Of a stretch of 64,000 nt of DNA, positions 1 to 64,000 are shown piece after piece. The notes under the pieces were generated by a model. The model did not search any database and was not told where the DNA came from. It saw nothing but the letters and a program-made list of their open reading frames with translations. Source of the DNA: Dyadobacter tibetensis Y620-1 (GTDB lineage Bacteria > Bacteroidota > Bacteroidia > Cytophagales > Spirosomataceae); assembly GCF_000566685.1 (NCBI RefSeq), contig NZ_AZQN01000004.1:310001-374000 (forward strand). The letters run 5' to 3'. The stretch's first letter is position 1; each line of letters begins with the position of its first letter. Both the position numbers and the translations under genes were made by a program.

Positions 1-625
1 CTAAGGGCAGCTCCTGTGATAGATATCCCACATAAGAAAAAATAAGGAATTGCGTTGATCCATTTTCTGATTCTTCGGGAACAGCAATACTATAAGACCC
101 ATCGATATTACTTACCGTTCCCCGCTGCGTACCCTTTACTATGATGCTAACGCCCGGAAGAGGCTCACCTTTATCATCCTTAACCACCCCTTTTAGGATT
201 CTGTCAACAAGGGTACCGGGCGCTTCCAGAGGGCCCGGAAGTATTGCACCTGAATCGTCCTTACGATTTGGACTAATCACCACTTGACTTCCTACTACTC
301 TGTAGCTCAAATCAAGAGGACTAAGCAATGCTTCCAAAACAGCAGACAAAGGAAGATCCTTTACCTTAACCGTAGCCAGCCTTTCTGCCTGAGCAGCTTT
401 GGGGCTATACACAAAATGAACAGGCAATTCCGTTTCCAGCTTGGACAATATTAATCTTAACGGCTTGGATTCCATCCTGATAGAGAGTCGTCTATCGAGT
501 AGCTCCTGGCCCGACACCATGGTAGCATTGGCTACCCCGACCCATATAAAGGCGAGCATACATTGCACAAGGGAAATTCTCATAATTCTGATCCAAAGAC
601 CTTGCGGTATTAAAGGTTTTTCCAT
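1..625 (-). CDS. SusC-like TonB-dependent outer membrane receptor, N-terminal part
   Basis: Only the first ~208 residues lie in the window; the gene runs off the left edge. In order: a short cytosolic start, a signal segment (about residues 15-40), a secretin/TonB short N-terminal (STN) domain (about 45-105, the domain that contacts an anti-sigma factor), then a carboxypeptidase-regulatory-like repeat with the motif GVVKDDKGEPLPGVSIIVKG. This is the standard head of a FecR-coupled SusC receptor, which imports glycans or similar ligands with TonB energy. It lies downstream of fecR and an ECF sigma gene on the same strand, the classic surface-signalling order. An in-frame ATG at 691 would add 22 residues; I prefer 625 because the family usually has a short pre-signal stretch. 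Ligand unknown. Confidence 0.9.
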   Translation of the reverse strand, partial: MEKPLIPQGLWIRIMRISLVQCMLAFIWVGVANATMVSGQELLDRRLSIRMESKPLRLILSKLETELPVHFVYSPKAAQAERLATVKVKDLPLSAVLEALLSPLDLSYRVVGSQVVISPNRKDDSGAILPGPLEAPGTLVDRILKGVVKDDKGEPLPGVSIIVKGTQRGTVSNIDGSYSIAVPEESENGSTQFLIFSYVGYLSQELPL

Positions 626-783
626 AGATTTGATACACTGCTTCAGCAGCTTGTTTTTGTTAAACAATTGACTAAAATTGGACAAAAGCATTTCCCGTAA
701 ATCATGATGGATTGTCCGAAACGGGTTCATGGGCCGATGATGTTCGCGGCATCATCGGCTTTTTCTTGACTCATAATCATGAT

Positions 784-1842
784 TCAATCACAGTGGCCTG
801 CATTGATTACAATTTGCCCATCTACCACCTGGTAGTCGGCATGAATCGTTTCGCAGATCAAAGCCAGTTTATCATACAGTGGCTCAGTAGAAAGTGTAGC
901 GGTTAAATTGCATTTCTTCAACAGTTGTTCGTCATACAGCATCGTGACACCATAAACACGCTCCAGATCCTTTAGTACGACATGCATTGGCGTTTCACGA
1001 TATATAAAGGATTCCACAGCATGTTGATCAATCGGAATAGGCGTTTCGACGAGTGTTTTTACTATTTTATGCTCCGCTCGCAAGAAAATTGCTTGCTGAT
1101 TTGGGGTTAAAATAAGCTCCTCTGAAAGCTTTGTAACGGGGGTTAGCTCATCTTTATACACCGTAACTTTACCACTGCTTACCGAAACCGAAATACTTTG
1201 ATCGTCTGTCTCCGTATTGATCCGAAATTTCGTCCCTAGAACCTTGGTCACCAGGCCTCCGGTATAAACCAAAAAAGGAGAATTGACATTGCGTTGAACG
1301 CTGAATTCCGCCTCACCTTCCAGATAAACTTCCCGATATTCAAATCCGAATTCCTTGTCGATTCTCAGGGTACTATTGGGTTCCAGACTCACCTCACTTC
1401 CATCCCCAAGTGTTATGAGCTGTGGGGTAACATGGTAATTGGTAAAGACCTCTTTAAAACTTGCTTTCTCTACAGGATGAGCCAACTGGGTAGATACAGG
1501 AATTTTCTGATACAACCACCAGCCTAGCGCCATCAATAGCAAGGTACTGGCAGCTACCTGCCATACCCCCCTTTTCCACCAGGATCCGGTTGATGTTTCC
1601 TGAATTTGTTGCATAATCTGTTCTATGGCTTGCCGGTCGGCCTCAGGCTCACTGTAACCTAGGTCACACTGAAAGGCTTTAATCATTTCTGTGGCTTGTT
1701 GGACAAGTGGCTTTTTATCGGGATATTCTTTCAGCCAGAGCTCCCAGAAACGATCATCGGACTGAGAATCTCCTAGCACCCATTTTCGAAAATGCTTATT
1801 TTGCACCAAATCGTCGACTTGATAATCCTTATATGATTTCAT
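784..1842 (-). CDS. FecR family anti-sigma factor
   Basis: 352 residues, typical for the family. Cytosolic N-terminal segment (about 1-85) that binds the sigma factor, one membrane helix (about 90-110, VWQVAASTLLLMALGWW), a periplasmic FecR domain (about 125-240, with ITLGDGSEVSLEPNSTLRI) and a C-terminal DUF4974 module (about 275-350) expected to contact the STN domain of the receptor. It should hold the ECF sigma factor at the membrane and release it when the partner receptor binds its ligand. It sits between the sigma gene (62 bases upstream) and the SusC gene, so the three form one signalling unit. Confidence 0.93.
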   Translation of the reverse strand: MKSYKDYQVDDLVQNKHFRKWVLGDSQSDDRFWELWLKEYPDKKPLVQQATEMIKAFQCDLGYSEPEADRQAIEQIMQQIQETSTGSWWKRGVWQVAASTLLLMALGWWLYQKIPVSTQLAHPVEKASFKEVFTNYHVTPQLITLGDGSEVSLEPNSTLRIDKEFGFEYREVYLEGEAEFSVQRNVNSPFLVYTGGLVTKVLGTKFRINTETDDQSISVSVSSGKVTVYKDELTPVTKLSEELILTPNQQAIFLRAEHKIVKTLVETPIPIDQHAVESFIYRETPMHVVLKDLERVYGVTMLYDEQLLKKCNLTATLSTEPLYDKLALICETIHADYQVVDGQIVINAGHCD

Positions 1843-1903
1843 GATCAGATTTTCTTGAATAAATAATTAGCTCCCGCACAGGCATCAGACGTTCCAGACA
1901 GCC

Positions 1904-2539
1904 CTAGCTCACAAGAATTGGCATGATCAGCAACCAGGATAGAAACCAATTTTTGCGCATAAGCTTCAATGCTTCGTAAATAAGGTTGACTGCTGAATGG
2001 CGGTTGATGTCCATAATATTGGAGATCTCTTCATATTCTAACTCCTGGTAAAAACGCAGATAAATCACTTCCCTCTGTCTTTTGGTAAGTTTATTTAAAT
2101 TCATCTTTAGTCGAATCAGTGATTCGTGTTTTATCTCGTTATTGATAAGGTAGTTTTCTATCGAAAATTGTACATCAAAATGATCGTCCTCCTGTATTTC
2201 TCTCGCCTCCCTGAACCAGCGTAATCGGCGCGATTCTCGAATGACACGTCTCCGTAATGAAGCCAGCAGATAGGGTTTAAGATTGTTTACCGTTTCCAGT
2301 TGTTGACGCCTGTTCCATATTTCTACAAAGAGATCCTGCAAACAATCTTTTACAAATTCTGGATCGTCTTTAATGCGGACCCCATAATTCATCAGCAGAG
2401 GATAATAGCGCTCCAGCAATTTGGAAAAGGCGATCTGATCTCCATTTTGAACTAATAGCCACAAACGATGCTCCTCCACATTGGAAGCATTTCTGGAAAA
2501 CTTCTCTTGAAGACTTAATTGATTACTGGAAGGCGCCAT
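1904..2539 (-). CDS. ECF RNA polymerase sigma factor (sigma-70 family)
   Basis: 211 residues. Region 2 is visible around residues 38-75 (LLERYYPLLMNYGVRI ... CLQDLFVEIWNRRQQL) and region 4 around 147-195 (LTKRQREVIYLRFYQELEY followed by a helix-turn-helix, EEISNIMDINRHSAVNLIYEAL). It lacks regions 1 and 3, as ECF factors do. The tail ends in a hydrophobic stretch (WFLSWLLIMPILV), common in Bacteroidota FecI-like factors. It probably drives transcription of the downstream SusC locus under control of the neighbouring FecR. Confidence 0.93.
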   Translation of the reverse strand: MAPSSNQLSLQEKFSRNASNVEEHRLWLLVQNGDQIAFSKLLERYYPLLMNYGVRIKDDPEFVKDCLQDLFVEIWNRRQQLETVNNLKPYLLASLRRRVIRESRRLRWFREAREIQEDDHFDVQFSIENYLINNEIKHESLIRLKMNLNKLTKRQREVIYLRFYQELEYEEISNIMDINRHSAVNLIYEALKLMRKNWFLSWLLIMPILVS

Positions 2540-3010
2540 TCAGAATAATTAATAACCATCGGTGATAAAACATCATTTTACCTGCTTACTTGTTAGGAGA
2601 CTAGATATAGAAGAATATCCTGATTATTTTTTGTTTTTTTTGCTAGCCAGTAAAATTTAAGTTCATAAAATTTGGCAGTGCAGAGCATAAGCAACAGCCC
2701 AAATGAGTAATTTGGAGGTTTAATTTTTACGATCAGTAAGATGAGCTCTTGTTGATCGGTATAGAATTTAATAGTTGGCAAATCCTGCTTCTTCCCTACT
2801 TCGGATACTACCAGATTACAAAGAAGAGGGGCTAGCTTTTTTATCGGCAGAATTAGCTAGATGAAAACAGGCAATAGATTTCTCCACTGACAAGAAAGTC
2901 AGCCCAGAATCCGGGTATTAGAATAGATGACTTTAATCTGGCAATTAGATCAAAAAAAATGCCTCACCCTGCGATGGGGAGGCATACTTTATACAGGAAA
3001 GTAACCGTTG
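2540..3010. other. intergenic region, no gene seen
   Basis: 471 AT-rich bases between the sigma-factor start and the end of a lipoprotein gene. It holds the lipoprotein's terminator (2952-2984) and a weak 5-bp dyad CTGAC/GTCAG near 2886-2901. A 62-codon open frame at 2593-2781 (minus) has AT-driven composition, no ribosome-binding site and no recognisable domain, so I do not call it. Confidence 0.6.
2952..2984 (-). terminator. rho-independent terminator of the 3011-3412 gene
   Basis: On the minus strand a GC-rich stem (GCCTCCCC against GGGTGAGGC, one mismatch) with loop ATCGCA is followed by eight T. It starts 27 bases after the lipoprotein stop codon. Confidence 0.85.
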
Positions 3011-3412
3011 CTATTTATTGGTACTCAATACAACGAAATTACTTGGATATTTCACATCTTCGCTACTCTCAGCAGTAATAAATATTTTATTGGGCTCTTG
3101 AGGAGAAACGGTAGAGAGGTCGCCCTTTAGCCCCTTGGAAGAAATTTTAATCATACCCAGTTTTTCGGCATCAACCTTCTTATTGTCCATCCATACGACA
3201 TAATGCGAACGACTGGGTGTCAGCTGTTCGGGCTGTGCCAGGTTACGCACTTGTACGGAAATGGCATAGTTGTCATTTTTATCCTTTTTGACCTTCGCGG
3301 AGCCCGACGCCGCAGGCACAACTGAGGAATTGACAAACTGCATCTGGTTAGAACAGGCGCTCATCACAAGGCCAAGAAAAAGGATGCCTGCTAATTTGTT
3401 GATAGTCTTCAT
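3011..3412 (-). CDS. small conserved lipoprotein, function unknown
   Basis: 133 residues. A signal peptide with lipobox VMSAC puts the lipidated Cys at residue 20. The mature part carries HYVVWMDNKK, a basic linker, and KIFITAESSEDVKYPSNFVVLST, a pattern I associate with a Bacteroidota family distantly like the extracytoplasmic beta-sandwich of RskA-type anti-sigma proteins; no helix or sigma-binding zinc motif is present, so a regulatory role is not supported. Monocistronic: its own terminator follows and a possible promoter lies just upstream. Product name limited to what is visible. Confidence 0.75.
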   Translation of the reverse strand: MKTINKLAGILFLGLVMSACSNQMQFVNSSVVPAASGSAKVKKDKNDNYAISVQVRNLAQPEQLTPSRSHYVVWMDNKKVDAEKLGMIKISSKGLKGDLSTVSPQEPNKIFITAESSEDVKYPSNFVVLSTNK

Positions 3413-3426
3413 ATTGAAATTTTGCT

Positions 3427-3458
3427 TAAAGTTAAATATATAGCCTTCCTATCTGCAA
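3427..3458 (-). promoter_or_regulatory. possible promoter for the 3011-3412 lipoprotein gene
   Basis: Minus strand: TTG (3456-3458), 21 bases, TAACTTTA (3427-3434), one base off the Bacteroidota -7 consensus TAnnTTTG. Transcription would begin very close to the ATG at 3412, so the leader would be short. Confidence 0.35.
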
Positions 3459-3605
3459 GTGATAAATTCAAACTTCTTCATTACTTTCCACTACACAAAA
3501 CCTATCAGAGAAAGGTCGATCGTGGGAAAGGAGGCTACTATTAGAATGCCCTTAAATTACGAAATAATTCAATGGAGGAAGAATCTATCTCCAATTCTTT
3601 TTAGA

Positions 3606-4325
3606 TTACTCCGTCATCTTGCCAGACTTCTTTAAATAACGTACCAGGAGATACAAAAACGCCAAAATTACGATAGAGGTAAGAAAGAAATTTTTATTGG
3701 CCGTTGTGGTAGCAAATAGCTGTGGATAATTAATACTGATGATCGCCACAATCCCTGCCAGCCAGATAAAGAGGGTATTATATTCTTTGAGTACCCAACG
3801 TTTGTAGTTAAAACGCATTGCGCTCATTGACTTTCCTATGCCACGGGGGTCAATTAACCAACGGTTCACGCGTTGGGTATATCGCTCGAAGTCGGAGCCA
3901 AATTTATTTCGGAGAAAATTTTCCTCTGCCAACACAATGGCCTGATAAATAAAAAGAAAGAGTGGAATGACCACAATCACATAAATCAAGGAATTAGAAA
4001 GTATCCCCACCCCTGCAAGCATAAGAATATTACCTACATATAGCGGATTACGACCATGGTTGAAGATTCCTTCCGTCACCAGCTTTTCTGCATAAACTTT
4101 CTTGTCTTTACCACCACGAATGATATAAGCCAGTCCAATGGTAATGCCACGGGTAAGCTCCCCTAGAATGGTGATGAGCAAACCAGCAATAAGGGGGATA
4201 AAATAATACTCCGGTCCAAATATTTCTGCTGTAAACAGCTCGGGAGATGGAGCGAAAAGTAAGAGATATAAAAAAATAAAAAGAATGTTTCTATACTTAA
4301 AAAAGAAGTTTCCTATTGCGATCAT
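3606..4325 (-). CDS. isoprenylcysteine carboxyl methyltransferase-like membrane methyltransferase
   Basis: 239 residues with about five to six hydrophobic helices. The C-terminal catalytic signature of the ICMT / phospholipid methyltransferase superfamily is present: NHGRNPLYVGNILML near residues 88-102 and EENFLRNKFGSDFERYTQRV near 132-152, where the conserved Arg-Asn-Pro and Glu residues bind S-adenosylmethionine. It acts in the inner membrane; the substrate (lipid, isoprenoid or quinone-like) cannot be told from sequence. Its ATG overlaps the stop of the upstream cmoA gene (ATGA), so the two should be translationally coupled, which is unusual company for either family. The C-terminal third adds two more helices (WLAGIVAIISI; FFLTSIVILAFLYLLV). 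Confidence 0.85.
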   Translation of the reverse strand: MIAIGNFFFKYRNILFIFLYLLLFAPSPELFTAEIFGPEYYFIPLIAGLLITILGELTRGITIGLAYIIRGGKDKKVYAEKLVTEGIFNHGRNPLYVGNILMLAGVGILSNSLIYVIVVIPLFLFIYQAIVLAEENFLRNKFGSDFERYTQRVNRWLIDPRGIGKSMSAMRFNYKRWVLKEYNTLFIWLAGIVAIISINYPQLFATTTANKNFFLTSIVILAFLYLLVRYLKKSGKMTE

Positions 4326-5059
4326 TTCTTAAAAGCGATTAGTCCTGAAAAATTATACCATTTGAAAAACATTTCACAACCGTCAAAACCGGCATCATGC
4401 AGCATTTGCGTGTTTTCGGCAACGGTATATGGTATCAGTACATTTTCCAATGCTTCCCGCTTTTGTGAAATCTCCATTTCACTATAGCCATTTCTTCTTT
4501 TATAGTTATAATAGTATTTTATAAAATCTCTGTTAAATAAGCTGTGATCGGTAAGTACCTTTTCAATTAAGATAAAACACCCCCCTGGATTCAATCCCTT
4601 GAATATCTGTTCAACAATCTTGCTGCGATGGGTCGGTCTTACAAATTGGAGCGTAAGAGACATAATGACTACGGAAGCATTTTCAATTTTAGAGTCATTA
4701 TTTATATCTCCTACTACTAATTCATGGGGCCTAGTTATACCTGCCTGGTCAAATTTGAGCTCGGAACGTTGGATCATCTCGGCCGAATCATCAATACCAA
4801 CAAATTCAACAGTAGGGTCTACAAGTGGATCTAAGGCGATCAACGAGGTACCCGTACTACAGCCCAGATCGTAAACTCTTGAATTGGGCCTGGCATGGCT
4901 CGCCGCCAGCTCTGTAATCATACGCTGAATCTCATCGTAAAAAGGCACGGACCTATTGACCATGTCGTCAAAAACATTTACTACCTTACTCTCAAACTTA
5001 AAATCAGATACCTGTTGAATCTCCGAATCAAAAACCTTATCTATATTCCTCTGCTCCAT
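4322..5059 (-). CDS. cmoA: carboxy-S-adenosyl-L-methionine synthase-like protein (CmoA family)
   Basis: 245 residues, the normal CmoA length, and collinear with E. coli CmoA along its whole length: RSVPFYDEIQRMI, the SAM-binding loop VYDLGCSTGTS, GIDDSAEMI, LTLQFVRPTHR, GLNPGGCFILIEK and the C-terminal NGYSEMEISQKREALENV, which includes the Arg that holds the carboxyl of Cx-SAM. The family converts SAM plus prephenate to carboxy-SAM, normally used by CmoB for tRNA wobble uridine. No cmoB is in the window; instead the gene overlaps a membrane methyltransferase. A plausible promoter with a central dyad lies upstream (5118-5147). Confidence 0.88.
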   Translation of the reverse strand: MEQRNIDKVFDSEIQQVSDFKFESKVVNVFDDMVNRSVPFYDEIQRMITELAASHARPNSRVYDLGCSTGTSLIALDPLVDPTVEFVGIDDSAEMIQRSELKFDQAGITRPHELVVGDINNDSKIENASVVIMSLTLQFVRPTHRSKIVEQIFKGLNPGGCFILIEKVLTDHSLFNRDFIKYYYNYKRRNGYSEMEISQKREALENVLIPYTVAENTQMLHDAGFDGCEMFFKWYNFSGLIAFKK

Positions 5060-5117
5060 GTATTATTAAATTTTTAATATAAAAAACGAGTTTCAATTTA
5101 CTAAAAGTAATTCGAAA

Positions 5118-5147
5118 TAAAAATAGGCATAGTCCTATGAACAACAA
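5118..5147 (-). promoter_or_regulatory. possible cmoA promoter with central dyad
   Basis: Minus strand: TTG (5145-5147), 19 bases, TATTTTTA (5118-5125), one base from TAnnTTTG. The spacer contains the dyad CATAGTCCTATG (5128-5139), a position where a repressor could block polymerase. The leader to the cmoA ATG would be about 50 bases. Confidence 0.42.
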
Positions 5148-5297
5148 TTGAACATGTGGCTAATGACATTTTTAACCATCAACTTCGATGGCAAAAGTAT
5201 AAAGTATCGAAATTACCACAGAATATTAGACAGGGCCTGAGGTATAAAAGCCGAGACTTTTGCTATCTTTCCAATGCCATATTTTAAATCTTCCTGA

Positions 5298-5379
5298 TTA
5301 TATTCCTGAAGTATTAACCCATTCAGAAAAAGGTGGGGGCTTTTAAAATAATATTATTATATTCCTAAAATATTAACCC
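5298..5379 (+). repeat. pair of 23-base direct repeats upstream of a response regulator gene
   Basis: Copies at 5298-5320 and 5357-5379 match at 21 of 23 positions (core ATTCCT, 4-5 bases, TATTAACCC), 59 bases apart start to start. The second copy ends 19 bases before the ATG at 5399. They look like paired binding sites, possibly for the regulator encoded downstream. Confidence 0.6.
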
Positions 5380-5398
5380 CAACTGCCTTTACTTACCA

Positions 5399-6772
5399 AT
5401 GCCAATCTCAAAAGCCAAGATTTTAATTATCGACAATGATATAGAGGTATTAACTGCTGCCAAACTGCTTATCAAAAGGCATGCCGCTACAGTGGATATA
5501 GAAAAAAATCCCGAGAATATTCCATTTTTGGTAACCAATGGTAATTACGATATCATCTTACTGGATATGAATTACACCGGAAATCTTCATAGTGAAAAAG
5601 AAGGTCTTCACTGGCTCGACAAAATTCTGGATATTCAACCCCTTGCCAAAGTTATCATGATCACCTCCAATAGTGATATAGAGCTGGCGGTTCAGACGAT
5701 TAAGGCGGGAGCAGCAGATTTTATTATGAAGCCCTGGGATAACGAAAAGCTTCTTAACACGCTGGAAAAGGCCCTCGAGGCCCCTTATATGACCTCTTTA
5801 GAGGACCCCCATTCGATTTCGAAAAACGAGAGGTCTTCAGAGGCCAAAGCAGGCCATCTCCCTACCTTTGTTGCGAATAGTGCGGCTATGCGCGAACTGA
5901 TGCAAGCGGTTGATCGTGTAGCAGACACGGATACCAGAATCCTTATCTTAGGCGAAAATGGAACCGGGAAAACTCAGCTGGCACAGCAGATACATTATAG
6001 ATCTAGGCGCTCGGATAGACCCTTTATAGCGGTTGACCTAGGCTCAGTAAATGAAGAATTGTTCGAGAGTGAATTGTTTGGCCATTCTCAAGAAGCAGTC
6101 ACCGATGCCCTGTCAGACCAGTCGGGCCGGCTCGAAGCAGCGACGGGTGGAACTTTATTTCTAGATGAAATTGGAAGTTTGAGTCCAACGTTGCAGGCCA
6201 AGCTCATCACGGTGCTTCAAGAGCAAAAAGTGACGAGGGTGGGGAGTGATAAACTGATTGAGCTAGATTTTCGCTTGATATGTGCAACGAATATGCCCTT
6301 GGAAGAAATGGAAGCTAACCAATCATTTCGTCAGAATCTATATTACGGGATGAATACTATCGTCCTTTCCATTCCTCCATTACGCGAGCGACCCGAAGAC
6401 ATTAAAAGTCTGGCAGACTTCTATCTGAACACCTTTGCCAGAAAGTATAACCGACCGGTAACCCATATGGACAAAGATTTGATAAAGGACATGATGCATT
6501 ACCATTGGCCAGGAAATATTCGTGAACTCCAGCATGCCATGGAAAGAGCCGTGATTCTGTCCTCTGGCCAATGCCTGGATGCGGATACCATGCAGCTTAA
6601 AAATGCGGAATTTCCTGAGGAGTCCAATCCGGGATTAGACCTGGAAGAAATGGAGAGGTCTATGATCAAAAAAACTTTGAAAAAACATGCGGGAAATATC
6701 CCAGCAACAGCTCGGGAATTAGAGTTAAGCCGAGCGGCTTTGTATCGTCGAATTGAGAAATACAGAATATAA
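5399..6772 (+). CDS. NtrC-type response regulator with degenerate sigma-54 contact motif
   Basis: 457 residues. Receiver domain 1-125 (acidic pocket IDNDIEV, phospho-Asp in IILLDMNY, switch Thr in VIMITSN, Lys in FIMKPW). AAA+ domain about 150-390: Walker A GENGTGKTQLA, Walker B GGTLFLDEIG. Fis-type helix-turn-helix at the C-terminus (GNIPATARELELSRAALYRRI). Odd points: the GAFTGA loop, GAFTDA in related Bacteroidota proteins, reads EAVTDA; the usual second Arg of the FRxDLYYR arginine-finger segment is Gly (FRQNLYYGMN); the acidic pocket is D-N-D. No histidine kinase is adjacent. It may bind DNA without activating sigma-54. It ends two bases from the convergent LEA gene. Confidence 0.9.
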   Translation: MPISKAKILIIDNDIEVLTAAKLLIKRHAATVDIEKNPENIPFLVTNGNYDIILLDMNYTGNLHSEKEGLHWLDKILDIQPLAKVIMITSNSDIELAVQTIKAGAADFIMKPWDNEKLLNTLEKALEAPYMTSLEDPHSISKNERSSEAKAGHLPTFVANSAAMRELMQAVDRVADTDTRILILGENGTGKTQLAQQIHYRSRRSDRPFIAVDLGSVNEELFESELFGHSQEAVTDALSDQSGRLEAATGGTLFLDEIGSLSPTLQAKLITVLQEQKVTRVGSDKLIELDFRLICATNMPLEEMEANQSFRQNLYYGMNTIVLSIPPLRERPEDIKSLADFYLNTFARKYNRPVTHMDKDLIKDMMHYHWPGNIRELQHAMERAVILSSGQCLDADTMQLKNAEFPEESNPGLDLEEMERSMIKKTLKKHAGNIPATARELELSRAALYRRIEKYRI

Positions 6773-6774
6773 AT

Positions 6775-7680
6775 TTAATTGGCTATACTCTTTTTTAATT
6801 TCTCCATGTCCTTTAATTCACCTTCAATGATGAGGTTCATGGGGCTATTAGAAAACACTTCATTTTCTGAAGTTAGGGTACTTTTTATATGTAGGGTAAA
6901 AGGGAGATCCTTGCCCTGGCCAATTAGTTGCCCTACTGCCTTAAGCAATTTGCCCATTTCTATTTTAAAAGGCAGTTCGTAAGTTGCTTTACTTTTTGCC
7001 GGGATCACCGTTGTCCCAGGCTTATGCCCCTCTCCCAAGTTGGCTTGGGAGCCCAGGTCGATCATAAAATAGGGATCTTTAAACTCTATTGGAAATACAT
7101 TTTGGTTATCAATTTGGATTTTAAGAACAATTTCTGATTCGCTTAGCCGAAATTTTTCCATATCATATCCGGAAACCTTAATCTGCAGCACGCGGTACAA
7201 GGGAAGACGTGCGTTTCGGACGACACGAATCATATCCTTTCCCAATACAGGTTTTGCAAGAAGCAACTTAGCTTCAAAATGGTAATCCGCACTGTCTACT
7301 CCTTTGTTGGCCTCGGCAACACTCTCTTTGGAAAGATCGCCAAGATTGAACTTTGCGGGAATTTCTACCTTGCTACTATCCCTGGATTCTATCTTGAATG
7401 GCTGTTGATACCGATCCTCAATCACTACAATGTCATTCATTTTAATCAGATAATCGAAACCCTTCAAATCCAACCCTACTGGGAGCGGATTATGGACCAA
7501 TAAATTTAAGGTAAGGTCTACAGACTTTTCAGTAATATTGTCAATCTTCCCTACCCCTACTTCTACCCGGGGCTTTAAGCCTGATACCGGATTGGCATAT
7601 CGCTTTTTGTAGAAAAAATAGCCTAGTACCAGTAATACTAGGACGGCCAGAAGGCTAAGAATGACTGTAGATTTTTTCAT
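6775..7680 (-). CDS. LEA type 2 family protein with two WHy-like domains
   Basis: 301 residues. An N-terminal membrane anchor (residues 4-23, TVILSLLAVLVLLVLGYFFY) is followed by two tandem LEA14/WHy-type beta-sandwiches, recognisable by SVDLTLNLLVHNPLPVGLDLKG-like and EIVLKIQIDNQNVFPIEFKD-like strands (about 50-150 and 185-290). Such proteins are associated with desiccation or envelope stress and are expected in the periplasm, tethered to the inner membrane. The stop codon is two bases from that of the convergent response regulator, leaving no room for a separate terminator. Confidence 0.8.
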   Translation of the reverse strand: MKKSTVILSLLAVLVLLVLGYFFYKKRYANPVSGLKPRVEVGVGKIDNITEKSVDLTLNLLVHNPLPVGLDLKGFDYLIKMNDIVVIEDRYQQPFKIESRDSSKVEIPAKFNLGDLSKESVAEANKGVDSADYHFEAKLLLAKPVLGKDMIRVVRNARLPLYRVLQIKVSGYDMEKFRLSESEIVLKIQIDNQNVFPIEFKDPYFMIDLGSQANLGEGHKPGTTVIPAKSKATYELPFKIEMGKLLKAVGQLIGQGKDLPFTLHIKSTLTSENEVFSNSPMNLIIEGELKDMEKLKKSIAN

Positions 7681-7700
7681 ACCGAGGGATTAGAATGCTA

Positions 7701-7726
7701 ACCCCGGCCGAGCGTACAGCCGGGGT
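7701..7726 (-). terminator. GC-rich hairpin after the pyridoxamine-oxidase-like gene
   Basis: Perfect 8-bp arms ACCCCGGC (7701-7708) and GCCGGGGT (7719-7726). There is no T-run on either strand, so it may stabilise or process RNA between two co-directional genes rather than terminate. Confidence 0.5.
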
Positions 7727-7756
7727 GATTGCTTTGTCGTTTCCTGAAGAAGGAGA

Positions 7757-8263
7757 TTAATGTATCTGTATGGTTCCGTGTTCTCCGGAAACTCCATTCT
7801 TATCAGCGTCGCCCGTCAGGATAGATTTAATCAGGGAAAGGAAGACCACCATTTTCGAAGAAGTACTATCCCAGTAAGAGGCCTCGGTTGAGCGAAAGCG
7901 AATCATTACCAGATCCGGATCATTCTTTCCTTCGGGGAACCACGCCTTGGAGACAGGGCTCCATAAAGCTTCTTTTTTGGCCTCATCTACTACGTGCTCC
8001 CAGGTTCCTTTTACACTCATGTAACTATTATGACCTGGATGAGCATAGATCAGGCTCGCCTCTTGTACCTGACCAGTGCTACCTAGGTCAGTGTCCCTGC
8101 TAGTAAAAAACCATATACATCCCTCGCTATCCACATCCAGAGTGGTCATAGGCCTGGAGACGATCTCCCCATCTTCCAGCGTGGTAAACATGCATATGTT
8201 AATTTCCTCAGCTAATTCTTTAAGTTTATCGATTCCCTTTTGGTCAATTAAGTTGGTTTCCAT
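7757..8263 (-). CDS. pyridoxamine 5'-phosphate oxidase-like / general stress protein 26 family
   Basis: 168 residues from ATG 8263. A split-barrel flavin-binding fold of the general stress protein family: KELAEEINICMFTTLEDGEIVSRPMTTLDVD near the N-terminus, then IWFFTSRDTDLG and KEALWSPVSKAWFPEGKNDPDLVMIRF in the middle. Such proteins bind FMN, FAD or F420-like cofactors; few have a known substrate. An upstream in-frame start at 8365 would add 34 residues rich in Arg that fall in a palindrome-rich stretch and do not resemble the family, so I reject it. It follows tenA on the same strand. Confidence 0.87.
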   Translation of the reverse strand: METNLIDQKGIDKLKELAEEINICMFTTLEDGEIVSRPMTTLDVDSEGCIWFFTSRDTDLGSTGQVQEASLIYAHPGHNSYMSVKGTWEHVVDEAKKEALWSPVSKAWFPEGKNDPDLVMIRFRSTEASYWDSTSSKMVVFLSLIKSILTGDADKNGVSGEHGTIQIH

Positions 8264-8302
8264 ATGTTCTATCTTTAATTTAGAAAACCTCCTTAAAAAA
8301 CC

Positions 8303-8400
8303 ATTCCTCCTGCCCTTCTTCCCGAACCTCAGGCAGGGCAAGGTGCTGAGGATGCTAGCATCCAACCTGCCTGGCAGCTATCAACATTCAAAAGGGAAGT
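8303..8400. repeat. palindrome-rich element between tenA and the next gene
   Basis: Nested dyads within about 100 bases: TGCCCT (8311-8316) with AGGGCA (8335-8340); CAGGCAGG (8330-8337) with CCTGCCTG (8366-8373); a perfect 14-base palindrome GGATGCTAGCATCC (8350-8363); and CCTCAG (8327-8332) with CTGAGG (8346-8351) as an alternative pairing. No gene function explains it; it resembles an intergenic repeat such as a REP or MITE. Only one copy is in the window, so repeat status is inferred. Confidence 0.5.
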
Positions 8401-8426
8401 TATCCTTGTTATTGGCTCTCAAGACC

Positions 8427-9077
8427 TCATACGGGCCATTTTTCCATTTTATAAGCACTGTCCCAGAACATATATTCTAATTGACAAGCCCGGGTGAAGG
8501 CCACTTGCATTTCTTTCCTTTCTTCCGGAGATGCTTGCTGGCCAAGGTTCTCGCAAAGCCCGAGCATTCTGGTTACAGCCTGGGCAAATTCTTCTCCAGA
8601 ATAGGTATCAATCCAGCTTTGATAAGGATTGTTTCCTGCCGACTCCCCTACAATATAGTTTCCGACACGTTGATATATCCAGAAACAGGGTAATAGGGCC
8701 GCCACCGATATTGCGTACGAACTATAGTTTGCAGTGGCCAATAAATATTGGGTATACGAAAAAGCTGTAGGCGACATACCATCCGTACGATTGATAGCAT
8801 ATTCTTTAAAATAGGTATCATGCAAGGCTCTTTCGACGAGAATTGCATTTTGTGCAAAACCTAAGAAAGCCAGCAAGCTGTCCGCCTCCTGGGTCTTTGT
8901 TCCCGTTACGGCAAGGGCCTTTGAGAACTGATGCAAGTATAGCGAATCTTGATAGATATAGAAGGTAAATTGATCGGTCTTTAAGCTCCCATCCTTTAAC
9001 TCCTGGATAAATGGATGGGCTATAATTTTATCAAAAATGGGGGTATTTTCCTCCCATAAGGAATCTGTAAATTTCAT
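8427..9077 (-). CDS. tenA: TenA family aminopyrimidine aminohydrolase (thiaminase II)
   Basis: 216 residues, normal length. An all-helical TenA fold with the catalytic Cys in AALLPCFWIYQRVG (about residue 130), Tyr/Glu positions in FYIYQDSLYLHQF, and C-terminal YMFWDSAYKMEKW. It hydrolyses aminopyrimidine breakdown products of thiamine to HMP for salvage. Its ATG overlaps the thiD stop by one base (TAATG), making it the last gene of the thiM-thiE-thiD-tenA operon. Confidence 0.93.
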   Translation of the reverse strand: MKFTDSLWEENTPIFDKIIAHPFIQELKDGSLKTDQFTFYIYQDSLYLHQFSKALAVTGTKTQEADSLLAFLGFAQNAILVERALHDTYFKEYAINRTDGMSPTAFSYTQYLLATANYSSYAISVAALLPCFWIYQRVGNYIVGESAGNNPYQSWIDTYSGEEFAQAVTRMLGLCENLGQQASPEERKEMQVAFTRACQLEYMFWDSAYKMEKWPV

Positions 9078-9943
9078 TACTTTAAATACATTTTCTGTGG
9101 TGAGTAGGTATGATTTAAGGGCCCAGATCCATGTCCAGTGACTACGTCCTTACCCGCCTCAATAGCATCGGCAATATAGTTTTTGGCCATCAATACCGAC
9201 TCCATTAATGACAGATCCAAGGCGGAGTAGGTGGCTATTGCGGAAGAGAGTGTGCACCCCGTTCCATGCAAATTCTTACTATGAATATATGGCGTTTCCA
9301 GGAGCAGTGGATCACATTTGTCCTCCGCAAACACATCATATAGTTTATCTGCCACTAAATGGCCTCCTTTAAGCAAAACCGCCTGGCATCCTTTTTCCAC
9401 CATTTCGGCAGCCGCAGCCTGCATTTCCTTTTCCGATCGTATAGGGCGCCCTACTAGTATTTCCGCTTCATCCAGATTGGGGGTTATCAGGTGGACTCTT
9501 GGAAAGAGCAGTTCCCATAATGCGGCAATGGTTTTTTCCTCTATAAGTTTAGAACCACTCGTAGAGACCATAACCGGATCGAATACTATGAAGCGGGGAG
9601 CATATTTTTCGAGTGCCTCTGCGATTACCTGAGCAGCCTCGATCGTATTGACCATACCGATCTTCACTGCATCAATAATAAAATCATCGAATACAGCTTC
9701 CAGTTGACTTTTCAAAAAGGATCCGGGTACCCGATGAATGGCGGTAACGCCTAAGGTATTCTGGGCCGTCAGAGCTGTAATAGCTGACATGCCATAGCCC
9801 CCTAGTGCGGCAATAGTCTTCAAGTCGGCCTGTATGCCTGCCCCTCCACCACTATCGGATCCGGCAATGGTTAATACGGTTGGATATCTTTTCATATTGT
9901 TGAGAATCATTATCGACATATCAATAAATTCAGAGTGAGTCAT
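9077..9943 (-). CDS. thiD: hydroxymethylpyrimidine / phosphomethylpyrimidine kinase
   Basis: Phosphorylates HMP and HMP-P in thiamine synthesis. The ribokinase-fold signature is intact: VLTIAGSDSGGGAGIQADLK, GVTAIHRVPGSFLKSQLEAV, and the C-terminal anion-hole and catalytic Asp segment LHGTGCTLSSAIA. From ATG 9943 the product is 288 residues and overlaps the end of thiE by 14 bases; an internal ATG at 9895 (MKRYPTVLTIAG) gives the more usual N-terminus and a 34-base gap. I keep the longer start because every other junction in this operon overlaps, but the shorter one is a real alternative. Confidence 0.93.
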   Translation of the reverse strand: MTHSEFIDMSIMILNNMKRYPTVLTIAGSDSGGGAGIQADLKTIAALGGYGMSAITALTAQNTLGVTAIHRVPGSFLKSQLEAVFDDFIIDAVKIGMVNTIEAAQVIAEALEKYAPRFIVFDPVMVSTSGSKLIEEKTIAALWELLFPRVHLITPNLDEAEILVGRPIRSEKEMQAAAAEMVEKGCQAVLLKGGHLVADKLYDVFAEDKCDPLLLETPYIHSKNLHGTGCTLSSAIATYSALDLSLMESVLMAKNYIADAIEAGKDVVTGHGSGPLNHTYSPQKMYLK

Positions 9944-10577
9944 TGGTGCTTATTGCCTGGCTCAGACTTTCAGCTTCCCGAGCGGGCATTGGGGCACTAC
10001 AAATGGCCGATATTACGGCAATACCAGCCGCGCCACGCCTAATGGCTTCAGGAGCATTTTCCGCATTTACCCCTCCTATTACCAGGAGCCTGTGCCTACT
10101 ATTCCGGCGTATCCAGCTAAGCCCCTCCATTCCCCATGCCTTCTTGGTATCGGTTTTAGAAGGAGTGGCAAATAACGGACTCACAGCCAAATAGCTTAAA
10201 TCGAAATTTTCTGCTTCAAGAACATCTTCCTGCGTTTCGGCGGACAGTCCAATAATCTTACCTTCCGGAAGAAGGCGCCTTAGGTAGGAAATCGGCATAT
10301 CACTTTGCCCGACATGAACACCGTCGGCATCTACTGCCAAGGCAACGTCTACCCGATCGTTAATGATTAATGGAATTTGATACGGTATAAGAATCGCTTG
10401 GAGCCGCTGTGCCTGCTCTATAAATGCTCGTGTGTCAGCATTCTTTTCTCTTAACTGGACCATGTTTACCCCTCCCTGGATGGCCTCCTGAACCACCCAT
10501 TCCAACGACCGCCCTAAGCAGGCATTCTGGTCTGTTACCAGGCATAGTGTCAGGGGAGAACCTGCCTGGCTATACAT
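9930..10577 (-). CDS. thiE: thiamine-phosphate synthase
   Basis: 215 residues from ATG 10577. A TIM barrel with the ThiE residues visible: VTDQNACLGRSL, QLREKNADTRAF (diphosphate binding), INDRVDVALAVDADGVHVGQSDMP, GLSAETQEDV, and GVNAENAPEAIRRGAAGIAVISAI. It joins HMP-PP and thiazole phosphate. The ATG overlaps the thiM stop (ATGTATAG, 8 bases), which is why I choose it over the upstream ATG at 10613. Confidence 0.94.
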   Translation of the reverse strand: MYSQAGSPLTLCLVTDQNACLGRSLEWVVQEAIQGGVNMVQLREKNADTRAFIEQAQRLQAILIPYQIPLIINDRVDVALAVDADGVHVGQSDMPISYLRRLLPEGKIIGLSAETQEDVLEAENFDLSYLAVSPLFATPSKTDTKKAWGMEGLSWIRRNSRHRLLVIGGVNAENAPEAIRRGAAGIAVISAICSAPMPAREAESLSQAISTNDSL

Positions 10578-11373
10578 ATTCAAACTCGACAGAGGCCCTT
10601 TCTTCAAGTTCATGAGGCTGCAATGAAGCTAACTGATCCAGAAAACTCATTTGGAAACTTCCGGGGTGCTGGGCTAATTCATAGGCCCGGTCGCCGGCTA
10701 CACCCATCATCGCCGCAGCACTTATCGCCGCTAAAAAAGGGTCATTCTGAACAGCTGAAAAAGCCCCCGCTAAGGCTGAAGATGCGCAACCCATTCCTGT
10801 AACCCGAGTCATAATCTCATTCCCATTTCGTAAATAGGCAATTTTCCCCTCGCCTACTATCACATCGGTGGCCCCACTAACGGACACCACACAGGCGTAT
10901 TTCTTGGCCAGGCTCTGAGCCGCTGTCAGGGCATCGGTAGAAAATCCAGTGCTATCCACTCCTTTGGATTGAACCTGCTGACCTGCCAGGGACATAATCT
11001 CTGAAGCATTACCCCGAATAATGGTTGGCGAAGCTACGGAGAGCAATCTTTGCAAGGATTCATTACGAAAGCTGGTAGCACCAGCCCCTACCGGGTCCAA
11101 TATGATCGGGATATGAAGCGCATCCGCACGGGCCATGGCAATTTCCATACCCTCAATCCATTTCCCCGAGAGGGTTCCAATATTTATAACCAGAGCACCG
11201 GCATGACTCACCATTTCGGCCACTTCTTCTACAGCGTGCGCCATTACGGGTGAGGCTCCTACAGATAACAAAGCATTAGCCGTGAAATTCATCACCACAA
11301 AATTGGTTATATTATGAACCAAGGGTGCTTGATTCCGCAAATTGATAAGATCGTTTCCTAAATTAACTTCCAT
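10570..11373 (-). CDS. thiM: hydroxyethylthiazole kinase
   Basis: 267 residues from ATG 11373. Ribokinase-like ThiM with LVHNITNFVVMNFTANALLSVGASPVM at the N-terminus, ILDPVGAGATSFR and the catalytic RVTGMGCASSALAGAFSA loop. It phosphorylates the thiazole moiety for salvage. First gene of the salvage operon. The longer frame from 11427 adds 18 residues without family similarity. No thiC, thiG or thiS is nearby, so this locus handles salvage rather than de novo synthesis. I looked for a TPP riboswitch upstream and did not find the CUGAGA element. Confidence 0.94.
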   Translation of the reverse strand: MEVNLGNDLINLRNQAPLVHNITNFVVMNFTANALLSVGASPVMAHAVEEVAEMVSHAGALVINIGTLSGKWIEGMEIAMARADALHIPIILDPVGAGATSFRNESLQRLLSVASPTIIRGNASEIMSLAGQQVQSKGVDSTGFSTDALTAAQSLAKKYACVVSVSGATDVIVGEGKIAYLRNGNEIMTRVTGMGCASSALAGAFSAVQNDPFLAAISAAAMMGVAGDRAYELAQHPGSFQMSFLDQLASLQPHELEERASVEFEYV

Positions 11374-11697
11374 AGTGAAAGATATAGCTTTATATGAAAA
11401 ATATGGATGATTAGTCCTGAGGGCCATCCCTGTCCAGACTCTTTTAAGAAATATAGCAGTTTTAGTAGGAAGGGCTATGCTCTTTGGGTTCTATAAATGC
11501 CTTTGAGCTATTTTACTATTTATCTCTGCCATTCCTATCCGCTAAAGTAGTAGATTTGAAAAGATAAAAAAATCTAGCCGGCGGATAATCCGTAATCAAC
11601 ATCTCTGCTCAAGAAGATATTTGCCCTGAGCAAACTGGATATGGCCTCCGGCGACTCATCTCTAGTATTAAATTCAGTATTTTTAATTCCTTCATTC
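11374..11697. other. divergent intergenic region between thiM and hxpB
   Basis: 324 bases without a gene. It contains a consensus -7 element TAGATTTG at 11551-11558 on the plus strand, but no TTG at the expected spacing, so only a weak promoter for hxpB. No TPP riboswitch signature on the thiM side. Confidence 0.5.
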
Positions 11698-12366
11698 ATG
11701 ATAAAAGCTGCAATATTTGATATGGATGGACTGTTGATCGACTCCGAACCAATATGGGTAGAAGCTGCTAAACTGACCATGCAGAAAATAAATTTTGATC
11801 TAACCCAAGAAGTTCAACGCCAGACGACAGGATTGGCCTGCAAGTTATTTCTTGAGTATTGCCACAAAATACAACCCTGGAATACGCCTACTTTTGAGGA
11901 AATGGAAAAGGAAATCCTGAACTACGCGCACCATCATATTCTAGAAAAAGCTCTGCCTATGCCCGGGGCCTTAGAGCTTCTTAAAAAATTACATCAGAAA
12001 GGTATAAAGCTAGCCGTAGCTTCTGCTTCACATATGGAACTCATAGAAGGAGTTCTGGATCGTCTGAATATCAGAGACTATTTTCAGGTATGGCACTCGG
12101 GCACCTTAGAGGCTTTCACCAAGCCGCATCCGGCCGTGTACTTGACTACTGCTCAAAAACTCGGCTTACCACCTGCCCAATGTTTGGCTTTTGAAGATTC
12201 TTTCGCTGGACTGCAATCGGCACATTCCGCGGGGATGATCACTATTTCAGTACCAGCCCAGGAGGCTTACCATGACAAAAAATTTGATCTTGCTCATTAC
12301 AAACTGCAATCCCTGGAGCAGTTTTCTCTTCAGGATATTCAGCAGGAATTATACAAGGTATCATAA
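11698..12366 (+). CDS. hxpB: HAD-IA sugar-phosphate phosphatase (HxpB/YniC-like)
   Basis: 222 residues from ATG 11698. HAD motifs: AIFDMDGLLIDSEPIW (nucleophile Asp), VASASHMELIEGVLDRL (motif II), KPHPAVYL (Lys) and FEDSFAGLQSAHSAGM (motif IV). Along its length it tracks E. coli HxpB (2-deoxyglucose-6-phosphate phosphatase), including IQPWNTPT and the VPAQEA stretch. Family members dephosphorylate hexose phosphates and clear toxic analogues. The longer frame starting at 11641 adds 19 residues with no homology. Confidence 0.87.
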   Translation: MIKAAIFDMDGLLIDSEPIWVEAAKLTMQKINFDLTQEVQRQTTGLACKLFLEYCHKIQPWNTPTFEEMEKEILNYAHHHILEKALPMPGALELLKKLHQKGIKLAVASASHMELIEGVLDRLNIRDYFQVWHSGTLEAFTKPHPAVYLTTAQKLGLPPAQCLAFEDSFAGLQSAHSAGMITISVPAQEAYHDKKFDLAHYKLQSLEQFSLQDIQQELYKVS

Positions 12367-12485
12367 AGAAAGATGATTGCCCTGCAGGAGGAAACTGTCT
12401 CGTAAAATTTGTCAGGTATACTCAGACATGAGATGATGAATCCGCTCACCCCAATTTACTACAGCGGGTCGGAAATCGGAATAAG

Positions 12486-12522
12486 TCTGTCCGCCAAATT
12501 ATCAAGTAATTTGGCGGACAGA
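12486..12522. repeat. perfect 16-bp inverted repeat with 5-base loop
   Basis: Arms TCTGTCCGCCAAATTA (12486-12501) and its exact complement (12507-12522), loop TCAAG. There is no T-run on either side, so it is not a standard terminator. It lies 119 bases after hxpB and 120 before the next gene. It could be a transcript-end hairpin, an operator or a small repeat element. Confidence 0.8.
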
Positions 12523-12642
12523 TTAAAGTTCGTTCACAGAGAAGTACAAGCACTACTTTATTAATCGAATTGTAATTTATCACTGAAAATTTACAACCTA
12601 TACAAGATTTTTAGTGTCACTTGGGTCTAAGCCGGAGAACAT

Positions 12643-13095
12643 ATGACAGTAAAACTCAAAAAGGCCCTAGTGCTTCTCAACTTAACGATAGTAGCATGCA
12701 CGGGTCCATCTATAGATAAGCATACTGATGATTGGTTACATTACCGGGAAAGCAGAATTATCAATGACATTCCTTTAGCCAGGGTAAGGTTCTCGAGCCT
12801 TACCGACAGTCGCTGTCCAGACGGGGTTAATTGCTTTTGGGCAGGGAATGCTACGGTTGGGCTGGAGCTCACCGGAGCCAGCACAGAAGGAATCATCCGC
12901 AAACAAATAGAACTCTGTATAGGCCCATGCGATATGTCGGGAACTTCAGACTATCGATTTTCAGATACCCTCACCACTTCATTTGGAGACCAAAACTACC
13001 AGTTCATTTTACTGGGAGTAGTTCCTCCGCCAAAAACTGACAGCTTTGTCCCGGCCAAAGAATATGCCATTAAACTGAAAGTCGTACCGATATAG
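12643..13095 (+). CDS. conserved secreted lipoprotein, function unknown
   Basis: 150 residues. The signal peptide ends in a lipobox (TIVAC, Cys about residue 19). The mature domain contains SRCPDGVNCFWAGNATVGLEL, a motif I recognise from a Bacteroidota family of unknown function, plus a second Cys pair (ELCIGPC), suggesting two disulfides in a beta-rich fold. A clear ribosome-binding site (GGAG, 5 bases before the ATG) supports the start. It ends 12 bases before the convergent permease. Confidence 0.75.
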   Translation: MTVKLKKALVLLNLTIVACTGPSIDKHTDDWLHYRESRIINDIPLARVRFSSLTDSRCPDGVNCFWAGNATVGLELTGASTEGIIRKQIELCIGPCDMSGTSDYRFSDTLTTSFGDQNYQFILLGVVPPPKTDSFVPAKEYAIKLKVVPI

Positions 13096-13107
13096 TGAAG
13101 TGTTGAC

Positions 13108-14793
13108 TTATTGAGCCAGTTTACTTTTCCTATATCCGTAGGCAAAATAAATTATCAAACCAATAAGCAACCATATCAAAAAGATAAACCAGTTGGAAGA
13201 TCCCAGTTCAGTCATCAGATAGAGGTTAGTTAAAATACCGGCCACAGGGAGTAAAGAAAAACGGAATTTGAAACTGAGAACTGATAATACGATCCAGGTA
13301 ATCCAGAAAACTATCGTTAATAATTTATGCTCAATGACATCCATGATGGTGAGTTCACTCCATTCTTTTAGTGTGTCCTGACCATAGAAGAATAAGGCCA
13401 TTACCGCCGCCACCAACAAAATACCTACCAAATATTTCCCATTGATATAAGGAACCCTAAACTTCGATTTTGCAGATAGTCCGGTGTGGTCTAAATAGAG
13501 AACCCCTCCACAAACCAGGATAAAGGCAAAGAATGTCCCCACACTAGTTAAGTCTACAAAAAAGTCCATTTTGAAGAAGAGAGCTGGAATGGCCACTACG
13601 AATCCGGTAACAATGGTAGCAAAGGACGGAGTATGGTACTTAGGATGAATTTTAGAAAACTTTTTCCATAGCAAGCCGTCGCGACTCATGGTCATCCATA
13701 TTCTAGGCTGGCCAAGCTGATATACCAGTAGCGCACTCGTAATAGCGATCACCGAGCTTACTGAGATCAAACCAGCCATAAAATCTAACCCGACATATTC
13801 AAATACGAAAGCCAGAGGATCGTTAACGTTCAGTTCTTTATAATTGACCATTCCCGTTAAGACCAGGGTTATGAGTACGTATAATACGGTACAAATGATC
13901 AGACAGTATATCATGGCTTTGGGCATATCGCGCTGAGGATCCTTACATTCTTCCGCTGTAGTAGAAATAGAATCGAAGCCTATAAAGGCGAAGAAAACTG
14001 CGGCCACCCCACTAAGCACCCCTTTTACACCATTGGGAGCAAAAGGAGACCAGTTCTCAGGTTTCACGTAGAATGCACCTGCACAAATTACCAGAAGTAC
14101 CACGCCAATCTTTAAGACGACCATAAAGTTAGAGGCCGTCCGAGACTCCTTGATTCCCAGATAAACCAGCCAGGTAACCAGGCCTGTGATAATGCCGGCC
14201 GGTAGATCTAAAATAATGGGCATGCCACCAAGCCTTGGAGCCTCTTGATAAGCCAATGCGGCATATTGCTCACTACTGGATAGTGCTTGCATACCCAGCT
14301 CCTGCATTTTGGAAAAGGCTTCTGAAGCGGAGCCTGGATCCATGGTCAGATAGCCCGGTATATGAATCCCAAAACCTGAGAGCATACTTACGAAGTACTC
14401 CGACCAGGAAATGGCTACGACCATATTAGAAACGGCATACTCCAGGATAAGAGCCCAACCGATGATCCAGGCAAAAAACTCCCCAAAGGCTACATATGCA
14501 TAGGTATAGGCGCTTCCCGAAACCGGTACGGTACTGGCAAATTGTGCATAAGACAAGGCCGTAAATACGCAAGCGATTGCCGTAAAAACGAAAAGTAAGG
14601 ATACCGCAGGACCACCGTTAAAACTGGCTAGCCCAATCGTGCTGAAAATTCCTGCACCAACAATGGCGGCGATACCCAGAGACACCAAATCGCGAACTCC
14701 TAAAACCTTCTCCAACCCTCCCTCCGAATTATGGGCATCCTTAAGGATCTGATCAACTGACTTTTTGCGAAATAAGGAGGTATTTGGTTTCAT
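13108..14793 (-). CDS. APC family amino acid permease (cationic amino acid transporter-like)
   Basis: 561 residues, 12-14 membrane helices. The N-terminus shows the APC signature LVSLGIAAIVGAGIFSTIGLAS, followed by FASTVPVSGSAYTYAYVAFGEFFAWIIGWALILEY and, mid-protein, AVFFAFIGFDSISTTAEECKDPQRDMPKAM, the features of bacterial CAT-type transporters. A loop insertion (about residues 150-200) is longer than in the average member. Substrate cannot be assigned beyond amino acids. A 7-bp dyad (14867-14882) lies 74 bases upstream of the ATG. Confidence 0.88.
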   Translation of the reverse strand: MKPNTSLFRKKSVDQILKDAHNSEGGLEKVLGVRDLVSLGIAAIVGAGIFSTIGLASFNGGPAVSLLFVFTAIACVFTALSYAQFASTVPVSGSAYTYAYVAFGEFFAWIIGWALILEYAVSNMVVAISWSEYFVSMLSGFGIHIPGYLTMDPGSASEAFSKMQELGMQALSSSEQYAALAYQEAPRLGGMPIILDLPAGIITGLVTWLVYLGIKESRTASNFMVVLKIGVVLLVICAGAFYVKPENWSPFAPNGVKGVLSGVAAVFFAFIGFDSISTTAEECKDPQRDMPKAMIYCLIICTVLYVLITLVLTGMVNYKELNVNDPLAFVFEYVGLDFMAGLISVSSVIAITSALLVYQLGQPRIWMTMSRDGLLWKKFSKIHPKYHTPSFATIVTGFVVAIPALFFKMDFFVDLTSVGTFFAFILVCGGVLYLDHTGLSAKSKFRVPYINGKYLVGILLVAAVMALFFYGQDTLKEWSELTIMDVIEHKLLTIVFWITWIVLSVLSFKFRFSLLPVAGILTNLYLMTELGSSNWFIFLIWLLIGLIIYFAYGYRKSKLAQ

Positions 14794-14866
14794 CTATATG
14801 TGATTTCTTGATGCTAAAAAAGTTAAGCGATAAGGGCCTAAATGTAAGTAAATTATTGAACCAGTC

Positions 14867-14882
14867 TTGCTTTAAAAAGCAA
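14867..14882. promoter_or_regulatory. dyad upstream of the APC permease gene
   Basis: TTGCTTT (14867-14873), AA, AAAGCAA (14876-14882): perfect 7-bp arms, positioned like an operator for the minus-strand permease. The regulator is unknown. Confidence 0.35.
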
Positions 14883-15058
14883 AAATGCTGAATTTAACTA
14901 ATATACGTCAACAACTAACCCATAGAATATTCTGCTGAGCAACAAAAAAATTGAAATTATTCTAAAATATTGGGGAGCACGAAGACCAATCTACTTTCCA
15001 TGGATTTCCATAATTCCAAAATACTGTTAACTTTACCATCTACAATCACACCAGAAAG

Positions 15059-15850
15059 ATGCGCTTTTATTCCGTTACGCTTGGTTTGTTATGTTTTCCC
15101 CTATTACTACTGGGGAGTGTCACCGCTCAGAGCATCCAGTCATATACTCCTCTGCAAGCTCATTCACATAACGACTACCTCCGGGCCGAACCTTTCTGGG
15201 AAGCCTACCGTCAAGGTTTCGGTTCAATCGAAATCGACCTAGTGCTGCATAACGGCCAATTATATGTTGCTCACGACAGCTCCCAGATCGATGACGACAA
15301 GCGACTCGACAACCTCTATCTGAAGCCATTGAGCAAATTAATAAAGGGTGATCAATGGATAAAGGACGGACGAACCTCCCTACAGTTAATGATCGATTTG
15401 AAATCGGAGACTAAGGCTAGTATGGAAGCACTTAAGGAAGCATTGGGCCCCATGGAGAAATATTTGGCTCCTCATGGCCCCCTGAGGGTTGTCATCACGG
15501 GAAATATTCCCCACCCGGCTAGCTTTAAGGAATATCCGCTATATTTTTATTTTGATGGAAGGCCCGATATGTCTTACACGAAGTATCAATTAATGAGACT
15601 TGCATTAATCAGTCAAAATTTCAAAAACTACTCGCACTGGAATGGGGAAGGTGATATGACCCGGAAAGACCGACGTAGGATTGCCAGAACCGTGGAACAG
15701 GTGCACCTCAAAGGGAAGCCCATACGCTTCTGGGCTGCCCCAGATAATATTAACACTTGGAGAAAGCTCATGGAATTGCAAGTCGATTATCTGAATACCG
15801 ACCGTGTCATCGAACTGGGTGACTATTTACGCACCGCGCCTAAAGATTAA
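15059..15850 (+). CDS. exported PI-PLC / glycerophosphodiester phosphodiesterase-like protein
   Basis: 263 residues with a signal peptide (residues 1-23, cleaved after VTAQ). It shows the PLC-like TIM-barrel start LQAHSHNDYLRAEPFWEAYRQGFGSIEIDL, where His and the Glu/Asp pair bind metal and the phosphodiester, VAHDSSQI, and a later LMIDLKSE strand. It is related to the AIM6-like PLC family of Bacteroidota and fungi. The ethanolamine-type permease follows after 34 bases on the same strand, hinting that it may release head groups from glycerophospholipids. Exact substrate unknown. Confidence 0.78.
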   Translation: MRFYSVTLGLLCFPLLLLGSVTAQSIQSYTPLQAHSHNDYLRAEPFWEAYRQGFGSIEIDLVLHNGQLYVAHDSSQIDDDKRLDNLYLKPLSKLIKGDQWIKDGRTSLQLMIDLKSETKASMEALKEALGPMEKYLAPHGPLRVVITGNIPHPASFKEYPLYFYFDGRPDMSYTKYQLMRLALISQNFKNYSHWNGEGDMTRKDRRRIARTVEQVHLKGKPIRFWAAPDNINTWRKLMELQVDYLNTDRVIELGDYLRTAPKD

Positions 15851-15884
15851 TAATTATTTCTTTAACCCTAACTGTTAGTCCTAC

Positions 15885-17189
15885 ATGTCCCAAGAAACTA
15901 ATTCGTCATTAAAAAAAGTTTTAAAACCTATTCACCTTTGGGCCATTGCAGTTGGACTCGTTATTTCTGGAGAATATTTTGGATGGAATTACGGTTGGGG
16001 CGTTTCAGGAACAGTAGGTTTCCTGATTGCCACTCTGATCGTTACCGTTCTCTATATTACCTTTATCTATAGTTTTACGGAGCTTACCACCTCCATACCA
16101 CAGGCGGGCGGCCCCTTTGCCTATGCCCATAGAGCCTTTGGCTGGTGGGGAGGACTCATAGCCGGCTACGCAACCTTGGTCGAATTTTTGATTGCTCCTC
16201 CAGCCATCGCCTTCGCTCTGGGAAGTTACACCCACTTCCTGTACCCTTCCTTGAGTGTTTTACATGTGGCCTTAAGCTGTTATGTGATCTTTATAGGAAT
16301 AAATTTACTGGGAATCAAAGAGTCGGCAACCTTTTCACTGCTCATCACAATACTGGCTGTAATCGAATTGCTTGTATATATTGGTATCGTGGCTCCTCAT
16401 TTTTCATACGAAACTTTTGTGACAGATCCCATGCCTTTTGGATGGCCTGGTGTATTTGCTGCCTTGCCCTTTGCCATTTGGTTCTACCTGGCTATAGAGG
16501 GTGTGGCTATGGTAGCAGAAGAGGTAGAAGACCCAAGAAGAACCATATCTCTAGGATATATTTATGGCATTCTGACCTTAGTATTTCTGGCCCTGGGGGT
16601 GATGATTGTTACAGGAGGAATTACACATTGGAGCACCCTTAGTCAGATCGACTATCCCCTTCCTGCAGCCTTGGCCATTGTCTTAGGAAGCGATAATAGC
16701 TGGACTCACCTATTTGCCAGCCTAGGTTTATTTGGTTTGGTAGCTTCTTTTCATGGAACCATAATTGGATACTCCCGACAAATCTATGCATTGGCCAGGG
16801 CGGGTTATCTCCCACGTTTCCTCGGAATCGTTAATAAACGATACCAAACCCCACACTGGGCCCTACTAGCAGGGGGGGCTGTAGGCTGTGCTGCCTTAAT
16901 ACTTGGGCAAACGGACCAGGTTATCGTAGTTGCCGCTCTTGGAGCTATTGTTATGTATATGATCAGTATGGTAGCATTATTTGTACTCCGTCTGAAAGAA
17001 CCAAATATGGATCGGCCCTTTATTGCTCCTTTCTACCCCTATTTCCCGGCTATCGCCCTTATCCTGTCGGCCTTATGTCTGATTGCTATTGTCTATTACA
17101 ACCCATTTCTTAGCCTATATTTTTTTATTGGTCTTTTGATTGTCAGTGGCATTTTTACAATAAACAAAAGGTTTTTTACTCGATCTTAG
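15885..17189 (+). CDS. ethanolamine permease (APC superfamily)
   Basis: 434 residues, about 12 helices. The N-terminus LKPIHLWAIAVGLVISGEYFGWNYGWG and the following TELTTSIPQAGGPFAYAHRAFGWWGG are hallmarks of the ethanolamine permease (EatP) subgroup; FYLAIEGVAMVAEEVEDPRR marks the middle of the protein. It should take up ethanolamine through the inner membrane. No ethanolamine ammonia-lyase genes (eutBC) are in the window, so the fate of the substrate is not shown here. Confidence 0.85.
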   Translation: MSQETNSSLKKVLKPIHLWAIAVGLVISGEYFGWNYGWGVSGTVGFLIATLIVTVLYITFIYSFTELTTSIPQAGGPFAYAHRAFGWWGGLIAGYATLVEFLIAPPAIAFALGSYTHFLYPSLSVLHVALSCYVIFIGINLLGIKESATFSLLITILAVIELLVYIGIVAPHFSYETFVTDPMPFGWPGVFAALPFAIWFYLAIEGVAMVAEEVEDPRRTISLGYIYGILTLVFLALGVMIVTGGITHWSTLSQIDYPLPAALAIVLGSDNSWTHLFASLGLFGLVASFHGTIIGYSRQIYALARAGYLPRFLGIVNKRYQTPHWALLAGGAVGCAALILGQTDQVIVVAALGAIVMYMISMVALFVLRLKEPNMDRPFIAPFYPYFPAIALILSALCLIAIVYYNPFLSLYFFIGLLIVSGIFTINKRFFTRS

Positions 17190-17384
17190 ATATTTATCGA
17201 CTATATTTGGGCCTTATACCTCGTTTAATTCGGATTGATACCGCAAAACCCTCTACAAATAATTATTTAATTTATTACTGGCGTTTTATTGATAATATTC
17301 GCAAGTATTCCCGTAGATAAGGGCGTATTCGCATCTTTGAGTGAACGTTTTTTGGTAAAAATAAAGAATAGGTTACCGACTAAG

Positions 17385-18119
17385 ATGAATATATTAATCG
17401 TTGAAGACGAAGCTGTCATTGCCAAGCATCTGCAGTATACATTAAGAGGATTTGGCTATGAGAGTATTTTCCTGGCTGGGGATTATGTTCAGGCAATCGA
17501 CATATTAAAAGATCAAATAGTGCACCTCGCATTGCTCGATATTAGTTTGGGAGGCTACCGTACAGGTATCGACGTTGCAGAATATATTCGACAGAACTTC
17601 AATTTTCCTTTTATCTTTCTTACGAGCCACGAGGAACTTCCTATCGTAAATGCCGCACTCAATACCTCCCCGAATGCCTTCTTGAACAAACCATTTAAGA
17701 ATATTTCAGTCTATACGGCAGTGAGTCTGGCACTTAAGAATTATAAAGACAATATAGCCGGGAAGAATGAGTCGGAAGAACGAAACGAAGAGTCGATTGT
17801 AATTCAGGACGCACTGTTCATCAAGGAGAAAAATGTGTTTACCAAAATTTTTCTCAATGAGATTTTATACATTCGTAGCGACGACAATTACCTGGAATTG
17901 CACACCCCCGATAAGAAATACACCATTCGTGAAACCTTGAAAAATATGATTCAACAATTGCCAGACAATCAATTTTTCAGGACTCACAAGTCGTTTATTG
18001 TCAATCTGAACGCTATAACGGCTATCAACTATATTCATTTGATGATAGGTGAGATAGAGATCCCTATCACCGCAGATAATCGTTCGGAACTGTTGGGTAA
18101 GCTCAACACTTTTTCTTAG
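17385..18119 (+). CDS. LytTR family response regulator
   Basis: 244 residues from ATG 17385 (the longer frame from 17289 adds 32 unrelated residues). Receiver domain 1-120: ILIVEDEAVIAKHL, phospho-Asp in LALLDISLGG, Lys in FLNKPF. The LytTR DNA-binding domain is about 140-240: FLNEILYIRSDDNYLELHT and FFRTHKSFIVNLNAI. It should bind DNA when phosphorylated by a sensor kinase, but none is adjacent, so it is an orphan here. A consensus -7 box (TATATTTG, 17202-17209) lies about 175 bases upstream without a good TTG partner. Confidence 0.9.
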   Translation: MNILIVEDEAVIAKHLQYTLRGFGYESIFLAGDYVQAIDILKDQIVHLALLDISLGGYRTGIDVAEYIRQNFNFPFIFLTSHEELPIVNAALNTSPNAFLNKPFKNISVYTAVSLALKNYKDNIAGKNESEERNEESIVIQDALFIKEKNVFTKIFLNEILYIRSDDNYLELHTPDKKYTIRETLKNMIQQLPDNQFFRTHKSFIVNLNAITAINYIHLMIGEIEIPITADNRSELLGKLNTFS

Positions 18120-18666
18120 TGCAGTAGTCGGCATGAACAGTTATGGACCAGGAATAAATGGGCCAATCACATACTTTTTAAGCCCTACTTACCTTTGGAA
18201 TATCTAAAACATGTTTTTTTATAAAAATTTATTCGCTGTTTCAATCTATACGTCTAATTCTGTCGTATGTTCTATCGAACACACCCCGTTTAGTTATATA
18301 TACGCAGATTATACACTAAGCTACCCCGTAAAAAAGGGCTAGATGATACTTCGGACTTTTCGCTTATCGACGCATTGATAGGTCAAAGCATAATATCGTT
18401 GAGTAATTCCTTACATCCTCGGAGTAATTTCACTGAGGATGTTTTATTTGTAGGCTGCCTATATAACATATTCCTGGATCGCTGCTCCTTTTATCCTTGT
18501 CAGGCGGGTAAAACCCAGAAGCAGAGGCGAAAATTTCTCCTTTTCCGACCTAGTATGGCTGGAAGCTTACTTTACCAGTCACATAAAAAAAGTCTGGCTA
18601 TACTAACCCGAATTACGATTAGTATGGCCAGACCCCATTATTTGCCTTTCATTTAGCATTAAAATA
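18120..18666. other. long intergenic region between convergent genes, no gene seen
   Basis: 547 bases. It contains a small hairpin ACATCCTC/GAGGATGT (18413-18420 and 18435-18442) followed by TTTATTT, a possible plus-strand terminator some 300 bases beyond the regulator, and a strong terminator for the minus-strand NamZ-like gene (18584-18633). A 93-codon plus-strand frame at 18375-18656 runs through both hairpins, is rich in Ser/Arg/Cys and has no signature; I reject it. Confidence 0.6.
18584..18633 (-). terminator. terminator of the NamZ-like gene
   Basis: 15-bp stem (18592-18606 with 18619-18633, one G-U pair, core GTCTGGC/GCCAGAC) followed on the minus strand by eight T. It lies 34 bases after the stop of the 18667-19911 gene. 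Confidence 0.88.
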
Positions 18667-19911
18667 TTATGGATAGAGCAGGTATTTTTTCCTTAGGGCT
18701 TTGTACTGACTTAATCCTGGCTCCCAACTTTGACGTATTTCAGCTTCCGACAGGCCTGCTATAACTTGCTTTCTCAAGTTTTCTGTTCCTGCCAGCTTAT
18801 CAAAATCGCCCATCTGCCGACTTTGACTCTTATCGAAAAACTTATCTTTTACAGGGTAGTTGCGATACATTTCCATCAGCCATCCTAAATGTATTTTACC
18901 ACTTTTACGGATTTCTGTCATATCAAAATTCCTTAGGTCCAGTCCGTAACAGAGCTCATTCATATGCAGAGGGCTTTCGCTCATACCCTTTATACTGACT
19001 GGCGTGAAAGCAAAATCATACTTTCCCTTAAGCAAAGGGGCTCCCAGAATGGTAAAGGGCATATAGGTGCCCCTTCCCTGGCTAATAATTGTACCTTCGA
19101 ACCAGCAAATATGCGGATATAGCATAACCGATTGCTGGGTATTAAGATTAGGAGAAGGAAGTATTGGAAGTTCGTAGGCACTTTCGTGCGTATAATTCTC
19201 AACCTTGATAATTTTCAGCTTGCATTGAAGTCTATTAGGCAACCAACCTTCGCCGTTAATCATCTGAGCTAGCTCGCCCATGGTGAGGCCATGACTAATA
19301 GGAATTTTGTACATACCAATGCCTGAATGAAGATGATCTTCCAGTATGGGGCCATCCACTAAGAATCCGTTAGGATTGGGGCGGTCGAAAATCAATAATT
19401 CTTTCTGGTTTTCCGCGCAGGCTTCCATAACATGACCGAGCGTGTTGATATAGGTATAAAACCTTGCACCTACATCTTGAATATCAAAGATCATCAAATC
19501 TATTGAGGCCATCTGCTCTTTGGTAGGTTTTTTCAGTTTACCATATAGAGATATTGCCGGAATTCCGGTCTTGGGATCGACGCTGTCGCTCACCTTATCC
19601 CCATTGCTGGCTGTGCCCCGAAAGCCGTGTTCCGGACCGAAAATATACTTAATATTGACACCCAGGGCCACCAGTCTGTCAACAAGTGCCGTGGCCCCAA
19701 TAATAGATGTCTGGTTGACTACCACCCCGACTCTTTTACCTTTGAGATACGACAGATAAGCCTGGGTCTGATCGGCACCCGTCTTCAATTCTTTGGCAAC
19801 GTTATCTGATTGATCGGGGGATTCATTTTGCTGGCGCGACGCACCTACGCATTGAACCTGCAAAAGGAGCAATAAACCCAGCCCTAGATTGATAGTAAGT
19901 TTATTAAGCAT
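18667..19911 (-). CDS. DUF1343 exo-beta-N-acetylmuramidase (NamZ-like, GH171)
   Basis: 414 residues. A signal peptide with a Cys near residue 21 (LLLLQVQC) suggests a lipoprotein. The DUF1343 domain fills the rest: GKRVGVVVNQTSIIG, YIFGPEHGFRGTASNGDKV, LMIFDIQDVGARFYTYINTL, LLIFDRPNPNGFLVDGP and ISHGLTMGELAQMINGE. The family trims N-acetylmuramic acid from peptidoglycan fragments, so the protein probably acts in the periplasm on wall turnover products. It follows the M42 peptidase gene on the same strand, with a two-tier hairpin in the gap. Confidence 0.85.
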   Translation of the reverse strand: MLNKLTINLGLGLLLLLQVQCVGASRQQNESPDQSDNVAKELKTGADQTQAYLSYLKGKRVGVVVNQTSIIGATALVDRLVALGVNIKYIFGPEHGFRGTASNGDKVSDSVDPKTGIPAISLYGKLKKPTKEQMASIDLMIFDIQDVGARFYTYINTLGHVMEACAENQKELLIFDRPNPNGFLVDGPILEDHLHSGIGMYKIPISHGLTMGELAQMINGEGWLPNRLQCKLKIIKVENYTHESAYELPILPSPNLNTQQSVMLYPHICWFEGTIISQGRGTYMPFTILGAPLLKGKYDFAFTPVSIKGMSESPLHMNELCYGLDLRNFDMTEIRKSGKIHLGWLMEMYRNYPVKDKFFDKSQSRQMGDFDKLAGTENLRKQVIAGLSEAEIRQSWEPGLSQYKALRKKYLLYP

Positions 19912-19943
19912 GCTATTAGGAATAGTAGGTTGTTTATACTTGG

Positions 19944-19985
19944 ACTAATGGCTGATGCGACCAAGCGTTCGCAACAACCATTAGT
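19944..19985. repeat. two-tier hairpin between the M42 peptidase and NamZ-like genes
   Basis: Outer arms ACTAATGG (19944-19951) and CCATTAGT (19978-19985); inner arms TGCGA (19956-19960) and TCGCA (19969-19973); 4x4 internal loop. It lies in the gap between two minus-strand genes, about 33 bases from the downstream ATG, with no T-run. It could be an RNA leader structure or a processing site. Confidence 0.5.
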
Positions 19986-20026
19986 ATCGATTTAAAAATT
20001 CCCTCGTTAAGAAAACTGGAGCAACT

Positions 20027-21097
20027 TTATTTAATATACCGAAAGTCTTCATTTCCTTTAAGACTCAGCAGTACATCATACATTAACTGTATAACGCCTT
20101 GTACATCATCTTTATGTACCATTTCTACCGTGGTATGCATGTACTTAAGAGGAAGAGATATCAACGCCGAAGCCACACCTTCCGAAGAATAAGCAAACGA
20201 GTCCGTATCTGTACCAGTTGAACGGCTTACTGCCTGACGTTGAAAGGGAATAGATTTTTGCTCGGCCACTTCAATTAACAGGTCACGAAGGTTATTCTGA
20301 ACCGCTGGACCGTAGCATATTACGGGCCCTCCCCCACTTTTAAGATCACCTTGCTCTTTTTTATTGTACATGGGCGACTGAGTGTCATGGGTAACATCGG
20401 TACAGATAGCGATATCTGGCTTCAGTCTTCTGGAGATCATCTCTGCGCCTTTAAGCCCTATTTCTTCCTGTACGGCATTTACCACGTACAGGGTAAAAGG
20501 GAGTTTAACATTATTTTCATGCAGCATCCGGGCAACCTCTGCTATCATAAAACCACCCATACGATTATCAAGGGCCCGGCCTACATAGAATTTCTCGTTG
20601 AGCTCGTCCAGACCATCGGCAAATGTTACTACGGTACCTACATGTATGCCCATTCCAAGGACTTCATCCTTATTTGCCGCTCCCACGTCTATAAATAACT
20701 CATGAACTTTGGGTGTTTGGTCTTTTGAGGTATCCCGAACATGGATAGCCGGCCACCCAAAAACACCCTTTACTACCCCTTTGGCGGTGTGAAGGTTAAC
20801 CCGCATGGAAGGGGCGATGGAGGCATCGGAACCTCCGTTACGACGCACTGAAATATAACCCTCATCGGAAATATAATTCACAAACCAGGCTATCTCGTCA
20901 GAATGTGCCTCAATGACCACTTTATAGTCCTGCCCCGGACCAATTACACCTACAGCAGTTCCATAAACATCTACGATTTGTTCTTCAATATATGGTTTTA
21001 TATAATCCAACCATATCTGCTGCCCCGTAGATTCGAAACCGGTGGGTGATGCATTATTTAAATACTTATAAAGAAACTCTTTGCTCTTGTCCGACAT
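20027..21097 (-). CDS. M42 family aminopeptidase (glutamyl aminopeptidase / endoglucanase-like)
   Basis: 356 residues, cytosolic. The dinuclear-zinc ligands of M42 are all visible: VIEAHSDEIAWFV (His, Asp), RALDNRMGGFM (Asp), VQEEIGLKGAEM (catalytic Glu-Glu), AICTDVTHD (Asp) and the C-terminal MHTTVEMVHKDDV (His). It trims N-terminal residues from short peptides, as a large self-compartmentalising tetrahedral complex in known members. Confidence 0.93.
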   Translation of the reverse strand: MSDKSKEFLYKYLNNASPTGFESTGQQIWLDYIKPYIEEQIVDVYGTAVGVIGPGQDYKVVIEAHSDEIAWFVNYISDEGYISVRRNGGSDASIAPSMRVNLHTAKGVVKGVFGWPAIHVRDTSKDQTPKVHELFIDVGAANKDEVLGMGIHVGTVVTFADGLDELNEKFYVGRALDNRMGGFMIAEVARMLHENNVKLPFTLYVVNAVQEEIGLKGAEMISRRLKPDIAICTDVTHDTQSPMYNKKEQGDLKSGGGPVICYGPAVQNNLRDLLIEVAEQKSIPFQRQAVSRSTGTDTDSFAYSSEGVASALISLPLKYMHTTVEMVHKDDVQGVIQLMYDVLLSLKGNEDFRYIK

Positions 21098-21178
21098 ATA
21101 CTCGTATTGTTATTTATTTGAATGCTAATTATAAATCATAATGACATGATATTATCCTCTAGTGCCTCCTATTGAAGT

Positions 21179-21508
21179 TTATCCTTTCATAAAGCGAAGA
21201 AAACTCCAGTGCCTACGCTCATTGAGGTATTCAAAATTCTTTTCATTCAAAAAAGCCTCCCGCTCAAACGAAATAGCCCGATAGGCTTGGTAGTGGCTCT
21301 TTAACTTTATAATGCCAATCAGATATTCAATCAGGTACCAAAGATAAAACAATAAAATACCCATCTCAATCTGTTGTCTTAAATGAATCCTTTCATGATT
21401 TAGCAGAACCGGATCAGGATCAGTACTGCGGCTAAGAACAAAAGGATAAAGGGCCATACCCTCCACCCACAGAAACGAAATTTTCACCAAAATACCAGAG
21501 ATGCGCAT
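21179..21508 (-). CDS. small membrane protein with HExxH motif, function unknown
   Basis: 109 residues from ATG 21508; the longer frame from 21670 overlaps the end of greA and adds a stretch without similarity. NHERIHLRQQIEM (about residues 37-49) carries a HExxH zinc-protease motif, preceded by GMALYPFVLSRS and followed by one strong membrane helix (ILLFYLWYLIEYLIGII). C-terminal EREAFLNEKNFEYL could supply a further acidic ligand. I recognise the pattern as conserved in Bacteroidota but know no function. It may share a transcript with greA. Confidence 0.65.
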   Translation of the reverse strand: MRISGILVKISFLWVEGMALYPFVLSRSTDPDPVLLNHERIHLRQQIEMGILLFYLWYLIEYLIGIIKLKSHYQAYRAISFEREAFLNEKNFEYLNERRHWSFLRFMKG

Positions 21509-21596
21509 CTTGACATGTCTAAAAGTAAAACAGTCCACAATATACAGTATTAACTGACGATTGTGAACCGTTAAGCCTAAGGAAACAAAAACCAGT

Positions 21597-22073
21597 TTAC
21601 AACCGGCTAATATCCAATACTTCAAATTCCATAATTCCGGCAGGAACTTTAATCTCGGTTGTTTCACCAACTTTTTTACCGAGTAGCCCTTTTCCTATGG
21701 GTGAACCAACGGAAATCTTTCCCGCTTTTAGGTCCGCTTCTTCTTCAGACACTAAGATATAGGTCATTTCCATGCCTGTCTTGCGATTCTTAATCTTCAC
21801 TTTGGAGAGGACCGCTACCTGGGAAGTATCAATGGAGGATTCATCTATAACCCGGGCTGTAGAAAGTATCTCCTCCAATTTGGCAATCTTCATTTCGTGC
21901 ATACCTTGTGCATCTTTGGCCGCATCATACTCTGCATTTTCGCTCAAATCACCTTTATCCCTGGCTTCGGCTATCTGCTTGGCGATTTCGGTACGGCCCT
22001 TGGTTTTCATATCATTCAACTCTGCCTTGAGTTTATTTAAACCTTCTTCTGTATAGTATGAAAATTTAGCCAT
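21597..22073 (-). CDS. greA: transcription elongation factor GreA
   Basis: 158 residues, normal length. An N-terminal coiled coil with the tip acidic residues in GDLSENAEYDAAKDAQ, and the C-terminal FKBP-like domain with SPIGKGLLGKKVGE and IKVPAGIMEFEVLDI. GreA enters the RNA polymerase secondary channel and stimulates cleavage of backtracked RNA. The gene has an unusually well-defined leader: a consensus promoter about 174 bases upstream of the ATG and a hairpin-T9 terminator between promoter and ATG. Confidence 0.96.
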   Translation of the reverse strand: MAKFSYYTEEGLNKLKAELNDMKTKGRTEIAKQIAEARDKGDLSENAEYDAAKDAQGMHEMKIAKLEEILSTARVIDESSIDTSQVAVLSKVKIKNRKTGMEMTYILVSEEEADLKAGKISVGSPIGKGLLGKKVGETTEIKVPAGIMEFEVLDISRL

Positions 22074-22120
22074 GGTTAATTAAATGGTTTATATAGTCTT
22101 AAAAAATTACAATTGGGTAT

Positions 22121-22149
22121 AAAAAAAAAGAACGGCTCCAAGACCGTCC
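22121..22149 (-). terminator. intrinsic terminator inside the greA leader
   Basis: Minus strand: GGACGGT, loop CTTGGA, GCCGTTC (7 pairs, two of them G-U), directly followed by nine T (22129-22121). It lies downstream of the greA promoter and 47 bases before the greA ATG, so it would cut transcripts before the gene. Confidence 0.65.
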
Positions 22150-22180
22150 ACATGTGTTCGATTAAACGCATCGCAGAAGG

Positions 22181-22228
22181 CTAGAAAACCTTATCATTTC
22201 GGCACATATGTTCTGTATTCTTTCTCAT
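22181..22228 (-). CDS. possible leader peptide upstream of greA
   Basis: A 15-codon ATG frame reading MRKNTEHMCRNDKVF, beginning about 12 bases after the predicted transcription start and ending 32 bases before the leader terminator. The layout recalls an attenuator, but the peptide has no run of a regulatory amino acid, and a frame this short can occur by chance. Confidence 0.2.
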   Translation of the reverse strand: MRKNTEHMCRNDKVF

Positions 22229-22246
22229 AATTCTAAACATGAACAA

Positions 22247-22277
22247 CAAAAATAGCAATATTTGTAAATGCTAACAA
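22247..22277 (-). promoter_or_regulatory. greA promoter
   Basis: Minus strand: TTG (22275-22277), exactly 20 bases, TATTTTTG (22247-22254). This is a full match to the Bacteroidota consensus TTG-N19-21-TAnnTTTG. The start site would be near 22240, giving a leader of about 165 bases. Confidence 0.72.
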
Positions 22278-22305
22278 ACCATACGCTCAAAAGGATTCAT
22301 ATAAT

Positions 22306-23268
22306 ATGTCAAATTCACTAAGAATAGTTTTTATGGGTACACCAGAGTTTGCGGTGGCTAGTCTGAAAAGCCTGGTCGAGTCAAAATCTAATGTAGTAGC
22401 TGTCGTTACAGCTCCCGATAGACCCGCCGGGCGTGGCCAAAAACTCCTGGCTTCCCCCGTTAAAACCTATGCTTTACAGGCAGGACTTACCGTGCTACAG
22501 CCTGAAAAACTCAAAGCTCCAGATTTCCTGGAAACTTTGCGCTCCCTGCAGGCAGACCTTCAGATTGTGGTAGCTTTCAGGATGTTACCAGAGGTCGTCT
22601 GGAATATGCCACCCCTAGGGACCTTCAACTTACATGGCTCCCTACTACCCCAGTACCGGGGGGCTGCTCCTATCAACTGGGCCATTATACAAGGTGAAAC
22701 TGTAACAGGTGTAACGACTTTCTTCATAGAAAAAGATATAGATACCGGGAAAATTATTTTTCAGGACAGAGAAAATATCATGCCTGACGATGATGCCGGC
22801 ACCCTGTACGAACGTCTGATGCATAAGGGAGCAGCATTGGTCGTGCGAACTGTAGAAGCCATTGAAACAGGACACTATCCTCAAGTAGAACAGAACGAAA
22901 CTTCCTCACTGCAACCTGCACCAAAAATATTTAGAGAGACTTGTGAGCTAGATTGGACCCACACTTCTCAAACCTTACACAACAAAATACGGGGTCTGTC
23001 ACCCTATCCCGCTGCCTGGTGTAATCTGAGTGACCTTACTTGTAAGATTTTCAAAACAAAAATCCTTGAAGAAAACGGTGATGCACAACCCGGGGTTTTC
23101 CGTACGGATAACAAAACTTACCTTCATTTTAAGACCGGTGATGGTTGGCTGTCTATATTAAATCTACAGCTTCAAGGTAAAAAGCGCATGGACATAGACG
23201 ATTTTTTAAGAGGCAACAGGCTTAATCCCACAGATTGGAGCCGACCCAATGTAAAAGAGGACCAGTAA
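22306..23268 (+). CDS. fmt: methionyl-tRNA formyltransferase
   Basis: 320 residues. The formyl-transferase core is intact: RIVFMGTPEFAVASLKSL, VTAPDRPAGRGQKL, the catalytic FNLHGSLLPQYRGAAPINWAI (Asn, His) and GVTTFFIEKDIDTGKII (Asp). The C-terminal tRNA-binding OB-like domain follows (about 205-315). It formylates initiator Met-tRNA. Divergent from greA, sharing a 232-base promoter region. Confidence 0.96.
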   Translation: MSNSLRIVFMGTPEFAVASLKSLVESKSNVVAVVTAPDRPAGRGQKLLASPVKTYALQAGLTVLQPEKLKAPDFLETLRSLQADLQIVVAFRMLPEVVWNMPPLGTFNLHGSLLPQYRGAAPINWAIIQGETVTGVTTFFIEKDIDTGKIIFQDRENIMPDDDAGTLYERLMHKGAALVVRTVEAIETGHYPQVEQNETSSLQPAPKIFRETCELDWTHTSQTLHNKIRGLSPYPAAWCNLSDLTCKIFKTKILEENGDAQPGVFRTDNKTYLHFKTGDGWLSILNLQLQGKKRMDIDDFLRGNRLNPTDWSRPNVKEDQ

Positions 23269-23351
23269 ATACCCGATTGACTCAACAATGGTTCGTTCCG
23301 ATTCGGGAATAAAAGTGCATAACGGATTAACCTGCAAACATTAAATTAAAT

Positions 23352-23843
23352 ATGAAATTATCCATCATTGTTGCCGTAGCAGAAAATGGCGTAATAGGGC
23401 GAGAAAACAGCTTGATCTGGCGGTTGTCGGCCGACCTGAAAAGATTTAAACAACTTACCATGGGTCACCCCATGATCATGGGACGCAAAACCTTCGAGTC
23501 TATTGGCAAACCCCTGCCGGGTCGTACCTCTATAGTAATCACCCGACAAAAAGATTTCCACCCTGAAGGAGTGGTTGTGGCCTACTCCCTGCAGGAAGCC
23601 ATAGCCTGTGCAAAGTCTCTGGACGCCGAAAGCGCCTTTGTAATAGGCGGAGGAGAAATATACCGGCAGGCCCTGCCCTATTGCAACCAACTTTTTATTA
23701 CCCGGGTAATGACTGATGTAGAGGGTGATACCTATTTTCATTTGCCCGACCTGGATCTTTGGAATGAAACCTTCTCCGCTGAATATCCGGCAGATGATAA
23801 AAATGAATTTTCTTACAAATTCCTCGATTTAGAAAAAAAATGA
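23352..23843 (+). CDS. folA: dihydrofolate reductase
   Basis: 163 residues. IVAVAENGVIGRENSLIWRLSADLKRFK holds the Met20-type loop and the catalytic Asp; GHPMIMGRKTFESIGKPLPGRTSIVIT and AFVIGGGEIYRQAL complete the NADPH site. It reduces dihydrofolate to tetrahydrofolate, which supplies formyl groups for the upstream Fmt. Slight oddity: the two prolines usual in the loop (xPWxLPAD) are Ile and Ser here. Confidence 0.95.
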   Translation: MKLSIIVAVAENGVIGRENSLIWRLSADLKRFKQLTMGHPMIMGRKTFESIGKPLPGRTSIVITRQKDFHPEGVVVAYSLQEAIACAKSLDAESAFVIGGGEIYRQALPYCNQLFITRVMTDVEGDTYFHLPDLDLWNETFSAEYPADDKNEFSYKFLDLEKK

Positions 23844-23893
23844 AGATAAAAATGGTATATTGGACTCTATTTTTTAAAAAGTAAGTAAGTAAA

Positions 23894-25018
23894 ATGAGCC
23901 CATCAACCCTAACAGAAACTTTAGTTTTTGAGTTAATAACCCCCGCTACAGACCGAAGACCAGTATATATTTCCGGACCATTTTGTAAATGGTTGCCCGA
24001 TGTAGAAGCCTATAAGATGACCGAAACCTCTCCTGGTCATTATATTTTGCACTTTCCCGAAACGGCCGAACTCATGTTCCCTTTCGAATACAAATATACC
24101 CGTGGAGGATGGGACCAGGTCGAGCTGGATCGATATGGCCAGCCTCAACAAAATCGCATGGTGTGGCAACACACCGAGCATGTAGAAGACCGGATCACAC
24201 GCTGGCAAAGGAATGCCAGTATCAAACACGATCATTCGCCTATTATTGAAGTTTTATCGGAAGAGTTTTACATTCCTCAGCTCGATAAAAGTCGTAAAAT
24301 TCACGTGCTCCTTCCCCATCATTATTATGAGCAACCCGACAGGCACTTCCCTGTTCTTTATATGACCGACGCTCAAAATCTGTTTGGAGAAGGCTCCCCT
24401 TATGGCAACTGGCAAATAGACCAGGAGCTTACCAAACTGGCCGAACAAGATCGCGCCAACGTGATCATTGTCGCTGTTGACCATGCCGATGAAGCCGACG
24501 ACTACGACCGGATTCAGGAAATATCGCCCTATGATGCGCCTAAAATAGGCAAAGGTCAGGGTGACCTATTTCTGCGGTTTGTGGCTGAAACCTTGAAACC
24601 GCAAATAGACAAGCAGTACCGCACCTTGCCAGATCGACTGAATACCGGGATGGGCGGAAGCAGTGTAGGCGGACTCCTCAGTATCTATGCAGCTCTCATG
24701 TATCCCCATGTCTTCGGACGTCTCATGATATTTTCACCTACCTTATGGATATCAAGCCGTATCTATTTTGATGCCATACATTTCTTCGAACCTTTTGAAA
24801 CGAAAATCTATTTATACGGAGGGGGGAAAGAAGAGCCGAAGACAAAGACAGACAATATGCTTGCAAATATTGAAAAACTAAATCAAACCTTAGTTAACCA
24901 AGGTTTTGGATATTCCAGGGTTGAGATCAAAACTGAAATAGACCCAGAAGGCATACATAGTGAAGAGCGCTGGGGGAAAGAATTTCCAAAAGCCCTGGAC
25001 TGGCTATTTAATTGCTAA
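23894..25018 (+). CDS. esterase D-type alpha/beta hydrolase with N-terminal sandwich domain
   Basis: 374 residues without a signal peptide. An N-terminal beta-sandwich of CBM20/48 or E-set type (about 1-100: VYISGPFCKWLPDVEAYKM ... FPFEYKYTRGGWDQVELD), then an esterase domain with the nucleophile elbow MGGSSVGGLLSIY (Ser about residue 255), a DAQNLFG lid segment and a likely catalytic His near the C-terminus (GIHSEERWG). Relatives include feruloyl and siderophore esterases (Fes/IroE); the true substrate is unclear. A strong terminator separates it from hslU. Confidence 0.8.
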   Translation: MSPSTLTETLVFELITPATDRRPVYISGPFCKWLPDVEAYKMTETSPGHYILHFPETAELMFPFEYKYTRGGWDQVELDRYGQPQQNRMVWQHTEHVEDRITRWQRNASIKHDHSPIIEVLSEEFYIPQLDKSRKIHVLLPHHYYEQPDRHFPVLYMTDAQNLFGEGSPYGNWQIDQELTKLAEQDRANVIIVAVDHADEADDYDRIQEISPYDAPKIGKGQGDLFLRFVAETLKPQIDKQYRTLPDRLNTGMGGSSVGGLLSIYAALMYPHVFGRLMIFSPTLWISSRIYFDAIHFFEPFETKIYLYGGGKEEPKTKTDNMLANIEKLNQTLVNQGFGYSRVEIKTEIDPEGIHSEERWGKEFPKALDWLFNC

Positions 25019-25020
25019 GC

Positions 25021-25065
25021 AAAAAAGGGCCTGCCCCACTAAATGGAGACAGGCCCTTTCTTTTA
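25021..25065. terminator. bidirectional terminator between the esterase gene and hslU
   Basis: AAAGGGCCTG (25024-25033) pairs with CAGGCCCTTT (25050-25059), followed by CTTTT on the plus strand and A-rich sequence on the other side. It serves the two convergent genes. Confidence 0.88.
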
Positions 25066-25078
25066 ATTGTCGGCACCA

Positions 25079-26482
25079 CTATAGTATATATTGACTTAAA
25101 TCCCTGTTCTTAACCAGATGAGATAGTTTCTCTTTTACCATTTCCGCTGTAATTACAATCTGAGAATCGGACCCAATTACGTCGGGGACATCAAACATGA
25201 AATCGTTGAGAAGATGACTCATCACGGTTTGCAGTCGACGAGCACCAATATTTTCTACTTCGCTATTTACCTCAAAGGCAATCCGCGCTATTTCCCGTAT
25301 CGCATTTTCTTCAAAAACAAGTTCCACTCCTTCCGATTCCAGCATGGATTCGTACTGTTTGGTCAATGCATTCTTAGGCGCTTGCAGAATCTGATAGAAA
25401 TCATTCTCGGTCAGACTATTAAGCTCAACACGAATCGGGAATCGCCCTTGTAATTCCGGAATCAAATCTGAAGGTTTGGCAACATGAAAGGCACCAGCCG
25501 CAATGAAAAGGATATGATCGGTATGGATTACACCATGTTTAGTATTCACCGCACTCCCTTCAACAATGGGAAGTAAGTCACGTTGCACGCCTTCTCTACT
25601 TACATCGGGACCGCTTCCCCCTGAGGCTCGGCTAGACGCCACTTTATCGATCTCATCAATAAAAATTATTCCTAGGTTTTCTGCCCTCTGAATGGCTTCG
25701 GACTTCACCTCGTCCATATCAATAAGCTTAGATGCTTCTTCATCGAGAAGGAGTTTTTTGGCTTCCGAAACGGTAACTTTGCGTTTTTTACCGCGGCGAG
25801 GGACCATACTACCAATCATTTCCTGGATGTTCATCATCGAAACATCGTCTATGGCTCCCCCTATCATACCTACATTCGGTGCATTATTTTGTTGAACCTC
25901 TATATCGATTTTACGCTCATCTAGGTCGCCATTTCGAATTTTCTCACGGAAGCGCTCACGGGTTCGCTGATTTAGCTCGGCATCGTCCTCAGGCATGCGC
26001 TGATCGTTACCATCTGTATGGCTACGGTTGGCCACCTGTGGTGAGGACCCGTGCACAGGAGGAATCAATGCATCTAAAATGATATCTTCAACGGCTTGTT
26101 CCGCCTTAATTTTAACTTCTTCTTTTTTTTCGGACTTCACCATGCCGACAGCCTGCTCCACCAAATCGCGAACCATGCTTTCCACATCTCTTCCTACATA
26201 ACCTACTTCTGTAAATTTAGAGGCCTCAACTTTTACAAATGGTGCATTGGCTACCTTGGCCAGTCGACGGGCAATTTCCGTTTTACCTACCCCGGTAGCC
26301 CCGATCATCAAAATATTATTGGGAATGATTTCATTCTGTATTTCCAAGGGGCTGTTCATGCGCCGCCAGCGGTTACGTAGGGCTATGGCCACATTTCTTT
26401 TGGCGTCATTTTGTCCGATAATATATTGATCTAGTTCAAAAACTATCTGACGGGGAGTCAGTCGGTTCAAATGTTCATTCAT
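25079..26482 (-). CDS. hslU: ATP-dependent protease ATPase subunit HslU
   Basis: 467 residues. N-terminal LTPRQIVFELDQYIIGQNDAKR, Walker A GATGVGKTEIARRLAK, the pore loop in KFTEVGYVGRDVESMV (GYVG), an intermediate I-domain (about 110-250), Walker B IIFIDEIDKVA, and the C-terminal EIARIAFEVNSEVENIGARRL sensor-2 segment and DLSQYIL tail that docks into HslV. It unfolds proteins for the HslV peptidase. hslV, often adjacent in other bacteria, is not in the window. Confidence 0.97.
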   Translation of the reverse strand: MNEHLNRLTPRQIVFELDQYIIGQNDAKRNVAIALRNRWRRMNSPLEIQNEIIPNNILMIGATGVGKTEIARRLAKVANAPFVKVEASKFTEVGYVGRDVESMVRDLVEQAVGMVKSEKKEEVKIKAEQAVEDIILDALIPPVHGSSPQVANRSHTDGNDQRMPEDDAELNQRTRERFREKIRNGDLDERKIDIEVQQNNAPNVGMIGGAIDDVSMMNIQEMIGSMVPRRGKKRKVTVSEAKKLLLDEEASKLIDMDEVKSEAIQRAENLGIIFIDEIDKVASSRASGGSGPDVSREGVQRDLLPIVEGSAVNTKHGVIHTDHILFIAAGAFHVAKPSDLIPELQGRFPIRVELNSLTENDFYQILQAPKNALTKQYESMLESEGVELVFEENAIREIARIAFEVNSEVENIGARRLQTVMSHLLNDFMFDVPDVIGSDSQIVITAEMVKEKLSHLVKNRDLSQYIL

Positions 26483-26638
26483 GATCTATGATTTCAAAGC
26501 TAAAAAAGGTTAATAACGATAGTCGTATACAAAATTGCCTGCAACTACTGCTATTATTAAAGATATATGCTTCTCCTACCAAAATAACCATGCCTTGACA
26601 ATTTGGCAGTCTCTCCTCGCATTTATAAATAATAAACC

Positions 26639-26667
26639 TTGAAATCCGCCAGAAACCTTTAAATTTG
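26639..26667 (+). promoter_or_regulatory. probable promoter of the GH92 gene
   Basis: TTG (26639-26641), 18 bases, TAAATTTG (26660-26667, a full TAnnTTTG match). The spacing is one base short of usual. Predicted start near 26674, about 24 bases before the ATG at 26698. Confidence 0.5.
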
Positions 26668-26697
26668 CCATTATTTGCTAAACCGATTTTCCTTGCT

Positions 26698-28980
26698 ATG
26701 AACAAAGTTCTTTTAGTACTTTTCTATGTATTAACCCTGGGCATTTTACAGGCCCAATCGCCCTTTACCAATGCCGACCCGGTAGACCTGGTTAATCCTT
26801 TAATGGGTACCCAATCGAAATATAACCTATCGGCTGGAAACACCTACCCTGCCATTGCCCGACCCTGGGGTATGAATTTCTGGATGCCTCAGACAGGTAA
26901 AATGGGGAATGGATGGAGTTATATGTATGATGCCGAAAAAATAAGAGGCTTCAAACAAACGCACCAGCCTAGTCCCTGGATCAACGATTATGGCCAATTT
27001 TCCATATTGCCCATGACGGGCAAACTGCGAATCGACGAAGAAGAAAGGGCCAGCTGGTTCTCCCATAAAGCGGAAAAGGCTCAACCCCATTACTATAAAG
27101 TATACCTGGCTGACTATGATGTAACTACCGAGATAACACCAACTGACCGAGCAGCGCAGTTCAGAATCACCTTCCCCAAGACCGATAGCGCATTTATTCT
27201 CGTAGATGCTTTTGATAAGGGCTCTTATGTGAAGATTATTCCCTCTGAAAAAAAGATAATTGGCTATACCACCAAAAACAGCGGTGGAGTACCGGCCAAT
27301 TTTAAAAACTATTTTGTCGTTCAATTCGACAAGGAATTCCAGTTCATGTCCGCATTCCATGGAAAAACCCTGGCCAAAGATACCCTCGAAATACAAACCG
27401 GTCATGCTGGAGCGGTAGTAGGTTTTAAAACCAAAACGGGTGAAAAAATAGGTCTCAAGGTAGCCTCATCATTTATTAGCTATGAACAAGCCCAACTGAA
27501 CCTCGATCGGGAGATAGGTAATGATAGCTTCGACCAGACCCAAGCCAAGGGTAGAGCAATCTGGAATGAAGAATTGTCACGCATCAAAGTGGAAGGTGAT
27601 AATATTGACCATATCCGTACCTTCTATTCCAGTCTTTACCGTGTAATGCTTTTTCCAAGGAAATTTTACGAATTAGATGCTCAAAACAATATAATGCATT
27701 ATAGCCCTTATAATGGAGAAGTTCTACCAGGCTATATGTTTACCGACAACGGCTTCTGGGATACCTTTAGGGCAGTGTTTCCTTTCTTTACTCTGATGTA
27801 CCCTACACTAAACGGACAAATAATGGCAGGTCTTGCAAACGCTTACGATGAAAGTGGCTACCTCCCTGAGTGGGCCAGCCCCGGTCACCGTGATTGTATG
27901 ATAGGCTCCAACTCTGCATCCCTGATAGCTGATTCCTATATTAAGGGCATCAGAGGTTACGATATCGAAAAACTTTATGAAGCCGTACTCAAAAATACGG
28001 AAAATGCAGGTCCCGTAAGTTCAGTAGGCCGATTTGGTCATGAATACTATAATGAGCTGGGTTATGTACCTTACGATGTTAAGATAAATGAAAATGCTGC
28101 CCGCACCCTGGAATATGCCTATGCCGACTTTTGTATTGCTCAGCTCGGAAAAGCGCTGAATAAACCTCAGTCGGAAACGGAACTATACCTTAAACGGAGT
28201 ATGAATTATAAAAACCTATTCGACCCGGAGACCAAATGGATGCGTGGAAAAAATAAGGATGGAAAATTTCAAAAACCTTTTAATCCCTACAAATGGGGAG
28301 ACGCATTTACCGAGGGAAATAGCCTGCATTATACCTGGTCGGTATTCCAGGACGTTAATGGCCTAATGAAGCTTATGGGTGGCAAAGAGGCCTTCGTTCA
28401 AAAGCTAGATACCGTTTTCAGCACCCCTCCTATTTTCGACGATAGCTATTATGGCTTCCCTATTCATGAAATAAGAGAAATGCAGATTATGAATATGGGG
28501 CAATATGCCCATGGTAACCAGCCCATTCAGCATATGATCTATCTGTACAATTATGCCGGTGCACCCCATAAGGCTCAGTATTGGTTACGAGAAGTAATGA
28601 ACCGGATGTATCAGCCTACACCTGATGGGTATTGCGGAGACGAAGATAATGGACAGACCTCTGCCTGGTATGTATTCTCGTCCCTGGGTTTCTACCCGGT
28701 GACGCCAGGCACGACTCAGTATGTAATAGGCACCCCCTTATTCAAAAAAGCTACCTTAACGATGGAAGATGGTAAAAAATTCGTGATCGAAGCACCAAAA
28801 AATAATGCCGAAAATTTATATATTGGCGGAGCCAGCCTAAATGGTAAAGCACACCCAAAGACTTACCTGGAACATGCTGACATTCAGAAAGGCGGACGTT
28901 TTCAAGTGGAAATGCAATCCAATCCTTCTAAAACCTGGGGAACCAAGCAAGAGCATGCACCGTTCTCTATGAGCAAATAA
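26698..28980 (+). CDS. GH92 family alpha-mannosidase
   Basis: 760 residues from ATG 26698, with signal peptide (cleaved after LQAQ). An N-terminal sandwich domain and an (alpha/alpha)6 barrel with GH92 hallmarks: VNPLMGTQSKYNLSAGNTYPA, YSSLYRVMLFPRKFYE, FTDNGFWDTFRAVFPF, WASPGHRDCMIGSNSASLIAD, and the catalytic-region GDEDNGQTSAWYVFSSLGF. These calcium-dependent exo-enzymes cut alpha-mannosides, commonly from N-glycans. It is exported and first in a run with a PQQ-type sugar dehydrogenase and a cytochrome c, so the released sugar may be oxidised outside the inner membrane. Confidence 0.93.
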   Translation: MNKVLLVLFYVLTLGILQAQSPFTNADPVDLVNPLMGTQSKYNLSAGNTYPAIARPWGMNFWMPQTGKMGNGWSYMYDAEKIRGFKQTHQPSPWINDYGQFSILPMTGKLRIDEEERASWFSHKAEKAQPHYYKVYLADYDVTTEITPTDRAAQFRITFPKTDSAFILVDAFDKGSYVKIIPSEKKIIGYTTKNSGGVPANFKNYFVVQFDKEFQFMSAFHGKTLAKDTLEIQTGHAGAVVGFKTKTGEKIGLKVASSFISYEQAQLNLDREIGNDSFDQTQAKGRAIWNEELSRIKVEGDNIDHIRTFYSSLYRVMLFPRKFYELDAQNNIMHYSPYNGEVLPGYMFTDNGFWDTFRAVFPFFTLMYPTLNGQIMAGLANAYDESGYLPEWASPGHRDCMIGSNSASLIADSYIKGIRGYDIEKLYEAVLKNTENAGPVSSVGRFGHEYYNELGYVPYDVKINENAARTLEYAYADFCIAQLGKALNKPQSETELYLKRSMNYKNLFDPETKWMRGKNKDGKFQKPFNPYKWGDAFTEGNSLHYTWSVFQDVNGLMKLMGGKEAFVQKLDTVFSTPPIFDDSYYGFPIHEIREMQIMNMGQYAHGNQPIQHMIYLYNYAGAPHKAQYWLREVMNRMYQPTPDGYCGDEDNGQTSAWYVFSSLGFYPVTPGTTQYVIGTPLFKKATLTMEDGKKFVIEAPKNNAENLYIGGASLNGKAHPKTYLEHADIQKGGRFQVEMQSNPSKTWGTKQEHAPFSMSK

Positions 28981-28985
28981 TCCAA

Positions 28986-29015
28986 AATCCTTGGCGCAGG
29001 CTTGCGTCAAGGATT
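28986..29015 (+). repeat. intercistronic hairpin between GH92 and the sugar dehydrogenase gene
   Basis: AATCCTTGGCGCA (28986-28998) pairs with TGCGTCAAGGATT (29003-29015), one G-T pair, loop GGCT. No T-run follows at once; the nearest is CTTTTT at 29039-29044. It could be an RNA-stabilising or partly terminating hairpin after the long GH92 message. Confidence 0.55.
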
Positions 29016-29065
29016 CACCTGATTCTTGCTGGAATCGCTTTTTAATGCTACATCTAAACAAATTT

Positions 29066-30244
29066 ATGAACGCATCATCTACATTTTTCAAGGCAGCCGT
29101 TGGGCTTGGCCTTGGATGCCTCACCCTGACATCGGCCTTGTCTCTAAGCGGATTTCGTTCCGTTGACGAGCCAGCTATTTCAAAATCCAACTTGGAAGCC
29201 AATTACAAAGTGGACACAGTGGCTACTGGTCTGGAAATGCCCTGGGCATCCGCATTGCTTCCTGACGGAAGTCTTTTGGTAACCGAACGAGTAGGAAAGC
29301 TAAGGTTGGTAAAAAACGGAGTGCTAGATCCTCAGGAAATCACGGGACTTCCTGAAATCCTGTATAAAGGACAGGGAGGGCTATTAGACATTAATTTGCA
29401 CCCAGATTTTAACAAAAACGGATGGATATACATCAGCTATTCCTCCCCTAAGAAAGATGGTGAGGCGGGTGATGAAGGCGGGGCCAACACTGCCCTGCTT
29501 CGTGCAAAGCTTAAAGGCCATGAGTTGGTTGAAATTCAGCACTTATACAAGGCATTTCCCAACGTTAAGGCCAATGTCCACTTCGGAGGTAGAATCGTTT
29601 TTGACAAAAAGGGTTACGTTTTCCTATCCTTAGGCGAGCGAGGACAGAAAGAAAAGGCCCAAAGTCTCGATGCAGACCAAGGTAAAATCATTCGTATACA
29701 TGAAGATGGAAAGGTGCCTACCGACAATCCTTTCGTAAAAACCAAAGGTGCCGATCCTGCTATATGGACTTATGGACATAGAAACCCTCAAGGCTTATTT
29801 TTCAATCAGAAATCGGGAGTTCTATGGGAGCATGAGCACGGCCCACAGGGAGGAGACGAATTGAACATCATCGAAAAAGGGAAAAATTACGGTTGGCCAG
29901 TTATCACTTACGGAATCGATTATGATAACAGCATTATTTCTGAGGATTCGGTAAAGGCCGGAATGGAGCAGCCCATCATATTCTGGAAGCCTTCTATCGC
30001 CCCCTGTGGCATGACCTTGGTAGACAACCCGAAGTTTAAAGATTGGAATGGAAATATACTCGTGGGCTCCCTGAAATTTATGTACCTCCAGCACCTGACC
30101 TTAAAAGGAAATAAGGTCGTAAAACGTGAAATTATTTTCGATAAAATTGGGAGGGTACGTGATGTACGCCAGGGCCATGATGGTAATATTTATGTAGTGC
30201 TTGAAAACTCCGGAAAAATCGTAAGAATCAGCCCTAAATCTTAA
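29066..30244 (+). CDS. PQQ-dependent aldose sugar dehydrogenase (soluble GdhB/YliI type)
   Basis: 392 residues from ATG 29066, with an N-terminal export segment (AAVGLGLGCLTLTSALSLSGF). Six-bladed propeller features: VATGLEMPWASALLPDGSLLVTER, GQGGLLDINLHPDFNKNGWIYISY, VHFGGRIVF (catalytic His-type position), YGHRNPQGLFF, LWEHEHGPQGGDELNII and NYGWPVITYG. It oxidises aldoses with PQQ or a related quinone and needs an electron acceptor, supplied plausibly by the cytochrome c encoded 6 bases downstream. Longer frames from 28991 begin inside the hairpin and are unlikely. PQQ biosynthesis genes are not in the window. Confidence 0.9.
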   Translation: MNASSTFFKAAVGLGLGCLTLTSALSLSGFRSVDEPAISKSNLEANYKVDTVATGLEMPWASALLPDGSLLVTERVGKLRLVKNGVLDPQEITGLPEILYKGQGGLLDINLHPDFNKNGWIYISYSSPKKDGEAGDEGGANTALLRAKLKGHELVEIQHLYKAFPNVKANVHFGGRIVFDKKGYVFLSLGERGQKEKAQSLDADQGKIIRIHEDGKVPTDNPFVKTKGADPAIWTYGHRNPQGLFFNQKSGVLWEHEHGPQGGDELNIIEKGKNYGWPVITYGIDYDNSIISEDSVKAGMEQPIIFWKPSIAPCGMTLVDNPKFKDWNGNILVGSLKFMYLQHLTLKGNKVVKREIIFDKIGRVRDVRQGHDGNIYVVLENSGKIVRISPKS

Positions 30245-30250
30245 ATACCA

Positions 30251-30667
30251 ATGATCAAATTGATTGCTACTCTAGGTATTTCGGCCATTATAGCGATGGA
30301 AACAGGACAGGTTCAGAATGATGACCTGGCTAAAAGCATAGAAAGAGGGAAGATGGTATATTCCGAAAACTGCATTTCCTGCCATATGGGGACGGGAGAA
30401 GGCGTCATAGGCACCTTTCCGCCACTAGCCAAAGCCGATTATCTGACCAAAAACCATGAAAACGCAATTCGGGCCATCAAGTTTGGTCTAATGGGAAAGG
30501 TTACCGTCAACGGGGTGGAATATGACAATATGATGCCCAATCCAGGACTCGACGATGAAGAAATTGCCGATGTCATGAACTATATTTTGAATACCTGGGA
30601 AAATAAATCAGAAAAACCAATGATTACTCCTAAGCAGGTATCATTGATTAAACAGGAAAAGGGTTAA
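30251..30667 (+). CDS. small exported mono-haem cytochrome c
   Basis: 138 residues with a short export segment. One haem site CISCHMG (about residues 39-45) and a distal axial Met in YDNMMPNPG, with the class I fold GKMVYSENCISCH ... LDDEEIADVMNYILNTW. It should accept electrons from the adjacent sugar dehydrogenase and pass them to the respiratory chain. Followed at once by a strong terminator. Confidence 0.93.
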   Translation: MIKLIATLGISAIIAMETGQVQNDDLAKSIERGKMVYSENCISCHMGTGEGVIGTFPPLAKADYLTKNHENAIRAIKFGLMGKVTVNGVEYDNMMPNPGLDDEEIADVMNYILNTWENKSEKPMITPKQVSLIKQEKG

Positions 30668-30679
30668 ACAGGTAAAATA

Positions 30680-30714
30680 TAGTAAAAGGGCGGATTCATT
30701 CCGCCCTTTTACTA
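30680..30714. terminator. bidirectional terminator containing the stop codon of the minus-strand kinase gene
   Basis: Perfect 15-bp arms TAGTAAAAGGGCGGA (30680-30694) and its complement (30700-30714), loop TTCAT. The stop codon of the FGGY kinase (30712-30714) is the end of one arm. It serves both convergent genes. Confidence 0.93.
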
Positions 30715-32169
30715 TGAAAAAGAGTCAAAAGCCACATATTCCCTGTCATAACGTATGGCCGCCTTTCGGTATACTGCATGCACCTCCAGGTTGGTTTCGA
30801 ACATGACACTAACGGGTGTAAAAAGTTTCATTTCAGAATAATGATGCACCAATCCTAAGGATTTCATAGCCATCATGACCGCGCCCACTGTTCCAGTTTC
30901 TACAGTGTCATTTAAGGAAACGGGTAAGCCAAATACATCTGCCAGCATTTGCACCCATAGGTTACTATGCGCAAACCCCCCATTGGCATAGATCTTCTGG
31001 ACTTCATTCTTTCGAATCAATACTTCAGCTACATTATAGAGGTTTAACAGTACGCCTTCCATAACGGCTCTAACGAAATGACCTTTTTTGTGTTGAATAT
31101 CTAATCCCGTAAAGCCCCCTCGTACGCTAGAACTCCACAGTGGGGCTCGCTCCCCCAATAGATACGGATAAAACATTAAACCATCTGCTCCGGCCGGAGT
31201 TTGTATCGCCTGGTCAAATACCGTTTCATAGCTACTACCCTCAAAAAAGGTATCTTTTAACCAGTCGAATATTACGGCACCATTATTGGAGGCACCCCCT
31301 ACTATATAGGTTTCCTCATCTAAAATATAGCAAAATGTCCTCATTTTTGGATCCAGATAGGGTTTCGATGCACTCACGCGAGTAGCAGCACTGGTACCAA
31401 TGGTCACGGTCATGGAATCGGAGGCATAGGACCCGCTACCCAAATTGGCTAAGCATCCGTCACTAGCACCCATAATGAGAGGAACTCCCGCACTAACGCC
31501 CAACTCATTGCCTTCTTCCAATGGTTGCTGGAAATAGGGCGAAACAGCTGTAGAAAGCTTCTCTATGGGCAGTCCTATCTCGCCCAAGGTCCATATATCC
31601 CATTTTTTTTCGTGTATATTGAAAAGTCCTGTGGCGGAGGCAATCGAATAGTCTACCAAAAATTTACCCGTTAGCCGATATATCACATATTCCTTGATAG
31701 CGACAAACTTATGGGCTCTTGCGAATAGTTCGGGCATCTCCTGCCTTAACCAGATAAGCTTACATACCGGAGCCATAGCATGAATTGGAGTGCCATTTCT
31801 CTGGTAAATTTCACGTCCTGTGTCAGAATTGCGAAGCCTGTCTGCTATAGCCGCACTTCGATTGTCCGCCCAAATTATCAGTTGAGTGAGGGCCTTTCCA
31901 TTCCTGTCCAATGCCAGCACCCCATGCATGGCGGAGCTAAAGGATATACCCAATAGCGCTCCATGCCTGGCATCTTGCTGACAAACCTGTCTGATACAGG
32001 TTAATAATGCCTGATAGATAGCCTCGGGATCCTGTTCGCTCCAACCCGCCTGAGGATGGCTCATCTCGTAACCATGACTCCTGGTGCCCAATATGGCTCC
32101 TGTTTCAGCATCAAAAGCAGTTGTTTTCACATTGGTGGTCCCAATGTCACATCCTATCAGGTAGGGCAT
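30712..32169 (-). CDS. FGGY family carbohydrate kinase, probably gluconate kinase
   Basis: 485 residues. Actin-like ATPase fold: YLIGCDIGTTNVKTTAFDAETG (phosphate 1), ISFSSAMHGVLALDRNG, WADNRSAAIADRLR, the catalytic MGASDGCLANLGSG (Asp), and the FGGY signature region GLMFYPYLLGERAPLWSSSVRGGFTGL, then IYANGGFAHSNLWVQMLADVFG. The sequence favours the gluconate-kinase subgroup over xylulo- or glycerokinase, but this is not certain. Its convergence with the PQQ dehydrogenase / cytochrome c pair would fit uptake and phosphorylation of an aldonate produced outside. Confidence 0.87.
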   Translation of the reverse strand: MPYLIGCDIGTTNVKTTAFDAETGAILGTRSHGYEMSHPQAGWSEQDPEAIYQALLTCIRQVCQQDARHGALLGISFSSAMHGVLALDRNGKALTQLIIWADNRSAAIADRLRNSDTGREIYQRNGTPIHAMAPVCKLIWLRQEMPELFARAHKFVAIKEYVIYRLTGKFLVDYSIASATGLFNIHEKKWDIWTLGEIGLPIEKLSTAVSPYFQQPLEEGNELGVSAGVPLIMGASDGCLANLGSGSYASDSMTVTIGTSAATRVSASKPYLDPKMRTFCYILDEETYIVGGASNNGAVIFDWLKDTFFEGSSYETVFDQAIQTPAGADGLMFYPYLLGERAPLWSSSVRGGFTGLDIQHKKGHFVRAVMEGVLLNLYNVAEVLIRKNEVQKIYANGGFAHSNLWVQMLADVFGLPVSLNDTVETGTVGAVMMAMKSLGLVHHYSEMKLFTPVSVMFETNLEVHAVYRKAAIRYDREYVAFDSFS

Positions 32170-32517
32170 CTCTAATTTATTTATATTTTATAAAATTCTT
32201 TCTTCCTTACGAACCAATAATTTTGTTTATTTCCATAATAAAAATCCACAACATGGAATTGGCCTTTCTGGGCACAACTTAATAATTAATAGGCCGTAAT
32301 GCCAGTAACGAACCTTAACTTTACCTTTCCTTTGAGTATTATTGCATTTCCGTTCGTTGAAAGCAGTACCAGCAGGTTGAATCCTGGCGGGAAGCTAATT
32401 AAATTTTGGTCTCAGTAAATAGAAAAAAATAACAAGCATGCCATGTCCAACCGATAGGGCCGAATAGAAGAACAAGAATATTTATAGTCAATTGTGTACT
32501 GAATAGCACCCCCAACC
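32170..32517. other. intergenic region between divergent genes
   Basis: 348 bases between the kinase start and an outer-membrane protein gene. AT-rich; one near-consensus -7 element TAACTTTA around 32318-32325 (plus) without a TTG partner. No gene, no strong hairpin seen. Confidence 0.5.
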
Positions 32518-34071
32518 TTGAACATACAAATATATCATCGCTGGCTGATACTACTTGGCCTATGGATACCATATCAAGCTCAGGCCCAGCACCTTCCCGG
32601 CACCTCTCTGGACAATTATGCTGGCACCCATTCGCTTTACCATAACCCTGCATTTGTTTCTGATACCCGTTTTTCTGTATATGCTAACCTAATTGGAACC
32701 CAGTTTTATACAGCCAATAATCATGTGAAATATGCAGCTCCTTATTCCTTTTTGAATTTGTTAACCGGCACGGTTCCCGACGAATATCGAAATCCTAATG
32801 GGGCGATAAAATTCCCTAGAACTTACCTGGAAGAAAAGCTGAATGGAAACAAAAAATACTTGAATGCCGGTGGGGACTTTCGACTCCCGTCTATCATGTT
32901 TGGTCTGTATAAGGGCAAGGTGGGAGTCGGAATCACTTCAAGAGTACGCTACCTGCTTAACACTTCCGGGGTTACCGAACCCATGGCCAGATTGATCAGT
33001 CAAACGACAAAATTTGAAGAAAGTCAGGGCAATATATATAGAAATCAATCAGGGCAGCTACATATGAATGGCTTTGGGGAAGTGGCCCTAACCGTAGGTG
33101 GGGTCCTATACGATGGCGATACCGATTTCCTTAAGGTAGGTGTAACCGTCAAACGACTGGTGGGCTTATATAATGCCCATGCCCAAATCGAAAACTCTGC
33201 GTATTCCGTCCTTCCCGACCCCGCCTGGAATGGTCTTCGCGAGCTCATTGGTGTTAATGAGCTTCATGTGAAATACGCCATGACCAAGGACGAAGGAATT
33301 ACTAATTTCAAAGCCAGCCCCAGCTGGCTATTAGGTAACGCTTCCCCTGGAGGAGGCTGGGGATTCGATATCGGAGCGGTGTATGAGTTCCGGCCCGATA
33401 TCAATAAATACAGCTATACCGAAAGAGGAGAAAGGAAAAGAGACGCTTCCAAAAACAAATATCTCTACCGGATTTCGGCTTCCTTAACCGATATTGGCAA
33501 GATACATTTCAAAAACCCATATTATCTGCTCCAACAGGAAACCCATACTTTCAACACCCAGTTTTTATATTCCGACTTCCAAAAGTTAGGGGGCTCCGAG
33601 GGGATCTTTAATGCCATCAATAACTCCTTAAATGGTGGAGCCACAGTGGCCCCTAATTTCAAATCTATACTCCCAATGGCCTTTCAGGGAAGTGTTGACT
33701 ATCAACTAAAGCCTAATATTTATATCAACGGTCTCTGGGTTCAGAATTTAATTCGTTCCAATGCTTTCGGAATGAAGGCCGAGTCGGTTGTGGCCATCAC
33801 GCCTCGTTATGAGCATAAATGGTTTCAGCTCTCCGTTCCACTTACCCTGATGAACCGGTACCGGTCCCCTACCATCGGGCTGGCTGGAAGGGCTGGGCCT
33901 GTTTGGTTTGGCACCGACCATCTTACAGGTCTGGTTAATATCGGTGACCCTAGGGCCTTTAACATTTATTTTGGCATTTCAGCAGGGCTTTTCCGGAAGC
34001 CGCCCGAAGCGCAAAACCAATGCTGGCCACCTCAGGAGCGATTTTTTAAGAGAATTTTTCAAGGAAGATAG
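32518..34071 (+). CDS. outer-membrane beta-barrel-like protein (DUF5723 type), TTG start
   Basis: 517 residues. The signal peptide WLILLGLWIPYQAQAQ is directly followed by HLPGTSLDNYAGTHSLYHNPAFVSDTRFSVYANLIG, typical of the Bacteroidota DUF5723 family of predicted barrels; the rest is rich in alternating aromatic strands (GVGITSRVRYLLN, WGFDIGAVYEFRPD, YFGISAGLF). The only start consistent with the signal peptide is TTG at 32518: an in-frame TGA lies at 32500-32502 and no ATG precedes the signal. Function unknown; family members are often near envelope genes, and a PBP1A gene follows. Confidence 0.78.
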   Translation: MNIQIYHRWLILLGLWIPYQAQAQHLPGTSLDNYAGTHSLYHNPAFVSDTRFSVYANLIGTQFYTANNHVKYAAPYSFLNLLTGTVPDEYRNPNGAIKFPRTYLEEKLNGNKKYLNAGGDFRLPSIMFGLYKGKVGVGITSRVRYLLNTSGVTEPMARLISQTTKFEESQGNIYRNQSGQLHMNGFGEVALTVGGVLYDGDTDFLKVGVTVKRLVGLYNAHAQIENSAYSVLPDPAWNGLRELIGVNELHVKYAMTKDEGITNFKASPSWLLGNASPGGGWGFDIGAVYEFRPDINKYSYTERGERKRDASKNKYLYRISASLTDIGKIHFKNPYYLLQQETHTFNTQFLYSDFQKLGGSEGIFNAINNSLNGGATVAPNFKSILPMAFQGSVDYQLKPNIYINGLWVQNLIRSNAFGMKAESVVAITPRYEHKWFQLSVPLTLMNRYRSPTIGLAGRAGPVWFGTDHLTGLVNIGDPRAFNIYFGISAGLFRKPPEAQNQCWPPQERFFKRIFQGR

Positions 34072-34168
34072 CTCGGATCTCCTGACCTTTCCGTTAATAT
34101 CACCAGGGACTACATCGAAATTATCCTCCTTTTCTTATCTTTGATCCTGTTTAGATTCTTAACGTTGA

Positions 34169-36724
34169 ATGAAAGTTATCAGGTCCTTTTTTATAGATAT
34201 TGCCGCATTTTTTGGAAGGCTATTGCGTCGGCTAAAGAGCACAATAAACCTTTTGATATACAAGGTTCTATCTCTGTTTGTGGGCAAACAACGCGCATCC
34301 AGCTGGGTACAGCATTATCGACTTAAGCGCACACAACTCTCCAGCTGGTGGGAAAACAGTATCGATAGAAATTCTTCCTACTATCGACCTATACTAATAC
34401 TATGGAAAATCTTTGCCTTCGGTTTTCTTGGTTTTTGTTTTTATATATTTAGTATTGAGACCAACTTCCTCTGGTTGATGGGTAGCATGCCCAGTGTGGA
34501 AGACCTGCAGAACCCCAAGGTGGCGCAATCCTCGGAGATTTATACCGCCGACAGTGTCATGATAGGAAAATTTTACACAGAAAACCGGACCCCGGTAACT
34601 GCCGATAAAATCTCACCTAACCTGGTCAAAGCACTAATCGCCACCGAAGATGTTCGCTTCTATGCGCACTCAGGCATAGACTATAAAGCAATGGCCAGTG
34701 TAGCCATAGGCATTGCCACGGGCGCCACAGATCGGGGCGGAGGCAGTACCATCACGCAGCAGCTGGCCAAAAAACTCTTTAAAACCCGAAGAAGCGGTGC
34801 AAAGGGTTTATTGGGTTATGTACCAGGTCTCAGTATCCTGATTTACAAAACTAAAGAATGGCTAACCGCTATCAAATTAGAGCGCAATTTCACCAAGGAA
34901 GAAATTCTGACCATGTATTTCAATACCGTAGATTATGGTAATAATACTTATGGTATCAATACCGCTGCTCAATCCTATTTCAGCAAATCACCTGACAGTC
35001 TTAATATACAGGAAGCTGCCGTTTTGGTAGGTCTTCAGAAGGCTACTACCACTTATAACCCTATTCGCAACCCTAAACGATCATTGGAGCGAAGAAATGT
35101 CGTTATCAATCAGCTCCTAAAGTATGGTCATCTCACGCAGCATCAGGCCGACTCTATCAGCGCACTTCCTATAGAATTGAGAACTAAGTTTGAAACACCT
35201 TACGATGGAAATGCCAACTATTTTAAGAATGCTGTAGTCGACTTCGTAAAAAAGTGGGGAGAAGAAAATGGTTATGACCTGTATACCGATGGGTTAAAAA
35301 TTTATACTACCGTCGATTCTCGCATGCAGGCAAGTGCGGAGGCCGCCATGGACGAGAAAATGCGACAGTTACAGCGTGTTTTCGAAGACCACTGGAATAA
35401 TTCTAATCCCTGGATCGATGAAAATGGAAAGGAGATACCCAATTTTCTAGAAACAGTCATCAAAAGAACTAAGCGTTACAAAACCCTGGCGGCCAAGTTT
35501 GAGAACAATCCGGATAGCATTGCTTTTTATCTTAATAAAAAAGATAGTATGCAGGTCTACGACTGGAAGACCAACGGGGTAATCGAAAAATATTGGAGTT
35601 CTATGGACTCACTCAACTATTATAAACGTATCCTTAGGGCGGGAATGATGGCGATGAATCCCCATAACGGTCAAATTAAAGCCTGGGTGGGTGGACTGGA
35701 TTATAACTTCTTCAAATACGATGCCGTTCGCCAAGGGAAACGTCAACCTGGGTCAACCTTCAAGCCATTTGTCTATACTGCGGCCATAGATGATAGTACT
35801 TTTAATATGTCACCCTGCGATCAGGTGGTAGACAAGCCTTTTGTGAAAAAATTTATGGAAAATGGGGAAGAAAAGGAATGGAAACCCAGAAATGCCACTG
35901 GTTACTGGACCTATTCCAACATGACCCTACGCCGGGCTCTGGCCCAGTCCGTCAATTCTGTTACGGCCGAACTCACGGACCGGGTAGGGCCTGAGAATGT
36001 GGTTCGCTATGCCAAAAAACTGGGTATTACCACTCCTCTCAAAGCACTTCCCTCCATAGGACTAGGGCCTTTCGATGTTTCCTTATATGACATGGTGGCT
36101 GCATATTCCGTATTCGTGAATGATGGGAACTATACCAGCCCTATGCTGGTAACCAAGATTGAAGATCGGAATGGAAATACTATTGAGGAATTTGAGACCG
36201 AGACCCGACGGGCCATAAGCCGGGAATCTGCCTTCCTAATGATTCATATGCTAAAAGGAGGCGTGGAAGAGCCAGGGGGGACTTCTGGCAGCATCCGCTG
36301 GCGATTCAATGTTACCATGAACAATAATGAGATAGGTGGCAAGACAGGTACCACATCCAATAACTCCGATGGGTGGTTTATGTGCATTACACGCGACCTG
36401 GTCGTGGGTGCCTGGGTAGGTGGTGACGATCGAAGCATTCACTTTCGTAGTACGAATCTTGGCGAGGGTGCCAAAACGGCCCTCCCCATTGTAGGCAGCT
36501 TCTTGGAAAAGATTTACAAGGATAAGTCATTGGGAATCATTCCGGGGCCCTTTCCAAAGCCTACTTTTACGGTAAACAAAACTTATTTGTGTCCTTCCTA
36601 CTATCAACCGGAATCAGAGGAGGGTGAGGATGATTATGATAGTCTGCCTCCTAAAACTTCCGTAGACGATGAGTTGCTCATCGGGCCCTTGCCCTCCCCA
36701 TTGGATACGGCTCGAAAGAAATAA
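34169..36724 (+). CDS. bifunctional penicillin-binding protein 1A
   Basis: 851 residues. A cytosolic N-terminus, one membrane helix (about 75-95, ILWKIFAFGFLGFCFYIFSIE), a GT51 glycosyltransferase domain (ATEDVRFYAHSGIDYKAM with the catalytic Glu; RGGGSTITQQLAKKLF; KEEILTMYFNTVDYGNNTYGI) and a transpeptidase domain: SxxK in PGSTFKPFVYTAA, SxN in AQSVNSVTAE, KTGT in GGKTGTTSNNSDGWF. It polymerises and cross-links peptidoglycan. A perfect hairpin overlapping the stop codon ends the transcript. Confidence 0.95.
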   Translation: MKVIRSFFIDIAAFFGRLLRRLKSTINLLIYKVLSLFVGKQRASSWVQHYRLKRTQLSSWWENSIDRNSSYYRPILILWKIFAFGFLGFCFYIFSIETNFLWLMGSMPSVEDLQNPKVAQSSEIYTADSVMIGKFYTENRTPVTADKISPNLVKALIATEDVRFYAHSGIDYKAMASVAIGIATGATDRGGGSTITQQLAKKLFKTRRSGAKGLLGYVPGLSILIYKTKEWLTAIKLERNFTKEEILTMYFNTVDYGNNTYGINTAAQSYFSKSPDSLNIQEAAVLVGLQKATTTYNPIRNPKRSLERRNVVINQLLKYGHLTQHQADSISALPIELRTKFETPYDGNANYFKNAVVDFVKKWGEENGYDLYTDGLKIYTTVDSRMQASAEAAMDEKMRQLQRVFEDHWNNSNPWIDENGKEIPNFLETVIKRTKRYKTLAAKFENNPDSIAFYLNKKDSMQVYDWKTNGVIEKYWSSMDSLNYYKRILRAGMMAMNPHNGQIKAWVGGLDYNFFKYDAVRQGKRQPGSTFKPFVYTAAIDDSTFNMSPCDQVVDKPFVKKFMENGEEKEWKPRNATGYWTYSNMTLRRALAQSVNSVTAELTDRVGPENVVRYAKKLGITTPLKALPSIGLGPFDVSLYDMVAAYSVFVNDGNYTSPMLVTKIEDRNGNTIEEFETETRRAISRESAFLMIHMLKGGVEEPGGTSGSIRWRFNVTMNNNEIGGKTGTTSNNSDGWFMCITRDLVVGAWVGGDDRSIHFRSTNLGEGAKTALPIVGSFLEKIYKDKSLGIIPGPFPKPTFTVNKTYLCPSYYQPESEEGEDDYDSLPPKTSVDDELLIGPLPSPLDTARKK

Positions 36725-36767
36725 ATAAAGCTCCTGCGGTCAAGATTTCTGCAGGAGCTTTATTTAT
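36721..36767. terminator. terminator after the PBP1A gene
   Basis: Perfect 17-bp arms (36721-36737 and 36751-36767; core AAAGCTCCTGC/GCAGGAGCTTT) with T-rich ends on both strands. The PBP1A stop codon is inside the left arm. The convergent ABC gene ends 61 bases further on, so it may serve both. Confidence 0.92.
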
Positions 36768-36828
36768 TGTGAAGTATACCTTGAAAGAGAGGCAGGCATC
36801 GGACTGGGCAGGCTGGGCCTGCGGGAGG

Positions 36829-38598
36829 CTAGCCAATTTTCAATACCTCTTTATACTGCATCTGATAAAGATTGGCATAAAAGCCCTGTTTTTCCAAAAG
36901 TTGTTCATGATTTCCCTCTTCCATTATTCTTCCTTTGTCAAGTACAATGATTTTGTCCGCCTCCTGAATGGTCGATAAACGGTGGGCAATAACGATTGCC
37001 GTACGACCTACCATTAGCTTTTCAATCGCTCGCTGAATCAATTCCTCAGTTTCGGTATCTACGCTGGAGGTAGCCTCATCCAGAACAATTATTTTGGGCT
37101 CATGAACCATAGCCCTTACAAAAGAAATCAGCTGTCGCTGGCCTACCGAAAGGGTAGCACCGCGCTCCATCACATTATAGGTATATCCCCCGGGAAGCCG
37201 TTCTATAAATTCATGTACTCCTACCAGTTTCGCTGCTTCCACTATTTTCTCATGGGTAATGCTGGGATCTCCTAAACGAATATTATTTTCGATGGTGTCC
37301 GAAAACAAGAATACATCTTGCAGTACCACACCAATATTCTTTCGCAGTGCGGTAAGCTCATAATCCTGAACAGGCACCCCGTCTACCAGAATCGTACCCT
37401 TATTGATATCATATAGCCGGCTCAGTAGATTAATTATGGACGATTTTCCGGCACCAGTAGCACCTACAAATGCGATGGTCTGCCCCTCAGCCACCTCAAA
37501 ATTTATGTCTTTTAACACCCATTCCTCATCGATATATGCAAACCACACCTGCTTGAATGACACCTCACCTTTTAAAGTCTGGGGAGCATGTGTTCCTTCG
37601 TTACTCGTGTAATCGTTACTATCCAAGAGTTTCAAAATCCGATCGGTACTTACAATACCCATTTGTAAGGTGTTGATGCGATCGGCTAATTGCCGTATAG
37701 GCCTAAAAAATAAGTTGATAAACATCACAAACGCGGTGACGGTACCAAAAGATACGTCGGCACTTAAAATCTGCCGGGATCCATACCAGACTACCAAACC
37801 GGTACCAGCAGCGGATATTACATCTGCTACGGGAAAATAAATTGAATAATAAAGTATAGAACGAATGTTGGCATTTCGATGAACCTTGTTGATCTCTTTG
37901 AACTTCTTAAATTCATTATCTTCACTACTAAATATTTGAACGATGCTCATCCCCGTAATGTGCTCCTGAACAAAGGAGTTGAGATTAGCTACGGCTGCCC
38001 TTACTTCGTTAAAAGAGTCTTTTATTTTTTCTTTAAAAATATAAGTGGCAAATAGCATTAGCGGAATCATGGAAAGGCTGATCAGGGATAAACGCCAGTC
38101 AGTATAAAACATTACAGCGATGATTAGTACCAGCTGCAAAATATCGCCGGCTATTGCGGCCATCCCGTCACTAAAAACATTGGAAAGGGTCTCTACGTCT
38201 GATATGGTTCGGGTAACCAGTCGCCCAATAGGCGTATTATCAAAAAACTTCAACCTCAGACCTATGATTTTTTCGTACAATTGTACCCTAATATCCCTAA
38301 TGATGTACTGGCCTAGCCATCCTGACATATATGTATTATAGAACTGGGCGGCGCCCTGAAGAACGATCACGCCTACCATAACGGCAAGCATGACCGACAG
38401 TTGCCCATAATTTCCTTGGGCAATGGGGGTATCAATGGTATATTTTATTAACAAAGGCATCATGGGAGCCAGAAGGGCATTGAGTAAGATGATGCCTATC
38501 AGCAGATAAAATTGCTTTTGATAGGGTTTGACAAACGCATAAAGTCGCTTCAGCGTAATGACATCGAATATCTGCCCGCTCTTAGTTTCCTGATTCAC
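36829..38598 (-). CDS. ABC transporter half-molecule, MsbA-like (GTG start)
   Basis: 589 residues, fused six-helix membrane domain and ATPase. Walker A VGATGAGKSSII, Q-loop NIGVVLQDVFLFSDTI, signature LSVGQRQLI (the usual LSGGQ is LSVGQ, common in this subgroup), Walker B IIVLDEATSSVD, H-loop IVIAHRLSTI. Likely exports lipid A precursors, other lipids or drugs. The start codon is GTG (minus strand, 38596-38598); I see no in-frame ATG close upstream. A consensus -7 box lies 26 bases upstream. Confidence 0.92.
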   Translation of the reverse strand: MNQETKSGQIFDVITLKRLYAFVKPYQKQFYLLIGIILLNALLAPMMPLLIKYTIDTPIAQGNYGQLSVMLAVMVGVIVLQGAAQFYNTYMSGWLGQYIIRDIRVQLYEKIIGLRLKFFDNTPIGRLVTRTISDVETLSNVFSDGMAAIAGDILQLVLIIAVMFYTDWRLSLISLSMIPLMLFATYIFKEKIKDSFNEVRAAVANLNSFVQEHITGMSIVQIFSSEDNEFKKFKEINKVHRNANIRSILYYSIYFPVADVISAAGTGLVVWYGSRQILSADVSFGTVTAFVMFINLFFRPIRQLADRINTLQMGIVSTDRILKLLDSNDYTSNEGTHAPQTLKGEVSFKQVWFAYIDEEWVLKDINFEVAEGQTIAFVGATGAGKSSIINLLSRLYDINKGTILVDGVPVQDYELTALRKNIGVVLQDVFLFSDTIENNIRLGDPSITHEKIVEAAKLVGVHEFIERLPGGYTYNVMERGATLSVGQRQLISFVRAMVHEPKIIVLDEATSSVDTETEELIQRAIEKLMVGRTAIVIAHRLSTIQEADKIIVLDKGRIMEEGNHEQLLEKQGFYANLYQMQYKEVLKIG

Positions 38599-38623
38599 AG
38601 TACTGTGTTCTTTTATATTTCAA

Positions 38624-38631
38624 CAAATGTA
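38624..38631 (-). promoter_or_regulatory. -7 promoter element of the ABC transporter gene
   Basis: TACATTTG on the minus strand, a full TAnnTTTG match, 25 bases before the GTG start. The -33 TTG is not clear. Confidence 0.4.
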
Positions 38632-38812
38632 TAAATTCCCGGTTCGAAGAACGGATAAAATTACGATATTGAATTGGTTTACAACTCACCGACCAACAAC
38701 TTCCTTGGTCTAACGTTATAAAAGTAAAAATGATCGCAAAAAGTTTTGAATCGTATTAAAACTTATGTCTTTCTGGTTCTAACTCCCTTTCTGCTTTTGA
38801 TATTGAATTTTT

Positions 38813-39358
38813 ATGGAGCTATTACTGAGTATATGTCTGGGCCTAGGCTTAAGCGCCAGCAGTGGTTTTAGGGTTTTTATCCCGATGCTGCTGGCCAACA
38901 TAGCCGCAATGAATGGATGGATTCAACCTGGGGAACAATTTTCCTGGCTAGCAACTTGGCCAGCATTCTATACTTTACTTTCTGCCTCCCTTCTGGAAGT
39001 GGCCGCTTATTATGTTCCCTTTGTCGACAATCTGCTAGATTTGGTGGCTACGCCTGCAGCGGTAATCTCGGGCACTCTGCTTTCGGTCAGCTTTATTGAG
39101 ATCCAAGACCCCATATTACTATGGAGCATGGGCTTAATTGTGGGGGGTGGCACTGCTGGTATCGTACAAGCAGGTACAGGTATACTTCGGCTATTGTCGT
39201 CAAAGACCACAGGGGGGATAGGCAACTCGTTGGTATCTACCACAGAAAATTTAGCGTCGGCTGGGCTTTCTGTTATGGCTATCTTCCTGCCAATTGCAGC
39301 GATGGTACTGGTTATTTTTTTGGTTTACCTGCTGATAAAAAGGCTTGTCCGCCGCTAA
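38813..39358 (+). CDS. DUF4126 family membrane protein
   Basis: 181 residues with four to five helices. The N-terminus LLLSICLGLGLSASSGFRVFIPMLL and the middle DNLLDLVATPAAVISGTLLSVSFIE match the DUF4126 family. The glycine/serine-rich loop GIGNSLVSTTENLASAGLS precedes a final helix and a short basic tail (IKRLVRR). Function unknown. It is 22 bases upstream of the AraC regulator on the same strand. Confidence 0.82.
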   Translation: MELLLSICLGLGLSASSGFRVFIPMLLANIAAMNGWIQPGEQFSWLATWPAFYTLLSASLLEVAAYYVPFVDNLLDLVATPAAVISGTLLSVSFIEIQDPILLWSMGLIVGGGTAGIVQAGTGILRLLSSKTTGGIGNSLVSTTENLASAGLSVMAIFLPIAAMVLVIFLVYLLIKRLVRR

Positions 39359-39380
39359 CAACTTTCAATCAAAATTTAAG

Positions 39381-40295
39381 ATGATTCAGACCATACCGGT
39401 ACATAGCCTCCCCAAGTCACCCGACACGGTTCCGGCACTTAGTATCTACCGATTTAAGAATAACCAGGGAGTGCACAAAGAATCGCCGGTGGCCTTGCCT
39501 ACTACGCCCCTGCCAACAGATACTCCTCATCGGCATACCTATTACGAAATGCTATTCATTGAGGAAGGACAAGGGTTTCACGAAATCGACTTCCACTCTT
39601 ACGCCATCCAAGGAGCCGGACTGCACTTTTTGACCCCTGGACAGGTACATATGCTCAGTGCCAGCCAACCTTGCAGAGGTTATATCCTGGCTTTTCCAGA
39701 AGAGTTCTATAATTTTTATAATCCTGGTAGTCCCCCTATTAATCAACTCCCCTTTTTTCAACCCGCTGCCCGTCAGCCCCTGATACATCTACAAGAAAAG
39801 GAAAGGGTATATTTTCATAATCTAATGGAAAATATGGTTGCTGAGCATCTGGCTCCCGCTGCCGATTGTGGAATTATAGGAAAATATTTGGGTCTTATCC
39901 TTCAGAAAAGCGCCAGTATTATTTCCAACCGCCCCTCGACAACTCAAATAAGCTCCGGACTTATGCCTGATTTGGTCGGCAAATTCCAGGAGCTGGTAGA
40001 GAAAAACTTTCTTCAATGGCACGAAGTCCAGCGCTATGCTTCTGAGCTGGCCGTTACTCCCGACTATCTCAGCAAGCTGGTGAAACGTTACCTAGGAATG
40101 ACAGCACAGGAATATATATTAGACAAATTACTCCTGGAGGCCAAGCGTCTATTGGTTTTCACCCGTTTGAGCAGTAAAGAAATTGCTTATCATATCCAGA
40201 TGGACGACCCTTCTTACTTCAGTCGCATCTTTAAGAAAAAATCGGGACTTACCCCTAATGAGTATAGAGAACTAGTTCGGAAAAGTACCATTTAA
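39381..40295 (+). CDS. AraC family transcriptional regulator
   Basis: 304 residues from ATG 39381. An N-terminal cupin sensor domain (about 30-130: HRHTYYEMLFIEEGQGFHEIDFHSYAIQGAGLHFLTPGQVH) and two C-terminal helix-turn-helix units (about 215-300: YASELAVTPDYLSKLVKRYLGMTAQEYI and SSKEIAYHIQMDDPSYFSRIFKKKSGLTPNEYR). It is positioned to control the GH88 operon starting 164 bases downstream, presumably sensing a sugar or aldonate derivative. Confidence 0.92.
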   Translation: MIQTIPVHSLPKSPDTVPALSIYRFKNNQGVHKESPVALPTTPLPTDTPHRHTYYEMLFIEEGQGFHEIDFHSYAIQGAGLHFLTPGQVHMLSASQPCRGYILAFPEEFYNFYNPGSPPINQLPFFQPAARQPLIHLQEKERVYFHNLMENMVAEHLAPAADCGIIGKYLGLILQKSASIISNRPSTTQISSGLMPDLVGKFQELVEKNFLQWHEVQRYASELAVTPDYLSKLVKRYLGMTAQEYILDKLLLEAKRLLVFTRLSSKEIAYHIQMDDPSYFSRIFKKKSGLTPNEYRELVRKSTI

Positions 40296-40310
40296 TACCC
40301 CAAATGTACC

Positions 40311-40341
40311 TTGTCGCTAGGTAATCCCCCGCATATCTTTG
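40311..40341 (+). promoter_or_regulatory. promoter of the GH88 operon
   Basis: TTG (40311-40313), exactly 20 bases, TATCTTTG (40334-40341), a full consensus match. The start site near 40348 leaves a leader of about 110 bases before the GH88 ATG. Confidence 0.78.
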
Positions 40342-40352
40342 TATTGTACAAA
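40338..40352. promoter_or_regulatory. palindromic operator overlapping the GH88 promoter
   Basis: TTTGTA TTG TACAAA, a perfect 6-bp dyad with a 3-base centre, covering the end of the -7 box and the expected start site. A protein bound here would block transcription. Confidence 0.5.
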
Positions 40353-40459
40353 ATTTAAAGGACTTATTAATACCATCTTTTCAAAATCTAGGACCCTTCC
40401 AGGTCCGGTCTTGAGAGAAAATAGCTCCTTTTCATCATTAACAGATACCGACAAAGATT

Positions 40460-41842
40460 ATGAAAATCCGTACCGAGCTCACTGCGGCATCCCTTCAACC
40501 TAAACTTGACCGACTGTGGGAACTGTCAGCGCAAAAAATCAATCTGATCAATAAGGAGTATGATGCCTCTAAAGGCACTCCCGTATTTACCGTAGAAGGG
40601 AAATATACTTTAAGAGGCTGGACGGAATGGACCCAGGGATTCCAGTATGGAGCAGAAGTTATACAATATGATGTTTCCAACGATGAATCGTTTCTGAAGA
40701 GCGCCCGCAAACATACCGTACAAAATATGGCTTCGCACTTAAGCCATTTCGGAGTTCACGATCATGGCTTTAATAATGTAAGTACTTATGGTAACTTATT
40801 GCGCTTAATGAACGAAGGACGCATCCCAGAAAACGAATGGGAACGCAATTTTTACGAGGTTTCTCTAAAAGTTTCCGGTTCTGTGCAGGCAGAACGCTGG
40901 ACACCAATAAAAGATGGTAAGGGATTTATTCATTCCTTTAACGGACCTCACTCCCTCTTCGTCGACACCATCCGTTCGGTGCGAGCCTTGATGGTCTCAC
41001 ATCTGCTAGGCCATAGCCATATGGGGGAGAATGATCTTAAAACGAGCCTTCTAGAGCGTGGCACGCAACATGCCTTAGCTACAGCGGCTTATTCTGTTTA
41101 TTACGGCGAGGGTAGAGATAGCTACGATGTATGGGGCCGTACGGCACACGAAAGTGTATTTAATACCAATGATGGCAATTTCCGGTGCCCCAATTCACAA
41201 CAGGGCTTCTCAGGATTTACCACCTGGACCCGAGGTTTGGCCTGGGCCATGTTAGGCTTTGCCGAACAGCTGGAAAGCCTACCATCATTTACGGATGAAG
41301 AACTTGCTCCTATGGGCGGACGGGCTCAGCTGACAGAGGTTTACGAGAAAGCTGCTCGGGCTACCTGCGATTTTTATATTGCCAACACCGCATCGGATGG
41401 TATACCATACTGGGATACTGGCGCACCAGAGCTTTATCGATTAGGAGATTATACCAATCGCCCTTCCGATCCTTACAACGATTTTGAACCTGTAGACAGT
41501 TCTGCAACCGCTATCGGAGCACAAGGTTTGCTGCGACTGGGTAAATATTTACAAGAAAAAAACCAGTCAGAAGAGGGAGACCGCTATTGGCAGGCCGGAC
41601 TAACGGCGGTGGATTCACTATTCTCGGATCCCTACCTCTCCACAGATCCTTCACACCAAGGACTGATATTACACTCTATATATCACCGACCAAATGGCTG
41701 GGATCATACGCCTAAAGGTCAGAAGGTTCCCTGCGGAGAATCCAGCATGTGGGGTGATTACCATGCGCGTGAACTGGCTTTATATCTGCACAGGATTAAT
41801 CATTCGGCACCGTATTACACTTATTTAGGGGCCGTTAAATAG
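40460..41842 (+). CDS. GH88-like glycoside hydrolase (unsaturated glucuronyl hydrolase family)
   Basis: 460 residues, no signal peptide, so cytosolic. An (alpha/alpha)6 barrel with family landmarks: WTEWTQGFQYGAEVI, FGVHDHGFNNVSTYGNL (first catalytic-type Asp), GPHSLFVDTIRSVRAL (second Asp), FSGFTTWTRGLAWAMLGFAEQL, IPYWDTGAP, PVDSSATAIGAQGLLRLG and PCGESSMWGDYHARELAL. Family members hydrate the vinyl ether of 4,5-unsaturated uronic sugars instead of cutting by classical hydrolysis. The motifs diverge enough from textbook UGL that the substrate may differ. First gene of a five-gene operon with an importer, so it works on an imported disaccharide or glycoside. Confidence 0.85.
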   Translation: MKIRTELTAASLQPKLDRLWELSAQKINLINKEYDASKGTPVFTVEGKYTLRGWTEWTQGFQYGAEVIQYDVSNDESFLKSARKHTVQNMASHLSHFGVHDHGFNNVSTYGNLLRLMNEGRIPENEWERNFYEVSLKVSGSVQAERWTPIKDGKGFIHSFNGPHSLFVDTIRSVRALMVSHLLGHSHMGENDLKTSLLERGTQHALATAAYSVYYGEGRDSYDVWGRTAHESVFNTNDGNFRCPNSQQGFSGFTTWTRGLAWAMLGFAEQLESLPSFTDEELAPMGGRAQLTEVYEKAARATCDFYIANTASDGIPYWDTGAPELYRLGDYTNRPSDPYNDFEPVDSSATAIGAQGLLRLGKYLQEKNQSEEGDRYWQAGLTAVDSLFSDPYLSTDPSHQGLILHSIYHRPNGWDHTPKGQKVPCGESSMWGDYHARELALYLHRINHSAPYYTYLGAVK

Positions 41843-41865
41843 ACTAAATCATCCTCAAAACATTG

Positions 41866-41890
41866 GTCTGTGAAGAGCCACTTCACAGAC
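41866..41890 (+). repeat. intercistronic hairpin after the GH88 gene
   Basis: Perfect 10-bp arms GTCTGTGAAG (41866-41875) and CTTCACAGAC (41881-41890), loop AGCCA, no T-run. Likely an RNA stability or processing element between genes of the operon. Confidence 0.6.
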
Positions 41891-41906
41891 TACCATTTGG
41901 CTTAAA

Positions 41907-42731
41907 ATGAACAATATTTCTTTAGATCGCTGCTGCATACATACCATTACCACTAAGTCGTGGTCGTTTCCTCAGGCTGTGGAGCAATATGCTGCCGCCG
42001 GAGTAGCTGGGATAAGTGTCTGGCAAAATGCCATTGAGGGAATCGGCCCTCACCAAGCGGGTGAGCTTATCCGTAAGGCTGGGCTAGACATTGTCTCCTA
42101 CGTGCGTGGTGGGTTTTTCCCCCACCCTACCAGTTCTGGGAGAGCTAAGGCCATCGATCATAACAAAAAATTACTGGAAGAAGCTGCCGCTCTTGGAGCC
42201 CCAATGATCGTTCTCGTTTGCGGAGCCTCACCCGACCAGTCCCTGGCTACCTCTCGCCAACAAATTAAAGAAGGAATCGAAGCCATACTCCCTTTGGCAG
42301 AAAAATTAAATGTTAAGCTTGCAATCGAGCCCCTGCACCCTATGTATGCCGCCGATCGATCGGCGATAAATACCATGGGGCAGGCCAACGATATGGCAGA
42401 AATATTCCAGTCCGATTATGTGGGTGTAGCCGTCGATGTTTACCATTTGTGGTGGGATCCCGACCTGGAAAAAGAAATTGCCCGCTGTGGTGCACATAAC
42501 AATTTGTTAGCCTATCATGTCTGTGACTGGAAGGTCAACACCCTGGATTTACTGAACGACCGCGGATTGATGGGAGAAGGTTGTATCGACCTAAAAAAAA
42601 TAAGAGGATGGGTGGAAGCTACGGGTTTCGATGGATACTGTGAGGTAGAAATATTCTCCGATATCCACTGGGCCAAGGATCAAAAAGTCTTCTTAAATGA
42701 AATCACAAATTCCTTTGTATTAAAGGTATAG
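41907..42731 (+). CDS. sugar phosphate isomerase/epimerase family protein (xylose isomerase-like TIM barrel)
   Basis: 274 residues. AP endonuclease 2-type TIM barrel with the metal ligands visible: [13 protein letters not shown] (Glu), [15 protein letters not shown] (Asp, His), [12 protein letters not shown] (His) and [10 protein letters not shown] (Glu). Such enzymes isomerise, epimerise or eliminate on sugars and keto-sugars using a divalent metal. Second gene of the GH88 operon, directly before a Gfo/Idh/MocA dehydrogenase, a pairing seen in pathways that go through 3-keto sugars. Confidence 0.87.
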
Positions 42732-42763
42732 ACCAAACTGACCATTTTTTAATCTTACATAAA

Positions 42764-43909
42764 ATGAAAGTACATCACGTAGGAATCATTATGAACGGCG
42801 TTACAGGCCGTATGGGTACCAATCAACATCTATTACGTTCCATCAATGCCATAATGGAGCAGGGAGGCGTTAAAATTTCTTCTGACGAGGTCATCATGCC
42901 CGATCCTATCCTGGTGGGAAGAAATACGGCGAAATTAGAAGCCCTGTGCAAAAAGACACTGGTCACCAAATATACTACTGACCTGGACAGCGTGTTGGCC
43001 GATCCGGCATATCAGGTTTACTTCGACGCCCAGGTGACGGGTCGTCGTGCTCCAGCCATCAAAAAGGCGATATTGGCGGGCAAACATATTTACTGTGAAA
43101 AACCGACAGGAACCACCACCGAAGAGGCCATGGAACTGTATGAGTTGGCTACAAAGGCTGGACTAAAAAATGGCGTAGTTCAAGATAAATTATGGCTTCC
43201 GGGAATGATGAAACTCAAACGCTTAATGGAAAGTGGGTTCTTCGGTAAAATTCTTTCCGTTCGTGGTGAGTTTGGGTATTGGGTGTTCGAAGGACATAGC
43301 ATTCCAGCACAACGACCATCTTGGAACTACCGTAAGGAGGATGATGGTGGAATCATTGTCGATATGCTTTGTCACTGGCGCTATGTACTGGACAATCTAT
43401 TCGGTAACGTTAAAGCCGTCTCTTGCCTCGGTGCCACCCACATTCCCGAAAGAATTGATGAGAATGGCAAACCATATAAATGTACGGCCGACGATGCCTG
43501 TTATGCTACTTTTGAGCTGGAAGACGACGTCATCGCTCAGTTTAATTCCTCCTGGACCGTACGGGTTCGGCGCGACGACCTGCTAACCCTGCAAGTGGAT
43601 GGCACCAATGGATCGGCAGTTGCCGGACTCCGTGACTGCTATATTCAGCATTATGGCAATACACCTAAGCCGGTATGGAACCCCGACATCCCCCAACCGA
43701 TCCCCTTCCTTGAAGGATGGTCCAAAGTGCCCGAACAGGAAGATCACGATAATGCATTTAAGGCGCAGTGGGAGCTATTCCTGAAACATATTGTAAAAGA
43801 CGAACCCTTCCCATGGGATCTAAAAGCTGGAGCCCGAGGCGTTCAACTAGCCGAAAAAGGTATAGAAAGCTGGGAGAAACGCCAGTGGGTTAATATAGAA
43901 GAACTGTAG
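42764..43909 (+). CDS. Gfo/Idh/MocA family oxidoreductase
   Basis: 381 residues, cytosolic. N-terminal Rossmann fold with [17 protein letters not shown], the family Lys in [16 protein letters not shown] (EKP), and the C-terminal sandwich domain with [18 protein letters not shown] (Asp/His of the active site). Oxidises or reduces a sugar carbon with NAD(P). Unlike the oxidoreductase at 49270 it has no export signal. Third gene of the GH88 operon. Confidence 0.9.
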
Positions 43910-43918
43910 AAATTCTCT

Positions 43919-43946
43919 AGCCGGGCCTTTTGGGGCCTGGCTTTCT
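43919..43946 (+). terminator. hairpin between the dehydrogenase and SDR genes
   Basis: AGCCGGGCC (43919-43927) pairs with GGCCTGGCT (43934-43942, one G-U), loop TTTTGG, then a short TTCT tail. It is too weak a tail for full termination; it may lower expression of the last two operon genes or protect the upstream message. Confidence 0.5.
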
Positions 43947-43968
43947 AACTGAACGTAATACAATTGAA

Positions 43969-44739
43969 ATGAAAAAAACGGCGCTAATTACAGGTGGAAC
44001 CCGTGGAATAGGCTTCGGCATTGCACAGGCATTAGCCAAAGAAGGCTACGACCTCGCCATCAATGGGGTACGTCCCGAAGAAGGAGCTATGGAAGCATTA
44101 GACACCCTAAGAGCTATGGGTGCCCGGGTCATTTACTGCCAGGGTAGTATTGCCTCAGCCGATGATAGGGCCAATATTATTGAAAAAGCATACCAGGAAC
44201 TGGGGGCATTAAATGTACTGGTCAATAATGCGGGAATCGCACCCCGACAACGCCTGGACCTGCTGGATACTACGCCTGAAAATTACCAGGAGGTAGTCAC
44301 CACCAACCTGGAGGGTCCCTTTTTCCTTACTCAGGCAATAGCCAAAAGAATGGCTCATCAAAAAGAAAATAACCATGCTTTCCAGGCGACTATAATTTTC
44401 GTCACTTCCGTGTCGGCAACAGTTACCTCAGTTAACCGGGGCGAATACTGCGTTTCCAAAGCGGGCCTGGCAATGACCAGCCAGCTCTTCGCAGTACGTA
44501 TGGCCGAGTATGGCATACCCGTTTTTGAGATAAGACCGGGGGTAATCACCACAGACATGACTGCAAAAGTACAAGAAAAGTACGATGGACTTTTTGCCAA
44601 TGGTATGGCTCTTCAGCCTCGCTGGGGAACTACGGAGGATGTTGGAAAGGCTGTTGCATCTCTTACCCGGGGCGACTTCCCTTACTCAACCGGCCAGGTC
44701 ATCAATGTTGACGGTGGCATGCTCATCGACCGTCTCTAA
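43969..44739 (+). CDS. short-chain dehydrogenase/reductase (SDR)
   Basis: 256 residues from ATG 43969. Cofactor motif TGGTRGIGFGIAQAL, NNAG in LVNNAGIAP, catalytic Ser in FVTSVSATVTSVNRG and the YxxxK pair in EYCVSKAG, C-terminal GQVINVDGGM. Usually labelled 3-ketoacyl-ACP reductase, but in this operon a sugar or keto-deoxy-sugar oxidoreductase (KduD-like role) is more likely. The longer frame from 43930 begins inside the hairpin and is rejected. Confidence 0.9.
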   Translation: MKKTALITGGTRGIGFGIAQALAKEGYDLAINGVRPEEGAMEALDTLRAMGARVIYCQGSIASADDRANIIEKAYQELGALNVLVNNAGIAPRQRLDLLDTTPENYQEVVTTNLEGPFFLTQAIAKRMAHQKENNHAFQATIIFVTSVSATVTSVNRGEYCVSKAGLAMTSQLFAVRMAEYGIPVFEIRPGVITTDMTAKVQEKYDGLFANGMALQPRWGTTEDVGKAVASLTRGDFPYSTGQVINVDGGMLIDRL

Positions 44740-44796
44740 GACTGGCTTGTTTCTGACAGTTGGATATCCATCAAAATTGATTACATAAACCCGCCG

Positions 44797-44813
44797 ACAG
44801 CTTCAATAGCTGT
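44797..44813 (+). repeat. small intercistronic hairpin before the MFS gene
   Basis: ACAGCT (44797-44802), TCAAT, AGCTGT (44808-44813), followed by TTGTATA. It is the third gap of this operon to carry a dyad. Confidence 0.4.
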
Positions 44814-44836
44814 TTGTATAAAGCCAAAACCCGATT

Positions 44837-46078
44837 ATGTCTCAAACTCCCGAAATACGCAAACCCTTACTACCCCAGCTACTGCAAGTCCCTGTTATCG
44901 TGGCCGCTCTAGGCTACCTGGTGGATATGTACGATTTATTCCTGTTTAGTGTAGTACGCATTCCCAGCCTCCGGGATATAGGGGTAGCCGAAGAAGACCT
45001 GCTGACCGATGGTATCACGCTATTAAACAGCCAAATGGCTGGTATGTTAATTGGAGGAGTATTATGGGGAATTATCGCCGATAAAAAGGGGAGACTGTCG
45101 GTGCTTTTTGGCTCCATTATTATGTACTCCCTAGCCAATATTGGCAATGGCTTCGTGACCACTATGGATCAGTACGCCGTCCTTCGTTTTATTGCCGGGA
45201 TCGGCTTGGCCGGTGAGCTTGGAGCTGGAATTACCTTGGTGACCGAAGTGCTTCCCAAAGAAATCAGGGGCTATGGCACTACCCTTGTAGCCACCCTGGG
45301 TGTTTTAGGAGCTATTCTGGCCTATTTTGTTGCCGATATGTTCGCCTGGAGAATATCGTATTTCGTAGGCGGAGGCATGGGTCTGTTGCTACTTGTACTC
45401 CGTTTCAATGTATTCGAATCAGGTATGTTCCAACATGTTAAGTCTCATAGTGTCGACAGGGGGAATATCATGATGATCTTGACCAACGCCCGTCGCATGA
45501 CCAAATATCTGATGGCCATTCTGATTGGTTTGCCCATCTGGTTTGTGGTCGGAATATTGATCACTTTCTCACCCGAAATCGGTGCTGCCAAGGGGCTAAT
45601 CGGCATTGATGCCGGAAAGGCTGTTATGCTCGCCTTTACGGGGCAGGTATTTGGCGATATCTCCAGTGGACTGATTAGTCAATGGATGAAAAGTCGAAAA
45701 AAGGCCATCATCCTTTTCATTGGACTGTCCCTTCTGATGATGATTGGCTACCTTACTATCCCCATGGATACCGCCTACGTATTCTATGTGTTCTGTGCCC
45801 TCCTAGGTTTCTGTAATGGCTACTGGACATTGTTCATTACCATCGCAGCGGAACTATTCGGTACTAATCTCCGTGCAACGGTAGCGACCACCGTGCCCAA
45901 CTTCGTTCGGGGAGCTACCATCCCCCTGGCAGCGCTGTTCGTATATTTTAAGCCTAGCCTGGGTGTGATACAAGGGGCCTTGGTAGTGGGACTGGCTACC
46001 AGTGTGGTGGCCGTTATTGCCCTCTACTTCCTGGAAGAAACCTTTACCAAAGATATGGACTATATCGAAAAGGATTAA
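44837..46078 (+). CDS. MFS transporter, probably sugar or sugar-acid importer
   Basis: 413 residues, 12 helices. MFS signature GVLWGIIADKKGRLSVLFGS between helices 2 and 3, RFIAGIGLAGELGAGITLVTEVLPKEIRGYGTT in helix 4-5 and a matching IAAELFGTNLRATVATTVPNFVRG in the second half, like sugar/acid and metabolite:H+ symporters. The opening helix has GYLVDMYDLFLFSVVR, with charged residues usual in organic-acid carriers. Last gene of the GH88 operon; it should import its substrate. Confidence 0.9.
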   Translation: MSQTPEIRKPLLPQLLQVPVIVAALGYLVDMYDLFLFSVVRIPSLRDIGVAEEDLLTDGITLLNSQMAGMLIGGVLWGIIADKKGRLSVLFGSIIMYSLANIGNGFVTTMDQYAVLRFIAGIGLAGELGAGITLVTEVLPKEIRGYGTTLVATLGVLGAILAYFVADMFAWRISYFVGGGMGLLLLVLRFNVFESGMFQHVKSHSVDRGNIMMILTNARRMTKYLMAILIGLPIWFVVGILITFSPEIGAAKGLIGIDAGKAVMLAFTGQVFGDISSGLISQWMKSRKKAIILFIGLSLLMMIGYLTIPMDTAYVFYVFCALLGFCNGYWTLFITIAAELFGTNLRATVATTVPNFVRGATIPLAALFVYFKPSLGVIQGALVVGLATSVVAVIALYFLEETFTKDMDYIEKD

Positions 46079-46112
46079 TCAAGAATTCGCATGCATAATT
46101 AACCTATAAAAC

Positions 46113-46152
46113 AGGGGGCCATCTTTTTGGGATAGGCCCCCTCTTTGTTTTT
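46113..46152 (+). terminator. terminator of the GH88 operon
   Basis: AGGGGGCC (46113-46120) pairs with GGCCCCCT (46135-46142), followed by CTTTGTTTTT. It lies 34 bases after the MFS stop. Confidence 0.88.
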
Positions 46153-46379
46153 ACGGATTCCCTGAAAATTTCTCTCCCGTCTTAAATAACATTTTTTTTC
46201 AGTCATATGCAACGTATGTCACCATACCTGCATCATTAAGCAAATGTAAAAAATTCCCTTCCAGAGCTCAGAAAGGGGATTTAAAGTGTGCAAATACCAG
46301 ATTTTTACGGATCATACCATTCATACTGATAATTAAACCATTCATGTACTTTGTAATGCATAGTACCTGCCATAACACA

Positions 46380-46387
46380 TACATTTG
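46380..46387 (+). promoter_or_regulatory. -7 promoter element for the tandem secreted proteins
   Basis: TACATTTG, a full TAnnTTTG match, 44 bases before the ATG at 46432. The nearest TTG (46351) is 26 bases away, too far, so the -33 element is unclear. Confidence 0.4.
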
Positions 46388-46431
46388 TATCGTTCTCATT
46401 AAAACAATCACCATTACAAAAACAAATAGCC

Positions 46432-46824
46432 ATGAAAACTTCGATTAAAACCACCATCCTAGCTTTTGCCCTTCTGGCAGCAGGAACAGTAACGAGCTTC
46501 GCTTCAGACAAAGAAACCAAGAAGGTTGCTTCTTTTGGAACGGGGATCTATAAGACCGTTGACGGAAATATAAATGTACTCGTAGACAAAAAGGATGTAG
46601 CCTCGTCTACGACCATCCTGATTCGTAATGAACGATATGAAGTAATTTATCGGGAAACTCTCCCCAAGTCTAAAATGAAGTTTGGCCGGTCACTCAATGT
46701 TAGCGAGCTAAATCCAGGTAGCTATCAGATTGAAATCACCAGCAACGGTGAGCGTAAGATTCAGAAATTTGAAGTCGATCAGAAAGTTAGTAAGCAGTTA
46801 GTAACCCTGGAATCGGAGCAATAA
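46432..46824 (+). CDS. small secreted beta-sandwich protein, copy 1
   Basis: 130 residues with a signal peptide (cleaved near TSFAS, residue 24). The mature part, about 105 residues, is a single domain: KVASFGTGIYKTVDGNINVLVD, TTILIRNERYEVIYRETL, FGRSLNVSELNPGSYQIEI and SNGERKIQKFEV. The strand pattern closely resembles the type A sorting domain of type IX secretion substrates (DxxGxVVYxE ... LxxGxYxIxI ... KFxV), but here it makes up the whole protein. Tandem paralog of the next gene. Function unknown; probably periplasmic, abundant, structural or signalling. Confidence 0.8.
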   Translation: MKTSIKTTILAFALLAAGTVTSFASDKETKKVASFGTGIYKTVDGNINVLVDKKDVASSTTILIRNERYEVIYRETLPKSKMKFGRSLNVSELNPGSYQIEITSNGERKIQKFEVDQKVSKQLVTLESEQ

Positions 46825-46939
46825 CTTTTGACCAGTTACTAATTACAGCTACCGTACAGGTAGTTTATATTGTGACAGTCAAGCAATTAAGATACTTTTA
46901 ATCCAATCAATTAGCCAATAAATATAAAATTATTTAGCC

Positions 46940-47326
46940 ATGAAAAAATCAATCACATCCATCGCATTCATTTTCGCACTTTGCCTATCCTTCGCAGTCT
47001 CAGCAGAAGACTCTGACAAAGGCAACAAAAAAGCAGCCAGTTTTGGGGCCGGCATCTACACGACTCAAGAAGGTAAGATTAACGTTCTGATCGATAAATT
47101 TCATTCGGAATCCCCCACACAATTACTGGTTAAAAACCACATTGGAGATATTGTTTACAGGGAAACGATTTCCAAAAAAAGTACTAAGTTTGGAAGAACG
47201 CTGAATATTAATAATTTAGAGGCTGGCGCCTATAGCATCGAAGTCATCAGCAATGGTGAACGTCAAATTCGGAAATTCGAAATAGGCCAGACGATTTCCC
47301 AGAGGGAGGTGTCTCTCGAATTATAA
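46940..47326 (+). CDS. small secreted beta-sandwich protein, copy 2
   Basis: 128 residues, signal peptide cleaved near VSAED. It aligns with the previous gene along its length (KKAASFGAGIYTTQEGKINVLID, IGDIVYRETISKKSTKFGRTLNI, GAYSIEVISNGERQIRKFEI), so the pair arose by duplication. The 115-base gap holds a small CTACC/GGTAG hairpin (46849-46863). A terminator follows. Confidence 0.8.
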   Translation: MKKSITSIAFIFALCLSFAVSAEDSDKGNKKAASFGAGIYTTQEGKINVLIDKFHSESPTQLLVKNHIGDIVYRETISKKSTKFGRTLNINNLEAGAYSIEVISNGERQIRKFEIGQTISQREVSLEL

Positions 47327-47345
47327 AAATTCTCATTAGGAAATG

Positions 47346-47380
47346 AAAAGGGGACTATCAATCAGAGATGGCCCCCTTTT
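47346..47380. terminator. terminator between the secreted-protein pair and the mhqD-like gene
   Basis: AAAAGGGG (47346-47353) pairs with CCCCTTTT (47373-47380), T-rich tail on the plus strand. It is placed between convergent genes. Confidence 0.78.
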
Positions 47381-47385
47381 ATTAT

Positions 47386-48009
47386 TTACTTTTTTAAAAT
47401 TGAATTGATATAGTCAATTTCATTATCGTGGATATTATGCCCAAAGTCTGGATACAGTTGTACTGTCACCTTTGCACCCAACCTTTGTAATATCGCGCCG
47501 GATTCCTCTACCCGTTGTCTAGGAATATGAAAATCCACGTCGCTACAACCCAGGAGTACAGGAGTATCGGCCAAACTTCCTAAATAGTCCCGTTTGGTTT
47601 CATCGGGGCCGATCAACCCTCCGCTTAAGCCAAAAATTCCCGCATATTCCCGGGCATGCCGAGCCACGTACTCCAGTGACAAACAAGCTCCCTGGGAAAA
47701 GCCTAGCAGGTAAATATCCCGGGGCAGCAGTCCATAAATATCCTCTAACCCTACCATCAGCTCATCAATTGTAGCCAATCCTCGGCTAATCCCTGGCTCA
47801 TTGTCCTGCAAGGGAGCCATAAAACTCTTTGGATACCAGCTTCCTCCTTCTGCCTGAGGGGCAAGATAAGCTATATGTGGATAATCGAAATATTGATAAA
47901 GATCCAGAATCCCCTGTGCGGTTGCTCCCCTTCCATGAATCATAATCATAGCTTTCTCAGCATGTTCTAATGGAGCTCCACGCTTCATTGCACGGTCTAA
48001 TGCATTCAT
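47386..48009 (-). CDS. phospholipase/carboxylesterase-family hydrolase, MhqD-like
   Basis: 207 residues, cytosolic alpha/beta hydrolase. Oxyanion region MIMIHGRGATAQGILDL, nucleophile elbow LGFSQGACLSLEY (Ser), catalytic Asp in LLGCSDVDFHIP and His in PDFGHNIHDNEI. It resembles the hydrolase encoded with the ring-cleaving dioxygenase in the Bacillus mhq system, and here too it lies 74 bases after such a dioxygenase on the same strand. Probable role: hydrolysis of ring-cleavage products of quinones or aromatic electrophiles. Confidence 0.85.
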   Translation of the reverse strand: MNALDRAMKRGAPLEHAEKAMIMIHGRGATAQGILDLYQYFDYPHIAYLAPQAEGGSWYPKSFMAPLQDNEPGISRGLATIDELMVGLEDIYGLLPRDIYLLGFSQGACLSLEYVARHAREYAGIFGLSGGLIGPDETKRDYLGSLADTPVLLGCSDVDFHIPRQRVEESGAILQRLGAKVTVQLYPDFGHNIHDNEIDYINSILKK

Positions 48010-48083
48010 GTTTATTTTATTTGAAAATATAAAACTCTTTTCAGAGTATTCTAAACTCCGATCTTACCGGTCAGTTTGCTAAT

Positions 48084-49028
48084 TTATTTAGCTTCTGCAA
48101 CAATTGGAGGAAGGGCGGTTTCAATAGCCGATCTCTTAGGCTCATACCATTCGGGTAGTTTCAGACTGGACCCTAATTCCACAAGAGACTCATCCACAGC
48201 AAATCCTGGAGGATTAGTGGCAATTTCAAAAAGAATTCCTCCTGGCTCTCTATAGTAAATGCTATGGAAGTAATTGCGGTCGAGTACTTCTGTTGGCGAA
48301 TACCCCGCCACCAAAAGCTTTTCCCGGATTTCCAACTGACTCGTATCCGACTCTGTAGCAAAAGCTATATGATGCACGGAACCAGCTCCTTGCAGTGCAC
48401 GAACATCCTTAGGGGATTTTTTAACGTCTACATAATTCCCTGGCCCACCCAGCATCGCTTCGAAACGCCAGATATCCTCTTCTTCCGCAACCAATTTATG
48501 CTGCATCACCTCCGTTAATAAAGCAACAGTTTTATCGATGCTGAACTCATTTAAGGTAGCAGTAAAGAATCCTTTGATGCTGTACTCTATCGGAATCTTA
48601 CCATTGTCCCAACCCGGACGCTGGTCTACATCGTTGGCGACCAGTTCGACACCCATCCCATCATAGTCCTCAAATCGGAGGTAGGATTCATTAAAGCGAC
48701 GATAAGGACCAGAATATGGAATACCAAAACCAGTCAAACGATCCATCCAGTAAGACAATGAAGTCGTAGGAATGGAGAATGCCGTATAAGTTAACTGACC
48801 GCCCCCTTTACGTCCTCTCTGTAATCCTGCATAAGGGAAAAAGGTCAGAATGGATCCTGGCGAACCCGTCTCATCTCCATAATACAGATGGTACACGTCG
48901 GGAGCATCGAAATTGATGGTCTTTTTCACCATTCGCTGTCCTAATACACCAACATAAAAGTCGACATTCCGTTGCGCATCACTTGCCAATGCAGTGATAT
49001 GATGTAAACCATTAATGAGCGTTTTCAT
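48084..49028 (-). CDS. ring-cleaving dioxygenase of the glyoxalase fold (MhqO/MhqA-like)
   Basis: 314 residues, two vicinal-oxygen-chelate domains. Domain 1: LHHITALASDAQRNVDFYVGVLGQRMVKKTINFD; domain 2: SVHHIAFATESD and YFHSIYYREPGGILFEIATNPPGF. His and Glu of these motifs bind the metal. The order with the hydrolase gene mirrors the mhqO/mhqD pair that degrades hydroquinones and related electrophiles. A tandem palindromic operator sits just upstream of the ATG (49049-49080). Confidence 0.9.
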   Translation of the reverse strand: MKTLINGLHHITALASDAQRNVDFYVGVLGQRMVKKTINFDAPDVYHLYYGDETGSPGSILTFFPYAGLQRGRKGGGQLTYTAFSIPTTSLSYWMDRLTGFGIPYSGPYRRFNESYLRFEDYDGMGVELVANDVDQRPGWDNGKIPIEYSIKGFFTATLNEFSIDKTVALLTEVMQHKLVAEEEDIWRFEAMLGGPGNYVDVKKSPKDVRALQGAGSVHHIAFATESDTSQLEIREKLLVAGYSPTEVLDRNYFHSIYYREPGGILFEIATNPPGFAVDESLVELGSSLKLPEWYEPKRSAIETALPPIVAEAK

Positions 49029-49048
49029 TGCCGTTTAATTTATATGTT

Positions 49049-49080
49049 AAAACATTTAATGTATATACATTTAATGTTTT
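49049..49080. promoter_or_regulatory. tandem palindromic operator upstream of the mhqO-like gene
   Basis: Two identical 11-base palindromes ACATTTAATGT at 49052-49062 and 49067-49077, separated by ATAT, flanked by AAA and TTT so that the full 32 bases form one near-perfect dyad. It begins 21 bases upstream of the ATG. The size and symmetry suit two dimers of a MarR- or TetR-like repressor; no such gene is adjacent. Confidence 0.72.
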
Positions 49081-49269
49081 ACATAAAGTTCCTGATATGG
49101 GCTGATTTTGATTGTTAACATTCTAAGAAGGTGAAAGAACGATGTAAATTGGTATTTTTAAAAGCATAAAAATAGTGGCGTTAAAGAGTGGGAATGAATA
49201 TAGTGGTAAGGAGAAATTCTTTTAAGTTTACTTTTATGGAGTAATGTATACACTCAAAAATTTCTATAT

Positions 49270-50379
49270 ATGAATGCAAGGCGTGATTTTTTACAGAAAC
49301 TTACCTTAGGCTTAGGCCTAACGGCGATGTCTGACTATAGCTTTGGCAGTGTGGCCAACATGCAGGAGCCAACCGCCGAACGCCCACTTCGTGTGGCACT
49401 TATGGGTCTGGGAGGTTATGCTAATATTGTGGCCAAGGGTATGCAGGAATGCAAAATGGCTGTAATTACTGGTCTTATTTCCGGTACACCATCGAAGTTA
49501 AAAAGTTGGCAGGAGAAATATAATGTTCCCGAACAGAACACATATAGCTATGAAACAATGCATCGGATAAAAGACAATCCAGATATAGATCTTGTATATG
49601 TGATCACGCCCAACTCCCTACATCATAAGCATGTGCTACAGGTTGCTGCCACTGGCAAACATGTGCTTTGCGAAAAACCACTGGCCGACAATGCTCAGCA
49701 GGCTCGGGAGATGATAAGTGCTTGCGAAAAGGCAGGTGTTAAATTGTATGTGGGCTATCGTCTTCACTTCGAACCTCATACCCGGGAAGTGATCCGAATG
49801 CGGGAAGAGGGAGCATTTGGAAAAATTATGCATGTAAACAATTATATGGGCTTCACCATCGGAGATCCTACCCAGTGGCGATTGAAAAAGGCACTGGCCG
49901 GAGGTGGAGCACTCATGGATGTGGGGGTATATTCCCTGAATGCAGCTCGATATTGTACAGGGGAAGAACCTATATGGGTAACAGCACAAGAGAGCAAAAC
50001 TGATCCGGTAAAATTCCGAGAAGTCGACGAAACCATCACCTTTCAATTGGGATTTCCCAGTGGTATCATAGCCAACTGTGGGTGCACTTATAACTTTGGA
50101 CATTCAGAAAGACTACATCTTATGGGGACGAAGGGATGGGCCGAGATGGTGCCGGCGTTTGGTTACGGCCCCATTAAGGGTAATACACATTTGGGTCCTA
50201 TAGATCAACCAAAGGTAAACCATCAAACCTATCAGATGGACGGAATCGCCGCCTGTATCCTCAATAATGAGCCTGATCCTAACGTGACGGGCCAGGAGGG
50301 ATTGAAGGACATGATCGTGATAGATGCTATATATGAATCTATTAAAAAAGGTGGTCAAAAAATTGTAATAAATGCTTAA
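49270..50379 (+). CDS. Tat-exported Gfo/Idh/MocA family oxidoreductase (glucose-fructose oxidoreductase-like)
   Basis: 369 residues. The twin-arginine signal RRDFLQKLTLGLGLTAMS at the N-terminus predicts export with bound cofactor. Rossmann start RVALMGLGGYANIV, HVLCEKPLADNAQQA (EKP), catalytic YRLHFEPHTREVIRM and GGGALMDVGVYSLNAARYCTG. Glucose-fructose oxidoreductases of this type keep NADP tightly bound and work in the periplasm. The stop overlaps the start of the gluconolactonase-like gene by 8 bases, which supports an aldose-to-lactone reaction. Confidence 0.9.
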   Translation: MNARRDFLQKLTLGLGLTAMSDYSFGSVANMQEPTAERPLRVALMGLGGYANIVAKGMQECKMAVITGLISGTPSKLKSWQEKYNVPEQNTYSYETMHRIKDNPDIDLVYVITPNSLHHKHVLQVAATGKHVLCEKPLADNAQQAREMISACEKAGVKLYVGYRLHFEPHTREVIRMREEGAFGKIMHVNNYMGFTIGDPTQWRLKKALAGGGALMDVGVYSLNAARYCTGEEPIWVTAQESKTDPVKFREVDETITFQLGFPSGIIANCGCTYNFGHSERLHLMGTKGWAEMVPAFGYGPIKGNTHLGPIDQPKVNHQTYQMDGIAACILNNEPDPNVTGQEGLKDMIVIDAIYESIKKGGQKIVINA

Positions 50380-51328
50380 CACAAGGCCCATTAAATACGG
50401 AACAGTACCCATGAGAGCGATACAGAAGCAGATGAGGACGATTGTGGCTATAGCCTGCCTATATGCACCCCTGACATCAGAAGCCCAGATAGAAGACAGA
50501 AAGCAAATAGTAGCCAAGGGAGCGGAGGTAGAAGAGCTGGGAACAGGATTCTCCTTCACCGAAGGCCCTGTAGCCGACAAAAAAGGCCATGTCTTTTTTA
50601 CAGACCAACCAAATAACAAGATTTTGCGCTGGGATGCCAAGGCCCAAACGATTTCCACATTTTCCGATCATTCGGGACGAGCTAATGGAATGTATTTTGA
50701 CCGCTCAGGTCAGCTGATTGCCTGCGCAGATGAAGAAAATCAGATCTGGTCTTTCGATAAGAATGGAAAAAAAACGGTAATTCTTAAAGACTATCAGGGT
50801 AAGCTTTTCAACGGTCCTAACGATTTGTGGATAGACAGTAAAGGAGGAATTTATTTCACAGACCCTCTGTATGCGCGCCCCTACTGGAAACGGGATCCAT
50901 CGATGCAACAGGAAGGCATGTACGTTTACTATCTTAGCCCCGACAGACAAAATGTATCGGTAGTAGCAAAAACCCTGACTAAACCCAATGGAATAGTAGG
51001 TACTGCCGATGGTAAGAAATTATATGTAGCAGACATTGGTGCGAGCAAAACCTATGTTTTTGATATTGTAAATCCTGGAGAATTAAACAACCAGCAACTA
51101 TTTGCCGAAATGGGGTCTGATGGTATGACCATTGACAACAAAGGGAATGTATATCTTACAGGCAAAGGGGTAACCGTCTTCGATAACTCTGGAGCACGCA
51201 TAGCTCATATTTCTGTCCCACAAAGCTGGACTGCGAATGTCTGTTTTGGGGGGAAAAAGAAAAACTTACTTTTCATGACCGCTGGAAAGGGCGTCTATGG
51301 CCTTAAAATGAACGTCAAAGGCATTTGA
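50372..51328 (+). CDS. exported SMP-30 / gluconolactonase-like protein
   Basis: 318 residues if translated from ATG 50372, which overlaps the upstream stop; an internal ATG at 50432 begins the obvious signal peptide (MRTIVAIACLYAPLTSEAQ), and 50411 is a third option. Six-bladed propeller with metal ligands: GFSFTEGPVADKKGHVFFTDQ (Glu), RANGMYFDRSG, FNGPNDLWIDSKGGIYFTDP (Asn), and MGSDGMTIDNKGNVYLT (Asp). It should hydrolyse sugar lactones in the periplasm, for example those made by the preceding oxidoreductase. Confidence 0.9.
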   Translation: MLNTRPIKYGTVPMRAIQKQMRTIVAIACLYAPLTSEAQIEDRKQIVAKGAEVEELGTGFSFTEGPVADKKGHVFFTDQPNNKILRWDAKAQTISTFSDHSGRANGMYFDRSGQLIACADEENQIWSFDKNGKKTVILKDYQGKLFNGPNDLWIDSKGGIYFTDPLYARPYWKRDPSMQQEGMYVYYLSPDRQNVSVVAKTLTKPNGIVGTADGKKLYVADIGASKTYVFDIVNPGELNNQQLFAEMGSDGMTIDNKGNVYLTGKGVTVFDNSGARIAHISVPQSWTANVCFGGKKKNLLFMTAGKGVYGLKMNVKGI

Positions 51329-51336
51329 TTCCTGAC

Positions 51337-51368
51337 ATGCCGCCATGAGCAGCTACTCATGGCGGCAT
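51337..51368. terminator. hairpin between convergent lactonase and PhoD-like genes
   Basis: Perfect 13-bp arms ATGCCGCCATGAG (51337-51349) and CTCATGGCGGCAT (51356-51368), loop CAGCTA. No T-run on either strand, so termination may need help, or it may protect both 3' ends. Confidence 0.7.
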
Positions 51369-51372
51369 AAGC

Positions 51373-53976
51373 TTATCCTAAGCGCAACCTGGTTTTTTTA
51401 GATCGTTTCCCCATGCGGAGGCCTTTTATTTCTTTCCAAAGGTCCCGATCAGGATCGCCAACTTTCAGGGTATACCTACCTTCTTTAAAAACAGCAGGTT
51501 TGAATTTATGCCCAGTAATACGGCGCGTATAAATCACCTCCCCAGTCGGTTCATAAATAACCTGGACTACGGGCTCCTCCATACCGGTCACCACCAATTC
51601 TGAGAGGTAACCTATAACTTTTCGCCCATCGTTATCGGACTGGTTGATGGTAATAGGCCAGCCTGTGTATTGGCCATTTTCTGAGTCTATTACCGGATTT
51701 GCACTGCGTTTCCAGCACTCCATGGTAATGTCCCTTGCCTTAGCATCAATAATCACCATGCCGTATCCAGTAGCCCGATCATGAATAATAGCTGGTTTTA
51801 ATCCACTCTGTTGGGGATTGGCCACGGCATGGAGGGTAATTTTGTTTTTAAATCCGTCCTCAAAACGTCCGGTATTGCGGGCACCACCGCTTACTGGTTC
51901 ATGATTCGCTGGCAGTTGGGGCCACCACCGTCTCGGCCATATATTATTCAGAGCGGGCCCGGCAAATGCGAACCCGGCATCATCATGGCTATCTACGCCA
52001 TAGCGCACAACCGAGGCCAGATGCTGATCTCCAGCCAAATGCATCACTGATCCACGGCGCAGTATGTCCACAGCCCTGTTGCGCTTGCTGTGTGGCCAGC
52101 CATTGGAGTCCATATCGCGGGTCATATCATCGCCTTGAATGTATATTCCGGGCCTGGGTATTTCCAAGTTAGGTACCATGGCATCTCCCACAGAACCTTT
52201 CGGCAAGGTACCTATGGTACAGAAATTCGTTTGCGAAAGCAGAATTTTCATTCTCGCTCCCTTACTCCAATCCCGAGTCCATTCTTCTAAAAAAGCTTCC
52301 TGTCGACTTCCCAATAATTCCGCCTGGGGTGCATCCAGATAGGATTCATCCTTAAAATCTGGGTTGGTAATAAAACCATTCTGAATCTTCGCCTCTTCTG
52401 GGAAGATCCGTTTAGGGGCCGATTTGAACTTTCGGTCTTCGATAATAGCAAAACTTAAGGGCCCCCAGTTCCAGTGGGTGAAGTAAACTGGAATATTATT
52501 TTCCACCGGTGTAGGATCATAAGGATCCGGCAGATGACTCGATTGTGTTTTCTGTACCATGGCCACCCATTCTGGATGCATTTTATATCCCCCGCTATCC
52601 TGGCGCAGATAGGCCGCCCCCTCTTTTAAGGCAGCCTTTCCCCCTTCACCCCATACATTACCATGATACACATCGTGATCGTCGGGAATAGAAATGCAAG
52701 GCACATGCCGGAAGACGTCCCGGTATGACCATCCAAACTGATACCATTTACGCAGATAATCGAGGACAGACCGCTCCAAATTGGTCTCCTCAACACCAAA
52801 ACCTCCAGAAGCTTCATAAAATTGATCTCCCAGAAATAGCGCAGCATCCATCTTATGAGCCAGAATATTTTCTCTGAGATCCGTATCAGGAAAGCCGTAG
52901 TCGCAATTACAACTAAACAGACCCAATTTGACGGGCTTGTCCATAGTAGGAGCCGGAGAAAAACTACCTTCATAAAAATAGGAAGTTGTTTTGCCTGCTT
53001 TGTCCGATATCGGGAGAAGCAAGCGATAAGGCACCATCTCTTTTGCTTTCCAGGAGGGTATAGAAAATGCCGCTACTCGGCTAACAGGGTCGATAGGGCT
53101 CTTTCCTATAGTGACCCATTGGTCATTTTCCTTAATTTGCAGCTCGAGATCGGCGAGAGCCGTAACCACGGGAGCGAGCTGTGCAGAAAGCTTTATGCGC
53201 TCGTAATGTAAGGTGTATTGCGCGAAAAATATTGGTCCGAAAGTTCGGCTCAGATCACCCACCAGCTTTCTTCCTTTCATTTCCAAATTGCTGAAACGAA
53301 CTCCAGGCTGAAGTACTTGCTGGGCCGGGGTATCTGCATCATGCAGGAGGGCTACTCCACCGATTAATTCCAGATTCCCCACAATAAACCCCTTTATTTC
53401 GGACAGTACCTTTCTCCCTTTCTGAACGCTTAGGTGAAGCGTATATAAATCGTGGTGTATTGGCTTGCCAGTTAAAATAAGAAGTAAGCTGCCATCTAAT
53501 TCATGCCTTTCTACCTTCGTCTCCGATTTTTTCTGACCCAATACGAGTTGCCCATCAGCTTGTACGCCAATCCGCATTCCCTTGCCATAAATGGCTGTTG
53601 AGCGATAGTCCGGATTGGGCCCTGAAGCGGCCAGCCTCCAGCCGGCAAGATCCAGTGGAGAAGTTTCTCCAATAAACTGTAGTTCCATTCGAACTTCAAA
53701 TGCTTCCTTGGCGGGTCCTAACTCGTGGGTAAGTAAGGCAAGTGACCGATTTTTTCCCCTGATCACGGTTTCTACTGCTCCATTAATAAGACGCCAGTCC
53801 TGAAGTCGATTAGGCCAGTAGGCCTCTCCTACCCACGTTCGATCCGTCTGTCGATTCCAGTCGCTAACAAAATCGGGCACTGGCAACAATCTAGGCCTGG
53901 CAACCAACCCCTTTGAAGCGAAAGTAAGGCCTGCGGAAGCCATGAGGGTGTTTTCAATAAATTTTCTTCTTTTCAT
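51373..53976 (-). CDS. exported PhoD-like metallophosphatase
   Basis: 867 residues, longer than typical PhoD. The N-terminus KRRKFIENTLMASAGLTFAS looks like a Tat signal. An N-terminal beta-rich region of about 330 residues (concanavalin-like and E-set-like), then the PhoD catalytic core: LGLFSCNCDYGFPDTDLRENI, AALFLGDQFYEASGG (Asp), VPCISIPDDHDVYHGNVWG (Asp-His), FAIIEDRKF, RGSVMHLAGDQHLASVVRYG (His). A C-terminal sandwich closes the protein. It probably releases phosphate from phosphodiesters in the periplasm. A terminal basic stretch (GKRSKKTRLRLG) is unusual. Confidence 0.85.
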   Translation of the reverse strand: MKRRKFIENTLMASAGLTFASKGLVARPRLLPVPDFVSDWNRQTDRTWVGEAYWPNRLQDWRLINGAVETVIRGKNRSLALLTHELGPAKEAFEVRMELQFIGETSPLDLAGWRLAASGPNPDYRSTAIYGKGMRIGVQADGQLVLGQKKSETKVERHELDGSLLLILTGKPIHHDLYTLHLSVQKGRKVLSEIKGFIVGNLELIGGVALLHDADTPAQQVLQPGVRFSNLEMKGRKLVGDLSRTFGPIFFAQYTLHYERIKLSAQLAPVVTALADLELQIKENDQWVTIGKSPIDPVSRVAAFSIPSWKAKEMVPYRLLLPISDKAGKTTSYFYEGSFSPAPTMDKPVKLGLFSCNCDYGFPDTDLRENILAHKMDAALFLGDQFYEASGGFGVEETNLERSVLDYLRKWYQFGWSYRDVFRHVPCISIPDDHDVYHGNVWGEGGKAALKEGAAYLRQDSGGYKMHPEWVAMVQKTQSSHLPDPYDPTPVENNIPVYFTHWNWGPLSFAIIEDRKFKSAPKRIFPEEAKIQNGFITNPDFKDESYLDAPQAELLGSRQEAFLEEWTRDWSKGARMKILLSQTNFCTIGTLPKGSVGDAMVPNLEIPRPGIYIQGDDMTRDMDSNGWPHSKRNRAVDILRRGSVMHLAGDQHLASVVRYGVDSHDDAGFAFAGPALNNIWPRRWWPQLPANHEPVSGGARNTGRFEDGFKNKITLHAVANPQQSGLKPAIIHDRATGYGMVIIDAKARDITMECWKRSANPVIDSENGQYTGWPITINQSDNDGRKVIGYLSELVVTGMEEPVVQVIYEPTGEVIYTRRITGHKFKPAVFKEGRYTLKVGDPDRDLWKEIKGLRMGKRSKKTRLRLG

Positions 53977-54148
53977 TTACATTATTTTGTTTAGGAAATA
54001 GTCGGATCAATTTAACGAACCTTATGGATAGAACCTGCAAATAAACCATAACTATACCGAAAAAGAAATCTACTTTTCAATCCCTTTCAATGGGACCAGG
54101 TTCTTTTAATTATTCCTAAATAATATTTCGGATATCCCATTCTTTATT

Positions 54149-54169
54149 ATACAATATAGACAATTGTAT
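54149..54169. promoter_or_regulatory. dyad upstream of the TonB receptor gene
   Basis: ATACAAT (54149-54155), 7 bases, ATTGTAT (54163-54169): perfect 7-bp arms 42 bases before the ATG, next to TATATTTA (54173-54180), a one-mismatch -7 element. Operator-like. Confidence 0.4.
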
Positions 54170-54210
54170 CCCTATATTTAACTGTTCAATCATTACGCAA
54201 CTACCTAGAC

Positions 54211-56601
54211 ATGCACATACGTTACTTACTCATCATCTTGAGCTTACTTTTTAGCACAGGATCCAGTTATGCACAGAAACAAATCACGATTAGTGGCTAC
54301 GTTCGTGAACAGGGAAGTCGGGAATTGCTGCCTGGAGTAAATATTTTCATAGAGAATAGCTCATTTGGTACCGTTTCTAACGCCTATGGTTTTTATTCTT
54401 TGACCATTCCAGCTTCCGCGTCCGGCCCTCTCATTTTTTCATTTGTAGGCTACGAAAGGCAGTCTAAGGAAATAAATTTTCGGACCGACCAGCAGCTAGA
54501 TATATTACTCCCTGCCGTAAGGGCACTGGAGGAAGTAACCATTTCGGCAAAGAAGCAGGACGACAAGGTAAGTGAGTCGGCACAAATGAGTAAAATTGAG
54601 CTACCTATTTCTCAGGTAAAAAAAATACCTGCTTTTTTGGGTGAAAAAGATGTTATCAAGGTGCTTCAGCTGATGCCAGGCGTACAGAAAGGTTCGGAGG
54701 GGCAGACCGGACTTTACGTACGAGGAGGAGGCCCCGACCAAAATCTAATCATTCTCGACGATGCCGTAGTCTATAATGCGAATCATTTGTTTGGCTTTTT
54801 TTCAATATTTAATAGTGATGCAATCAAGAGTGTAGAACTGACCAAGGGAGGGTTTCCGGCACGTTATGGAGGACGACTTTCCTCAGTAGTGGACATGCAG
54901 ATGAAGGATGGCAGTAAAGAAAAGTTTCATGGAGAAGGTGGTATTGGCTTGGTTTCCTCTCGCCTAACCTTAGAAGGGCCACTTGCCAACAAAAAGGCCT
55001 CTTTCCTGGTTTCAGCGCGCCGAACTTATATCGATTTTCTGGCTCGCCCCTTCTTTGCCAAATCCCTTAGGGATGGGGACAGTCGAATCAGGCCCGGTTA
55101 TTATTTTTATGATCTAAACGCTAAGATGAATTATGATTTTGGATCCAAGAACAAGCTCTTCCTGAGCGGTTATTTTGGTCAGGATAAGTTTAGCGTTAAG
55201 GAGGAGGGGTCAGGTAGCTCGCTTCGGTCCAAACTCGATTGGGGCAACGCGACGGCTACCCTGAGGTGGAACCATCTCATTAATCAGAAACTTTTTGTCA
55301 ATACTTCCCTGATTTTCAGCAATTTTAATTTTGGCATATCGGCTTCTGAAAAAGACTTCCAGACAAGTGGTCCGGCCGACGAATTTAGCCTGAGCTATTC
55401 AAGTAAGATCCGCGACTGGAGCATCAAGTCAGATCTGGATTATTATCCTAATTCACGTCATAGTCTAAAATTTGGAATGATGGCGACGGCGCATCGTTTT
55501 GTCCCCTCGGCCTTGGCCATAAGGGGATCTTTTACAGATTTAGACTTTAAAGTGGAAGCCAAACCCATTAACACATTGGAAGCGGGTATTTATATTGAGG
55601 ATACCTGGCAACCTACCGATGCCTTGAAAATGAATGCTGGATTCCGTCTGTCTACCTTCCAAACGGAATCCAAATATTATATCCGTCCCGAGCCCAGATT
55701 TACGGCCGCACTAAAAATCTCAAATGACCTTTCCCTTAAAAGTTCGTATGCCCTGATGAATCAGTATGTGCATTTACTTTCAAATACCGGCCTTGGCCTA
55801 CCTACCGATCTCTGGGTACCTACCACCGACCGGGTCGCTCCCCAACAGTCGAGCCAGGTGGCCTTGGGCCTGGCAAAAGACCTGGACCGCTCCGGCCTCG
55901 CCATTACACTGGAGGGATATTATAAGGCCATGAACAATATAATAAGCTATAAAGAGGGTTCCTCATTTCTTAGTATTGAGGGTCAGAATGCGAATGAAAT
56001 TAATTGGGAAGACAATCTTACCACCGGGAAGGGTTGGTCTTATGGTACAGAATTACTCGTTCAAAGGAAAGTAGGAAGGATATCTGGCTGGGTGGGGTAT
56101 ACTTTATCCTGGACTCAATGGAAATTTCCGGAGCTTAACTTTGGAAAAACCTATTTCCCACGCTACGACCGCAGGCACGACATCTCGATCGTCGGTATAT
56201 ACGAACTTAATAAGCGCATAACCCTTTCGGCAACATGGGTTTATGGTACTGGCAATGCACTTACCATTCCTGTGGCAAACTATTATACGTATCGTGACCG
56301 TTTCGATATTCATGAAAATGGTTATAATAACCCAATCCAAACTACAGAATACGGAAGCAAAAATGCATTTAGAGCGGAGCCCTATCACCGCCTGGATCTG
56401 GCCATACAATTTCACAAGAAGAAGAAAAGGCATGAGAGAACTTGGGAATTTGGTGTATATAATGCCTATAATCGAAAGAATCCCTTTTTTTATGATATTA
56501 GAAAACGGGACAGACCGGATCAGTCAGGGCAAATCAATGTTCTGACCCGTTATTCCTTATTTCCGATCATTCCCTCTTTCAGTTATAATTTCAAATTTTA
56601 G
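54211..56601 (+). CDS. TonB-dependent outer membrane receptor
   Basis: 796 residues. Signal peptide (to SSYAQ), a carboxypeptidase-regulatory-like repeat (ISGYVREQGSRELLPGVNIFIE), plug domain with LYVRGGGPDQNLIILDDAVVYNANHLFGFFSIF and GGFPARYGGRLSSVVDMQM, then a barrel of about 22 strands ending in SLFPIIPSFSYNFKF with the terminal Phe. It is shorter than SusC and belongs to the group paired with DUF4249 lipoproteins. No STN domain, so no FecR signalling. Ligand unknown; metal or siderophore-like uptake is possible. Confidence 0.93.
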   Translation: MHIRYLLIILSLLFSTGSSYAQKQITISGYVREQGSRELLPGVNIFIENSSFGTVSNAYGFYSLTIPASASGPLIFSFVGYERQSKEINFRTDQQLDILLPAVRALEEVTISAKKQDDKVSESAQMSKIELPISQVKKIPAFLGEKDVIKVLQLMPGVQKGSEGQTGLYVRGGGPDQNLIILDDAVVYNANHLFGFFSIFNSDAIKSVELTKGGFPARYGGRLSSVVDMQMKDGSKEKFHGEGGIGLVSSRLTLEGPLANKKASFLVSARRTYIDFLARPFFAKSLRDGDSRIRPGYYFYDLNAKMNYDFGSKNKLFLSGYFGQDKFSVKEEGSGSSLRSKLDWGNATATLRWNHLINQKLFVNTSLIFSNFNFGISASEKDFQTSGPADEFSLSYSSKIRDWSIKSDLDYYPNSRHSLKFGMMATAHRFVPSALAIRGSFTDLDFKVEAKPINTLEAGIYIEDTWQPTDALKMNAGFRLSTFQTESKYYIRPEPRFTAALKISNDLSLKSSYALMNQYVHLLSNTGLGLPTDLWVPTTDRVAPQQSSQVALGLAKDLDRSGLAITLEGYYKAMNNIISYKEGSSFLSIEGQNANEINWEDNLTTGKGWSYGTELLVQRKVGRISGWVGYTLSWTQWKFPELNFGKTYFPRYDRRHDISIVGIYELNKRITLSATWVYGTGNALTIPVANYYTYRDRFDIHENGYNNPIQTTEYGSKNAFRAEPYHRLDLAIQFHKKKKRHERTWEFGVYNAYNRKNPFFYDIRKRDRPDQSGQINVLTRYSLFPIIPSFSYNFKF

Positions 56602-56625
56602 AAACTATCATTCAGCACTATTTAT

Positions 56626-57591
56626 ATGTTGTCAAAAAAAATATCCCGCTTGATTATAGGTTTACTAATGGCCTGTTCCCATTGGAGCTGCGAGTCATTG
56701 GTCACAGATCTTGATCCTAACAGCATTCCCGGAACTAGGCCCAAACTGGTGGTGGAGAGTTACATATCTCCGCAGCTTCCAGCGGTTCAGGTATCGGTTT
56801 CAGAATCTAAGACCATCTATGGCCCCGTCGACAACAATTTCATCAGTATTAAAAACGCCAAAGTTGTGCTATCCGATGGCAGTAGGGAAATAGTATTACC
56901 CTACCATACCGATCTGGACCGGTACCAGGTGGACAGCGCCACTTTCAGGATTGTACCCGGGAAAACGTACCTGCTGACCGTTTCGGCAAATAATAAATTG
57001 GTGCGGGCGAGCACCGTAATTCCCCCAGCCCATGTCAAGTTAAACCGATATCTGATCGATACTTTATTAAATCGTAATTTCAGGGGCGATTCCACCCTCC
57101 GCATTCGTGGCTTTTTTAACGATCCCGCCGGACAGACTAATTTCTTTAGCCACCGCGCCTATATAGAATATGAAGTGACAGAAATGGTTTATGACCCCGT
57201 AACTGGGAGTTACCACCAAAAAAGGGTTCGTAGACGAAGGATCATGGACTCCGACGATAACTTTGGTCCTTCCCAACTGCAAAATGACATTAATCTTGAT
57301 GGCAAAGAACTTAAAGCGCCAACCTGGTATTTTACCTTCCCCTGGCAAACACTAGAAAACATCAATGCCCCTTCTATTCCTGATAGGGAATATTCACCCA
57401 ATCCGGTAATTGTAAAAATACATATGGAAACCTTAAACGTAGATGAGGCTTACTACCGCTTCCACCGCAGTTGGTTAGAAGGAAGCGGCAACAATCCTTT
57501 CTCGGAACCGACCGTGATTTTCAGCAATATTCAGGATGGGCTCGGCTGTTTCGGTTCGTATCAAAATGGGGTGACAATTATTAGATTCTGA
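56626..57591 (+). CDS. DUF4249 lipoprotein, partner of the TonB receptor
   Basis: 321 residues. The signal peptide ends in a Cys (CSHWSC, lipobox region MACSHWSCESL). DUF4249 features: PKLVVESYISPQLPAVQVSVSES, IKNAKVVLSDGSREIVLPYH, YRIVPGKTYLLTVSA-like strand and the final VIFSNIQDGLGCFGSYQNGV. In Bacteroidota this family is regularly encoded right after a TonB receptor, as here (24-base gap), and is taken to cover or feed the receptor from the cell surface. Confidence 0.9.
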   Translation: MLSKKISRLIIGLLMACSHWSCESLVTDLDPNSIPGTRPKLVVESYISPQLPAVQVSVSESKTIYGPVDNNFISIKNAKVVLSDGSREIVLPYHTDLDRYQVDSATFRIVPGKTYLLTVSANNKLVRASTVIPPAHVKLNRYLIDTLLNRNFRGDSTLRIRGFFNDPAGQTNFFSHRAYIEYEVTEMVYDPVTGSYHQKRVRRRRIMDSDDNFGPSQLQNDINLDGKELKAPTWYFTFPWQTLENINAPSIPDREYSPNPVIVKIHMETLNVDEAYYRFHRSWLEGSGNNPFSEPTVIFSNIQDGLGCFGSYQNGVTIIRF

Positions 57592-57642
57592 GATTCATTA
57601 TCCCCACTCGTATACAAAGAAGAAGCGGCATGATTTTTTAAA

Positions 57643-57682
57643 CTACCTGGTTATACCTCTAGGTAGTAAAATATTTTTACTA
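57643..57682. promoter_or_regulatory. two overlapping inverted repeats before the 57701 gene
   Basis: CTACCT (57643-57648) with AGGTAG (57661-57666), and TAGTAAAA (57664-57671) TAT TTTTACTA (57675-57682), a 19-base palindrome ending 19 bases before the ATG. The two share three bases, so they could be alternative RNA folds or adjacent protein sites. Confidence 0.45.
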
Positions 57683-57700
57683 AAAAATCATACACCGGAC

Positions 57701-58114
57701 ATGGAAACTTCAGATAAAACACCCAATAACACAAGCAGTCAGAACCCCGAATTCCAAAATACTAATGAGCCCGACACGCTTATAGAGAAATTGGAATGGG
57801 CTAAGGGGGAAGGTTATACTTATGATTTCAATTTAACGGCTCATGCTTTAGAACTGCACAAAGAAGATGGTGTGAAGCTTAGCCTTTCACCCGACGACTT
57901 TGAAATTGTAGACTTTTATCGATTTGAAGGAATGACAAATCCTTCCGATATGTCGATTCTGTACCTTATAGAGTCTACTGATGGAATAAAAGGAACCTTA
58001 GTAAGCGCCTATGGGCCCTCGGCCGACAGCATGTCATCAGAGATGATTCAAAAATTGGATACCCGAAGTAAGTATGTGGTAACACCAGGAGATGAAGCCG
58101 AATCCGCAGAATAA
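57701..58114 (+). CDS. small conserved protein, often misnamed phosphoribosylpyrophosphate synthetase
   Basis: 137 residues, acidic, no signal. A disordered N-terminal 30 residues, then a domain IEKLEWAKGEGYTYDFNLTAHALELHK ... LSPDDFEIVDFYRFEGMTNPSDMSILYLIES, seen widely in Bacteroidota. The name used in databases for relatives is unsupported: there is no PRPP-binding motif. Function unknown. Two inverted repeats lie in its leader and a hairpin follows. Confidence 0.75.
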   Translation: METSDKTPNNTSSQNPEFQNTNEPDTLIEKLEWAKGEGYTYDFNLTAHALELHKEDGVKLSLSPDDFEIVDFYRFEGMTNPSDMSILYLIESTDGIKGTLVSAYGPSADSMSSEMIQKLDTRSKYVVTPGDEAESAE

Positions 58115-58172
58115 TAGAAAACATACTGGACCTCCAGTTTGAGTGGGGGGCTACAAATTTTTTAATCTTAAA

Positions 58173-58217
58173 TTGGCATGTCTGTATCTCAATGCAGGCA
58201 TGCCAACGCTTATTTAT
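58173..58217 (+). terminator. probable terminator of the 57701-58114 gene
   Basis: TTGGCATGTCTG (58173-58184) pairs with CAGGCATGCCAA (58195-58206) through 12 RNA pairs including one U-G, loop TATCTCAATG, followed by CGCTTATTTAT. The tail is weak. Confidence 0.55.
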
Positions 58218-58349
58218 ATGGTAGTAGAAAACAGCTTTTAATTCTAGCCCGGCTTCTTAAGTAAAAGCAGGAAGGCGGAATAATAATTATATTTTAATAA
58301 TTTTATCGACCTGTCAACTGCAGGGTTATCACCAGATCAGCTACTTAAA

Positions 58350-58751
58350 ATGGAATTTATAGAACTATCCAATTCCCTCATCGAAAGTTTAGAGGCCAAG
58401 TCCCAGGGCCTGCCATTCTCCGAACGCATAGCCCACTACAAAAGGGCTTATATAGATAATTACATCGTCAGGGTGGGATCGGGTGATACGACTTACACCT
58501 CCAAAAATGGCGATAAGCTAATCGTACCCGGAGAAACAGAACCCTTCGAAGCCCATGAAACTTTTCAACTCGAATCAGTACGCGAGGCTATTCAACGCTA
58601 CCGGAATGGCAATACAGATTATAACGTATTTCTAAAGGAGTTAGGTGAGGCCGGCATCCACACTTTTGTGGTCGATTTACGAAGCATGAAAGTCATATAT
58701 CAAGGACCAAATTCCGAATACGAGTACGAAGAAATGATAACTGAAGCATAA
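58350..58751 (+). CDS. DUF1398 family protein
   Basis: 133 residues, cytosolic. The conserved core is FEAHETFQLESVREAIQRYRNGNTDYNVFLKELGEAGIHTFVVDLRSMKVIYQG, matching the DUF1398 family (E. coli YbcV-like), annotated as phage envelope-like in some databases without evidence. Function unknown. No phage genes are nearby. Confidence 0.78.
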   Translation: MEFIELSNSLIESLEAKSQGLPFSERIAHYKRAYIDNYIVRVGSGDTTYTSKNGDKLIVPGETEPFEAHETFQLESVREAIQRYRNGNTDYNVFLKELGEAGIHTFVVDLRSMKVIYQGPNSEYEYEEMITEA

Positions 58752-58793
58752 AAATTACTATTTTTAGGTTCCGTTTAATCAACAGAACCGCAT

Positions 58794-60836
58794 ATGAAAC
58801 GTATCCACTTTTCAGGCTTTCTTTTATTAGGCAGCTTGTTCATAGCAGCATGCTCAGAAAAAAAAGAAGAGAAAGGCCCCGATTTTGAAGTACTGGCTGA
58901 GTCGTTTGCCGACTTACAAGTTCTGCGTTATCAAGTCCCTGGCTTTGATGAACTATCCCTACAGCAAAAAACCTTAGCATATTATTTGTATGAAGCTGCT
59001 CTAGAAGGCAGAGACATCATTTATGACCAAAGAGGTAAGCACAATCTTACCATTCGCAAAACGGTGGAGACCATTTACGATACATTTAAAGGTTCTAAAA
59101 CCGATGCCGATTGGAAACATTTTGAAACCTATGCAGGTCGGATGTGGTTTAGTGATGGTATTTTCCACCACTACTCCAATGACAAGTTCGTTCCGGAATG
59201 TAGCTTCCACTATTTTTCGGAGCTGGTAAAGAATTCAGACCATAATCGCTTACCCTTATTAGAAGGTGAGCATATCGACGACTTTCTGCTACGAATCAAA
59301 CCGTTGATATACGACCTGGGTTATCAGTCGAAAATGGTTGATTTAGTAGCGGGCAAAGATAATATTGCCCGCTCGGCTAATAATTTCTACGAAGGAGTAA
59401 CTCAAAAGGAAGTTGAAGCCTTCTACGACCAATTCCCCTCCACAGGTAATCAGCCTGAGTGGGGATTGAATAGTAAGCTTCTGAAAGAGAATGGCAAGCT
59501 TGTAGAGAAAGTCTGGAAATCGGGGGGCATGTATGGTAAAGCAATAGATAAAATGATTTATTGGCTTGAGAAAGCCGTCTCCGTAGCTGAAAATGCCCAG
59601 CAACAGAAAGCCCTGAGTTTACTCATTGAATATTATAAAACGGGCGATTTAAAAACCTGGGATGCTTATAATATTGCATGGGTGGCAGATACGGCCAGTC
59701 GAATCGATGTTGTAAACGGATTCGTAGAAGTATATAATGACGCACTGGGGATTAAGGGTAGTTATGAGAGCGTAGTGTCACTAAAAGATCTGGAAGCGAC
59801 CAAACGAATCAAGGCTATCGCCGACCAAGCCCAATGGTTCGAAGACAATTCCCCACTTTCCCCAGAGCATAAGAAAAAAGAGGTAAAGGGCATTAGTGCC
59901 AAGGCAATAACCGTAATCGTAGAGGGAGGCGATGCAGCACCCAATACTCCTATAGGCATTAATTTACCTAATTCTGATTGGGTTCGTAAAACACATGGCT
60001 CAAAGTCCGTTTCGCTAAGTAATATCATCCATGCCTATAATGAATCATCGAAAGGCAGTGGATTCCTCGATGAATTTGCAGTAGACAAAACAACCTTGGA
60101 TCGAATCAGCAAATATGGCAACCTGTCCAGTGACTTACATACGGATATGCATGAATGTATAGGCCACGCCTCTGGGCAAATCAACCCCGGTATTGGTACA
60201 CCCGATAAGACCCTTAAAAGTTATGCTTCCTGCCTGGAAGAGGCTCGTGCCGACTTGGTGGCACTTTATTATATTATGGACCAGAAACTTGTTCAGATTG
60301 GTGTTATGCCTAATCTGGAAGTAGGTAAAGCAGAATATGATAGTTATATGATGGGCGGGTTAATGACGCAGCTGACAAGACTCAAGCTGGGCGATGATAT
60401 TGAAGAAGCGCATATGCGAAACCGAGCCTTAAATGCCTACTGGGTTTATGAAAAAGGAAAAGCCGAAAAGGTAGTAGAATTCGTAAAAAAAGAAGGAAAA
60501 ACCTATGTTAAGGTAAATGATTATGAGAAGCTTCGAAGTCTATTTGGGGAGCTGCTCAGAGAGATTCAAAGAATTAAGTCAGAAGGCGACTTTCAGGCCG
60601 GCAAAAACCTGGTGGAGACTTATGGTGTAAAAGTTAACCAATCACTTCACCAGGAGGTACTTGACCGCTATGCTCAGTTGAATATCAAACCCTACAAAGG
60701 GTTCATTCAGCCTCGATTGGTTCCCGTAATGGATGGTGAGAACATCATAGACGTAAAATTAGAATATCCTCATTCCTTCTTTAAGCAAATGCTGGATTAT
60801 GGAAGAAAGTATAGTAATCTTCCCACCTATAATTAG
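58794..60836 (+). CDS. exported dipeptidyl peptidase III-like metallopeptidase (M49)
   Basis: 680 residues. A signal peptide with lipobox LFIAAC puts a lipidated Cys near residue 20. The M49 zinc site is present: LHTDMHECIGHASGQI (HECxGH variant of HELLGH) and, about 50 residues on, CLEEARADLVALYYIM (EEARAD, third ligand Glu). M49 enzymes remove dipeptides from the N-terminus; most described members are cytosolic, whereas this one should face the periplasm or surface. N-terminal half is the family's helical lobe. Confidence 0.9.
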   Translation: MKRIHFSGFLLLGSLFIAACSEKKEEKGPDFEVLAESFADLQVLRYQVPGFDELSLQQKTLAYYLYEAALEGRDIIYDQRGKHNLTIRKTVETIYDTFKGSKTDADWKHFETYAGRMWFSDGIFHHYSNDKFVPECSFHYFSELVKNSDHNRLPLLEGEHIDDFLLRIKPLIYDLGYQSKMVDLVAGKDNIARSANNFYEGVTQKEVEAFYDQFPSTGNQPEWGLNSKLLKENGKLVEKVWKSGGMYGKAIDKMIYWLEKAVSVAENAQQQKALSLLIEYYKTGDLKTWDAYNIAWVADTASRIDVVNGFVEVYNDALGIKGSYESVVSLKDLEATKRIKAIADQAQWFEDNSPLSPEHKKKEVKGISAKAITVIVEGGDAAPNTPIGINLPNSDWVRKTHGSKSVSLSNIIHAYNESSKGSGFLDEFAVDKTTLDRISKYGNLSSDLHTDMHECIGHASGQINPGIGTPDKTLKSYASCLEEARADLVALYYIMDQKLVQIGVMPNLEVGKAEYDSYMMGGLMTQLTRLKLGDDIEEAHMRNRALNAYWVYEKGKAEKVVEFVKKEGKTYVKVNDYEKLRSLFGELLREIQRIKSEGDFQAGKNLVETYGVKVNQSLHQEVLDRYAQLNIKPYKGFIQPRLVPVMDGENIIDVKLEYPHSFFKQMLDYGRKYSNLPTYN

Positions 60837-60838
60837 TT

Positions 60839-60870
60839 AAGAAGGGGCGGCAGCTAGGCCGCCCTTTCTT
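60839..60870. terminator. terminator between the DPP III and threonine aldolase genes
   Basis: AAGAAGGGGCGGC (60839-60851) pairs with GCCGCCCTTTCTT (60858-60870) with one G-U, between convergent genes. Confidence 0.87.
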
Positions 60871-60888
60871 ATGGAGACTCCTTCCTAT

Positions 60889-61899
60889 CTAAAGCTTCTG
60901 AGCAAGCAGGTCCAGGTGGTTGTCGGTAAAGTCTAGATGCGTAACGAAGCGTACCAGATTTTCACCAAATGCCACTGCCAATATTCCTTTGCGGGCCAGT
61001 TGTCTGACATAGGTTTTCTCATCTATATGTGGTTGAAGCCGGATAATGACAATATTGGTATCCACCGGAAATATTTCCCTCACCTCTGGCTGTACCCGGA
61101 AAAGCCCGGCAATTTCCTGAGCACGGCGGTGATCATCTTTCAAACGATCAATATGATGATCCAGAGCATAAATACCGGCGGCAGCAAGGTAACCTGCCTG
61201 CCTCCACCCTCCGCCCATCACCTTGCGAAAACGCCGAGCCTTGGCGATGGTATGCTGTGTGCCTAGCAGCAACGAGCCTATAGGGCATCCCAGCCCTTTC
61301 GAAAGGCATATACTAATGCTATCGAATACTTGGCCGTACTGCAAGGGACTTTCCCCAGTTTCCACCAGTGCATTGAACAAACGTGCCCCATCGAGATGAA
61401 GAGGAATTCCCTTTTGAGCACAGATATCCTTAATTTTTTGGATTTCTTGGAAGTCATAATAGCTTCCTCCACCCTTATTCATTGTATTTTCAAGAGACAC
61501 CATACGGGTGAAGGTAGTATGAATATCATCTTCTTCAGTAATTGCCTTCTCAATCTCGGAAGCCTTTAATCGTCCCCTGTCTCCATTCAGCAATCTTACC
61601 GATGCCAAGGCGTTAAGCATGATACCTCCTCCTTCGTAAAGGTAGATATGGGAATCTTTATGACAGACGACATCACTCCCAGGAACGGTGTGAACCCTGA
61701 TCGCTAACTGATTGGTCATGGTGCCCGAGGCACAGAATAGGGCCTTTTCCATGCCGAACATTCGGGCAGCTTTCTCCTCCAAGGCCTTCACGGAAGGGTC
61801 GTCTCCGAATACGTCGTCACCTACAGGCGCAGCCCACATTGCCTCCTGCATTTGAAGTGTCGGCTTCGTTACCGTATCGCTCCTTAAATCGATCATCAT
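60889..61899 (-). CDS. ltaE: low-specificity L-threonine aldolase
   Basis: 336 residues. Fold-type I PLP enzyme: IDLRSDTVTKPTLQMQEAMWAAPVGDDVFGDDP at the start, ALFCASGTMTNQLAIRVH, HKDSHIYLYEGGG, HLDGARLFNALVE (Asp to the PLP nitrogen) and SICLSKGLGCPIGSLLLG (Schiff-base Lys). It splits threonine to glycine and acetaldehyde. Start at 61899 or the adjacent ATG 61896. Confidence 0.93.
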   Translation of the reverse strand: MMIDLRSDTVTKPTLQMQEAMWAAPVGDDVFGDDPSVKALEEKAARMFGMEKALFCASGTMTNQLAIRVHTVPGSDVVCHKDSHIYLYEGGGIMLNALASVRLLNGDRGRLKASEIEKAITEEDDIHTTFTRMVSLENTMNKGGGSYYDFQEIQKIKDICAQKGIPLHLDGARLFNALVETGESPLQYGQVFDSISICLSKGLGCPIGSLLLGTQHTIAKARRFRKVMGGGWRQAGYLAAAGIYALDHHIDRLKDDHRRAQEIAGLFRVQPEVREIFPVDTNIVIIRLQPHIDEKTYVRQLARKGILAVAFGENLVRFVTHLDFTDNHLDLLAQKL

Positions 61900-61928
61900 A
61901 AAACTAGATGGTTATATTCCTTTTACAA

Positions 61929-61963
61929 AAGCGCCTCAATCCGAAATCCAGATTGAGGCGCTT
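61929..61963 (-). terminator. terminator of the superoxide dismutase gene
   Basis: AAGCGCCTCAATC (61929-61941) and GATTGAGGCGCTT (61951-61963), perfect 13-bp arms, followed on the minus strand by TTGTAAAA. It lies 21 bases after the stop codon. Confidence 0.87.
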
Positions 61964-61983
61964 AACCTAATGCTAATAAGCCT

Positions 61984-62703
61984 TTATTTAGCCTTCTTAA
62001 GATGTTCGGCCACCTTATCCCAGTTGATTACATCCCAAAATGCCTTTACGTAGTCGGCTCTCTTATTCTGGTAGTGCAGATAATAGGCATGCTCCCATAC
62101 ATCGATACCCAGGATAGGCGTCCCTTGAACCTCAGCAATATCCATTAATGGATTGTCCTGATTGGGAGTAGAAGTTACCGAAAGCTTCCCTTTATTGGCT
62201 ACCAACCATGCCCAACCAGAACCAAAGCGGGTACCGGCTGCTTTGTTAAATTCTTCCTGAAGTTTATCCAATGAGCCAAACTGAGCATTAATGGCGTCAG
62301 CCACAGCGCCTTTGGGAGCACCTCCTTTTCCAGGAGCCATAATCTCCCAAAAGAAGGAGTGGTTCCAATGCCCGCCTCCATTATTGCGAATGGCGGCAGG
62401 AGCCTTACTTACTTGATTCAAAATCTCTTCCAGCGTTTTTTTCTCGAGGGCCGTGCCTTCTACCGCAGCATTCAAGTTTTTGACATAACCCGCATGGTGT
62501 TTGCCATAATGAATTTCCATGGTCATTTTATCGATGCTAGGCTCAAGAGCTGAGAAATCGTAAGGAAGAGGAGCCTGTTTAAAAGGGGCCTTTTCGAGTA
62601 ATATCCCTGCGCTTTGCTGGTAAGCAAATACCTGATCTGTCAAAACGGTTGCGCCTACAGCACCGACGGCCATGGAGCGCAAAAATTCCTTTCTATTCAT
62701 CAT
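61984..62703 (-). CDS. exported superoxide dismutase, Mn type
   Basis: 239 residues. An N-terminal export segment with a Tat-like [18 protein letters not shown] comes before the SOD fold ([14 protein letters not shown]-like start). Metal ligands: [15 protein letters not shown] (His), [13 protein letters not shown] (His), [17 protein letters not shown] (Asp, His). The glycine-rich GGGH and NQDNPL stretches favour manganese over iron. It detoxifies superoxide outside the cytosol. It lies 29 bases after recR on the same strand. Confidence 0.92.
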
Positions 62704-62732
62704 TGCAATTCTATAGGTTAAAATTTAAGTAT

Positions 62733-63347
62733 TCAGTCGTAGGCCACCCGGCTTACGATACTCCTACCGAGGGTTATTTCGTCGGCATATTCTAGATCCC
62801 CACCCATAGGGACTCCCCGAGCGATGGTGCTTACTTTAATACCATTTGCTCGTATTTTTTTTTGTAAATAAAACGCCGTAGTATCACCCTCCATAGTAGG
62901 GCTAAGCGCCAAGATGACTTCAGTAACGGGCTCCTGAGCCCCATGCGGCGGCAGACGTTGCATCAGCGATTCGATATTCAAATCGGCCGGCCCTATGCCT
63001 TCCATTGGAGAGATTATTCCTCCCAATACATGGTATAGCCCCCTGAACTGGCTGGTTGCTTCAATGGCTAAGACATCACGGGTATCTACCACCACGCAAA
63101 TTAAGTTCTTTTCCCGATGCGGATTGCTACATATATTGCAGAGGGTTGAATCGGCAATATTATGGCAATTCTGGCAATAGGTCGTCTGCGTTCGCATTTT
63201 GGTCAACGCTTCCGACAGACTCTGAGTCTGGGCCTGATCTCGCTTTAGCAGATGCAGGGCCAGGCGCAGAGCGGTTTTCTTACCTATCCCAGGAAGACGA
63301 GAAATTTCATTGACAGCTTCCTCAATAAGACGTGAGGGGTAATTCAT
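62733..63347 (-). CDS. recR: recombination mediator RecR
   Basis: 204 residues, normal length. Helix-hairpin-helix near the N-terminus (ISRLPGIGKKTALRLALHLL), a four-Cys zinc finger (CQNCHNIADSTLCNIC), Toprim motif (LICVVVDTRDVLAIE ... VILALSPTMEGDTTAFYL) and the C-terminal YADEITLGRSI. With RecFO it loads RecA on gapped DNA. It is 29 bases after clpS. Confidence 0.97.
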   Translation of the reverse strand: MNYPSRLIEEAVNEISRLPGIGKKTALRLALHLLKRDQAQTQSLSEALTKMRTQTTYCQNCHNIADSTLCNICSNPHREKNLICVVVDTRDVLAIEATSQFRGLYHVLGGIISPMEGIGPADLNIESLMQRLPPHGAQEPVTEVILALSPTMEGDTTAFYLQKKIRANGIKVSTIARGVPMGGDLEYADEITLGRSIVSRVAYD

Positions 63348-63376
63348 GTAGGAGAATTAAAAAATTATCTGGAATA

Positions 63377-63652
63377 TCAGTGGATTTCGGCCGAAATTCC
63401 ACGTTCGCAAATTTGGTTACGCATGGGCAATAATTCCCCAAACTCCCCCTCTTTCACGCTACACTTACCCTTATAATGAATGATAATGGTGCACTGCTCA
63501 GCCTGTTCACTGGTATGGCCACATACCTCCATTAAGGTATCGATTACCCAATCGAAAGTATTGACATCATCGTTGAATATGATCAACTTCTGAATACCAA
63601 CTTCAACGGTTTCTTCCAGAATTTGTTCGTCTGTCTCTATATCTACTTGCAT
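63377..63652 (-). CDS. clpS: ClpS adaptor for the ClpAP/ClpCP protease
   Basis: 91 residues. LIIFNDDVNTFDWVIDTLMEVCGHTSEQAEQCTIIIHYKGKCSVKEG carries the N-degron pocket (Asn-Asp-Asp) and the ClpS core. It hands N-end-rule substrates to the Clp ATPase. First gene of a likely clpS-recR-sod transcript. Confidence 0.93.
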   Translation of the reverse strand: MQVDIETDEQILEETVEVGIQKLIIFNDDVNTFDWVIDTLMEVCGHTSEQAEQCTIIIHYKGKCSVKEGEFGELLPMRNQICERGISAEIH

Positions 63653-63678
63653 AACAACTAAATTTCTGTTTGATTAGC

Positions 63679-63686
63679 AAAATTAA
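63679..63686 (-). promoter_or_regulatory. -7 promoter element of clpS
   Basis: TAATTTTG on the minus strand, a full TAnnTTTG match, 26 bases before the clpS ATG. The -33 position falls in a small hairpin (ACCGAAG/CTTCGGT, 63704-63719) and has no exact TTG. Confidence 0.42.
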
Positions 63687-63763
63687 TGAAAAACCCAGAC
63701 TAACCGAAGCTCTTCGGTGATCTTTTAATTTATCCATCAAACTAAATAATTAACCCACAATCA

Positions 63764-64000
63764 ATGAATCCGCTTATAGCATTACTTATTCTCGTCGTAT
63801 ATTTTGGCATGTTGATAGCCATTTCAATATACACCTCCAAAGGAGCGGACACCAACACATTTTTCACTGCCAATCGCCAATCCCCCTGGTATTTGGTCGC
63901 CTTCGGCATGATCGGCACTTCCCTGTCAGGTGTTACCTTTATTTCCGTGCCAGGATCGGTAGCCAACATTCAATTTTCCTATTTTCAGGTCGTATTAGGT
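63764..64000 (+). CDS. sodium:solute symporter family protein, N-terminal part
   Basis: 79 codons from ATG 63764, running off the right edge. Two hydrophobic helices ([39 protein letters not shown]) around the SSS-family motif [29 protein letters not shown] sodium-driven importer; substrate unknown from this part. Confidence 0.88.

Follow-up and report, generated by a model that had tools for sequence, protein, structure and literature searches.

Our comparative analyses suggest that cmoA and the membrane-protein gene overlapping it in Dyadobacter tibetensis Y620-1 probably form a self-contained module, in which a membrane carboxymethyltransferase would depend on carboxy-SAM (Cx-SAM) from CmoA and would act on a lipophilic acceptor. 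CmoA is established as the enzyme that converts SAM and prephenate into Cx-SAM. The observations behind this reading are the identity of the two genes, their conserved pairing, the absence of CmoB, the retained residues of CmoA chemistry, and a lineage-specific Arg and the fold of the membrane protein (hereafter the partner).

Locus organization and the CmoA protein

The window (i.e. the whole stretch of 64,000 nucleotides analysed) belongs to a genome of 5.31 Mb in 33 contigs, with completeness rated 100%. The first-pass annotation had placed the ATGA coupling of the two genes at the right coordinates and had left the strand unstated, which is the minus strand (Table 1). The plus strand reads TCAT at the overlap, where the stop codon TGA of cmoA and the start codon ATG of the partner gene share ATGA. 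For both proteins the nearest named relative is Dyadobacter jejuensis (82% for CmoA and 77% for the partner).

Table 1. Features of the cmoA-partner locus, with positions counted from the first nucleotide of the window
Feature	Position	Strand	Basis
cmoA, carboxy-SAM synthase, 245 aa	4322-5059	minus	TIGR00740 score and alignment to 4gek
Arg201 codon of cmoA (equivalent to E. coli Arg199, the Cx-SAM carboxylate binder)	4457-4459	minus	alignment; PMC3663124 (available excerpt)
Membrane ICMT-fold transferase gene, candidate Cx-SAM-dependent carboxymethyltransferase, 239 aa	3606-4325	minus	PF04191, fold, cmoA linkage
ATGA overlap, cmoA stop and membrane gene start	4322-4325	minus	sequence
Y-I-I-R-G-G, partner codons 67-72, loop motif of CmoA-linked enzymes	4110-4127	minus	alignments
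Arg70 codon of the partner	4116-4118	minus	within the Y-I-I-R-G-G motif
R-N-P-L-Y, partner codons 92-96, motif common to the ICMT/PEMT fold family	4038-4052	minus	alignment
E-E, partner codons 134-135, ICMT/PEMT motif	3921-3926	minus	72/72 linked and 28/28 unlinked sequences

The window CmoA scores 243.3 bits against TIGR00740, above the curated cut-off of 193.3, and its residues 6-244 align to the E. coli CmoA structure 4gek (E 2e-53). According to the available excerpt of PMC3663124, Arg199 of the E. coli enzyme binds the Cx-SAM carboxylate; its equivalent here is Arg201, and the earlier description of a full-length CmoA with a Cx-SAM-binding segment is borne out. In our alignment, the equivalents of Arg199 and Glu164 are kept in the window CmoA and in all 73 paired CmoA sequences (73/73), as are those of Asp62, Gly64, Asp89 and Phe137 (likewise 73/73). 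Variable contacts among the paired sequences are Asn132, replaced by Cys in 69/73, and Asn90, replaced by Asp or Glu in 71/73.

A branch with support of 100/99 in the CmoA tree splits paired CmoA from CmoB-adjacent CmoA, the E. coli protein being among the latter, and Methylococcales CmoA group with the paired side. Five Methylococcales genomes (G267, G269, G277, G279 and G281) contain CmoB, the partner and, at E 1e-30, a single CmoA, which is linked to the partner, and three more (G280, G286 and G289) contain CmoB and one paired-side CmoA without a close partner. From these CmoB-bearing genomes with one paired-side CmoA we infer that such a CmoA makes Cx-SAM that CmoB can use. Both the residues kept and the single-CmoA Methylococcales with CmoB suggest that the paired CmoA clade looks competent for Cx-SAM synthesis.

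Conservation of the gene pair and distribution of CmoB

Peptide patterns of CmoA alone retrieved 77 loci from the genome_contigs collection, and a partner homologue adjoins cmoA in 71 of them, a count that, like the other pairing counts, includes related genomes rather than independent samples. The partner lies downstream on the same strand in 67 of these loci, 31 of which show a 4-base overlap by computed starts, and upstream on the other strand in the remaining 4. Twenty-nine of the 71 paired loci are from Dyadobacter; the remainder spans Chitinophagaceae, Sphingobacteriaceae, Hymenobacteraceae and Methylococcaceae. Two MAG loci, L045 (KSB1) and L065 (Williamsia), appear to be misbinned and are not counted as evidence for their phyla. 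Some locus entries are repeats (L133 = L126, L134 = L074 and L135 = L072). The six loci without a partner are (i) three from Methylococcales whose genomes contain CmoB (L061, L069 and L073); (ii) two for which neither holds (L072 and L074); and (iii) L077, a 41-residue cmoA-like fragment in a genome that has an intact pair elsewhere.

Surveys of whole genomes gave a similar picture in the window organism's own order. Among its 148 genomes, CmoA above the cut-off occurs in 6 and a close partner (378-412 bits) in the identical 6, adjacent in all; the remaining partner-like matches score no more than 128 bits, in genomes without over-cut-off CmoA. The phylum survey (247 genomes) found over-cut-off CmoA in 8, of which six have cmoB adjoining and no close partner, and two (G000 and G115) have the partner adjoining and no CmoB. 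These counts leave aside CmoA-like matches below the cut-off, i.e. those in nine genomes of the order (61-83 bits) and, in the phylum, others including G219, G230 and G161 at 148-179 bits.

In the order of Methylobacter marinus (G264), a close partner (at least 195 bits) is present in 11 of 121 genomes, with CmoA in 11/11 and adjacency in 10/11, the exception being G546, where the two lie on separate contigs. Because CmoA is common in this order (92/121 genomes), co-occurrence is weak evidence there and adjacency carries the weight. The phylum of G264 (398 genomes) yields 7 matches to the partner profile at E <= 1e-25: two carry the RGG form described below and both lie beside cmoA; five carry a Thr form and have no cmoA adjoining. 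Second copies of CmoA distant from the close partner occur in G264, G508 and G548. When 25 genomes with over-cut-off CmoA were checked for all three genes, 24 contained CmoB, the partner or both; the other, G288 (a 2.5 Mb MAG), contains neither. The pairing of cmoA with the partner is thus more than chance.

The first-pass annotation had noted that cmoB is missing from the window, and this holds genome-wide: the whole genome gives 0 matches to PF08003, and a TIGR00452 scan gives weak matches only (best E 1e-4), none above the cut-off. Over-cut-off CmoB is found in 0/65 Bacteroidota pair genome entries (30 + 35; entries that may repeat species between survey genomes and named loci), and Cx-SAM in these genomes therefore needs another user. 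By comparison, 17 of 18 Methylococcales pair genomes (7/8 + 10/10) contain CmoB, never adjoining cmoA, so that Cx-SAM has a known use there. Four other pair genomes (L045, L065, L067 and L070), two of them probably misbinned, lack CmoB. All six Bacteroidota genomes with canonical cmoA have it, as do the three Methylococcales with cmoA and no partner. The finding that had been named as speaking against the idea (a cmoB elsewhere in the genome and cmo5U in tRNA, with a pair that is not conserved) did not occur in its genomic parts, since the genome has no CmoB and the pair is conserved.

Fold and loop motif of the membrane partner

The partner scores 43.6 bits against the Pfam PEMT model PF04191 (cut-off 25). 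Its best NCBIfam match is LmtA (TIGR04571; E 2e-20 and 73.5 bits over residues 5-218), far under the cut-off of 325, and it reaches 40.3 bits against the ICMT model NF040696, under the cut-off of 160. A structure model built from a 36-sequence alignment (mean pLDDT 87.4, pTM 0.83) resembles ICMT structures, with Z of 12.2 to 5vg9 (residues 11-158) and 10.9 to 4a2n (residues 1-159). Values of Z below about 13 can reflect an arrangement common in helical proteins, and because Z alone can mislead for such proteins the fold assignment also leans on a profile match to 5v7p (E 2e-10). Residues R92, P94 and Y96 occur in 72/72 linked sequences and in 27-28/28 unlinked ones. Beyond the ICMT-like part, the C-terminus extends for about 80 residues with two long predicted helices.

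By its predicted structure and these profile matches, the partner has an ICMT/PEMT fold; by curated cut-offs it belongs to neither the LmtA nor the ICMT family, and by score it is nearer LmtA. The earlier designation as an ICMT-type enzyme consequently holds as regards the fold (5vg9 at Z 12.2, and the 5v7p match), but not as regards the profile score, which is nearer LmtA (73.5 versus 40.3 bits). PEMT-fold enzymes methylate phosphatidylethanolamine. Leptospira LmtA reportedly methylates the 1-phosphate of lipid A (Hinckley 2005, as cited in PMC10248169). Relatives of the partner that are not linked to cmoA are LmtA-like proteins and shorter PEMT-like proteins. Against TIGR04571, the LmtA-like L136, L157 and L086 score 244-263 bits (below the cut-off) and L139 scores 162 bits.

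Linked and unlinked proteins differ in a loop that has the motif Y(I/V)xRGG in the linked ones. In our alignments the Arg of this motif is present in 96/96 cmoA-linked partner sequences (72 in the main alignment + 4 + 10 + 1 + 9, the last being the plasmid set; two pairs among the 96 are identical in the core), and the full motif is present in 95/96, with R-S-G in L012. The motif count leaves out L066, in which the partner is split over two frames and which is retained among the 71 paired loci, as well as the repeats L078, L079, L131, L132 and L148. At the Arg position, Thr is found in 42/42 alignable relatives without adjacent cmoA (28 + 8 + 1 + 5 over four alignments). In 21 of these 42, the short PEMT-like sequences that form the sister group of the linked clade, an alignment gap immediately follows the Thr, and its position is therefore less certain. 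LmtA-like relatives align free of gaps at the Thr and read T-S-G-R/K-N where linked enzymes read Y-(I/V)-x-R-G-G. A further 18 distant matches (L158-L175, 57-75 bits), none with RGG, cannot be aligned in the loop and are excluded from the Thr count. Partners of the Arg form make up one clade, with support of 98/92 and recovery in 97% of 200 bootstrap trees (32 versus 22 sequences).

Several precedents show how a transferase may select Cx-SAM. In the available excerpt of PMC12783734, CmoX grips the Cx-SAM carboxylate with one Arg and the engineered DNA methyltransferase M.MpeI N374K takes Cx-SAM by means of a single basic residue; in that of PMC10491745, the donor contacts of CmoB are Lys91 together with Tyr200 and Arg315. 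By analogy with these enzymes, and given its restriction to one clade, we read Arg70 as the likely donor-selecting residue of the partner. The search for a carboxylate-binding Arg proposed in the first-pass annotation thus yielded a clade-specific candidate by sequence, but not a placement in the pocket, as the loop that holds Arg70 (residues 69-78) has pLDDT < 50 in the model.

These data also bear on whether the partner could act as LmtA does, methylating a lipid A phosphate from SAM and having nothing to do with Cx-SAM. LmtA is its best NCBIfam match, and three lineages have PAP2 phosphatase genes next to the pair or close by (see below); against this, the match falls well short of the family cut-off, L136, L157 and L086 carry TSG rather than RGG, and cmoA adjoins none of the LmtA-like relatives examined. 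We consider this the least probable of the alternatives weighed here.

Gene neighbourhoods and mobility

We then clustered the genes around paired loci and found no third gene common to the pair across lineages. Naming the acceptor from a conserved third gene was accordingly rejected. Dyadobacter loci (up to 26) have further neighbours in common, one cluster recurs in 12 Chitinophagaceae-type loci, and a NifU-type gene is found in 10 loci (including L124); all of these shared neighbours are read as synteny by descent. Flanking genes in ten cases comprise NifU, Mem_trans, three aminotransferase-type, amylase, Rce1-like, two PAP2 and one without a family. PAP2 phosphatase genes occur beside or near the pair in Rufibacter (L010), in a gammaproteobacterium (L067) and, three genes downstream, in Ensifer canadensis (L193), and the L067 operon additionally contains SurE-, hydrolase- and sulfatase-type genes. 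The L067 PAP2 protein scores 93.6 bits against a lipid A phosphatase model (cut-off 275) and that of L010 scores 19.3 bits against LpxE. Their presence in three lineages hints faintly at lipid phosphates but is insufficient for naming a substrate.

The shared surroundings in Dyadobacter raise another possibility, namely that CmoA supplies a tRNA carboxymethyltransferase that is no relative of CmoB, the membrane gene being carried along in an ancient operon; within Dyadobacter, the pair may be kept by descent. The first known role of CmoA was in tRNA, and MccB, a transferase unlike CmoB (PMC10491745, available excerpt), offers a precedent for such an enzyme. However, the two genes stay together in Bacteroidota, Alpha- and Gammaproteobacteria and Gemmatimonadota although the genes around them are unrelated, and none of the 148 genomes of the order has just one of the two genes. 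On this evidence a passenger gene is very unlikely.

The pair is also found on plasmids. In the plasmid collection, 206 records match the partner, 17 of them over at least 80% of its length, and 69 match CmoA. The records examined were nine with both genes (L188-L196) plus L197 and L198, the others being mostly partial partner or more distant CmoA matches. Eight of the nine pairs are on Rhizobiaceae megaplasmids and one is on a Gemmatirosa plasmid (Gemmatimonadota); all nine have the CmoA Arg199 equivalent and the partner RGG. The four annotated plasmid settings differ from one another. In the record of Rhizobium sp. T136, two IS6-family transposase genes enclose cmoA and the partner gene and no other listed gene, although the gene table is incomplete, with one locus tag number skipped on each side of the pair, and may omit short or disrupted genes. 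Group II introns and IS elements surround the pair in T1470. Among chromosomal loci of Methylococcales, L046 has the partner and L061 does not, in otherwise identical gene order. Three plasmid records annotate the cmoA of the pair as a tRNA-modification gene, which is probably wrong where CmoB is absent.

A pair that travels alone should be functionally complete with the host's own metabolites. This weighs on a third alternative, in which an unlinked enzyme spends the Cx-SAM on carboxymethylating some molecule and the partner, with ordinary SAM as donor, methylates that molecule at its carboxylate or another site. Comparable methylations are those by ICMT, whose products are methyl esters, and by CmoM, which modifies cmo5U. 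The ICMT fold of the partner fits such a role, true ICMT being a methyltransferase of carboxylates, and a shared pathway would account for the pairing. Yet no third gene is kept with the pair across lineages, the pair stands alone among mobile elements on two plasmids, CmoB is missing in all 65 Bacteroidota pair entries, although a different, unlinked transferase is conceivable there, and the change from Thr to Arg fits a changed donor. We therefore regard methylation from SAM as unlikely, if the most credible of the alternatives.

Phages provide little trace of the pair. Their collection contains two partial matches only to the membrane enzyme (35% over 32% of the query), and its 83 records with CmoA relatives are all less than 60% identical. 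Identity of the pair with the phage CmoX system was rejected, as the partner is nearly absent from phages and phage CmoA is distant.

Proposed function of the module

In the mechanism that we favour, direct use of Cx-SAM by the partner, (i) CmoA would turn SAM and prephenate into Cx-SAM; (ii) the partner, embedded in the membrane and with its ICMT/PEMT fold, would bind Cx-SAM instead of SAM in an ICMT-type cofactor pocket; (iii) Arg70 of the Y(I/V)xRGG loop would hold the donor carboxylate; and (iv) a lipophilic acceptor located in the inner membrane would receive the carboxymethyl group. We infer the use of Cx-SAM by the partner, the contact of the Arg with the donor and the lipid nature of the acceptor from the comparisons above. 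The original suggestion that the membrane enzyme uses Cx-SAM, or acts in the same pathway, survived the pairing and CmoB-absence comparisons, and its core appears partly supported at the sequence level.

Any named acceptor deserves lower confidence than direct use of Cx-SAM. Our first guess, by analogy, is a lipid with an amino or phospho headgroup, e.g. phosphatidylethanolamine (PE), which would give N-carboxymethyl-PE, or a lipid A phosphate, on the model of LmtA; the second guess is an isoprenoid or quinone. N-Carboxymethyl-PE is the same compound as phosphatidylhydroxyethylglycine. The latter occurs in brown algae, according to an excerpt of a published source.

We lean moderately towards a more specific proposal, that the partner is a membrane-embedded, non-Rossmann, Cx-SAM-dependent carboxymethyltransferase making a new class of bacterial carboxymethylated lipids (e.g. 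N-carboxymethyl-PE or a lipid A carboxymethyl phosphodiester). It would have arisen once, by a change from Thr to Arg in the donor-side loop of an ICMT/PEMT-fold methyltransferase, and would move between phyla together with cmoA as a cassette of two genes. The uses of Cx-SAM described so far are few, i.e. tRNA, DNA, and peptide or nucleotide, in the available excerpts of PMC10491745 and PMC12783734. The pair predicts a use in the membrane, names the enzyme and offers a single residue, Arg70. If this is true, lipidome studies may have missed a carboxymethylated lipid of Dyadobacter, Methylobacter or Ensifer, and the enzyme could serve as a tool for adding carboxylate handles to lipids.

Comparison with known systems

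The first-pass annotation took CmoB to be the sole known user of Cx-SAM, which is outdated: TglF, MccB-Bam and phage CmoX also use it, and none of the four is described as a membrane enzyme in the available excerpts of PMC10491745 and PMC12783734. Our literature search, which mostly did not extend to subscription papers, found nothing on cmoA with a membrane ICMT-fold partner among the matches listed, and nothing on enzymatically formed carboxymethyl lipids in bacteria among the matches listed. CmoA with a dedicated transferase is a known arrangement, and a membrane, non-Rossmann partner was not found among those literature matches.

Several Cx-SAM systems resemble the pair in part. The window CmoA is a full member of the family of the CmoA/CmoB system of tRNA (cmo5U), with Arg199 and Glu164 equivalents, but the genome lacks CmoB and the partner, which is integral to the membrane, has a different fold. 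In the phage CmoA/CmoX/CmoY system (5-carboxymethylcytosine), cmoA also lies beside a transferase, and CmoX holds the carboxylate by an Arg (PMC12783734, available excerpt); CmoX, however, is a homologue of DNA cytosine methyltransferases, whereas the enzyme here is a membrane protein encoded in cellular genomes and on megaplasmids. TglE/TglF (3-thiaglutamate) and MccS/MccB-Bam (microcin C-like) likewise combine a CmoA homologue with a dedicated carboxymethyltransferase (PMC10491745, available excerpt), but their acceptors are peptides or nucleotides within biosynthetic clusters, in contrast to a two-gene unit with a membrane enzyme.

Two methyltransferase families resemble the partner itself. 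Leptospira LmtA (TIGR04571), a lipid A 1-phosphate O-methyltransferase, is the closest profile with a described function, matching residues 5-218, but the partner remains below its cut-off, the TSG of LmtA-like relatives corresponds to RGG here, and LmtA is described as a methyltransferase. ICMT shares the fold (Z 12.2 and 10.9) and the R-x-P-x-Y and E-E motifs, but the partner falls short of NF040696 (40.3 versus 160 bits) and has the roughly 80 extra C-terminal residues.

Genomic settings of the pair and of CmoA-like genes

The pair of cmoA and its membrane partner, a candidate Cx-SAM-dependent carboxymethyltransferase of the ICMT/PEMT fold, occurs in several distinct settings. On the Rhizobium plasmid, cmoA and the partner are the only genes listed between the two transposase genes, and this arrangement resembles transposon cargo. 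In G473, an intact pair lies on contig C28, and the additional matches on C12 are perhaps a decayed second copy. Two MAG contigs, labelled KSB1 (L045) and Williamsia (L065), are probably misbinned because their pairs are nearly identical to that of Methylobacter or are of Bacteroidota type. In L067, the sulfatase-fold gene has a weak likeness to phosphoglycerol transferase or lipoteichoic acid synthase; this envelope-flavoured gene run might offer a clue to the partner's acceptor.

Coordinates of the gene arrangements (local to each locus or contig)
Feature	Source	Positions
CmoA-like operon	L133 (G230)	1459-3619
CmoA-like operon	L197, Phocaeicola massiliensis plasmid	5998-8158
Sulfatase-fold gene and PAP2 phosphatase gene, then pair	L067, gammaproteobacterial MAG	3207-7471
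Partial CmoA match with partner match containing two stops	G473, contig C12	3188-3805
Two IS6 transposase genes, opposite strands, flanking cmoA and membrane partner	L190, Rhizobium sp. T136 plasmid	6213-9793

L133 and L197 hold a CmoA-like operon of Bacteroidales that is distinct from the cmoA-partner pair and in which Cx-SAM is perhaps unused. Their CmoA-like proteins are divergent (163 bits in L133, under the TIGR00740 cut-off of 193.3 bits) and carry Ser or Ala at the position of Arg199, which holds the Cx-SAM carboxylate in E. coli CmoA. The CmoA-like gene is followed by genes for two membrane proteins other than the partner, ICMT-like by eye (the one scanned had no NCBIfam match), and the run also encodes proteins that by eye resemble an ABC exporter and saccharopine dehydrogenase.

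CmoA-like genes in L125 (G219) and on Paenibacillus polymyxa pSC2 (L198) have as neighbours either genes annotated as DNA cytosine methyltransferases or genes whose products look ParB-like by eye. This gene setting is like that of the phage CmoX system. Arg199 is missing from the CmoA-like protein of pSC2.
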